This document shows, one piece after another, positions 1-30,499 of a DNA stretch of 30,499 bases (position 1 is its first letter; every line of letters starts with the position of its first letter). Under the pieces are notes generated by a model. The model saw only the letters and a list, made by a program, of their open reading frames with translations, did not search any database and was not told where the DNA came from. A program made the position numbers and the translations under genes. The stretch lies in the IMG/VR virus record IMGVR_UViG_3300031351_000010, positions 1 to 30,499 of that record; one strand, given 5' to 3'. The DNA is from a virus.

Positions 1-270
1 GCGGCTGAGGCTAAGGCCCGAGAGGCGGCTGTGGCTGCGGCTGCGGCTGCGACCCGAGAGGTAGCTGCGGCTGCGGCTGAGGAGGCGGCTTTGGCTGCGG
101 CTGAGGCTGCGGCTTGGAAGGCGGCTGTGGCTGTGGCCTGGAAGGCGGCTGTGGCCGGGGCTTTGGCTGCGGCTGGGGATACGGCAGAGGCGGCGGCTTG
201 GGCCGCCTCCCGAGCCGCCCAAAATAACAAGCTTACCGAAATGGTAGAGCAAGCACTGGAGGAGGCATGA
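1..270 (+). CDS. Alanine-rich repeat protein, 5' end cut by window edge
   Basis: The reading frame is open from base 1 to the TGA at 268-270, so the gene starts upstream of the window. An internal GTG at 31 should not be taken as the start. The visible 89 residues are more than half alanine, with recurring short units such as EAAAWKAA and AAVA, and end in a charged non-repetitive tail (NKLTEMVEQALEEA). The DNA is a run of degenerate GCGGCT/GCTGCG units, which suggests expansion by slippage. A long amphipathic helix or helical solenoid is the likely shape. Similar Ala/Trp/Arg-rich proteins occur in phage and bacterial genomes without a firm function, and none is claimed here. The stop overlaps the next start (ATGA), so the two genes are probably co-translated. 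Confidence 0.6.
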   Translation, partial: AAEAKAREAAVAAAAAATREVAAAAAEEAALAAAEAAAWKAAVAVAWKAAVAGALAAAGDTAEAAAWAASRAAQNNKLTEMVEQALEEA

Positions 271-725
271 GGGAAATGCTATACCAGAACACGAAACCAC
301 TGACACTAGCAGACCAGATCACCGAAGCCGAAACCCTGCTCGCCAACCTGGACGCGGCGTCCAAGTGGCTGCAACAGGCGACGGGCAATGTCGCCGCCGC
401 CTACGCCGCCCTGCGTACCGTTGAGCAGTCCTACACTGACGCGGAGAATGAGTACAGCGGGGAGGCGGTCGTTCAGGCCGTCGCCGACAAGAGCGGGCCG
501 CTAGGCGGCATCGCTACGACCAGCAAGGCCTACGATATTGCCCTCGGCGCTCTGCGCGCCAAGCTACGCAATGAAGACCTGGCGGACATGGCCGCCGACC
601 TAGACGCCCGCCGCACCCAGTACGAAGCGGCACAGGCTGAACAACGCCAGGCCGAGACCGAATTCAGTGCCGCCCGCCATGCCGCCGACCTGCGCGCCGC
701 CATGTTGCGAGCCGCCAGTAGCTAA
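267..725 (+). CDS. Small helical phage protein of unknown function
   Basis: A 152-residue acidic, Ala/Glu/Gln-rich protein with no recognisable domain. Residues about 15-60 and 95-150 look like long amphipathic helices and could form a coiled coil. The ATG at 267 overlaps the preceding stop as ATGA, but a GAGGAGG Shine-Dalgarno at 259-265 is better spaced for the second ATG at 276 (protein starting MLYQNTK), so either start is possible. It sits directly upstream of the 272-residue Cys-motif protein with an 11-nt gap and belongs to the same plus-strand block. A structural or DNA-metabolism accessory role would be a guess. Confidence 0.7.
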   Translation: MREMLYQNTKPLTLADQITEAETLLANLDAASKWLQQATGNVAAAYAALRTVEQSYTDAENEYSGEAVVQAVADKSGPLGGIATTSKAYDIALGALRAKLRNEDLADMAADLDARRTQYEAAQAEQRQAETEFSAARHAADLRAAMLRAASS

Positions 726-736
726 GGAGAACAGAC

Positions 737-1555
737 ATGACAAACGCATTGATGGCCCTCACCGGCCAGACCAAACTCACCGAAACCGAGAAGCTGATTC
801 TCGCCGAAATGGAAAGCGATGAATCTGCATATGATCTCCGGCCGCCTCGCATCAAAATCGCACCGGGCGGCATCGGGCAATTCATCTTGGACGAAGAAAC
901 CGTCAAGGGCTTTACTGCCATCGTGGCCCTGTCGCAGAAGGTGCGCGGCTATTGGCCCGACAGCGGAACCGGGGAACCGCCTCTCTGTTCCTCACCGGAC
1001 GGCAGGCACGGCATCTTCAACCCAGAACCCAGCGACGAACAATTCAAAGCAGCGGCAACCGCCCGCGTGCCGCATCCCGCTATTGTGAGCCTTACAAGCC
1101 AGGAGCCGGTAGCAGAGTCCTATGCCTGCGCAAGCTGCCCGATGAACGCGTGGGGCAGTGAGCACCAGCGACGGGGCGGACAGGGTAAGGGGCGCGCTTG
1201 CAAGGAAATGCGCCGCCTGCTTCTGTTCGTGGAAGGATGGACGCTGCCGGCATTGATGTCTCTGCCGCCGACTAGTCTCAAAGCCTGGGACTCGTACTGT
1301 TCGGGGTTGGCTGCGAAGAAATCAGCGTATTTCGCAGTCAGCACCAACTTTGCACTGGACAAGGCGACCGCGGCTGGCGGCGAGACATACAACGTGGTCA
1401 AAGTTTCGCAGGCCGGGCCGGTAGACAAGGACACGTTGCGCGCCGTGGTCGAAGCTCGCAGCCAGTATCGGGAGTTCGTCAGCAGTACGCCGGTCGAAGC
1501 CGCCGAGTATGACACGACCAACGGTAACGGTGGGGCAGAGCCGCCTCCGTTTTAA
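737..1555 (+). CDS. Conserved-looking phage protein with CxxC-GKGxxC cysteine motif, function unknown
   Basis: A 272-residue protein with a good ribosome binding site (AAGGAGA, 6 nt before the ATG). The N-terminal third contains LRPPRIKIAPGGIGQF followed by strand-rich sequence. The centre has a cysteine cluster, CASCPMNAWGS followed about 20 residues later by GKGRACKEMRR and a hydrophobic strand (LLLFVEG). The C-terminus is Gly/Asn/Pro-rich (NGNGGAEPPPF), reminiscent of the disordered acidic tails of single-stranded DNA-binding proteins but not acidic enough to decide. The CxxC plus downstream Cys could bind zinc or an Fe-S cluster; that is inference. The combination resembles phage proteins of the early or replication region that I cannot name. 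It is the largest gene of the left plus-strand block. Confidence 0.72.
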   Translation: MTNALMALTGQTKLTETEKLILAEMESDESAYDLRPPRIKIAPGGIGQFILDEETVKGFTAIVALSQKVRGYWPDSGTGEPPLCSSPDGRHGIFNPEPSDEQFKAAATARVPHPAIVSLTSQEPVAESYACASCPMNAWGSEHQRRGGQGKGRACKEMRRLLLFVEGWTLPALMSLPPTSLKAWDSYCSGLAAKKSAYFAVSTNFALDKATAAGGETYNVVKVSQAGPVDKDTLRAVVEARSQYREFVSSTPVEAAEYDTTNGNGGAEPPPF

Positions 1556-1598
1556 TCTTGCGGTGGGGCGCGCATACCGATCACGCGTAGGAGATACC

Positions 1599-1814
1599 AT
1601 GTATAGCACAGAGCTACTGCAACAACTCATAGAACATAGGAACGAGAGCGAATTCCTGCTCTCGCATACCATTGACCTATATCAAATGATGCTCGATATA
1701 GGTTACGGGCACGATGAGGCAAGCCGGATAGCTGTCGATGATACGCTGGCAAGCCTGGAATCCATCGTTGATATACGCACGCACTTTGAACTATATCCGG
1801 AGAGCATACCATGA
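1599..1814 (+). CDS. Small acidic protein of unknown function
   Basis: A 71-residue product read from the ATG at 1599, preceded by TAGGAGA with 5-nt spacing. An upstream in-frame ATG at 1509 lies inside the previous gene without a ribosome binding site, so the shorter form is chosen. The protein is predicted helical and acidic (ELLQQLIEHRNESEF, DDTLASLESIVD), with no cysteine, signal peptide or membrane segment. The stop overlaps the next ATG by four bases (ATGA), which implies translational coupling. No family is recognised. Confidence 0.65.
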   Translation: MYSTELLQQLIEHRNESEFLLSHTIDLYQMMLDIGYGHDEASRIAVDDTLASLESIVDIRTHFELYPESIP

Positions 1815-2305
1815 CCAGCAAGCAACTCTATTCCTTCGCAATTGAAGCAGCGGCCCAAAGCGGCAGAAAACCAGTTGACACTGATCTCGCCGTCGCCGTC
1901 AAACGCCGTCGTCAAGGCTATGAACGGCAACAGGCCGAAGACAAACGGCGCCAACATGCCGCTGCCATGCGCATGGCAGAGGATAGCCGCAAGAAATGGA
2001 TGGCGGCTCTAGCTGCAGATAAAGATGCTTTTGATATACTTGCATTGCTGAATGTAGTCCCCGGTGATATTGTCATCAATGATACATATCAGGTTCACTT
2101 TGCCGGGGAAGGTGCCGTTAGCCGGGACGTTATACTGCGAGCCGAGGTGACATTGCTAGCTGTCAATAGTATGCTGATGGCGGCCCATCTCATATGCGAG
2201 AGACCGCGCTATGATCGCACCATCCAGGTATCCGTTAGGCAGTTGGCTGATGTTGTTCTGGATGCAGCTGAAGCGGTGCTTGACGAATTGGAGCGCGCAT
2301 ACTGA
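1811..2305 (+). CDS. Hypothetical protein with basic helical N-terminus
   Basis: A 164-residue protein. Residues about 28-60 are strongly basic and helical (VKRRRQGYERQQAEDKRR) with many Arg, Lys, Gln and Ala, which could contact nucleic acid or form a coiled coil. A short strand-rich part follows (GDIVINDTYQVHFAGEG), then a helical C-terminus rich in Leu/Ala/Val. The start overlaps the preceding stop (ATGA). Base use is somewhat more AT-rich than in the late genes. No family is recognised; the gene belongs to the small-gene plus-strand block. Confidence 0.65.
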   Translation: MTSKQLYSFAIEAAAQSGRKPVDTDLAVAVKRRRQGYERQQAEDKRRQHAAAMRMAEDSRKKWMAALAADKDAFDILALLNVVPGDIVINDTYQVHFAGEGAVSRDVILRAEVTLLAVNSMLMAAHLICERPRYDRTIQVSVRQLADVVLDAAEAVLDELERAY

Positions 2306-2308
2306 ACC

Positions 2309-2605
2309 ATGGAAGTGGAAAACTGGATGGCGGAGATAGATTGCCTGACCGCTGTGCCAAACGACGTACGCGAAGCTCTAGAACGTGAATTTGCGTATTT
2401 CGATCTCGACTATGACCATATTATAGTGGAGAAGTGGCTCGAAAGCTTACCCGACCTACCGGAGGAGACGAACGATGCTAAAATCGCAGAGGTTGTTAGC
2501 GGGCCGCCGCCGCTTACTCTGCAAGATGTCTATCGTGACCTGGATCAACGGCTGGCATCAGTGGAAAGGCGAATATCAAGGCTGGAAACCAGCCATGTAG
2601 ACTAG
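2309..2605 (+). CDS. Small acidic protein with C-terminal coiled coil, unknown function
   Basis: A 98-residue protein starting 3 nt after the previous stop. There is no strong Shine-Dalgarno for the ATG at 2309, so translation probably depends on coupling; ATG 2327 is an alternative. The N-terminal part is acidic and aromatic (FAYFDLDYDHIIVEKW). The last 30 residues (DVYRDLDQRLASVERRISRLE) have a clear heptad pattern and should form a short coiled coil, suggesting oligomerisation. It is the last gene of the left plus-strand block, facing the late block with a GC hairpin in between. Confidence 0.62.
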   Translation: MEVENWMAEIDCLTAVPNDVREALEREFAYFDLDYDHIIVEKWLESLPDLPEETNDAKIAEVVSGPPPLTLQDVYRDLDQRLASVERRISRLETSHVD

Positions 2606-2634
2606 CGGCGACAATCCGCTGCGTCAGTACGAAA

Positions 2635-2654
2635 GGGGCCGGCGTCCCGGCCCC
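2635..2654. terminator. GC-rich hairpin between convergent gene blocks
   Basis: GGGGCCGG, a CGTC loop and CCGGCCCC form a perfect 8-bp stem with a 4-nt loop, 29 nt after the last plus-strand stop and about 60 nt beyond the last minus-strand stop. The position between converging operons fits a bidirectional terminator. No T-run follows on either strand, so classic intrinsic termination is not proven. A smaller hairpin (CGCCG-TGA-CGGCG, 2673-2685) lies next to it. Confidence 0.45.
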
Positions 2655-2717
2655 CACTGCTATGCTCCCCGCCGCCGTGACGGCGAGGGCGCCGCACCAT
2701 CGAACAGCGTCCTGTTC

Positions 2718-2975
2718 TTACGTTTCGGCAGGCTTCTTTTGCGGCTTGCTCTCTTTCGCCCCATTGGATGGCGGCTTGGCCTGGCTCTGCGTTTGCGCCT
2801 GCAGGTACTCCCTCAACTCATACACTTCCTGCAGCCGGCCCTCCAGCCGCCCGATTTCCGTCTCGGCAGTCTCCAGCGCCTGCCGAAGCTGCTTCTCCCG
2901 CTCCCTCATCCGCAGCAACTGGTCTTCCAGCGCCCGCGCCCGCTTGTCTGTGTGACTGATTACATCGATATTCAT
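2718..2975 (-). CDS. Small coiled-coil protein after the tail genes
   Basis: An 85-residue product read from the ATG at 2975, which overlaps the stop of the upstream gene as ATGA; a GTG two codons earlier is also possible. Residues about 10-60 (DKRARALEDQLLRMRERE) form an uninterrupted heptad-type charged helix, followed by a Lys/Pro/Ser/Gln-rich disordered tail. It is the last gene of the late operon, just after the fibre gene, a place where phages often keep small virion-accessory or chaperone-like proteins. No family is recognised. Confidence 0.6.
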   Translation of the reverse strand: MNIDVISHTDKRARALEDQLLRMREREKQLRQALETAETEIGRLEGRLQEVYELREYLQAQTQSQAKPPSNGAKESKPQKKPAET

Positions 2976-3241
2976 ACCCACTTTTCCTCGAACTCTTCCT
3001 CTATGACCGCCTGATCTTCCGCTTCCAGTTCACGCTCTCGTGCCTTTCGCGCCTCCGCCCTCACATGCCGTGCCACCATGCGCACAAGCCAGTCCAACTT
3101 CTCCTGGTTCGTCTCGCCCACGGGCACGCCGCTCGTAAACTCTTCGCGCCAAACCAGCGCGCGGGCGTATTCCATAAACCTCGCATCGCTTATGCTGACC
3201 GTGCTGCTGAGATTGCCGACGGTCATCGTTATACTTGCCAT
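2972..3241 (-). CDS. Small protein downstream of tail fibre, unknown function
   Basis: An 89-residue protein with an AAGGGTGG ribosome binding site before its ATG. The first 40 residues look beta-rich (ITMTVGNLSSTVSISDAR) and the remainder is a strongly charged helix with runs of Arg/Glu ending in EEEFEEKWV. It lies 14 nt after the large fibre gene and overlaps the next gene by four bases. The context suggests a late gene; the sequence alone does not show whether it is in the virion. Confidence 0.62.
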   Translation of the reverse strand: MASITMTVGNLSSTVSISDARFMEYARALVWREEFTSGVPVGETNQEKLDWLVRMVARHVRAEARKARERELEAEDQAVIEEEFEEKWV

Positions 3242-3255
3242 TTTGCCACCCTTTC

Positions 3256-6200
3256 TTAGTAGCCGGCGCTGCTAAACAACGTCCAGGGTCCCGCTGCGTA
3301 CCGCTTCCAAAGCCATATATTGTCATCAATGTTATTGAGCACGATATCCCCTGACGGCAGGTTAATGTTGCCGGTTCCGTCCTTGATCGTAATCGTGTGG
3401 CCGCTCTGATTTTGCAGGCAGACCAGTATGCGTACGCCGTCGGATGGATTTATTGTGGTCAAATTATCCGAACTGCCGGTTTCAGACGCCAGAAACATGA
3501 CCGGAGCCGAGACTGTAATCGCGCCTGATGCGATGGCGACGCTTGCGGCGTCAAGAGCAAGCTGTCCAGCAAATTGATCTACATAGAGATTGTCGTAAAT
3601 GTGCGTTTCGGGCCCGATGTAAACGCCAAAGATATCGCTGCTGACAGAAAATTGGTTATCCGAGACTTCGAACATCGTAGAGCCGTCATGCTGAATTTCG
3701 AATCCCCATGTGGCGGCATCTCCCGATGTCAAATACATTATGGTAGTTTGATCGTTTGCCGCGTTATTTGTATGTAAAGTAATTCGTCCGTTTACGCCCG
3801 TTTCCATCCCGGTCCTAAGAACGAAATCGGAGTAAGTAAGCAGAGATTCGTAGCTCTGGTACATCTCACCCATTTTGCCGCCGTTATAGCGGAGAAACTT
3901 GATTTTGTTCGTTTCTGAAATCTCTTCCTCCACGGCATCAATAGTGATCCCGTCTTCGTCTAGAATAACGTTGCCGCCGCCCGCGTACAGCTTGCCGTCC
4001 GTGCTGCGCGCATACCACTGCACGTCAGTGCCGTCTGTGCCGTACAGATCGAGCCCATCCCACGCCACGGTCGCTCCGGCTGCGCCCCCAAAGTAAAAGT
4101 TCCCCGCGTTGTCCGTGTAGGTCTTCCACGCCGAGCCGGAAAAATAGCCCATTTTGTCAGCGCCGAGGTACAGGCCCTCTCCCTCAGGCGTACCCACATT
4201 GGAGCCGGGCAGCACTTTTCTAACTGCGTCGCCGCTGGCGTTCAATCCGGCAGATATGCGCCCGTCAGTGAGTTCGTCGGGCCTGTTGGTCACCTCCGCC
4301 GACCATGACACATTGTCCTTGGTTACCAGTCCGCCAGCGTCCCCGAACGATACAATCCCGGAGCCGCCGGTCACGATGATACTGCCTTTGACCTCCAGTT
4401 CCGATGCGGAATTGTCCCACTTGACATAGGCATTGTGCGCCGCCGAGCCGATCAGCAGGTCCCCGGTGTCCAGCGTAGCGCCGCCCCACGACTCGCCGCC
4501 CTCCAATCCGCCGTAGACGCCGAGCGTTGTCTTGCCCGCGGCGTCGCGCATCCACAGACCCTTGTCATCCGCCCACACCAATTGCAGCGGCGTGGCCCGC
4601 CAGGACATCCTGGCCGTCTCCGCAAATACCGGGGCGTCGCTCTCATAGACGGCCCGGATCTCGTCCGCATCCATCCTTTTCCCCACGATGGCAAGACAGT
4701 CGATGAGGCCGTTCCAGTAATGGTTCTGCCCAGAGCCTGAACCCACGTACAATGTTTGCGGCTCGACAACGCCAGAGAGTGTGTCGCTGTTGAGCAGCTC
4801 GCCGTCAAAATAGATCGCCGCTTCGCTCGCCGCATTGCTCCAGGCCACAGCAATATGATGCCAGTCCAAATCCCATGCGGGCGTGCTGGATACGATTGAT
4901 CCATCGCCAATAGACAGCCAAAGTTCGTTGCTGCTGGCTTTGCGCCACAGGCGCAGATTCGTAGCTCCGGCAACAAACAAATATGAATCGTCGTCAACGG
5001 CCGTCGGCGTGTTGCCCCAGGGCGCTTGCACCCAGGCCATGATTGTGCCCTGCACTCGCGGCAAAACATAAGACGGATAGCCGACCAATGGCGGATAGCG
5101 AAAACTGATGCTGCCGTGCTCTGTCCCGTCCCAAGTGTGGCTGGCTGCCGTGTGCACGTAGCTGTTCAGGGACCCGTCCAGATATGGTGTGCAAAACGCC
5201 CGTTTCTCCGCCTGGACTGCATCGATGTAAAACACCTTGCCCGCTGCGCTTGGCTGACTGGCGGCAATCACAATGCGGCCAGGTCCCTCGCCCGCCGGCA
5301 GCATCCCCGCCGCAGTCAGCAGTTGCCACTCACCGACTTCTGTGGCCTGCATACTGTCGATTAGGGTCATGTCGTCCTGATACAGCGACAACTGCGGCAT
5401 TCCGCCGTCCCAGCCCAGCGGCACATAGACCATGCACTGCACGGCCCAGTTTTGGCCGTCGCTCGCATCTGCAAAAATGTGCCGCGCGCTGGCGAACGTG
5501 CCTGACACATAACTAATTTGCAGTGAATAGAGTCCCGACCACGCAACGGTGTCGGATCGGCTCAGCGTGTCCCCGTGCAGCGAGGCCCAGCCGCTCGTGT
5601 TAGTTTCAAATGACGGGTTCGTAACCTGATTGTAGGTATTCCGGCCCATGCTCAGGGCGCGGCCAAACTTGCCGGGCGGGAAAACAATGCCGCCCGCCTT
5701 TGATGTTGCGCCGACGCCCATGTGCGTCTCAAGTTGACCCACCCACAGCCCCTCGTTATTCCACGGGCCGTCGTACTGCATGATCGCCTTGGCATTGTCC
5801 AACTGGATGGCGTGCGGACCGACTAGGTACGTACCGCGTATAGGCCCGTCCACATCCAGCGCAAACTGCGGGTCGGCGACGCAGTTAATCCCGACATTGG
5901 CAGTGGACGGGTCGCCCGTGTTGTTGACGTACAACGCCGGTGTTGCACCCGGCCCCACGGTAAGGTCGCCGTTGTTAATAACGTCAATATCGCCCTCGAC
6001 CGTCAGATTCTGCAGCGTGATCCCGCCGCTCCCGGTCGAAGATAAAATCTTGGCCGCCGCGCCCGGATTGCTGCTGTGGTCGATGGCGTGATAGTGGATA
6101 TTGCCGTCCCGCGTGCTCACGCTGTTCACATCCAGATCGCCCGGATCACCCATGAGCAGCCCATTGTCAATTTCCAACCCGGAATCCTCGGCCAATACTA

Positions 6201-6552
6201 GACTCACCTGCTGAACGCTGACCCCAATCGCTGTGTTGCCAGCCGTCACTGGATTATGATGCGCAGCAGGGTCGGCGGCGTGGGTGCTAATGTCTACACC
6301 GTCAATCGTCACGCCGGACACAACAGATAGGTCCCCAAGCAGGGACCGGGCACCGTCTCGTTTCAAAAACTGCGGAGCCTGCGCATCTCCAATCGTGCCC
6401 TCATGGTGGATGCTATTCAGTTGATGCGGTGACGGCGCGCCGGATTCCACTGACCCTACGCTTGTAGAAACACCTTCGGCTAATCTACAAATCTTCGGTG
6501 CAAGGAACGGCCATAGCTTGCTTGCCAAGTCGGCGGACTTCTGATTTTTCAT
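3256..6552 (-). CDS. Large tail fibre / receptor-binding protein with CBM-like and LamG-like domains
   Basis: At 1098 residues this is the largest gene in the window and the probable host-recognition protein at the tail tip. The N-terminus (about 55-110) has GARSLLGDLSVVSGVTIDGVDIS and the repetitive Asp/Gly/His-rich style usual for fibre shafts. Residues about 308-465 begin NPSFETNTSGW and look like a beta-sandwich carbohydrate-binding module. Residues about 467-640 read as a LamG/concanavalin-like domain, with TIMAWVQAP, WHHIAVAW and GLIDCLAI typical of that fold. The remainder is Gly/Asp/Asn-rich beta structure ending in a compact tip module (GHTITIKDGTGNINL). The ATG overlaps the stop of the tail-hub gene (ATGA), so it is translated with the tail module. 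Specific sugar targets cannot be read from sequence. Confidence 0.85.
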   Translation of the reverse strand: MKNQKSADLASKLWPFLAPKICRLAEGVSTSVGSVESGAPSPHQLNSIHHEGTIGDAQAPQFLKRDGARSLLGDLSVVSGVTIDGVDISTHAADPAAHHNPVTAGNTAIGVSVQQVSLVLAEDSGLEIDNGLLMGDPGDLDVNSVSTRDGNIHYHAIDHSSNPGAAAKILSSTGSGGITLQNLTVEGDIDVINNGDLTVGPGATPALYVNNTGDPSTANVGINCVADPQFALDVDGPIRGTYLVGPHAIQLDNAKAIMQYDGPWNNEGLWVGQLETHMGVGATSKAGGIVFPPGKFGRALSMGRNTYNQVTNPSFETNTSGWASLHGDTLSRSDTVAWSGLYSLQISYVSGTFASARHIFADASDGQNWAVQCMVYVPLGWDGGMPQLSLYQDDMTLIDSMQATEVGEWQLLTAAGMLPAGEGPGRIVIAASQPSAAGKVFYIDAVQAEKRAFCTPYLDGSLNSYVHTAASHTWDGTEHGSISFRYPPLVGYPSYVLPRVQGTIMAWVQAPWGNTPTAVDDDSYLFVAGATNLRLWRKASSNELWLSIGDGSIVSSTPAWDLDWHHIAVAWSNAASEAAIYFDGELLNSDTLSGVVEPQTLYVGSGSGQNHYWNGLIDCLAIVGKRMDADEIRAVYESDAPVFAETARMSWRATPLQLVWADDKGLWMRDAAGKTTLGVYGGLEGGESWGGATLDTGDLLIGSAAHNAYVKWDNSASELEVKGSIIVTGGSGIVSFGDAGGLVTKDNVSWSAEVTNRPDELTDGRISAGLNASGDAVRKVLPGSNVGTPEGEGLYLGADKMGYFSGSAWKTYTDNAGNFYFGGAAGATVAWDGLDLYGTDGTDVQWYARSTDGKLYAGGGNVILDEDGITIDAVEEEISETNKIKFLRYNGGKMGEMYQSYESLLTYSDFVLRTGMETGVNGRITLHTNNAANDQTTIMYLTSGDAATWGFEIQHDGSTMFEVSDNQFSVSSDIFGVYIGPETHIYDNLYVDQFAGQLALDAASVAIASGAITVSAPVMFLASETGSSDNLTTINPSDGVRILVCLQNQSGHTITIKDGTGNINLPSGDIVLNNIDDNIWLWKRYAAGPWTLFSSAGY

Positions 6553-8315
6553 AATACAATCCTGTCGGGACTGGTCTCTGACTGCACCGACAATTTATCC
6601 GCTTCGGCATCGTATTCGCATTCCTCCACGAATATTTCATCCTGTCCCATGGCTGCGGCAATTAGAGAATTGCCCACCTTCGCCCAACGTCCGGCAATCA
6701 TCTGGCCGGGCGTCACCCCATCCACCCCGCCGTCTTCCCGCAATACCGGAGCGATGTTGCCCGCATCCGGCCTTGCCCGTATTCGCACCCAGCCATTAGC
6801 ATCCGCACTCACCAGTAATCGGCTGCCGTCGCTCATGCCTAACTCTACCAAATCCTCAATTTCCTCCAAGCAGGAACGATCCCCCTCGCGGTACTGCCAC
6901 GTTTTTATACCGCTGGCATCCGTGTCCGAATTGATTCCCTCGAAAATGCTGCCTGCCACAAAGTAGCCGCTATCATTCAGAATTGTCTCAATCTGACTCA
7001 GCGTATCCTCCTTCCCCATCAGTCGGAACAGTAGATCGGCGTTCGTACTGCGCTGTTGCCACGAGCCGCCTTTGTAGACTTGCATGACTCCGGACGCATA
7101 ACTTAGGTCCTCATCCAGACCGACCAGATAATAATCGCCAAAGTTTACACTGCCCGTCCGATCTATTACTAGATGATAGGTAGTTGCCGTTTGCAGCGTA
7201 TATGGTGCATCGAATGTAATTTCCGTCCACTCGAATTCGGTATATATCGCACTGCCTGCGATTGTGCCCTCCGCCAGAGGTACACCGCCCGCGGGGTCTG
7301 GATCCCCGCTGCCGTCGTCCGGCCAAATGCGTACTCGCACAGAATCGGTCGGCGAGCCGTATCGACGCAATCGCAAGGCCACCGTATAGACATCCCACGG
7401 GTCAGTTGCAATTTGAAAGCTCTGATCGATGTGAGTCGCCCTGTCCTCGTCCCGCGCTAATGTCACTATCGCGCCGGCAGCCTCATCCTCAATCTCTTTC
7501 GATGTCACCTCGAAATGCTGACCCTCGACTTTGATATCGCCTACGCTGTACGACCCATTATTTAGCGTTGACCCGCTCACAAAAAACTGGTCGCCCACCT
7601 CAAACTCGCCCAGACCACTTGCAGAATCAAGTATGTCGTCCTGCGCCTCGAAACTGATCGTATCGGCTGCATAGTGCCCGCTGACTACAATTTCCCCGCG
7701 CATCCCTTCGGCGTTCTCCTCCAGACCTTTCGCGTTGGAATAGAGGATATCGTCAAGCCGCTCGTAATAGCCGCGCGCATAGAACGTCGTCCCTGTTCCC
7801 TGCGCTGAATCTCGTACCGTAAACGACGGCTCCGGCACGGCCTTGCGGGCCAAAACTGCATCTCGCAACAGCTCCGCAGCCGCTGCGGTAACTGTGCTAG
7901 ATGACAGCAATGCCTGTCGCTTGCCATACAGCGCGATGCTGCGCGCATCCTCAGCCCAGGAGGTCGTGCGTCGCTCCTCTCCGCCGCTTGCCAAAACGAT
8001 GCTGTAGGCCACTGCCACGCTGTTGACAACTGAATCGAGCGATAATACCACCTCCTGATCACCGTCCCACACGGTGATTTCGTGGATGTAGCCTCGCCAT
8101 ACCGTATCGCCTAGTTCGCTGTAAATAAGCAGTTCGTGTGCCAGGTGTCGGGTAATTGTCTCAATCGATTCCCTGGGACCTGTCGCCTCAACCCGCGCCC
8201 GGTAAGGTCCGCCATCCGCTTGTGCCCGCCAACGCAAGGGTCGCAAGGTTAGCCGCGGATCAGTTAGCTCATATTTATTTTGCTGGTTCTGCAGTACTGC
8301 GCGAAAGTCGGCCAT
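6549..8315 (-). CDS. Tail hub / minor tail protein with inserted beta-sandwich domain
   Basis: A 588-residue protein from the ATG at 8315; a TTG one codon earlier is less likely because the ATG overlaps the previous stop as TGATG. Gene order (tape measure, distal tail, this gene, fibre) and the N-terminal part (PLRWRAQADGGPYRARVEAT, then VWRGYIHEITVWDG) fit a tail-tip hub or baseplate-like protein. Residues about 295-435 (QSFQIATDPWDVYTVALRLR, TATTYHLVIDRTG, DLLFRLMG) match the pattern of the choice-of-anchor-type beta-sandwich found in many phage tail proteins, which probably binds glycans or partner proteins. The C-terminus returns to hub-like sequence (GRWAKVGNSLIAAAMG). No enzymatic motif is visible. 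Confidence 0.75.
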   Translation of the reverse strand: MADFRAVLQNQQNKYELTDPRLTLRPLRWRAQADGGPYRARVEATGPRESIETITRHLAHELLIYSELGDTVWRGYIHEITVWDGDQEVVLSLDSVVNSVAVAYSIVLASGGEERRTTSWAEDARSIALYGKRQALLSSSTVTAAAAELLRDAVLARKAVPEPSFTVRDSAQGTGTTFYARGYYERLDDILYSNAKGLEENAEGMRGEIVVSGHYAADTISFEAQDDILDSASGLGEFEVGDQFFVSGSTLNNGSYSVGDIKVEGQHFEVTSKEIEDEAAGAIVTLARDEDRATHIDQSFQIATDPWDVYTVALRLRRYGSPTDSVRVRIWPDDGSGDPDPAGGVPLAEGTIAGSAIYTEFEWTEITFDAPYTLQTATTYHLVIDRTGSVNFGDYYLVGLDEDLSYASGVMQVYKGGSWQQRSTNADLLFRLMGKEDTLSQIETILNDSGYFVAGSIFEGINSDTDASGIKTWQYREGDRSCLEEIEDLVELGMSDGSRLLVSADANGWVRIRARPDAGNIAPVLREDGGVDGVTPGQMIAGRWAKVGNSLIAAAMGQDEIFVEECEYDAEADKLSVQSETSPDRIVL

Positions 8316-9652
8316 CAAATGCTTATCCTACGAGGTCGATACCATGCCTGCGCGCCCACGCTGTCCCCCTTCGTCGAGCCGGAGATCATTACTCGTAGTC
8401 GATTCTGTGCGGCGGGCCAGAGCATAAGCGGTGTGCCATACGGCTGCATAATTGGTGCAATCGCACTGTCGCTTACTCGCCGCAGATAGACCAGTTCCTC
8501 CGGACCGTCATCCACAAACGCGTATGTGCTCGGCACATTGAATCCCAACTGGCGTACATGACGATATAGGCCGTAGCCCGCTGGCATCAGATGGACATAG
8601 TCAATTGTCAGTGATCCGCCGCCGGATTTTTGTCCCAGGATAGCGATGCCCACATCGACGGCCCCCTCACTGTAGCCTCCAGGCGGAATGGGTACAGCGC
8701 CCAGGTCCCAAATACCACCGCCATCGACATACCGTTGCATCGGCGCCATGGCAATCGGCAAAAACAGCAGCGTGTGCCATGTCACCGCCGCGCGCAGATA
8801 CGCATTCGGTGCGCTAGTCACCCATGCCAACAGTCTGCAATACTGCCCGGCAATGTCCTCTGTCTGCGCCGCCGTTAACATCCACACGTGTGATAGCTCT
8901 TCATCGTCCCCTGACCAATTATTAGTCGCCCCATCTTCCGCTTCGCTGCCGCGCAGTATTGGATCAAGATTGTCTGGGTCCATGTGCACTGTGTTGCTGA
9001 CATAATAGTTGCGCCACGCTTTCGACGATTCCTCGTTGTTGCGTAATTGCAACTCAATCGGCGCAGACAGCACGCCCGTAATCTGCGCCGCGGCGATATT
9101 GATATAGTTGCGTTGGCCTGCCGTAGCGTCGTCTGTCAGATGCAGTATCCGTTCCGCGGTTGACGGCGTCGGGTTTGCCTCGGTACTCAGTTGCAATGCC
9201 GTGCGCTGTCCCTCCCAGTAAAAACGGCGCGTCAGAATCAGACGGCCTTCAATGTGGCCTAAGGCTATGGCATCCAGTGGCTTTTCCAGTTCCAGCTTCC
9301 CGGCGAGTATCTCCGACCGCCAGTAGTTACTGTCCGCCGTGGTTTGCACCTCAAGGTAAATTCTGGATCCGCGCCACGTGCGTGCGCTCTGTCGCGCGTT
9401 ATCTAGCATCGTTTCAATGCTTCGAACCGTGGCTTTGATTGCAGACGCTGTCGCTCCCGTAATCAGTAGCTCTAGCGTCTCTGTCGCATTGCGCCATGAC
9501 GGTACGGCCAAATTCTGCTTATCCCGCCCCGCCGTCACGCTCTGTTGTTCCAGGTTCGGACCAGTCAGCGTATGGCCGGTCGTGTACACAGGACTGGTAT
9601 TTAGATTGACGTATGTGTTTCCGTGTGCAAGTCGAATGAGTGGTCCTGCCAT
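8315..9652 (-). CDS. Distal tail-like / minor tail protein
   Basis: A 445-residue product starting MAGPLIRLAHG. The ATG at 9652 overlaps the tape measure stop as TGATG and has a GGAGG Shine-Dalgarno 8 nt upstream inside that gene, so the in-frame ATG at 9667 is rejected. Position directly after the tape measure is where Dit-like proteins lie in siphoviruses. The sequence is beta-rich with Thr/Ser/Asn, and the early part (residues about 60-155, ATETLELLITGA then RGSRIYLEVQTT) fits a ring-forming N-terminal domain. The C-terminal half could be a carbohydrate-binding appendage. The functional call rests mainly on synteny. Confidence 0.72.
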   Translation of the reverse strand: MAGPLIRLAHGNTYVNLNTSPVYTTGHTLTGPNLEQQSVTAGRDKQNLAVPSWRNATETLELLITGATASAIKATVRSIETMLDNARQSARTWRGSRIYLEVQTTADSNYWRSEILAGKLELEKPLDAIALGHIEGRLILTRRFYWEGQRTALQLSTEANPTPSTAERILHLTDDATAGQRNYINIAAAQITGVLSAPIELQLRNNEESSKAWRNYYVSNTVHMDPDNLDPILRGSEAEDGATNNWSGDDEELSHVWMLTAAQTEDIAGQYCRLLAWVTSAPNAYLRAAVTWHTLLFLPIAMAPMQRYVDGGGIWDLGAVPIPPGGYSEGAVDVGIAILGQKSGGGSLTIDYVHLMPAGYGLYRHVRQLGFNVPSTYAFVDDGPEELVYLRRVSDSAIAPIMQPYGTPLMLWPAAQNRLRVMISGSTKGDSVGAQAWYRPRRISI

Positions 9653-12201
9653 CAGCGTCGCCTCCATTCCTGCTGAATACGATACGCCAGCCGCTCGACA
9701 TCGATGTCGTTATTTACTGTGGCGTACACATACACATTGCCGCCCCCGCCCATCATTTCTGCGCTCTCGCGCGTATTCCACACCCTGCTCGCACGCGGAA
9801 GCGCCACAACCTCCGGACCTCGCTCTCCGACTAGCGTCAGTCCGCCGCCAAAGAATTGCGTGCCGGATGCTTGTCCCCCGCCGCCAAGACTAGGCCAATG
9901 GAAATCAGGAATAAAGCGGCTCCAGTCAAAGTTTTTGATAGCGTCCCACGGCCATTCGACCTTTGGCACAAATACAGACCAAGAGAAGCTCATCGTCGAT
10001 GTAGGCCAGTGCAAGCTATCAATAAAGTCGCTCCAGCTAAAAGAGAACAGTTCCTCCGGCCAACTCAATTCGTCTACAAAGTTGGACCACTCAAAGTCGC
10101 TCAAGGCGTTCGGCCACTTTAGATGATCAACAAATGCCGACCAGTCAAATTCTTGCAGAACCACAGGCCATGTTACATTGTCAACGAACTCTGACCATAC
10201 GATGCCGCCGATCCATGCGCTCCAATTCTCAATCTTCGCTATGTAATCGCCCCACGGCAGGTCCTTGATATACGTTGACCATTCGCTGAGCTTCTCGACA
10301 AAGTCCGTCCACGTCATGTCTGCTATATAGTCGTCCCACGTAGCTATCGGCTCGATATAATCATCCCATGGTAGCCTAACAACGTATGTTGCCAGGTCGA
10401 TGGCTTGTACAAATGTATTCCACGGCAGCAACAGAATCCACGTGCCCCAGTCCGCCAGCTTTGTAACAATCGCCGTCCAGTCTAACTGTGTAATGTACTC
10501 GTTCCACACGATGGAGGCCACACGCCCCCCCCAGTCCAGTGTCGTCACAAACATAGACCATTCCAGTTTGGCGACGTATAGATACCAGTTCGCCAGCTTT
10601 GTGACAATCGCCGTCCAGTCCAGTGCCGTGATAAACGCTTTCCATTCAAGTTTGGCGATGTGTACGGACCAGTTAGACAGAACTTCTACAAAGTCGGCCC
10701 AATGGATGGTTTCCACGAAGTCCGACCATGTAAAATCCTCAATTGCCGCTTGCACACTTGACAGGGCTCCCTGCAGTCCTTCCTTCAGCGGTCCCCAGTC
10801 TCCCTGCGACGCCGCGCTGATCCAGCCCAGCAGCTCCTCGAAACGCGGTTTCACGGCAGTCACAACATCTGTTACTGTCGTGCGGATGCCCATAAAATCC
10901 GTAGCAAAGGCCACGCCTAGTGCGGCGACAGCCGCCACAACCAAACCAACCGGCGATATCAGAGCGCCAAGTATGGGTATCAATACTGATATACCCGCCG
11001 CCATCCCCGCAATCGCCAGCAGCGCAGGGCCCGCCGCTGCCGCAAGCGCCAGCATCACCAGAATCGTTTTCTGCATACCTGGCGACAAAGTGCTGAATTT
11101 GCTTGCCAGATCAGCCAGACCTCGAATCCACCCGTTGAGCATATCCAGAAACGGCAGACCAACGCTAATAAGCACGCTCTCGACAGAACCCTTGAAGTAT
11201 TCAATGGCCCCGTTCAGACCCTGCATTCTCGCATTCGCAGCAGCCTGCGCTACTCCGGACTTGTTCACCGCCTCAGACATGGCGTCCCAACCCTCAGCGC
11301 CCGCTTGCAGCAAAATGTTCGCTGCTCGCACTGCGTCTGAGCCGAAAATCGTTGCCAGCGCCGCATTGCGCTGCTCATCCGTCAGCCCGGCCATTGCCCC
11401 GCGCAGACTACCTAGAATGTCTGAGAACGGCAGCATCGCTCCCTCTGCATCGTAGACCGCGACGCCTAGCTCGTTCATGGTGCTTCGGGCTGTTTCCGTC
11501 GGCGCCGTCAGGCTCAGTAGCATCTGTTTAAGACTTGTGCCTGCATCGCTCCCCCTCATGCCTGCGTTGCCCATCAGGGCGAGGGCGGTCGTCATTTCCT
11601 GAATGCTCTGATTGTTGGCTGCGAAAACTGCGCTTGACATCTGGAAGCTCTTCGCCAGATCGTACACCTCTACGCTTGACGCGTTCGCCGCAGCAGCCAG
11701 CATGTCTGCAACCGTCGTCATTTCGGTAGCATCCAGCCCGAATGTGTTGAGGCTGTTGGCGGCAATCTCCGCGGCAGAAGCCATGCTCAAACCGCCTGCT
11801 GCCGCCAGGCTCAGCACGCCGCTGATGGCCCCCGTCACCTGCTCGGCGCTCATGCCCGCCTTCGCCAACTCCAACATGGCGTCTGCCGCGTCGCCTGCAG
11901 AAAACGATGTCACGCGCCCTAGCTCAATCGCCTGCACCTGCAACGCGGCCATCTCCCCTTCGGTCGCGCCCAGGACTTCGGCGATTATGTTCATAGACTG
12001 CTCGAAATCGGCTGACGAGTGCACCGCTACAGCCGCCATGCCCATTAACGGCAAAGTAATTCCCGCTGTGAGCTTCGTACCTGCTGTACCAAGGCCGCCC
12101 GCAACGCTCTTGAGTTTGTCGTTAAACGTGTTGAGGCCCGACTCCGCCCGTGACGTGTCGGCCCCCACTTTGACCATTAGCTCTGCAGCTGTTATCGCCA
12201 T
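9652..12201 (-). CDS. Tail tape measure protein (TP901 family) with tryptophan repeats
   Basis: An 849-residue protein that sets tail length and is ejected during DNA delivery. The N-terminal 350 residues match the TP901-type tape measure core (VGADTSRAESGLNTF, SSADFEQSMNIIAEVLGAT, MGNAGMRGSDAGTSLKQML). Residues about 375-440 are hydrophobic (LVMLALAAAAGPALLAIAG) and could insert into the host membrane. From about 495 to 770 there are roughly 30 tandem units of the form W-x-x-F/Y-V/I-x-x-L-x-W. The C-terminus carries the common tape-measure end motif LVGERGPEVVALP. The gene begins immediately after the TAA of the frameshifted chaperone extension (TAAATGG), the usual arrangement for G/GT chaperones followed by the tape measure. 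Confidence 0.95.
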   Translation of the reverse strand: MAITAAELMVKVGADTSRAESGLNTFNDKLKSVAGGLGTAGTKLTAGITLPLMGMAAVAVHSSADFEQSMNIIAEVLGATEGEMAALQVQAIELGRVTSFSAGDAADAMLELAKAGMSAEQVTGAISGVLSLAAAGGLSMASAAEIAANSLNTFGLDATEMTTVADMLAAAANASSVEVYDLAKSFQMSSAVFAANNQSIQEMTTALALMGNAGMRGSDAGTSLKQMLLSLTAPTETARSTMNELGVAVYDAEGAMLPFSDILGSLRGAMAGLTDEQRNAALATIFGSDAVRAANILLQAGAEGWDAMSEAVNKSGVAQAAANARMQGLNGAIEYFKGSVESVLISVGLPFLDMLNGWIRGLADLASKFSTLSPGMQKTILVMLALAAAAGPALLAIAGMAAGISVLIPILGALISPVGLVVAAVAALGVAFATDFMGIRTTVTDVVTAVKPRFEELLGWISAASQGDWGPLKEGLQGALSSVQAAIEDFTWSDFVETIHWADFVEVLSNWSVHIAKLEWKAFITALDWTAIVTKLANWYLYVAKLEWSMFVTTLDWGGRVASIVWNEYITQLDWTAIVTKLADWGTWILLLPWNTFVQAIDLATYVVRLPWDDYIEPIATWDDYIADMTWTDFVEKLSEWSTYIKDLPWGDYIAKIENWSAWIGGIVWSEFVDNVTWPVVLQEFDWSAFVDHLKWPNALSDFEWSNFVDELSWPEELFSFSWSDFIDSLHWPTSTMSFSWSVFVPKVEWPWDAIKNFDWSRFIPDFHWPSLGGGGQASGTQFFGGGLTLVGERGPEVVALPRASRVWNTRESAEMMGGGGNVYVYATVNNDIDVERLAYRIQQEWRRR
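9890..10730 (-). repeat. Tryptophan repeat array inside the tape measure gene
   Basis: About 30 degenerate tandem units, each 9 residues and occasionally 10, with Trp at the unit boundary, an aromatic or Val at position 4, Val/Ile at 5 and Leu/Ile/Phe near 8. Examples are WSDFVETIH, WKAFITALD, WSEFVDNVT and WSAFVDHLK. In one unit Leu replaces the boundary Trp (AIDLATYVV). Toward the C-terminus, units alternate between WS- and WP- starts. The two units reading WTAIVTKLA are near-identical (about 10455-10480 and 10600-10625), so recent duplication may have contributed. Period and composition are read directly from the translation. Confidence 0.9.
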
Positions 12202-12749
12202 TTATCCGGCTCGCTTCTTCGCTGCACTATGTGCTCGTTTCTGTGCTTCCGCCGTCACTTTCTCTTCCGCCATCTCGGCAGCCAATGCCCACTCCCGCCA
12301 GATGATAGGCATGTCCAGTAGCTCCCACGGCGAAACATGTAGATAGCGAGACGCCCGAAGCAGCACATACCACTCCGGAACGCAGCCTGCCTTGCCGCCA
12401 GTAGCTAGATAACGGCCAAGCCCTAGCCGCTCCCCCCTTTTGGGCGCATGTCTTCGCTAATTGCGTTGGTCACCGCTATCAGAAAGTCAACCGGGAAATC
12501 CATTAGCAGCTCCGCCATCGGCTCCAGCGCATTGCCCTCATCGTCCAGCACTTCCCAACTTACCAGCACGTCGGCAAGCACCGCTGCTACCTCCTGGCTA
12601 ACGCGCCCCTGTTCCTGCGCCTCGCTTAGTCGTGCCTCGATGCGCGGCGTAAATGCGCCCGGCCTATAGGTCAGCGTCACCTCGTCGCCGTCGTAAGCCG
12701 CCGTCACCGTGCGCGTCTTCGTCCCGATTTGGCTCAGCTTGATTGCCAT
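12202..12749 (-). CDS. Tail assembly chaperone, long form made by -1 ribosomal frameshift
   Basis: Reading the short chaperone frame to the CCCAAAA site (12444-12438) and then shifting to -1 avoids the TAG at 12423-12425. It opens a further 78 codons ending in the TAA at 12202-12204, directly against the tape measure ATG. The predicted product is 182 residues. The extension reads RGERLGLGRYLATGGKAG, then WELLDMPIIWREWALAAE, and ends KKRAG; a charged helical gpT-like segment of this sort is usual for lambda G-GT type chaperones, which bind the tape measure and tail tube during assembly. The extension has no own start codon with a ribosome binding site. Frameshift efficiency cannot be judged from sequence. 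Confidence 0.85.
12423..12749 (-). CDS. Tail assembly chaperone, short form (gpG-like)
   Basis: A 108-residue product made without frameshifting. Its ATG overlaps the stop of the tail tube gene (TAATG), so it is coupled to it. The sequence starts MAIKLSQIGTKTRTVTAAYD with a beta N-terminus and a helical C-terminal half (EAQEQGRVSQEVAAVLADVL) typical of these chaperones. It lies between tail tube and tape measure, as expected. The last residues, RPKGGSG, are encoded by the slippery run itself. In related systems the short form is made in excess over the long form. Confidence 0.85.
   Translation of the reverse strand: MAIKLSQIGTKTRTVTAAYDGDEVTLTYRPGAFTPRIEARLSEAQEQGRVSQEVAAVLADVLVSWEVLDDEGNALEPMAELLMDFPVDFLIAVTNAISEDMRPKGGSG
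12438..12444 (-). promoter_or_regulatory. -1 frameshift slippery heptamer C CCA AAA
   Basis: On the minus strand the zero frame reads CGC CCA AAA GGG GGG AGC GGC TAG. The heptamer C-CCA-AAA has the X-XXY-YYZ form that lets both tRNAs re-pair after slipping back one base (CCA to CCC, AAA to AAA). It is followed by six G residues and then the zero-frame stop after two more codons. A weak stem (CGGC with GCCG just downstream) could stimulate, but no strong pseudoknot was found by eye. Confidence 0.82.
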
Positions 12750-13729
12750 TACAGGCTCCCCACCTCATTGACTACTACGACCTCGGTCACCTTGCCGCTG
12801 GTTGTGTCCAGGAACCCCTGGAACGTCCACTCGATGGCGTATACGCCATCTTCGTCGCTAAACGGTTCCACATCGATCACCTTCACCGCCGTGTCAATCG
12901 TCAGCTTGTAGGTGATAGCCCCGTCGATCACTGGCCCGGTGGCCTCAATGCGCAGGAACTTCGTGCTGTTTCCCCGCATGGTGGTCAGTAGCGCCATTCC
13001 AGCGGCGTCCGCTTCGACCATCAATTTGACCTCAAGCGTCGGCACTGTTTCAACCGTTGCCGCAAAGTCCGCATCGCCCGTGAACGCCCACATCGGCCTG
13101 TAGCGGTCGGTGATACCCCATTCCGCACTCAGCACGCGGGTTAGAGGGGTCGTGCCCAGCGTCGCCCAGGTATCGTCTAGTGTGACCGCAATCTGCGGGC
13201 GCGTGACCGGCACAAGGTCTAGCTCGGTCGGCGTCGCCGTCATTGTGATGCCGTCCTCCAACGCTTTCGCCGTCACATTGCCGCCAAGTTCTACGCCGTC
13301 CTGGTTGAAGCTCATGGTCAGCCCGGTTACCAACGCTCCCGTCATCAGGTGCGCCCGGCCCCCGCCGCCCTGCTCAATCGTGAACGACTCCGGTGCATCC
13401 GCCCCATCCGGATCAGGTGCAAACGTCCATGTCGCTTCGCCCGTAGTGCCGGTGTTGTCAACGATACCTGCTGCATCCAGCACCGAACTCAGCAGATACA
13501 CAATCTCGTTGTAGGTGATCGGCCCTGAAATCGCCACCGACACCCACTCTTTTGTGAGCGCCGCCACCGAGGGATGCTTGTAGCCCGCCCCTCGATATGT
13601 TTTGATCTCCGTTTCCGCTCCCACCTCAAACCCGACTGCAGGCAACTTGACATCGGCATCGACCTCACCGCCGTATTCTGTCTCGACGCCGATCTGCACC
13701 GTCTGAAACACACTTGCTCGCTCTGTCAT
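12749..13729 (-). CDS. Major tail (tube) protein
   Basis: A 326-residue protein with a GGGGAGGA ribosome binding site. It is beta-rich with few cysteines, and its pattern (SVAISGPITYNEIVYLLSSV, TFAPDPDGADAPESFTIEQG, SLTIDTAVK-like strands near the C-terminus) is that of siphovirus tail tube proteins; the Asp/Gly-rich middle may be a surface domain. It lies upstream of the frameshifted chaperone and tape measure, the expected place for the tube protein. At 326 residues it is longer than minimal tube proteins, so an added domain is likely. It would polymerise around the tape measure to form the DNA channel. Confidence 0.85.
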   Translation of the reverse strand: MTERASVFQTVQIGVETEYGGEVDADVKLPAVGFEVGAETEIKTYRGAGYKHPSVAALTKEWVSVAISGPITYNEIVYLLSSVLDAAGIVDNTGTTGEATWTFAPDPDGADAPESFTIEQGGGGRAHLMTGALVTGLTMSFNQDGVELGGNVTAKALEDGITMTATPTELDLVPVTRPQIAVTLDDTWATLGTTPLTRVLSAEWGITDRYRPMWAFTGDADFAATVETVPTLEVKLMVEADAAGMALLTTMRGNSTKFLRIEATGPVIDGAITYKLTIDTAVKVIDVEPFSDEDGVYAIEWTFQGFLDTTSGKVTEVVVVNEVGSL

Positions 13730-13740
13730 TGTTTCCTCCC

Positions 13741-14154
13741 CTAAATAACTCTTAGCTGATATAGTCCGCCCAGATGCCGAAATTGTCTGCCGTTCGCCTG
13801 TTCAATCAAAGCGAACGGTTGTTCCCTAATGCACTCATACACTGTTCCTTCTACGCTTGAGCCACTTTTGGCATGTAGCACAGCGTCTATGCGATCCGCC
13901 ATCGTTTTCAAGTCGCCGCCCCAACTCCCCGTTTCCGCCACGCCTCGCACCGCATAGTGCAGCGTTGACCAGATGCGCCGCGCCCCCAATGCCGTAAGAT
14001 CGTTACTTTCTCTATGCAGCGTTATGTATACCATTGGCAGCGTTGCATCCTGCGGTGCAAGTCCGCTGTAGACATCAGAGGCTTTAGTCATCAGTGTTGC
14101 ATCCCCGGTCAACACGGTATGCAGCCACTTCTCTGCGCTTACAATTTCGCTCAC
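13741..14154 (-). CDS. Tail completion / tail terminator-like protein (DUF3168-type)
   Basis: A 137-residue protein with a GTG start at 14154 that overlaps the upstream stop as GTGA. It begins with a helix (SAEKWLHTVLTGDATLM), then YSGLAPQDATLPMVYITLH, the characteristic opening of DUF3168-like tail completion proteins, and ends in a short strand (LGGLYQLRVI). Position between the gp10-like protein and the tail tube supports a role in terminating the tail tube or joining tail to head. No catalytic motif is expected. Confidence 0.8.
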   Translation of the reverse strand: MSEIVSAEKWLHTVLTGDATLMTKASDVYSGLAPQDATLPMVYITLHRESNDLTALGARRIWSTLHYAVRGVAETGSWGGDLKTMADRIDAVLHAKSGSSVEGTVYECIREQPFALIEQANGRQFRHLGGLYQLRVI

Positions 14155-14549
14155 CGGAGCCGCCTTTCCAGGTCCGCCATATCGCGGCGAAACTCAGCCT
14201 CTTCCGCACTTGCCGCCGGACCTAGAAACGGCCTGGGGGCGATACGCGGCGAGCCGAACTCCAGACTCAGCGCGTACTCTTGGTTGGTATACACCACATG
14301 CGTCGCCCCTTTTCCCGCCCCCCTCTGAATCGAGTTTGCCAGTGCGCTCGTGTCTATCGCGGGAGGCTCGCCGGGCGCAGACGCTTGGTGAGTACCATAG
14401 ATGCGCCCGCTTTTCGGTTCAGCCATACTCGCCTTAGCCGTCCCCTCGATGCGCAGCGCCGTTTTATCCGTAATCTTCGCCGCCTCTTTCGGCAACTTGG
14501 CCGCAATTTCCGGGAACCGATTCGAGGTTATCGTTACGGCAGTTATCAT
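14151..14549 (-). CDS. HK97 gp10-like neck / tail-joining protein
   Basis: A 132-residue product beginning MITAVTITSNRFPEIAAKLP. The ATG at 14549 overlaps the stop of the glycosidase-like gene (ATGA); an upstream in-frame ATG at 14657 lies deep in that gene and is rejected. The features KEAAKITDKTALRIEGTAK, then GTHQASAPGEPPAIDTSALANSI, YALSLEFGSPRIAPRPFLGP and a charged C-terminal helix are diagnostic of the HK97 gp10 / minor tail family, which joins tail to connector. The neighbours on the downstream side (tail completion, tail tube) agree. Confidence 0.88.
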   Translation of the reverse strand: MITAVTITSNRFPEIAAKLPKEAAKITDKTALRIEGTAKASMAEPKSGRIYGTHQASAPGEPPAIDTSALANSIQRGAGKGATHVVYTNQEYALSLEFGSPRIAPRPFLGPAASAEEAEFRRDMADLERRLR

Positions 14550-15295
14550 GCGTGCACCGCCGGAATGTATGTCGTATGCAGCTCCGGCTCTGCTATGTAC
14601 ACATCGCCTAGCCGCGTCAGTGTGCAGTTGTCTGTCAATAGGTTCGGGTCCGGCCACACTTCATCGTAGGCACTGAACCATGCCGCGGCCTGAATGCGCC
14701 CGTCTGCGAGTGCACGCCGCACGCCCCGCATTACGTCCTCGTTGGCATCGTCTACCGCACCGGCAATTTCGCTGATAATGATCGGCCTGTCTCCATACGC
14801 CGAACGCATATGATCCACAATGCTCCACACCTGGTCTGCGGAATAGCAGTAAATGTGAAAGTGCCACACGTCCGGCAGCGGCCCGCCTGCCGCCTTGTAT
14901 TCGGCCAGCCATGCGCGGCCTTCGTCGTTCCACAGGATGCCGGGCAGTGCAATCGGCAGTTCCGGCATCACCGCCCGCAATGCTTGCACGGTGGCCGCAA
15001 ACGTGTGCGGCTCTGTGTTGCTCTGCTGTACGCGCTCCGGCTCATTGCCCAGTAGCCACAGCCGGTCGGCATACTCGCGCATGGTCGGCAGCGCAGCCGC
15101 TAGCGATTCCATGTCAGTACGCCACAGCATTGGATAGTAGCCAGCCATTCCGGTGCGGTCGTATTTCCAGTTGTGCCACCACGCCGGATGCAATCTATCG
15201 AGCGCATCGTAGTACCAGGCTGGCTCATTCTCTGCCCGCTGCCAAGGAATTCCTACACCGAATCCGGTCGGCAGTGCTACGCGTGCGGTGGTCAT
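14546..15295 (-). CDS. TIM-barrel glycoside hydrolase-like protein (Asl1/GH128-like)
   Basis: A 249-residue protein resembling the small single-domain glycosidase fold of Asl1-like/GH128 proteins. LHPAWWHNWKYD near the N-terminus resembles the first barrel strands. The two expected catalytic glutamates are in LWLLGNEPE (around residue 84, acid/base) and IIISEIAGA (around residue 175, nucleophile). VWHFHIYCYS and QAAAWFSAYDEVWPD provide aromatic substrate-site strands. No signal peptide or linker is seen. Both ends overlap neighbours as ATGA, placing it in the neck/tail operon between a LamG-like protein and gp10-like protein. It may therefore be a virion-associated glycanase or depolymerase that degrades surface polysaccharide. 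The substrate is unknown. Confidence 0.75.
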   Translation of the reverse strand: MTTARVALPTGFGVGIPWQRAENEPAWYYDALDRLHPAWWHNWKYDRTGMAGYYPMLWRTDMESLAAALPTMREYADRLWLLGNEPERVQQSNTEPHTFAATVQALRAVMPELPIALPGILWNDEGRAWLAEYKAAGGPLPDVWHFHIYCYSADQVWSIVDHMRSAYGDRPIIISEIAGAVDDANEDVMRGVRRALADGRIQAAAWFSAYDEVWPDPNLLTDNCTLTRLGDVYIAEPELHTTYIPAVHA

Positions 15296-16008
15296 GATAG
15301 TGCCTGTATCCTAGTTGTCAGCGCGGCTACATCGTCGGCGGTTAGTGTCGTGCTGTAAATAGCTACTGCCTGTATATTTATATCAGTATTATTGTATGAG
15401 CTTGGAGAACCATCTATATTAATTACACCGATATAAATACTCAATAAGGTGGCATTCCAATCTATATCCATATCAGTACCAACTTGTACGGCATTTCGAT
15501 AGAATGATGGTCCGGCCAAAGCAAACACACCGGCGGTTCCTGTTTTACTTGTCGTACGACGAAAATTATCTTCTCCGCTACCATAATCACCACCCCCTGC
15601 AAATGTGCTTTGATATGAATTTAGTGAGAAGAGTGTGTTAAGAATGAGATCTTTTATACCTATTGATCTTTGTTCACTTGTAGCCGTATCGCTAAATCTG
15701 AATATCATAGAATATCCGGCATCAGGTACAATTCCAGTGTCCAAATATGTGTTAATGGCTGTAAATATCCAACCATCCGTTGAATTCCAAGTAGGAGCAT
15801 GACCCGTAGCATCTGCATCATTACCATTGCCGGATAAGTCCGCGTAGCTTGCCTCCAGTGATGCCGCGCCAATCGGCTGATAAGCAGCCACGCATGTCTG
15901 GCCTGCTATGTCCCACCAGTCACCACCACCGCCCCCCGCAGCAGCAGGTCGCGATAGCCGCACGCCATCACCTATTCGCCAGATACCACTGCCTGCTTTG
16001 TAGATCAT
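15292..16008 (-). CDS. LamG / concanavalin-like domain protein
   Basis: A 238-residue product starting MIYKAGSGIWRIGDGVRL at the ATG that overlaps the upstream stop (ATGA, 16005-16008); a farther in-frame start at 16098 lies inside that upstream gene. The N-terminal 35 residues end in a Gly linker (AAAGGGGGDWW). The rest reads as a LamG-like jelly roll: YADLSGNGNDADATG, then INTYLDTGIVPDAGYSMIFRF and a closing IQAVAIYSTTLTADDVAAL. Such domains bind glycans and decorate virions. The section from about 15830 to 15355 is far richer in A/T than the flanks, although the frame stays open, so the domain was probably acquired separately from the gene's ends. Confidence 0.75.
   Translation of the reverse strand: MIYKAGSGIWRIGDGVRLSRPAAAGGGGGDWWDIAGQTCVAAYQPIGAASLEASYADLSGNGNDADATGHAPTWNSTDGWIFTAINTYLDTGIVPDAGYSMIFRFSDTATSEQRSIGIKDLILNTLFSLNSYQSTFAGGGDYGSGEDNFRRTTSKTGTAGVFALAGPSFYRNAVQVGTDMDIDWNATLLSIYIGVINIDGSPSSYNNTDINIQAVAIYSTTLTADDVAALTTRIQALS
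15355..15830. other. AT-rich island inside the LamG-like gene
   Basis: Within this segment A/T clearly exceeds G/C (for example TATATTTATATCAGTATTAT at about 15371), whereas sequence on both sides is GC-rich like the rest of the late block. The edges fall inside the coding frame, near the codons for YADLSGNG on one side and AIYSTTL on the other. This fits replacement of a domain by horizontal exchange. Confidence 0.7.
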
Positions 16009-16472
16009 TGCTGTTCTACCCATTGCACGTCCGCAGGTCTCACCCGCGGCAGCTCCAACCCCGTCGCACGGCTGTTGCCCAGGATCGTCGGGGGCCAACT
16101 ATCATCTGGTACGCTCTCGGCAAATGCTGCCTCTACTGCCGTCACCGTGGCAGGAACCATCACGGTTTTGATAGCCGCCCATAGAGCTAGAAGTTCCGTG
16201 CGGTCGTTGGCTTCCAGTGCGCGTCGCAGGTCCACGGCGAAGTTGCCGTAATCACTGTATAGCGCCAATCGCTCCGCCACGGTTAGCAGATCGACAAACG
16301 TCGCCCATGTAAACTGGCGCGGTACGCTTGGCTGCGGGTCGGGGTTGTCGATTATCGGCCTGTCGTTCAACAGTGCAGCAATCGCCTCATACTCCTGGTC
16401 AGCCAGCAAGTTGGCGTATTTCGCATCCTGCAATTCCGTCGCCAGAATCGCCAGTTGTTCTGTATTCAGCAT
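16005..16472 (-). CDS. Hypothetical late protein
   Basis: A 155-residue product from the ATG at 16472, which overlaps the preceding stop as TAATG; the longer in-frame start at 16589 is rejected because it lies in that gene. The first half is helical (LNTEQLAILATELQDAKY, EYEAIAALLNDRP), the middle contains TWATFVDLLTVAERLALYSD, and the C-terminus is Pro/Arg-rich. The N-terminus resembles that of the head-closure-like protein encoded upstream (MLTAEQLAAIQ versus MLNTEQLAILA). Genes with this layout occur next to phage decoration or fibre proteins, but no function is assigned. Confidence 0.65.
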   Translation of the reverse strand: MLNTEQLAILATELQDAKYANLLADQEYEAIAALLNDRPIIDNPDPQPSVPRQFTWATFVDLLTVAERLALYSDYGNFAVDLRRALEANDRTELLALWAAIKTVMVPATVTAVEAAFAESVPDDSWPPTILGNSRATGLELPRVRPADVQWVEQQ

Positions 16473-16804
16473 TATACGGCCTCCGTCCAGTAGTCCACCG
16501 TCACACCATGCGAGTTTGCACTGCTCAGGTTGAGGATAAGCGCCTCGTTCGTGCCGAGGCACCATTCGTCGCCACGGCCAAAGCTCCACGCTACGCCATC
16601 GCCCTGGTTCTGCAATAGCGCCCGTCGCTTCGTGTTCGCCCCCGATTTTAAGAGGATCGTGGTCGCCGTCTCACTCTCGTTCTGCACCAAAATGGTCTTG
16701 ACGACGGTACGCTTATTAGCGCCCGGTGCAGCGACTACGGTATTGTCTCCGCTAGCCGCATATACATCGGCCTGAACGGAGTAGATCGACTTATAGGTTC
16801 CCAT
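16472..16804 (-). CDS. Small beta-rich virion-like protein
   Basis: A 110-residue protein with alternating beta strands (KRTVVKTILVQNESETATTI, RALLQNQGDGVAWSFGRG, EALILNLSSANSHGVTVDYW) and no enzymatic motif. The pattern resembles a small jelly-roll decoration or tail accessory protein. It starts MGTYKSIYS behind GGAGTAGGAA; the 24 bases around its start are nearly identical to those of the major capsid gene (MATYNSIIS). Because that region determines initiation, a similar high expression level is plausible, suggesting an abundant structural protein; this is inference. Confidence 0.68.
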   Translation of the reverse strand: MGTYKSIYSVQADVYAASGDNTVVAAPGANKRTVVKTILVQNESETATTILLKSGANTKRRALLQNQGDGVAWSFGRGDEWCLGTNEALILNLSSANSHGVTVDYWTEAV

Positions 16805-16814
16805 TTCCTACTCC
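16791..16814 (-). repeat. Repeated translation-initiation segment, copy 1
   Basis: These 24 bases, read on the minus strand as the Shine-Dalgarno GGAGTAGGAA, the ATG and the first codons (N-terminus M-x-T-Y), match 24120-24143 at 23 of 24 positions. The only difference is the second base of codon 2. Confidence 0.85.
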
Positions 16815-16840
16815 CTTGTGTTTACGCTCACCGGAGCCAC

Positions 16841-17197
16841 TTAGTCCCGTTCCGCACATACGCAACACGTCGCCGTCTCGTATGTGTGCGGAGCCAGGAT
16901 ACCCAACACCTCGAATGTCCTGTCGCCCACTGTCAGCCGGTCGCCCTCACGCACATCTGTGCCCGCTGGCAGATACACGCGCCACGGAATACTCTCATTC
17001 AGCCGCCCCGCAAATACCGTCGCATCCGGCATATTCCGGCTCGGTGCAACGCGGCAGGCAGCCGGGCTTTCCGTTGATGTCTGCGTATAGCCGCCCATCC
17101 CGTCGCTGACGTTCGACAATCGGATAATCGTCGCCGTCTGCGTCATTGCCTCGGCCTGTACTGCCTGTATTGCCGCCAACTGCTCAGCCGTCAGCAT
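16841..17197 (-). CDS. Head closure / head-tail joining protein
   Basis: A 118-residue protein. The core MTQTATIIRLSNVSDGMGG, followed by WRVYLPAGTDVREGDRLTV, DRTFEVLGI and a closing APHTYETATCCV strand, is the small beta-barrel pattern of head-tail joining proteins (HK97/SPP1 gp16-like closure proteins). These bind the connector and close the capsid after packaging. The ATG overlaps the lysin stop by seven bases (ATGCTGA). The first 16 residues form an added helix (LTAEQLAAIQAVQAEA) that resembles the N-terminus of the 155-residue protein downstream. Confidence 0.82.
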   Translation of the reverse strand: MLTAEQLAAIQAVQAEAMTQTATIIRLSNVSDGMGGYTQTSTESPAACRVAPSRNMPDATVFAGRLNESIPWRVYLPAGTDVREGDRLTVGDRTFEVLGILAPHTYETATCCVCAERD

Positions 17198-18615
17198 TCT
17201 GCCGCTATCTCCAATAACTCAGCCACACGCCGCACCCAGGCATTGCCATAGAAATGCCATCGCTCAGAGTTCACGTAGGCGTCTAGCCGCTTGGCTGCAA
17301 ACGCCAGCGGCGACGGCCCTAGCTCTCGCAGCCACATGGCCGCCGTCCCCGCGCCGTGCAGTACTGCTGTGTCAAACACAATCAGGCTCAGCGGCCATCT
17401 CAACAAGTCTGCGCCGCTTGCCTGCCAGTAGTGCTGCCGGTAGATAGCTTCCGCCTCCTGCTCTGTCAAATTCGGAATGTCATACAGCCCGCCCCACACT
17501 GCGGCGTTGATGCCGTACTTCGTGCCGATTAGCTGGCCGTTGTAGTAGTTGCCGGGATCGTTCGGGTCGAGGCTCAGCCCGCCCTCCCAGCGGCGGACAA
17601 ACGCCATAGATCGCTCGAATAGATTTGACGTGCTATCATCTAGTTCTTCTTCTCCGCTCTCAATTTGCGGACCGTCCACGACCACCGCCGGGACATGTAC
17701 ATAGTCCGGCTCTATCGGCTCTGCATCCCGAATCGCCAGTAGTTCATCATGCGCCGGTGTCGTGTCGAATGACTTCCACTGGTCGTCGTGATAGTCGGTC
17801 ATATATAGAGCGACGCCTGCGACGCGGCTATCACAGCCCTCGATGTACTCGTGCACCTGCGCCGCGTATGTCTGTGGCGTCATGTAATTCTGCCAGCCGC
17901 CGTTGTCCGTATTCGTATGCCGATTGTAGATAAATCCATTCGGACCAGCCTCGCCGACCAGAATCGGCACGTCCAGCGGAATGTGCTGATGTCGCCATGC
18001 CAGGTTGCCCGCATCCTCGCGCGTCCGGGCCTGTTTATCCGTCCACACGAATGACGGTCCTTCCGGCTGCCAGTATTCATGCACCACCAAAATGTGACCG
18101 CCGTCGCGTATCTGCTGTTCGAGCGGCTTCACCAAACTCCAGTTGTTCGGGTCTTGGCCCGGAATGCCGAAATTACCGACGCTCGCAACCATGACGCCGA
18201 GCGGCCACGTAGTCCGGTGCATCCACTCTGCCGTATATTCAACGATTTGCGGCAGATAGGCCGGATCGGGTTCGTTAATCAGTTGCAGATGCCACTTTTT
18301 CTCGTCATACTGCCACTCATTGCCATCCAGCTCCTCAAGCAACCGCTCCAGCAGGTCGTTCCACATCTGCCAATGCTGCTCAGCCGCCCGCTGCGGATTC
18401 GCGTACGCTTCGCGCTTGCGGTCGCCGTTGTGATCATCAATATCCCAGCTACGCAGCATGATTTTGGCGTCCGGCGCAGCCTGTTGCGCGCGCCAGATAC
18501 TGCGCGCTGTCGGCTGGTGGATCACCACCCAGGCCGGTTGCAGCGCGCGCATGTAATTCGTTGTGCTGTCCCAGCTGTGATGATCACTCAGATAGACGCC
18601 CAGGACACTGCTCAT
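17191..18615 (-). CDS. Two-domain lysin: TIM-barrel glycosidase-like + GH108-type muramidase
   Basis: A 474-residue protein. Residues about 1-290 look like a glycosidase TIM barrel, with a candidate acid/base Glu in LQLINEPDPAY (around 113) and a second in ILVGEAGPNGF (around 220), plus HEYWQPEGPS between them. After an acidic Ser-rich linker (SGEEELDDSTSN), residues about 330-474 match the GH108 lysozyme family. RSMAFVRRWEGGLSLDPND holds the EGG catalytic motif, YNGQLIGTKYGI is characteristic, and the C-terminal helices resemble its peptidoglycan-binding part. GH108 enzymes cut the N-acetylmuramic acid to N-acetylglucosamine bond. It probably serves as endolysin with a second activity against wall or capsule glycan. 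No signal peptide is seen, so release would depend on the holin encoded at 21005-21439. The ATG overlaps the previous stop (ATGA). Confidence 0.85.
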   Translation of the reverse strand: MSSVLGVYLSDHHSWDSTTNYMRALQPAWVVIHQPTARSIWRAQQAAPDAKIMLRSWDIDDHNGDRKREAYANPQRAAEQHWQMWNDLLERLLEELDGNEWQYDEKKWHLQLINEPDPAYLPQIVEYTAEWMHRTTWPLGVMVASVGNFGIPGQDPNNWSLVKPLEQQIRDGGHILVVHEYWQPEGPSFVWTDKQARTREDAGNLAWRHQHIPLDVPILVGEAGPNGFIYNRHTNTDNGGWQNYMTPQTYAAQVHEYIEGCDSRVAGVALYMTDYHDDQWKSFDTTPAHDELLAIRDAEPIEPDYVHVPAVVVDGPQIESGEEELDDSTSNLFERSMAFVRRWEGGLSLDPNDPGNYYNGQLIGTKYGINAAVWGGLYDIPNLTEQEAEAIYRQHYWQASGADLLRWPLSLIVFDTAVLHGAGTAAMWLRELGPSPLAFAAKRLDAYVNSERWHFYGNAWVRRVAELLEIAAEC

Positions 18616-18926
18616 GGCGTGTTCTCAGCTATGTATGTCTTGCCGTCAGCGCCAATGATCTCTCGCCTGATTAGCGCCTTGCGTTCGATTTGCACTTGCC
18701 CCGGACAGTCATATTGCCATGTTTCCAAATTCGCTCTCCGTTCCTGAATCGTCGGTCCATACATCTCGCGGCGCCGAGTGCAAAACATACACGAACACGG
18801 CACGGGTGTATTTATGTAGATGCCCTCCATCCGCTGATTCCCCCTCGCCCACCAGTAGCGCGGATACCGCAGCCGCCGCGCCAGGACGCGCGCGTCATCA
18901 TGCCTGCGCTGCGCTGTTCTGCTCAC
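18612..18926 (-). CDS. Small Arg-rich protein with CSCMFC motif, function unknown
   Basis: A 104-residue protein with a GTG start at 18926 overlapping the methyltransferase stop (GTGA) and a GGGGAG Shine-Dalgarno 7 nt upstream, both inside a repeated element. The first 30 residues are very basic (RRHDDARVLARRLRYPRYWW), followed by PVPCSCMFCTRRR and the downstream sequence PTIQERR. Small bacterial and phage proteins with a basic N-terminus and a CSCxxC-type metal-ligand motif followed by a TxQERR motif are, to my knowledge, common, but I know of no established function. Metal binding (zinc) is inferred from the cysteines. Confidence 0.68.
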   Translation of the reverse strand: MSRTAQRRHDDARVLARRLRYPRYWWARGNQRMEGIYINTPVPCSCMFCTRRREMYGPTIQERRANLETWQYDCPGQVQIERKALIRREIIGADGKTYIAENTP

Positions 18927-18947
18927 AGTTCGCTCCCCGGCAACATA
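18919..18947 (-). repeat. Junction repeat, copy A (methyltransferase 3' end)
   Basis: On the minus strand these 29 bases encode the end of the methyltransferase (MLPGSEL then TGA) and, overlapping it, the GTG start of the next gene, with GGGGAG acting as its Shine-Dalgarno. They match 19544-19572 at 28 of 29 positions. Confidence 0.88.
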
Positions 18948-19537
18948 CTTAGCTGCATCTGCGCCTCAGCTATGCGCTTCTCAGCTATGGCGTAGTAGCC
19001 GGCGTCAATCTCGATGCCGATGAAGTTGCGGCCCGTCTGCACGCACGCGACGCCCGTTGTACCAGAACCCATGAAACAATCCAAAACTGTGTCTCCAGGG
19101 TCAGTAATTCTTTCTATCAGGTGTCTCATGTATTCAATCGGCTTTGGGGATGGATGTTCTGGTTTGTCACCCCTTACCGAGAAATGGAAAGCGTTTGGAC
19201 CCTGCCTGGGTTTCTTTCCGACCAATACGGCGGCAAGCCAGTTTCCAAAACCTATTGGGCCCCGTGTCATTCCATTCATGTTTCGTGCTGATATAACATC
19301 AAGAACATCATCCCCAACCAATTTCATTGAATCTTTTAATCCTATTGAGCCAGTAATGATACAAACCGTTTCGCCTACCCTCTTGGCATCCGTGTACCAT
19401 TCGGTCGGAAATGCCATGTCCCATTCTGCTTTGTTTGTCCCATACGGCGGGTCAGTCACCACTGCATCCACGCTGCCATCAGCAAGCGTTGGCAGAATGT
19501 CCAGGCAGTCGCCATGGTATAGCTGAACCCTCATCAT
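18923..19537 (-). CDS. DNA N6-adenine-type methyltransferase (beta-class order)
   Basis: A 204-residue enzyme that should transfer a methyl group from S-adenosylmethionine to DNA. Catalytic motif IV is DPPYGTNKAEWD, and the SAM-binding motif I lies near the C-terminus in DCFMGSGTTGVAC, after SPKPIEYMRHLIERITDPGD. The order IV then I is the beta-class arrangement, and DPPY favours adenine as target over cytosine N4. The ATG at 19537 or 19534 is chosen because the upstream frame overlaps another gene. No restriction endonuclease is nearby, so it is an orphan, more likely protecting phage DNA from host restriction or marking it than part of a restriction system. The central coding part (about 19080-19450) is AT-richer than neighbours, and the gene is bounded by a 29-nt direct repeat. 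Confidence 0.9.
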   Translation of the reverse strand: MMRVQLYHGDCLDILPTLADGSVDAVVTDPPYGTNKAEWDMAFPTEWYTDAKRVGETVCIITGSIGLKDSMKLVGDDVLDVISARNMNGMTRGPIGFGNWLAAVLVGKKPRQGPNAFHFSVRGDKPEHPSPKPIEYMRHLIERITDPGDTVLDCFMGSGTTGVACVQTGRNFIGIEIDAGYYAIAEKRIAEAQMQLSMLPGSEL

Positions 19538-19551
19538 AGAATGCTGCTCAC
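19534..19551 (-). other. Five-codon mini-ORF linking copy B to the methyltransferase start
   Basis: The GTG in repeat copy B would read GTG AGC AGC ATT CTA TGA. Its TGA overlaps the first methyltransferase ATG (CTATGATG). Termination-reinitiation could pass ribosomes from the copy B Shine-Dalgarno to the methyltransferase. Whether it is translated is unknown. Confidence 0.35.
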
Positions 19552-19572
19552 AGTTCACTCCCCGGCAACATA
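19544..19572 (-). repeat. Junction repeat, copy B (end of the 65-residue gene)
   Basis: The same 29-base element as copy A (one G/A difference) ends the gene just upstream of the methyltransferase, again encoding MLPGSEL-stop. Together, copies A and B bracket the methyltransferase as a 625-bp unit. Confidence 0.88.
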
Positions 19573-19745
19573 TCGCGAATAGCGTTAGCAAATGCAGCAC
19601 ATTCTCGCAATGCCTCATGCGCCATTGCTAGTTGATTTTCCTGATACTCGATAGATGGAGCCTCAATTTCGGACAGCAATGCCAAAATGTCCTGTAAATC
19701 GGGCCGTTTGATACGATATTCAGGAGCGTTGGCAAACGCATTCAC
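19548..19745 (-). CDS. Small 65-residue accessory protein
   Basis: The GTG at 19745 overlaps the lipoprotein stop as GTGA and has GGGAG 7 nt upstream, so it is the likely start; the longer in-frame opening to 19949 overlaps the lipoprotein gene and is rejected. The product (MNAFANAPEYRIKRPDLQD... ending RDMLPGSEL) is helical and acidic with no motif I can name. Its last codons belong to the junction repeat. It lies between the lipoprotein and methyltransferase genes in the accessory cluster. Confidence 0.6.
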   Translation of the reverse strand: MNAFANAPEYRIKRPDLQDILALLSEIEAPSIEYQENQLAMAHEALRECAAFANAIRDMLPGSEL

Positions 19746-19759
19746 AGTTCGCTCCCTGG
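19742..19759 (-). repeat. Junction repeat, copy C (shorter, end of lipoprotein gene)
   Basis: An 18-base partial copy, matching 17 of 18 bases, ends the lipoprotein gene as PGSEL-stop and again overlaps the GTG of the following gene (GTGA) with GGGAG as Shine-Dalgarno. Confidence 0.82.
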
Positions 19760-20071
19760 TACTCTCGTCGGCAATGGCTGCGCCTGCGGCTGGTCTGCCG
19801 GCAATTCCTGCGGCATAAGACGCGGCACTGGCAGTTCCAGCGCCATCGCCTTTGTCTCCGCTGCAATCATCTCGCAAAGCGCCAGCACATCCAGCCGATG
19901 CCCAGGCGGGATGTCCTGCCCTGTCACCGCCACAATAGTGCGAAGGCAAGCGCCCACCGCGCCGTTCTCAAACGCCAACTCAAGCTGCGCGTCATAGTCC
20001 GGCGGCTCTATCCACCGGCAGCCGGTCAACAACAGAGACACGGCTATTATAGCTATCGCTATTGTTCTCAT
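19742..20071 (-). CDS. Predicted lipoprotein (possible spanin or exclusion protein)
   Basis: A 109-residue protein with a short basic N-terminus, a hydrophobic stretch (IAIAIIAVSLLL) and the lipobox LLTGC at residues 14-18, so it should be exported and lipid-anchored at Cys18. The mature part is acidic and then Pro/Gln-rich near the C-terminus (PRLMPQELPADQPQAQPLP). Lipoproteins with such tails in a lysis cluster can be outer-membrane spanin subunits (Rz1-like), but no inner-membrane partner is evident. A superinfection-exclusion or moron role is equally possible. A GAGG Shine-Dalgarno lies 8 nt before the ATG, in the end of the metallophosphoesterase gene. Confidence 0.75.
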   Translation of the reverse strand: MRTIAIAIIAVSLLLTGCRWIEPPDYDAQLELAFENGAVGACLRTIVAVTGQDIPPGHRLDVLALCEMIAAETKAMALELPVPRLMPQELPADQPQAQPLPTRVPGSEL

Positions 20072-20074
20072 AAT

Positions 20075-20920
20075 TCAATCCTCGGCCATCTCAAAGCGAA
20101 CGCCCACATTGCCTGGCTTGCCGTAGTTGTAGTAGAACACCATCCACCATGCGCCTACCGGTTTAGGAGGTCGGCCCTTCTCAATATGATAGCCGCCCTC
20201 CGGCGTATACTCTCTCTTGTATGTCGGTAGCTGCACGTACATCTGCTTGTCGAAATACAACCGCCCGGCATTCGTGCATCGCTGCCGCTCTATCGGAAAC
20301 AACCATTGCTCGTGAATGTGACCGAGAACCACAATGTCAGCATCGGGCACATACGGTGCAACGCGTGACGGATTGAGCGTGCCTTTCGTGACAGGCCCGC
20401 CCCCACCCCATCCGTGATGATAGAATAGGCGCCGCTGCGTGCGTTTGCCGCCTCCAGGCCGCTCAAACATCATGCGCACCCACCCACTGTAGCCCATGTG
20501 TTGCACATGCAACCGATGGCACAGGTGATCCAGCAGGTCAACCTCAATGTGCTTGCGAATTGAAGTCTCATGGTTACCGTCCGACATCAGAACCAGGTTG
20601 GCCGCGTACGGCTCCAGAAACGCAACGCTGTCATCCACTATCAGGTCGAGATAGTTGTCGGCGTTGTGCTGATTGGCCGTTCCCGTCTTGCTGCGCCGCG
20701 GGTCAGAGCGTCCGCCCATCGCGTCAAACCAGTCCCCGAAACACATGACGCCTGCGCCCGTGTCTCTCGCCTCGTCCAAATGCCGGGCCAACAGCCGCCT
20801 GTCGCATAGTGGACTGTCAAAGTGTACGTCCGCAATCAATAGATAGCGTTGCGTCCAGCCCAACTCTACAACCGGATGACGTATCGTCAGCACGTTGCGT
20901 CCGGTGCGCTCAGGCTCCAT
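20075..20920 (-). CDS. Metallophosphoesterase (calcineurin-like fold)
   Basis: A 281-residue protein read from the ATG at 20920, which has GGGAG five bases upstream; a GTG two codons earlier lacks spacing. All metal-ligand blocks of the family are visible: LLIADVHFD (D-x-H, about residues 31-33), FGDWFD (about 62-66), SDGNHET (about 115-118), FYHHGWGGGG (about 168-177) and VVLGHIHEQW (about 200). The fold binds two divalent metals and hydrolyses phosphoester bonds. Insertions and the missing C-terminal capping domain do not match Mre11/SbcD closely, so the substrate is open (nucleic acid, nucleotide or protein). It sits between the holin and lipoprotein genes and may be an accessory gene. Confidence 0.88.
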   Translation of the reverse strand: MEPERTGRNVLTIRHPVVELGWTQRYLLIADVHFDSPLCDRRLLARHLDEARDTGAGVMCFGDWFDAMGGRSDPRRSKTGTANQHNADNYLDLIVDDSVAFLEPYAANLVLMSDGNHETSIRKHIEVDLLDHLCHRLHVQHMGYSGWVRMMFERPGGGKRTQRRLFYHHGWGGGGPVTKGTLNPSRVAPYVPDADIVVLGHIHEQWLFPIERQRCTNAGRLYFDKQMYVQLPTYKREYTPEGGYHIEKGRPPKPVGAWWMVFYYNYGKPGNVGVRFEMAED

Positions 20921-21004
20921 GTGCACTCCCGCCTATGCACATTTTCCCCGGCACGGCTATAAACGCACGTCGCCACACAGCCATAAAACTATCGCCACCG
21001 TCGC

Positions 21005-21439
21005 CTATTTGTCCTCGCTCAGATAGTCGCGCTTCGCAACCGCCAACGTCCGCACGACAAATGGTGGCAGTTGCAAACCGCATCGCTGTACATTCTCGAT
21101 AATGCTCAGCGCCTCCATTGCAATGAAACCGGCAGCCGCCATACCTGACGGCGTGAGTGAGCCAATATGAGCCGGAAATTCGGATTCGGGATAGGCTGAT
21201 TCCAACAGCATCACCAGCACCACCGCGATCCAGGCTGCAACTTTCTTCCGCCATCCTGCGCCGAAAATATTGGATGATATTTCCTGCACCGTGCTCGCCG
21301 CGACAAGCGCACTGATAATGTCCAGCACCTGCACAAGCAAAAGTGCATGGAACACGTAGTGCCAGCCCATTATCCACTCCAGTGCCGCTGCCAACAGCGC
21401 GATTATCGTAATTTTGATTCCGCCCGCCAAGGTGTCCAT
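21005..21439 (-). CDS. Holin (phage holin family 4 / toxin-secretion holin type)
   Basis: A 144-residue membrane protein beginning MDTLAGGIKITIIALLAA. The ATG at 21439 overlaps the upstream stop as TGATG with GAGG seven bases before; a GTG one codon earlier is possible. Hydrophobic segments at about 8-24, 28-50, 68-85 and 98-112 fit several membrane helices. The last third (GFIAMEALSIIENVQRCGLQLP) carries the conserved EALSIIEN-x-x-x-x-G-L-x-x-P signature of the family. Holins permeabilise the membrane and release the lysin. The lysin lies five genes downstream. Confidence 0.85.
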   Translation of the reverse strand: MDTLAGGIKITIIALLAAALEWIMGWHYVFHALLLVQVLDIISALVAASTVQEISSNIFGAGWRKKVAAWIAVVLVMLLESAYPESEFPAHIGSLTPSGMAAAGFIAMEALSIIENVQRCGLQLPPFVVRTLAVAKRDYLSEDK

Positions 21440-21816
21440 CACTCACCCTCTAGTTCATCATCGTCATTCGTCACGCGCACTAGCGTTACCGTTCTCGGCG
21501 CACGGCGCGCACCATAGCGCCGCATCATGCGCATCGCCTGCTCATAGGCCTGGCTGCGTGTAAACGACGCCCCGTCCGCCGTGAAGTCAAAGGCGGCAGC
21601 CAGCGCCGCCGCCTTTTCACCCCACACCTCGGACGCCGCCGCATTTAGGTCGTAGCTCGCCGTCCAGTCCTCGTCATCCGACGACAACCCGTCGGCGTCC
21701 AGCGTTGGATATCGCTCGATGATCTCCTCCAGCACGCTGTCGCTGTAGCCGTTGCTGTCATCCGGTTCCGCAACCATCCGGCGCAGCCGTGTAACCATCG
21801 CCGCCGTCGCAGACAT
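21439..21816 (-). CDS. Head-tail connector / adaptor-like protein
   Basis: A 125-residue helical protein with VTRLRRMVAEPDDSNGYSDS, a helix turn with YPTLDADG, WTASYDLNAAASEVWGEKAA and SFTRSQAYEQAMRMMRRYGA. The layout, an N-terminal helix followed by an SDxxL-type segment and a Tyr/Asp helix, matches small connector proteins (gp6/gp15-like) that bind under the portal. It lies between the capsid genes and the holin. The acidic C-terminal tail NDDDELEGE may be disordered. It overlaps the holin start (TGATG). Confidence 0.75.
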   Translation of the reverse strand: MSATAAMVTRLRRMVAEPDDSNGYSDSVLEEIIERYPTLDADGLSSDDEDWTASYDLNAAASEVWGEKAAALAAAFDFTADGASFTRSQAYEQAMRMMRRYGARRAPRTVTLVRVTNDDDELEGE

Positions 21817-21822
21817 GGTTGG

Positions 21823-22197
21823 CTATGCCCTGATCCACTTGATATACGCGTTGCCGACTAAACCAGTGGCGTCTGCGCTTGCCGTCGCCACAAGGTAATA
21901 GCCCGACGGCCATTTTGCAGGCCCGCCGTTCGTGCCACCGTCAACCGTGGTAGCGAAAAGCCCCGCCGCAGTGCCGATATCCACGCCATCCAGCAAACTG
22001 TCGCTACTTACATCGCCGCCGTCGTCTACGCCAATGTCGGCGGTGGCGGCGCCGCTCGCTTCGGTCGTGATATCAAGAAGGAATTCGGTAATGATCAGGT
22101 CGTCGCCTTCCGGATTTTGCAGCTTGAGTATGCCGCCTACCGTGTTGTCGCTGGGCGCTGACAATGCAACCTTATACGCCCCGTTCTGTTCGCTCAT
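21823..22197 (-). CDS. Small virion-like beta protein (possible decoration)
   Basis: A 124-residue Gly/Asp/Thr-rich protein with the strands YKVALSAPSD, GGILKLQNPEGDDLIITEFL and PSGYYLVATASADAT, acidic overall. The ribosome binding site is AAGGAGA. The order major capsid, beta-helix protein, this gene, connector suggests a capsid-associated or decoration role, but no family match is claimed. No cysteine or membrane segment is present. TGGxxNGGPAKWPSGYY is a short signature that may help homologue searches. Confidence 0.65.
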   Translation of the reverse strand: MSEQNGAYKVALSAPSDNTVGGILKLQNPEGDDLIITEFLLDITTEASGAATADIGVDDGGDVSSDSLLDGVDIGTAAGLFATTVDGGTNGGPAKWPSGYYLVATASADATGLVGNAYIKWIRA

Positions 22198-22209
22198 CTC
22201 TATTTCTCC

Positions 22210-23151
22210 TTAGGTAATCAACTCAACTGCGACGCCGCTCAGGTCAGCGCCCGTTATAGCGTTCATGTTGCCGAACAGCACGCCTCGGTCATTGGCATCC
22301 AATGCCGTCACACGGTTGAACATACAATCCTTCAACAGCAGCCGCCCGCCTGTCGTTACGGCAGGAATCACAAACGCCCCCGCCGTTGTGACGGTGGACG
22401 AGTTATTGGTGAACACGCAGCCGTCGAAAATGTTGTCGTGCGTGATGCCCGTAACATCTACTACCTCGACAAATGCGGCGGCTGTATCGGCGTGCTCCAT
22501 GCGGAACCGGCAACCGTAGAACTCGTTGCGCTTGGCCCCGCCGTCAAGCAGTAGCCCCATCATTCCGGTAGCTGCGCCGATGGTATCCACGCCGATAGTG
22601 CAGCTGACGAACGCATTTTCTTCTGCCCCGTCCAGCTTCAACGATGCGCCGCCGTTGATTGCATGGCTTGCATGGCCGCCGCCTGCAAAGTGCACATTTT
22701 CAAAGTAGTTGCGGGCGCCAGTCACCGATACATTGATCAGGCTGGTATCGTCGTCAACACCCTGGAAAATGTAGAAGTCTTTGAAGATGCAGCCATCCGC
22801 ACTCACCGTCAGCAGCGGAGATGCTCCCGTCAGCGTGCTAAGCTGGAAGATGCGCGCTCGCTGCGCGGTTCGCACCGGTGCACACAATCCGACCAAATGC
22901 GTATAGTCTTTCGCCCAGTCCAATGCCGCACTTAACGTAGCTCCGCTGGTCGTTCCAATCAGAGCCACCACATCGTTCTGACCGGCGGTGCACTTGCCGT
23001 ATGCCGTCGCGATGGTCTTCAGCGGCGTCTTGCGGCTCGTGCCCTTGTTGTCGTCGTCGCCGTTGGCCGGATCAACAAAATACACATTGCTGCTCGGACC
23101 AATAGGCAAGCCGACAAGCCCCGGCTCGAAATTCTTTGGATAGAGACCCAT
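22210..23151 (-). CDS. Parallel beta-helix (pectin-lyase-like fold) virion protein
   Basis: A 313-residue protein opening with YFVDPANGDDDNKGTSRKTP, the usual N-terminal turn of right-handed beta-helix proteins (FVD..nGsD...Gts...P), then repeated short strands and turns: LVGLCAPVRTAQRARI, IFKDFYIFQG, FENVHFAGGGHASHAI, NIFDGCVFTNNSS and LLLKDCMFN. Cys and Asn appear at regular rungs. It lies directly downstream of the major capsid gene behind AGGAGGAG, so a capsid fibre or decoration with glycan-binding or glycan-cleaving ability is possible. No catalytic residue set is clear, so enzyme activity is not claimed. Confidence 0.78.
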   Translation of the reverse strand: MGLYPKNFEPGLVGLPIGPSSNVYFVDPANGDDDNKGTSRKTPLKTIATAYGKCTAGQNDVVALIGTTSGATLSAALDWAKDYTHLVGLCAPVRTAQRARIFQLSTLTGASPLLTVSADGCIFKDFYIFQGVDDDTSLINVSVTGARNYFENVHFAGGGHASHAINGGASLKLDGAEENAFVSCTIGVDTIGAATGMMGLLLDGGAKRNEFYGCRFRMEHADTAAAFVEVVDVTGITHDNIFDGCVFTNNSSTVTTAGAFVIPAVTTGGRLLLKDCMFNRVTALDANDRGVLFGNMNAITGADLSGVAVELIT

Positions 23152-23161
23152 TTCACTCCTC

Positions 23162-24133
23162 CTATGCCGTCAGATACGCGAACGGGTAGCGACTCGCTTC
23201 TACCGGCTGCACGCGGCTAATCGGGTTCGGCAGTGCAAAACCCAGCCGCATCACGGCCCGCAGTGCTACCATGTCTTGCTGTGCCAGATTGTAGACAATG
23301 TTGCCCGCGGCATCCTGAATCACGGCCTCAGTCAGCACCTTGTAGGTGATATCCTGGCGCATGGCGTACACCAACTGATTCCACTGCCCGGAGATCAGAT
23401 AGTATGTTGCGCTAATCGCCCCGTTGGTCGGGAACAGGCACGGCGCGCCATCCAGTAGATACGACCCTGCCTGCTGCATATTCGTGCTGAAAATCAGCCC
23501 GCCCTCAGCGTCTCGCACGTTGCGCAACTTCCGTTTCATGGTCAGGTGCGCAATCGATCCTGTGACCATGAAGCCATCCTCTTCGACTAGCCCGAATAGG
23601 CCCGAAGCGGCCGCGTCCGTCTCACCCAGGATCGCCTCGTACATATCCGTATAGTTTGCCAGGCTAGCATTCTGGCTAGCTGCCAGCGCACCGGCCACGA
23701 TACCCGCAGCGCCTAGATTGGTAGTCCACGTCGCCGGGATGTTTGTCCCGTACAGCACGGCCTGGTCAATCGCAATGCCGAATGCTTCCGCCAAGCTGGG
23801 CCGTACCTCTCCCCAAATGTCGAATGCGGCGTCATCCAGCACAGCTTCCGGGATAGGTACAATCACCGCCAGTTCCTCGGCGTCGACATATTTGTTATCC
23901 CAGTCGACCTCGCTGGTCTCCTTCAGACTAGTGTCGCCGCTCACGAAATACGCTGTAGCCAGCGCACTCATAACTGGCAGACGCCGCTGATTTGTGCTCA
24001 TGTTCGGCAGACGCCGCGCCAGCCCCATGACTGCGGAACTCTCTGGAACCGCCGCCAGGATTTCCCTACTCGCATCCTCAGGTATCAGCGCCTCAGCGTC
24101 TGACCGTGAAATGATACTGTTATAGGTTGCCAT
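23162..24133 (-). CDS. Major capsid protein (HK97 fold)
   Basis: A 323-residue protein with GGAGGAGTAGGAA before the ATG. It follows the scaffold gene and contains features of HK97-type capsid proteins: an N-terminal helix start (RSDAEALIPEDASREIL), a RRLPNMSTNQRRLPVM segment, DNKYVDAEELAVIVPIPEAV, then a spine helix (IDQAVLYGTNIPATW) and a C-terminal MRLGFALPNPISRVQP. There is no fused protease, and the gene order with a separate scaffold fits. The initiation region is almost identical to that of the small protein at 16472-16804. It assembles the procapsid with scaffold and portal. Confidence 0.93.
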   Translation of the reverse strand: MATYNSIISRSDAEALIPEDASREILAAVPESSAVMGLARRLPNMSTNQRRLPVMSALATAYFVSGDTSLKETSEVDWDNKYVDAEELAVIVPIPEAVLDDAAFDIWGEVRPSLAEAFGIAIDQAVLYGTNIPATWTTNLGAAGIVAGALAASQNASLANYTDMYEAILGETDAAASGLFGLVEEDGFMVTGSIAHLTMKRKLRNVRDAEGGLIFSTNMQQAGSYLLDGAPCLFPTNGAISATYYLISGQWNQLVYAMRQDITYKVLTEAVIQDAAGNIVYNLAQQDMVALRAVMRLGFALPNPISRVQPVEASRYPFAYLTA

Positions 24134-24143
24134 TTCCTACTCC
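24120..24143 (-). repeat. Repeated translation-initiation segment, copy 2
   Basis: Major capsid start region; on the minus strand it matches 16791-16814 with one mismatch, covering part of the Shine-Dalgarno (GGAGTAGGAA), the ATG and about four codons. Confidence 0.85.
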
Positions 24144-24147
24144 TCCG

Positions 24148-24657
24148 TCATCGACGGCCCGCAGCCGCCCGTATGTACATATTCATGTCTCGTGTAGCCC
24201 CGCCTCCCGGCTGTTGTGCGCCGCGTCCTGCGTTCGTAGTTGCAGCTCGCGGCGACTCAAACAGGTCAGGATATTGAGCCTTAGTCTCATCGAGCGTTAG
24301 CTCGTCAGTGCTTGCTGCCAGCCACGCCAGTCGCAAGTTGCGGCATCCCGCCGCCGTCGCCGCCTCATAGAAATCAGCGCGCTTCTGTTCCGTCTCCAGC
24401 TTCCCGCTGAGTTCGGTCAACTGCCTGGCCGTATCGCTGTTCTGATCGAGCCTACCGCTCAATTCTCGTATCTCTTTCGTCAGCGCCTTGGCATTATTGC
24501 GTTCTGTTTCCAGCGCCGACTTCAACCCCTTCGTGTGCCCGTCGATTAGGCCGCGGACAGTCTCGTCCTGACCTTCCAGCCACGCATCAAAACTCTCCGG
24601 TTCGGGCGTCCCGCCCTGGTCGCCTGACATCCCGTCTTGCGCCTGTTTGTCCGCCAT
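24148..24657 (-). CDS. Capsid scaffolding protein
   Basis: A 169-residue acidic protein immediately before the major capsid gene. A disordered Gly/Pro start (GMSGDQGGTPEPESFDAW) leads to a long helical segment (residues about 40-95, TKEIRELSGRLDQNSDTA) with coiled-coil heptads, then AGCRNLRLAWLAAST and KAQYPDLFE, which are recurrent in phage scaffold proteins, and a Gly/Ala/Arg tail. Such proteins direct procapsid assembly and leave before packaging. A GGGAGAGGA Shine-Dalgarno precedes the ATG. Confidence 0.88.
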   Translation of the reverse strand: MADKQAQDGMSGDQGGTPEPESFDAWLEGQDETVRGLIDGHTKGLKSALETERNNAKALTKEIRELSGRLDQNSDTARQLTELSGKLETEQKRADFYEAATAAGCRNLRLAWLAASTDELTLDETKAQYPDLFESPRAATTNAGRGAQQPGGGATRDMNMYIRAAAGRR

Positions 24658-24675
24658 CTCAGCGTCCTCTCCCTG

Positions 24676-25041
24676 TTATTTGTTGCTTGAACGTCCAGCT
24701 TGACTACGAATAAACTCATTCATGCCGCCAGCCAATTTCTTGATTGAATCGCCGGGCGTAATGCCTGCCGCGGCCATCAACCGTACCAGCCGCCGCGCCG
24801 CACGGCGCTTCTCTGCCGCCGGTATATCCACTCCGCCCCGCGCGCCGGCCAGCGCCGCAGCCGCAGCCCGCAACGCGCTGCGATTGTAGGGACCGCCGGG
24901 CCGCGAACGCACGGGCAGTTTGCACTTTGCCTTCACCTTCGTCTCGCCTGACTCATTGAGATCAACAAGGCAGACGGAACAATAATCACTGGCATCCAGG
25001 TTGCTCTGTGGGCTGCTCCAGGCAGCATCAGTAAATGTCAT
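24676..25041 (-). CDS. Small capsid-operon protein with DYCSVCLVDLN motif
   Basis: A 121-residue protein with DYCSVCLVDLNESG near the N-terminus, then KCKLPVRSRPGGPYNRSALR and a basic helical part (EKRRAARRLVRLMAAAGITP). This Cys/KxxCKLPVR/ALRAAAA pattern recurs in phage head genes, sometimes as a domain linked to prohead proteases or capsid-region proteins. No protease catalytic residues are seen here. A single CxxC makes metal binding possible. It lies between the minor head and scaffold genes, so a role in head assembly is likely but unspecified. Confidence 0.72.
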   Translation of the reverse strand: MTFTDAAWSSPQSNLDASDYCSVCLVDLNESGETKVKAKCKLPVRSRPGGPYNRSALRAAAAALAGARGGVDIPAAEKRRAARRLVRLMAAAGITPGDSIKKLAGGMNEFIRSQAGRSSNK

Positions 25042-25053
25042 CTCAGCACCTAC

Positions 25054-26046
25054 CTATCGCATCAGCAATTTGCGCAGAGGCGTAGGCACTAGACTGGCGC
25101 CCCACGTCGCGTCCTCTCGCCTCGTCACCATGTCCGCCAGACCAACACGACCCGCCCGCCATGCCCCATATCGACCGGGACCCAATATCTGCCGCTGCGT
25201 CGCCGGGTTCTGATCCCCGAACCACTGTTTCCCCGTTTGCCATGTCACCCCTTCCGCCTCGCTCAGCATCGGCACGGGCACGCAGCGGCCATTCGGATGC
25301 TCTTCAAACGGAACGTCCAGCGGATACCAACGACCATCTGCCATCAGACAGGCTATACATGTACGCGCACCTTTTGCCGCCACACGCCGATAGCCTTCCA
25401 CCAATCCCGATGTTTGGTATTGCCGACGACTTGCCTCACGGTACACTCGCAACTGCTCCGTGCGCGCAATCAGCACCGCCCGGTCATACGCCAGCCCGGC
25501 GCCGTCGTGCATCGCCTGCGCCGTTTTCGTCGGATGCCAGCCCAGCGCAACACCCCGCATTAGCGCCCGCGTCAATGCCTGTGCCGCCTCGCCGGGCAAC
25601 GGCGCAAACAGGCTTGACAACGGTGTCCCCGCAGCCGTGTTGCCTGCCATGTTCAGCACCGCCTCTACGGGCAGCCGGTCAAACAGCGCCGCGACGCTCG
25701 TCGTCTGCATATCAATCAGCGCCACCGCGTGCTCCAAGCCCAAGCGCGCCATCATCTGCTGCATCGCCGTCACGTCCGCAATCGCATTCGGCGAGAACCG
25801 CGCCACCTGCGTCGCCGCCTGCCGCATCAATGACTGGTATCGTTCCATGCGCCGCACATGCCACAACGTCACCGGCAGACCACGCGCCTGCCGCTCCGCA
25901 ATCTCGCGCGCCAGCAACTCGCACTCTGCCTGCAGCCCACGCGTCACGTCCATCCACAGCCCCGCCATGCGCATTGCCTGGCTGCGATCCTGCGCGTCCA
26001 GCGCCAACCGGTACGCGCCGATGGCGTCAATCACGCTAGGCGGCAT
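25054..26046 (-). CDS. Minor head / head morphogenesis protein (SPP1 gp7 / Mu F-like)
   Basis: A 330-residue protein following the portal gene with an 11-nt overlap and a GGGAGAGG ribosome binding site. The middle LIARTEQLRVYREASRRQYQ is the family hallmark, and the C-terminal TCIACLMADGRWYPLDVPF with HPNGRCVPVP is the typical CxxC/H-P-x-x-R-C metal-binding end of gp7-like proteins. The N-terminal helices contact the portal in related phages. A few copies enter the procapsid with the portal and may leave with DNA. No ADP-ribosyltransferase or other toxin domain is fused to it. Confidence 0.92.
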   Translation of the reverse strand: MPPSVIDAIGAYRLALDAQDRSQAMRMAGLWMDVTRGLQAECELLAREIAERQARGLPVTLWHVRRMERYQSLMRQAATQVARFSPNAIADVTAMQQMMARLGLEHAVALIDMQTTSVAALFDRLPVEAVLNMAGNTAAGTPLSSLFAPLPGEAAQALTRALMRGVALGWHPTKTAQAMHDGAGLAYDRAVLIARTEQLRVYREASRRQYQTSGLVEGYRRVAAKGARTCIACLMADGRWYPLDVPFEEHPNGRCVPVPMLSEAEGVTWQTGKQWFGDQNPATQRQILGPGRYGAWRAGRVGLADMVTRREDATWGASLVPTPLRKLLMR

Positions 26047-27418
26047 CAGTCACCTCTCCCGGAGCGCCCTCTGCTCCCGTCCGGCTGGCATTCGCCTCTG
26101 CCGCGGCCATGTATGCCTGCGCCAACGAAGCGGTAGCGGTCTGCTCTTGCGCCTGGTCCTGTTCCAGCATGTCAAGCTCAGCGTCGTCCCATCCCTGCCG
26201 CCGCAATGCCGTGCGCAACGGCACACCCGCCTCAACCAGCGTTTTCACCGTTGTCGCGTCCGTCTCCGGCTGCGTCGTGGCCGCCTCCGCCCACACTACG
26301 TCGATGTCCGTCTCCGGCACATCGCCCAAGCCCGCTGACCGCATCAGCCAGCGCAATACCCGCCGCCATGTCGCCTCCCAGCGGCCTGCATATCGCTCCG
26401 CCTTGCGCACCAGCGGCGCCTCCAGCGCCCGCAGCGATGCCCCGCTCGGCACGTTGCCCGTTTCAAACAGCAGCGTCTTCGGAATCCCGCTAATCGTCGC
26501 AATCACGTTGGCGCTGCGTTCGATGGCCGACAGGTAGTTGCTCAACTCCGTGGCGCTGAACTCCCCGACCGTCGTCGGCTGGCCCTCCCCATCCGAAGCC
26601 GGCAAATCCCAAATCTCATTCGGCGCATTGCGCACCTTCGCTTGCGTCGCCATCTGGCTAATGATGTACCGCTGCCGGTACGCGCCGAACTCCGCCGCAA
26701 TCATCATGTCGGCGAGTATCTTGTTGAGCTGCGCCTGTGGCGCAATCACATCAGCCAACTCACTGACAATGGCCCGCTGCTCTCGCCGCAGGTGATAAAC
26801 CGGAATCTCGCCGTAGGGGTTCGGCCCGGTCGGCGGCTCCGCAGGCACAAACGCTTTGCCGCTGCTGATCTCCTCCCGCTTGTGCGGCGTCGAGTAGTAC
26901 TCGAACCTGTCCGGGTAATACAGCGTCAAATGCGTCACGGTGGAGGTGTCTACCGTCTCCTCCCACCACTTCGCCGCAAAACGGCGCTCGTGCGGCCTGG
27001 TCTCGTTGTAGACCATGTGGCACAGGCGGCTGTCGTTGAAGTACGCCTCAGGCCGCCTCGCCTCATCCTCACCGCACACGATGAACGCCTCACCCGTCAC
27101 CAGCGCGCAGAGGTGCGCGTCATACGCGTCCAGGTCGAGACCCGTATCGCGCCACAATGCCAACAGCGCGTCGTTCGCCGCGTCGTTGCGCCCGTCGCCA
27201 ATCTGAAACCGCTCGATGCCGATGCGATCCAGCACCGCGTTCACCACCACCGCCGACCAATTCTCGTTGAACGTGGCATCGATGCCTCGGAAAATTTCCC
27301 GCAGTTTTGACGCGTTGTAGACCAGCGGATGGTCGCCGTCGTAATACCGCCACAATAAATCGTACCGCTCCTGCTTGCCCGCCAGATATGCGTACGCTAG
27401 TTCTATGTCCGTCGCCAT
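26036..27418 (-). CDS. Portal protein (SPP1 gp6-like)
   Basis: A 460-residue protein directly downstream of terminase. Its pattern is that of gp6-like portal proteins: N-terminal YYDGDHPLVYNASKLREIF and ENWSAVVVNAVLDRIGIERF, the wing region GEDEARRPEAYFNDSRLCHM, and the helical crown ISGIPKTLLFETGNVPSG with RWEATWRRVLRWLM. The C-terminus is acidic, Gln/Ala-rich and ends near EGAPGEVTDAA. Portal dodecamers form the DNA channel and packaging motor dock. The start is the ATG 9 nt after AGGGATAGG. Confidence 0.93.
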   Translation of the reverse strand: MATDIELAYAYLAGKQERYDLLWRYYDGDHPLVYNASKLREIFRGIDATFNENWSAVVVNAVLDRIGIERFQIGDGRNDAANDALLALWRDTGLDLDAYDAHLCALVTGEAFIVCGEDEARRPEAYFNDSRLCHMVYNETRPHERRFAAKWWEETVDTSTVTHLTLYYPDRFEYYSTPHKREEISSGKAFVPAEPPTGPNPYGEIPVYHLRREQRAIVSELADVIAPQAQLNKILADMMIAAEFGAYRQRYIISQMATQAKVRNAPNEIWDLPASDGEGQPTTVGEFSATELSNYLSAIERSANVIATISGIPKTLLFETGNVPSGASLRALEAPLVRKAERYAGRWEATWRRVLRWLMRSAGLGDVPETDIDVVWAEAATTQPETDATTVKTLVEAGVPLRTALRRQGWDDAELDMLEQDQAQEQTATASLAQAYMAAAEANASRTGAEGAPGEVTDAA

Positions 27419-27421
27419 CGC

Positions 27422-28798
27422 CTATCCCTGAAAACTTGTGGCCTCGCGCATCAGCGGCCTTGACAGCTTCGCAAAAGCCCCGCTCGACGCGTCCACCTGA
27501 TCGTCGTGTCGCCCGTTCGGGAACATCGTCAATTCGTCCAGATACGCCGCATTCCACGGCCCCCGCACCAGCTTGATGTTGCGCGCCTCGGCCTGCGCCG
27601 CAAACGGCTGCGCTCGGCTGAGCTTATCGCCGGTCACCCGCTCGGCCCGCACCGGCCAGCCGGCCAGAGAGCGGATCGTCGCCTGCGCGCTTTCCTTGCC
27701 GCCACTGCCCGGCTCCTGTTCCAACCAAATCGGCACATTGCGCCCGTCCATCTCAGCCGTTTGCCGGATGACGCGCTCCCGCTCCAGCGCGCTCCACTGC
27801 CCACGCACCACGTCCGCCACGCAGTAGAGACCATCGCCGTCCATCGCCATCAGTACGCCTGCCGTGTAGTCGCCATCCAGGTCCGTGCCGGCCTTGTCCC
27901 AATAGCGCAATCGCCGTATTTGTGCGGGCGCCGTATTCACAATCTCGAACCATGACCGTTTGAACAGCCCGCCCTCCAGCGCCGTAGGTCGTTGCTGATA
28001 CAGTGCCGTAAATGACTGTGTGCCCAGCACCGTGCGGCTTCGCTCCAAGTCGGTTTCGTCGAAGCGCGCCGGCCACAACGCCGCGCCCGGCTGCCGTCCC
28101 AGCGGATCGTTTTCCTCGGCCAACGCGGGCAACTTGACTACCGTCCAGTTCGGTGTGTCCTCCGAGGCCAAAATGCGACCGGCGAGGTCGTCTTCGTGCC
28201 AGCGCGTCATAATCAGGATGATCGCCCCGCCCGGCTCCAAACGCGTGTACAGGTCGTCGCGGTACCAGTTCCACACGCGCTCCCGGTACGCCGGGCTGTT
28301 CGCCTCCTCGCGGCTCTTCACCGGATCGTCGATCACAATCAACCCGGCGCCCGTGCCCGTGACGCCAGACCCGACACCCGCAGCCCGGAATATGCCGCCC
28401 TGCACCGTCTGCCACTCATCTACTGCCTGCCGGTCGTCATCCAGGTCCAAACGCTCCTGAGCGATGCGCCGCGCCTTGCGACTAAACGAACCTGCGAGCA
28501 ACTTGTTATAGGCTCCGACGATCACCGTTTCCGCCGGATTACATTCCATTCGCCACACCGGATAACGCACCGTGACTAGCTCCGTTTTGCCATGGCGAGG
28601 CGGCAGAAACAGCATCAGCCTGTCAACCTCGCCGCTGGTCACACGGTCTAGTTGCATCCGGATGTGTACTAGGTGCGGCACACTCCACGTGTAGAAAGGC
28701 GTGACCTCTCGCAGCCATGTGCCGAATTCCGGCGATGCCGCCGTGCGGCTGGCCCTGATTAGCGCCTGTTGGTCAGCTATCGGCCATTTCTGCACCAT
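27422..28798 (-). CDS. terL: Terminase large subunit (packaging ATPase/nuclease)
   Basis: A 458-residue product from the ATG at 28798; longer in-frame starts at 28864 and 28846 overlap the small subunit by up to 92 nt and add sequence not typical of the family, so they are disfavoured. N-terminal ATPase: LPPRHGKTE (Walker A, about 65-73), LIVIDDPVKS (Walker B, about 155-165) and MTRWHEDDL (about 205, coupling motif). C-terminal nuclease: YWDKAGTDLDGDYTAG (about 305), EQEPGSGGKES (about 370) and RHDDQVDASSGA (about 435) hold the acidic metal ligands of the RNase H-like fold. It cuts concatemers and drives DNA into the capsid. Confidence 0.96.
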   Translation of the reverse strand: MVQKWPIADQQALIRASRTAASPEFGTWLREVTPFYTWSVPHLVHIRMQLDRVTSGEVDRLMLFLPPRHGKTELVTVRYPVWRMECNPAETVIVGAYNKLLAGSFSRKARRIAQERLDLDDDRQAVDEWQTVQGGIFRAAGVGSGVTGTGAGLIVIDDPVKSREEANSPAYRERVWNWYRDDLYTRLEPGGAIILIMTRWHEDDLAGRILASEDTPNWTVVKLPALAEENDPLGRQPGAALWPARFDETDLERSRTVLGTQSFTALYQQRPTALEGGLFKRSWFEIVNTAPAQIRRLRYWDKAGTDLDGDYTAGVLMAMDGDGLYCVADVVRGQWSALERERVIRQTAEMDGRNVPIWLEQEPGSGGKESAQATIRSLAGWPVRAERVTGDKLSRAQPFAAQAEARNIKLVRGPWNAAYLDELTMFPNGRHDDQVDASSGAFAKLSRPLMREATSFQG

Positions 28799-29132
28799 CC
28801 GCAGTGACGGCGGCAAGGAGATCGGCAAGGTCCAGTTTGATGCCATCTGTCTCTGACTGAGCATATTTCAACCAGGCTAACAAGTCCTCTTTTGTGTTTG
28901 GCCCTAGTTTGGCGATCATCCGCTTCGCCATGCGCACCCGCTCTGCCTTATTCGCAATGCCGGTCAGGAATGTGAGCCGGTCCACTTCTTCGGAAAACTC
29001 CGGTATGGCTACCCACCGCTCGACGGTTCGCTGCGCGACTCCTACGATGTCGGCTGTTTTTCGTTGTGTTTCGCCGGCTGCTAGAGCGATTGCGGCCTTC
29101 TCTTTTTTGGGAGTCCACCGAAATTCCGACAT
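28773..29132 (-). CDS. Terminase small subunit
   Basis: A 119-residue product from the ATG at 29132; a GTG at 29174 adds 14 residues and remains possible. It has a helix-turn-helix (KEKAAIALAAGETQRKTADI followed by VAQRTVERWVAIPEFSEEV) like small terminases that bind the packaging start site, then a helical oligomerisation region. It sits immediately before the large subunit with a 26-nt overlap. It is the first gene of the leftward late operon, and a palindrome lies upstream at 29175-29195. Confidence 0.88.
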   Translation of the reverse strand: MSEFRWTPKKEKAAIALAAGETQRKTADIVGVAQRTVERWVAIPEFSEEVDRLTFLTGIANKAERVRMAKRMIAKLGPNTKEDLLAWLKYAQSETDGIKLDLADLLAAVTADGAEMADS

Positions 29133-29174
29133 TTTCCCGACTTCTTCTGCTCCTTGCTTCAGTATAGGCGCCAC

Positions 29175-29195
29175 CCGTCAACTGGCAGTTGACGG
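29175..29195. promoter_or_regulatory. Perfect 10-bp inverted repeat, candidate operator or pac-related site
   Basis: CCGTCAACTG, one G, then CAGTTGACGG form a perfect palindrome just upstream of the small terminase gene. A possible -10 (TATATT, minus strand 29206-29201) ends five bases before it, so the repeat would cover a transcription start. No clear -35 was seen. It could be the binding site of a late-gene regulator or of the small terminase. Confidence 0.5.
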
Positions 29196-29251
29196 CCCGT
29201 AATATATGCCGCGAAACTCGCATAAATTCGTGTGCAGCTTACCTGGTCACT

Positions 29252-29263
29252 TGGATATATCCA
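29252..29263. promoter_or_regulatory. 12-bp palindrome TGGATATATCCA in the divergent region
   Basis: A perfect 12-bp palindrome between the divergent operons, followed by a looser inverted repeat GGACA-8 nt-TGTCC (29267-29284). These are suitable in size and location for a dimeric repressor or activator, but no regulator gene is visible in the window. Confidence 0.35.
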
Positions 29264-29313
29264 TTCGGACACCAAACTATGTCCAACTGGCTAGTGACTT
29301 TGCGGCTACGTTG

Positions 29314-29322
29314 TGCTACAAT
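29314..29322 (+). promoter_or_regulatory. Extended -10 promoter for the right plus-strand genes
   Basis: TGCTACAAT is an extended -10 element (TG-n-TACAAT). The -35 region is weak (TGACTT, 16 nt upstream), as is common for extended -10 promoters. Transcription would start near 29330, giving a leader of about 155 nt before the 29484 gene that includes the first structured repeat and a small hairpin GCCTC-ACA-GAGGC at 29371-29383. Confidence 0.5.
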
Positions 29323-29413
29323 ATAGACAGTAAGAGACAAGGAAATAGCCACACCGGCACGAGGTGAACGGCCTCACAGAGGCGAACCGGGGAGGACCCG
29401 CAAAGAGGAAAAC

Positions 29414-29472
29414 GGAAGTCACGCAGCCTGGTAGCTGCGGTAGGCGATGAGGTACCACGAAACTTCCAGGAG
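29414..29472 (+). ncRNA. Structured 5' leader element, copy 1
   Basis: A 59-nt element ending in the AGGAG ribosome binding site of the 29484 gene. It contains GGAAGT (29414-29419) complementary to ACTTCC (29462-29467), enclosing a 6-bp hairpin CGCAGC-CTGGTA-GCTGCG (29422-29439). It shares about 53 of 59 bases with copy 2. The hairpin resembles the D-arm of tRNA (CGCAGCCTGGTAGC), but no anticodon or T-arm is present, so it is called a cis leader and not a tRNA. Confidence 0.6.
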
Positions 29473-29483
29473 GAGATAGAGAA

Positions 29484-29804
29484 ATGAAGATCACAGTAAA
29501 ATCCATAGAAGAAGGACCATTCGATGACGTGCGATTTTATCTTGAGGCCAATGTCAATGGCAGACTGGTTCAGTCACGAGGAACCGTACTGACGATGCCT
29601 GGACTTACGGAGCTCAGCACCCGCCCGGAATGTCGCCAACAGATCCGACGAGACGTCGAATATGCGCAGATGGTGATTGACAATATGCTCGCCGAGGGAA
29701 TGGATGTGAAAGAGGCTGGTGCCGCTCTTGAGCGCATCATCCTCGAGGAGATTCCGCAGCGTGAAGCAGAGCGAAAAGAACTAGAAAACCTGTTCGAGGA
29801 CTAA
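29484..29804 (+). CDS. Small accessory protein preceded by leader element 1
   Basis: A 106-residue acidic protein, MKITVKSIEEGPFDDVRFYL, with a beta N-terminus and a helical C-terminus (KEAGAALERIILEEIPQRE). AGGAGG is 10 nt before the ATG. No recognised domain, signal or metal motif. It is the first gene after the extended -10 promoter and is divergent from the late operon, so it may be expressed early. The small size and charged helical end fit an inhibitor or DNA-mimic style protein only as speculation. Confidence 0.72.
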   Translation: MKITVKSIEEGPFDDVRFYLEANVNGRLVQSRGTVLTMPGLTELSTRPECRQQIRRDVEYAQMVIDNMLAEGMDVKEAGAALERIILEEIPQREAERKELENLFED

Positions 29805-29849
29805 CCTGAACAAGTCGCTACCGCCTGCCGGCGGGCGTTATCACCGGCT

Positions 29850-29908
29850 GGAAGTTACGCAGCCTGGTAGCTGCGGTAGTCGATAAGGAATCCCGAAACT
29901 TCCAGGAG
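29850..29908 (+). ncRNA. Structured 5' leader element, copy 2
   Basis: The second copy ends in the AGGAG of the 29915 gene. The outer stem is GGAAGTT with AACTTCC (7 bp, 29850-29856 with 29897-29903), the hairpin is CGCAGC-CTGGTA-GCTGCG (29858-29875), and the tail CGAAACTTCCAGGAG is conserved. Its outer stem is one pair longer than in copy 1. A short GC hairpin (CCGCC-TGCC-GGCGG, 29821-29834) precedes it and may end the first transcript or add structure. Confidence 0.6.
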
Positions 29909-29914
29909 AGAATT

Positions 29915-30256
29915 ATGAAACGCCTAGACGCACTGAAGGAAATTGGGAACGAGTGGCAGAAGGGGGACTACCACCGCATCTATATCAATAATCTGTCACA
30001 ACGGCTCGGACTAGAGACTAGTCACTACAAAACCGGCAACGTCAGCGGTGCGACGTTGAACGGAGAGGAAATCAGCAATAGTCAGGCGACGAAAATGTTG
30101 GATCGTTGCCGAGACACGAAGGTTTGGTGGGATGTACCGACTGAGCGTTGGAGCAAAAAACGGTATGCCATTGGCAGTCTCAGCGATACGGAAGTGCAAA
30201 CTGTGATTAACAACGTTGAGGCAGAAATTGCGGCCTTGATGGAACAGGATAAATGA
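29915..30256 (+). CDS. Small accessory protein preceded by leader element 2
   Basis: A 113-residue protein, MKRLDALKEIGNEWQKGDYH..., mixed charge, with a helical start and end (TVINNVEAEIAALMEQ) and a central part SGATLNGEEISNSQATKML then KVWWDVPTERWSKKRYAI. That part is rich in Trp/Lys/Arg and may bind nucleic acid. No known family is claimed. AGGAG is 6 nt before the ATG and belongs to the repeated leader. Base composition is a little more AT-rich than in the late block. Confidence 0.72.
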   Translation: MKRLDALKEIGNEWQKGDYHRIYINNLSQRLGLETSHYKTGNVSGATLNGEEISNSQATKMLDRCRDTKVWWDVPTERWSKKRYAIGSLSDTEVQTVINNVEAEIAALMEQDK

Positions 30257-30260
30257 CCAA

Positions 30261-30494
30261 ATGACCATCTGCATCTACTGCCGCAACGAGGACGCAGACT
30301 CGGAAACGGGTCTGTGTCCATCGTGCCAGGCGGCACAGGACTGGGCGCTGGGCAAGCGCGAGGCGATAGTCAAGGGCCGCAGAATCTGTGCTTTCTGCGG
30401 CGAACCCGCTGCGGCGATACTGCCGGGCGGCGTACCGGCCTGTATCGTCTGCATGCAGGCCGTAGAAAAGGCAACGGGCGAACGAATTTCGTAA
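30261..30494 (+). CDS. Small double zinc-ribbon protein
   Basis: A 77-residue protein with two Cys4 units: CIYCRNEDADSETGLCPSC and, later, CAFCGEP followed by ACIVC. The CxxC pairs and spacing fit two small zinc ribbons, a fold used for nucleic acid or protein contacts. It starts 4 nt after the previous stop and probably shares its transcript. The TAA lies five bases from the end of the window, so following genes are unseen. Confidence 0.75.
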   Translation: MTICIYCRNEDADSETGLCPSCQAAQDWALGKREAIVKGRRICAFCGEPAAAILPGGVPACIVCMQAVEKATGERIS

Positions 30495-30499
30495 CGTAA

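Follow-up and report, generated by a model that had tools for sequence, protein, structure and literature searches.

A DNA methyltransferase gene in a viral late operon is bracketed by near-identical repeats, located at its own 3' end and at the 3' end of its upstream neighbor. We read these repeats, with a probability of about 0.7, as traces left by recombination at the borders between genes of a compact phage operon with translational coupling. The copies lie in register with gene ends, one of them holds a relic of another gene's start, and the surrounding gene block varies among relatives.

The window (the whole stretch of DNA analyzed) is an entire IMG/VR virus record of 30,499 bp. Most genes, including those for terminase, portal, capsid, and tail proteins, are on the minus strand. 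The capsid protein has a 90% identical counterpart on a contig from a Chloroflexota MAG (L252), which points to Chloroflexota as the likely host.

The joint repeat and its genes

PGSEL-stop ends three consecutive minus-strand genes (lipoprotein-like, small, and methyltransferase), each time inside a copy of the same element (Table 1). The first-pass annotation had described these shared ends, and sequence comparison bore out its identity values for copies A and B, which lie 625 bp apart, and for copy C. Copy B is the sequence of copy A with a single C>T change, and copy C reads CCAGGGAGCGAACTGTGA on the minus strand, one base off the core of A. In all three copies, GGGGAG or GGGAG is placed six bases ahead of a GTG overlapping the TGA (GTGA). 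Within the PGSEL codons, the copies differ at two bases, and neither change alters the protein. The three copies are in one place, and other starts in the window have different upstream sequences.

Table 1. Features at and around the joint, and the second junction repeat of the window.
Feature	Position	Strand	Description
Joint copy A	18919..18947	-	TATGTTGCCGGGGAGCGAACTGTGAGCAG; methyltransferase end (MLPGSEL-stop), SD-like GGGGAG, GTG start of dn
Joint copy B	19544..19572	-	28/29 to A; small gene end (MLPGSEL-stop), SD-like GGGGAG, five-codon relic GTG
Joint copy C	19742..19759	-	17/18 to core of A; lipoprotein-like gene end (PGSEL-stop), GGGAG, GTG start of small gene
Mini-ORF (VSSIL-stop)	19534..19551	-	GTGAGCAGCATTCTATGA; relic of dn start (GTGAGCAG); its TGA overlaps methyltransferase ATG
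dn gene	18612..18926	-	104 aa; phrog_4499, unknown function; start within copy A
DNA methyltransferase gene	18923..19537	-	203-204 aa; PF01555 N6_N4_Mtase 1.4e-26; phrog_67 5e-56
Small orphan gene	19548..19745	-	65 aa; between copies C and B; homolog not found
Lipoprotein-like gene	19742..20071	-	109 aa; MRTIAIAIIAVSLLLTGC...; ends at copy C; lipobox seen by eye
Metallophosphoesterase/exonuclease-like gene	20075..20926	-	phrog_7339; upstream neighbor, variable block
Endolysin with GH108 domain	17191..18615	-	Downstream neighbor, variable block
Second junction repeat, copy 1	24120..24143	-	GGAGTAGGAAATGGCAACCTATAA; major capsid gene SD-start region
Second junction repeat, copy 2	16791..16814	-	23/24 to that of capsid gene; SD-start region of gene 16472-16804

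Pairs resembling A and B are expected about 1.4e-7 times by chance in random sequence of the window's length. For copy C, a gene-end match as good as 17/18 has a chance probability of about 8e-10 for each pair of gene ends considered; fixing the stop, start, and SD bases in advance still gives about 1e-4. This copy is short and could be older and independent. Beyond its first 300 bases, the window has six same-strand pairs matching at 17/18 or better, compared to about one in randomized sequence. Half of the six fall at gene junctions, namely A/B, A/C, and an SD-start of 24 bases that gene 16472 has in common with the capsid gene. The idea that the joint forms a structured RNA was rejected (fold z-scores of 0.25 and -1.2, with no Rfam match).

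The bracketed gene is not homologous to its neighbor, so it is not a tandem duplication. Apart from its tail, the small protein does not convincingly resemble either the methyltransferase or the lipoprotein, and the closest methyltransferase homolog (L091, 59% identical) has no PGSEL tail. Because the identity of A and B passes the stop into the start of the next gene, and the genes have no homology apart from the tail, the sequences support a copy made at the DNA level. The insert encodes the methyltransferase only; genes for a transposase or a homing endonuclease are absent from it. An AT-richer interior had been taken to indicate recent arrival of the methyltransferase. Its GC (0.51) and GC3 (0.53) are indeed lower than in the dn, lysin, lipoprotein, and exonuclease neighbors (0.58-0.61), but the deviation is not specific to it. 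Composition is weak evidence of recent arrival because GC3 of the small gene, g15292, and g20910 is off by as much or more.

Other repeats were also observed. Gene 16472, which carries the capsid-like SD-start, is absent from the closest relative (L332), which also has none of the genes in the 14522-16842 stretch. In the relative L253, a 73-base capsid leader (9928-10000) recurs before a gene of about 120 aa (15979-16051; 68 bases identical). Sharing of the capsid SD-start or leader perhaps reflects matched expression of a capsid accessory protein. On the plus strand of the window, a 61-base, partly hairpin-forming repeat (29412-29472 and 29848-29908; 53/61 identical), with an SD after it, lies ahead of both members of an adjacent gene pair (29484-29804 and 29915-30256); it had no Rfam match, and its fold z-scores were about -1. 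Positions 1-220, at the left end of the record, are a low-complexity, alanine-rich repeat with 12-base periodicity. The tail region has a second glycosyl-hydrolase-like gene (14546-15295; PF11790) besides the GH108 lysin.

The relic start and the proposed order of events

The first-pass annotation proposed that the stop-overlapping GTG of each copy serves the following gene. This is the case for copy A (dn, 18926) and copy C (small gene, 19745), but the GTG of copy B does not start the methyltransferase. Its frame, GTG AGC AGC ATT CTA TGA, runs for five codons to a stop, and an ATG at 19537 or 19534 that overlaps this TGA opens the methyltransferase. Copy B retains eight bases of the dn start (GTGAGCAG), where dn does not follow; therefore, the small-dn junction is probably the older one, with the methyltransferase now between its two copies. 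By sequence, copy B looks like a duplicated small-dn junction into which the methyltransferase was inserted.

We propose that the small gene and dn were once adjacent, with a single junction copy made up of the MLPGSEL-stop tail, the SD, and the GTGAGCAG start of dn. The methyltransferase would have come in through a recombination event here, with the junction retained on either side of it, and would thereby have acquired its MLPGSEL tail. Copy A would still start dn, and copy B would end the small gene and keep a truncated, useless dn start. The VSSIL stop touches the methyltransferase ATG, which may allow coupling to persist by reinitiation. The small gene may have arrived earlier by the same route, as copy C suggests. 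Homologous recombination between copies could then delete 625 bp with the methyltransferase, about 194 bp with the small gene, or both segments, and the operon should stay coupled each time; a donor carrying the same joint could add a gene. Precise removal of the methyltransferase had been predicted from the repeats, and inspection of the sequence supports it: the product of A and B exactly restores the small-dn junction and rebuilds the dn start. Deletion between joint copies would thus be expected to leave a working operon.

Relatives and junction repeats in other phages

Relatives hold different cargo between g21439 and the head-completion gene, and this block is therefore variable. L255 and L257 have none of these block genes, L011 has a lysin region, and the relative with the 90% identical capsid protein (L252/L332) has another lysin. 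Such variation is expected if genes come and go. Retention of the small, methyltransferase, and dn genes in this order by all relatives had been named as evidence against the proposal; instead, the trio is absent from every relative found. That no sister genome turned up is weak evidence, since records very close to the window may be missing from the searchable set. Comparison of the same locus among relatives, as suggested earlier, gave a variable block, but neither presence/absence bounded by the window repeat, nor an empty site or filled/empty allele pair, was found among the relatives retrieved. Protein searches with dn, the small gene, and the endolysin gave no usable relatives, and a DNA search for G010 family genomes returned the known contig only. 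In this family, the exonuclease contig stops short of the joint, and the other contig begins within a different lysin. No relative with or without exactly this methyltransferase was found; for this reason we infer gain or loss at the window joint. Its direction, the enzyme, and reinitiation are likewise inferred. The exact joint element was not found elsewhere in IMG/VR. The sole relaxed-pattern match there (L171) was rejected as chance, being antisense within another gene.

Exact gene gain or loss at such joints has been shown in other phages. Island3 gp68 has no counterpart in Brujita and ends in a copy of the 3' end of its upstream gene, and recombination adds or removes the gene (Pope et al., 2011; PMC3029335). 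We confirmed the Island3 gp67/gp68 repeat in the sequences as a survey control. Phage pair Spooky and Malisha (another phage group) represents methyltransferase presence/absence at a junction repeat. The Spooky methyltransferase gp73 ends in VDRHGNTTTGAVY-stop, which is the tail of the Malisha upstream gene (about 55 bp shared). Malisha has no gp73, and the DNA that follows it is 97.9% identical between the two over 528 bp, starting inside the repeat.

In Gordonia phage GAL1 (L163/L366), the order is methyltransferase, joint with relic, orf57, joint, and VTADPAV... gene, with orf57 flanked on either side by a GVR-stop/GTG-ACC joint. Behind the first of these joints comes a 12-codon relic, VTADPANTGAVY-stop, and the second starts the real VTADPAV... 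gene. One joint copy links the methyltransferase straight to the VTADPA gene in DobbysSock, and one links the orf57 homolog to it in Spooky and Malisha. L187 has a third relic, MTTPTLRPYQP-stop, ahead of an inserted ORF.

A search of phage genomes for repeated stop-SD-start elements had been suggested, and comparable cases do exist, but their number is only mildly above the relaxed expectation. In 4.0 Mb of retrieved loci, we looked for short repeats that include the stop codons of two successive genes; the yield was 10 hits among 658 short repeats, compared to 3.2 expected under a relaxed null and 0.2 under a strict null. Among these 10 are the window itself, Island3 as control, and two loci with tandem gene duplications (L198 and L322), which were discarded. 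Because the excess over the relaxed null is modest, we make no claim on the frequency of such joints. Repeats flanking 71 other methyltransferases had mean scores barely above those of random placements, and the two best of these loci (L126 and L170) were rejected as having promoter- or hairpin-like repeats, not stop-start joints. In L126, a 19-base identical repeat, AAGAAAACCCTTGACAAAA, is located before the methyltransferase (2185-2203) and before the next gene (3227-3245), and is promoter-like, with TATACTTA downstream. In L155, a 37-base joint repeat (205-241 and 954-990; 35 bases identical) with tail NEKGERP-stop and head MSAP brackets an ORF of about 250 aa. This ORF has a short cytosine-methyltransferase-like ORF on one side and a further methyltransferase on the other.

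Alternatives and known systems

The repeat could instead be kept because it is good at translational coupling, with its stop, SD, and start put to use at three junctions, and not be a recombination scar. The properly spaced SD and GTGA overlap in 3/3 copies agree with such a signal, as do the recurrence of the capsid gene SD-start at a second gene and the start-associated repeats of unknown function in cluster K mycobacteriophages (PMC3203893). We consider this unlikely, since other junctions of the operon use different sequences, identity reaches upstream of the SD and eight bases into the next gene, and the copy B start is used by no real gene. It is very improbable that the three proteins keep, or have converged on, PGSEL because it works as a C-terminal motif. 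The synonymous differences in its codons fit that idea, but codons and not residues alone are common to the copies, A/B identity carries on beyond the stop, and L091 has no tail. Protein-tail convergence and gene duplication were both rejected on the latter two points and on the lack of similarity of the small protein beyond its tail.

Direct repeats on both sides of one gene would also result if the methyltransferase had been inserted by a short transposition-like or illegitimate event that duplicated a long target site; the relic start fits a duplicated target, and illegitimate recombination is favored for most phage mosaic borders (PMC3029335). Such an insertion is improbable here, given an insert without a transposase or homing endonuclease gene, repeat lengths that are not fixed among comparable cases (28-29, 33-37, and about 50-60 bp), and a further copy (C) at the neighboring joint. 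Homologous exchange at gene-boundary repeats, with coupling kept, is the best reading, with support from alleles in other phages. Counted against it are the mild survey excess, the unspecific GC deviation, the shortness of copy C, and the missing filled/empty pair.

Entry of a gene at a gene boundary is a known route of phage gene swapping, and the window joint looks like its scar. The window adds a well-supported case of this kind, not a new system. A gene-boundary repeat allowing single-gene gain or loss is supported, but the term "gene-loading joint" in the first-pass annotation overstates this by implying a purpose-built device and not a by-product of recombination at gene boundaries. Shared gene tails together with a truncated start of the next gene provide a signature for recognizing and polarizing recent single-gene insertions from one genome, and accessory genes such as methyltransferases can enter an operon with coupled translation undisturbed. 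It is possible, though we offer it tentatively, that stop-SD-start junctions in many phages are reusable homology joints, where entrants take the neighbor's tail and leave a truncated-start relic, so that one joint can take in gene after gene and the growing operon stays coupled.

The Gordonia joints ("...GAVY-stop-ATG" and "GVR-stop/GTG-VTADPA" in Spooky, Malisha, GAL1, and DobbysSock) resemble the window in bracketing methyltransferase or small genes and in the truncated-start relic, and they also have presence/absence alleles. They differ in their unrelated sequence and actinobacterial hosts, and the Spooky/Malisha repeat is longer. These joints were not found described in the literature searched, and the public Gordonia phage pairs offer recombination that can be tested at the bench.

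T4-type phages reportedly carry mobile regulatory cassettes or PeSLs (Arbiol 2010, cited in PMC4503421), intergenic regulatory sequences that recur in the genome and are proposed to shuffle modules. These are promoter-terminator pieces, whereas the window has a translational stop-start joint partly inside coding sequence. "Short conserved boundary sequences" are reportedly a feature of lambdoid phages. Like the window joint, they are short shared sequences at gene borders that provide homology for single-gene exchange; the repeats here are within one genome, and the likeness is one of description. They have been proposed to mediate phage mosaicism (cited in PMC3029335).

The SAS/ESAS of cluster K mycobacteriophages (PMC3203893) are likewise repeats tied to translation starts with several copies per genome, but SAS sit before starts in many more copies, and in the text consulted are not described with the previous gene's stop or as bracketing an inserted gene. 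An SAS-type element directly upstream of many starts genome-wide is not what the window has, with its three copies in one place. Nor does the joint resemble a transposon or homing-endonuclease insertion, as the methyltransferase is the insert's only coding content. In Island3 gp67/gp68 compared to Brujita gp66 (cluster I mycobacteriophages; PMC3029335), as in the window, the end of a gene duplicates the 3' end of the gene upstream. There, the repeat is about 50-60 bp within gene 3' ends and a real allele pair is known; the window repeat is 29 bp, also includes the SD and next start, and has a third copy. What sets the window apart is its series of three joint copies with SD, next start, and a truncated-start relic, and the joint is best placed among the phage gene-boundary repeats already known, at which homologous recombination adds or removes single genes.

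Follow-up and report, generated by a model that had tools for sequence, protein, structure and literature searches.

A duplicated, fold-capable 59-nt element of a tailed phage is probably a copied leader for translation start rather than a tRNA mimic

Introduction

The PeSL cassettes of T4-like phages, reportedly described by Comeau and colleagues in 2014, are said to be reiterated stem-loops between small genes in which a promoter and a terminator-like stem-loop are combined. Start-Associated Sequences (SAS) and Extended SAS (ESAS) are repeats present in mycobacteriophages of cluster K and Microbacterium phages of cluster EF (PMC3203893, PMC7302621). The SAS is 13 bp long, occurs in 11-19 copies per cluster K genome and in that cluster contains AGGAG, while the cluster K ESAS adds upstream inverted repeats whose imperfect arms give little support for RNA pairing (PMC3203893, PMC7302621). 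Cluster EG Microbacterium phages have 18-bp inverted repeats before start codons, which have been described as similar to the 17-bp cluster O repeats (PMC7302621) and which in our reading are probably DNA sites. The put RNA of phage HK022 acts on RNA polymerase and has two copies in two operons; coupling to a Shine-Dalgarno (SD) sequence is not described for it (PMC9378689).

Many of the small early genes of phages have no known function, and how they are switched on jointly is little understood. A leader moving as a cassette that includes a ribosome-binding site would offer a simple means of bringing a further gene under a control circuit already in place. We describe here a candidate for such a leader, found as a duplicated element in a DNA stretch of 30,499 bases (the window), which is the whole of IMG/VR record IMGVR_UViG_3300031351_000010.

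Results

The phage record

The record comes from a tailed phage, as identified from its terminase, portal and capsid genes. Its structural genes are encoded on the minus strand, and at both ends there are small genes on the plus strand. The closest relative by TerL is a 41-kb record, and a TerL at 63% identity is located on a contig binned in a Chloroflexota MAG. Because the left end begins within repeats inside an open frame and the right end is only 591 bp past the second leader copy, the record is probably a fragment, and further leader copies may be missing beyond the right end. The repeats at the left end are of the GCGGCT type, run in tandem through positions 1-230, and likely mark an assembly break. 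A TerS-like gene adjoins the leader region, its start lying approximately 240 bp away on the opposite strand.

A 59-nt element ending at the SD sequences of two adjacent genes

Two copies of a 59-nt element (Table 1) lie 436 nt apart and are identical at 53 of 59 positions. The window has no better direct repeat, those by the left end and around 10447 ranking next, and the record holds no third copy of the element. The similarity begins at the first base of GGAAGT and stops at the last base of the SD sequence AGGAG, 11 nt and 6 nt before the ATG codons of the two genes, and the flanks of the two copies do not align. Nor do the 106-aa and 113-aa products of these genes, which are unrelated on comparison. 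The first-pass annotation, made from the sequence alone, had the repeat, its position and the dissimilarity of the proteins right. The 18-nt hairpin within the element occurs twice in the window, as compared to a mean of 0.06 occurrences in shuffled sequence (allowing up to 3 mismatches), and no shuffle contained two.

Table 1. Coordinates of the leader region in the window and of repeated leaders in two other phage records.
Feature	Position	Strand	Details
Promoter-like site, GTGACT-17-TACAAT, TG before -10	29294..29322	+	presumed early operon promoter
Upstream part of gene 1 leader, outside the repeat	29348..29413	+	several small hairpins (fold)
Leader copy 1, 59 nt	29414..29472	+	outer stem 29414-29419 / 29462-29467; hairpin 29422-29439; SD AGGAG 29468-29472
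Small early gene 1, 106 aa	29484..29804	+
GC-rich hairpin CCGCC-TGCC-GGCGG between gene 1 and copy 2	29821..29834	+	no T run (sequence)
Leader copy 2, 59 nt	29850..29908	+	outer stem 29850-29856 / 29897-29903; hairpin 29858-29875; SD AGGAG 29904-29908
Small early gene 2, 113 aa	29915..30256	+	uncharacterised phage protein family P0002
Third gene, 77 aa	30261..30494	+	weakly zinc-ribbon-like, below Pfam cut-offs
Leader copies of the nearest TerL relative (G001, locus L091)	4958-5031 and 5308-5381		hairpin-capable GGGCA/TGCCC in both
Promoter-hairpin-SD cassettes of MT835524 (L134)	27517, 26593, 25375	-

Four promoter-like sites were found in the region, where 0.8 are expected in shuffles, and the site listed in Table 1 is the only plus-strand candidate there. 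Before copy 2 no promoter was found, and the interval between the genes gave no terminator on the leader strand. A promoter upstream together with none found for copy 2 suggests that both copies are carried in one transcript. The segment 29348-29413 upstream of copy 1 can form three small hairpins, and 29331-29413 folds better than shuffles (z -2.48).

Homologue searches gave no match for gene 1, and its structure model was set aside as too weak to use. Gene 2 has relatives in several phages, and the family, which has no Pfam or NCBIfam match, shows W, KG, R-Y and YKTGN as conserved motifs. The predicted fold of the gene 2 product is confident (pLDDT 94.5), and a fold search gave no PDB match and returned only uncharacterised viral proteins. 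In the loci of gene 2 relatives that we examined, including by covariance model, none of these genes is preceded by the 59-nt leader. The third gene starts 4 nt past gene 2 and has no leader copy before it.

Comparison with described systems

Like the SAS and ESAS, which within a single phage genome recur at the ribosome-binding sites of several non-structural-region genes that are unrelated to one another, the 59-nt element overlaps the ribosome-binding sites of two unrelated phage genes. It differs from them in being one 59-nt unit, seen in two copies, with perfect nested arms and no sequence relation; there is no 13-bp GGGATAGGAGCCC-type consensus in many copies, and the tail of the element, CGAAACTTCCAGGAG, is present only twice. 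With PeSL cassettes it shares reiterated stem-loops between small phage genes; it differs in that the repeat holds neither a promoter nor a T run and ends at the SD, the promoter-like site being outside the repeat with none found before copy 2. Since it lacks both the SAS consensus and the PeSL promoter content, we do not class it as a member of either family. The cluster EG repeats differ in being 8-10 short copies that do not include an SD, and the likeness to HK022 put is that of two related structured RNAs, about 60-70 nt long, in early phage transcripts. The kind of element is already known from SAS/ESAS and PeSL, which in our best reading are its closest counterparts and which it would resemble in action if the interpretation given below is right; what sets this case apart is the length, the perfect nested complementarity and the position exactly up to the SD.

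Folding of the element

An all-helix scan found that GGAAGT/ACTTCC and CGCAGC/GCTGCG, one nested in the other, are the only helices of at least 6 bp common to both copies, in agreement with the outer stem and hairpin first proposed. Among dinucleotide shuffles, 0.015% contain two perfect 6-bp helices that are compatible with each other (P about 1.5e-4), while the folding energies of the copies are only mildly below those of shuffles (z -1.1 to -2.0). The hairpin, which had been called invariant, is so in sequence and less so in fold: its ensemble probability is only about 0.25-0.38 in copy 1, which alone favours a competing inner fold, versus approximately 1 in copy 2. In the fold of copy 2 the outer stem is extended by 29848-29849 / 29904-29905 to a helix of 9 bp (CTGGAAGTT/AACTTCCAG), with 1 nt between it and the 6-bp hairpin, rather than the acceptor-like 7 bp followed by 2 nt that had been described.

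All six differences between the copies are outside the 24 paired positions (P = 0.036), so the pair offers no covariation in either direction. The paired positions are indeed identical, and conservation of RNA, as it had been put, is too strong a term for two copies in one record, in which covariation does not distinguish recent duplication from selection. The SD is unpaired in the isolated elements of both copies; when copy 2 is folded with more of its surroundings, the first two SD bases are paired. Both copies could also form an alternative 5-bp helix between CCUGG of the hairpin and CCAGG at the SD, which excludes part of the outer stem; this pairing is kept as speculation only.

Resemblance to tRNA

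By the established structure of tRNA, AGCCTGGTA forms the D-loop, which is flanked by two arms of four bases. The element contains a 14-mer, CGCAGCCTGGTAGC, that matches D-arm sequence, for example of tRNA-Pro, and to this extent the reported D-arm identity stands. In the element, AGC of AGCCTGGTA and the GCT that follows it sit in the 6-bp stem. Because the hairpin pairs bases that are D-loop positions in tRNA, the resemblance is one of sequence without topology. ARAGORN found no tRNA, and neither ARAGORN nor Rfam gave a cloverleaf of D, anticodon and T arms, the anticodon and T arms being absent. No Rfam family (Rfam 15) scored above threshold, which gives the suggested riboswitch no support, and a permissive Rfam scan gave two chance-level matches only (E 3.8 and 9.8). 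The idea of a tRNA mimic is thus largely refuted. We also considered a leader peptide, as copy 1 reads ATG AGG TAC CAC ... TAG, and rejected it because copy 2 has no ATG there.

Searches for homologues

We looked for the element in 2.9 million viral contigs, 50,697 phage records, 72,556 plasmids, a sample of Chloroflexota genomes and TerL relatives, and none of them yielded a homologue, although close relatives could exist unseen. Exact 22-mer and 18-mer searches, blastn against phages and plasmids, a DNA query of 396 genomes of the class, and a covariance model built from the element and run on 37 TerL-related records and the P0002-homologue loci all gave none. Several candidates were rejected. 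Eight 16-mer matches, most of them within open frames, had no match to the rest of the element, and the hairpin was present in none of 19 matches to a gapped loop-plus-tail pattern. The covariance model gave three matches at E < 0.01 in 400 Chloroflexota genomes, about the number expected by chance, and these appear to be within or antisense to genes. Weak matches at two further loci (L084 and L085) appear to be coding sequence.

Similar arrangements in other phages

We compared fetched records, each with itself, for repeats ending at start codons, and three cases were informative. In one such comparison, of 24 records, convincing start-associated repeats were found in 3, the window included. 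The arrangement, though not the sequence of the window, does recur in other phages, with unrelated sequences. The nearest TerL relative, IMGVR_UViG_3300037502_002453, has a duplicated 74-nt leader (78% identity) before two adjacent genes of 93 and 112 aa that are apparently unrelated; that this leader is a homologue of the 59-nt element was ruled out (P 0.68).

The fecal phage MT835524 has three promoter-hairpin-SD cassettes before three genes, one of them a homologue of gene 2, and between copies the cassette stems show a G-U/G-C change. The same genome has a separate 163-nt repeat, whose plus-strand copies at 37975-38137 and 39604-39766 are 97% identical and precede two further genes.

In another relative, IMGVR_UViG_3300002446_000076 (G028; loci L162/L163), two-hairpin leaders precede several genes, with starts at 2501, 3597 and 34441 and others. 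The second stem reads GCCGA/TCGGC, GCCGG/CCGGC, GCTGG/CCAGC and ACTGA/TCAGT, both sides changing while pairing is kept. The changes between copies appear compensatory. These stems were matched by eye in four leaders, and MAFFT does not place them cleanly, so the pattern is no more than suggestive. A second leader family in this record, at starts 1985, 4450 and 6703, has the SD inside a small hairpin, GCACC-AAAGGA-GGTGC.

Discussion

Among the cis-acting RNAs that had been suggested for this locus, a structured leader tied to the start codon is the best supported, by a repeat that ends at the SD, unrelated downstream proteins, pairing above chance and recurrence of the arrangement elsewhere. 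We give slightly better than even chances to the full form of this reading, in which a reiterated, structured, start-associated leader has been copied before two unrelated early genes and acts on translation start or mRNA stability. Both copies would be 5' UTR cassettes transcribed in an early operon from just after 29322. The outer stem would close a compact fold, consisting of the hairpin and a variable linker, that ends exactly at the SD, most of which would stay unpaired and open to the ribosome. Duplication would have given two unrelated adjacent early genes one initiation signal, allowing joint expression or control, and if the RNA folds in this way in the cell it would probably influence how translation starts and how stable the mRNA is. 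A shared RNA-binding protein may recognise the hairpin, or the fold may simply provide a stable, accessible initiation site. Standing against such a leader are the lack of a homologue, the alternative inner fold of copy 1, the mild energies and the partial pairing of the copy 2 SD in the extended fold.

One rival is a recent neutral duplication of a good ribosome-binding region. A captured gene would have come in together with a copy of the leader, and any pairing would be incidental or merely tolerated. A recent duplication could account for the identity of the copies without any function, and what we see is a single duplication at 90% identity, with no homologues and with no clear adoption of the same fold by copy 1. 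We regard this explanation as unlikely, as the borders of the repeat fit the stem and the SD, the pairing exceeds chance, and other phages have duplicated leaders of a similar kind with unrelated sequence.

Perfect inverted repeats suit DNA as much as RNA. The dyads CGCAGC-N6-GCTGCG and GGAAGT...ACTTCC could be bound by a phage protein as an operator or as a small-terminase packaging site, given the TerS-like gene next door, and the authors of the SAS paper favoured DNA binding for the ESAS repeats. This is rather less probable still, since each copy sits in what is presumably a 5' UTR and stops at the SD, no promoter is near copy 2, and the duplicated leaders of the nearest TerL relative are far from its terminase gene.

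An elongation signal like put, in which the nascent RNA folds, binds to RNA polymerase and counteracts termination, and two copies re-arm the polymerase along an operon, would match in size and number (put is about 70 nt, with two related copies in early transcripts), and a GC-rich hairpin does precede copy 2. It is nonetheless very improbable, because the put copies are in two different early operons whereas those of the window are apparently in one, with both ending at the SD and no terminator found between the genes on the leader strand. A tRNA-like mimic or riboswitch, for all the resemblance of the 14-mer to a D-arm, has practically no chance of being correct given the paired D-loop positions, the 9-bp outer stem of copy 2, the missing T and anticodon arms and the lack of any tRNA or Rfam match.

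Taking the copied leader further, reiterated, fast-evolving, folded RNA leaders that present the SD might be widespread among phages as a means of placing unrelated small early genes under one translational regulator, with the 59-nt element as one lineage-specific RNA family and the CCUGG/CCAGG pairing as an off state under a putative RNA-binding protein. We consider this extension improbable as it stands. The idea of a travelling leader cassette can be tested by self-comparison of phage genomes without homologues, since the same arrangement is present with unrelated sequences in several phages and, in one case, with apparently compensatory stem changes.
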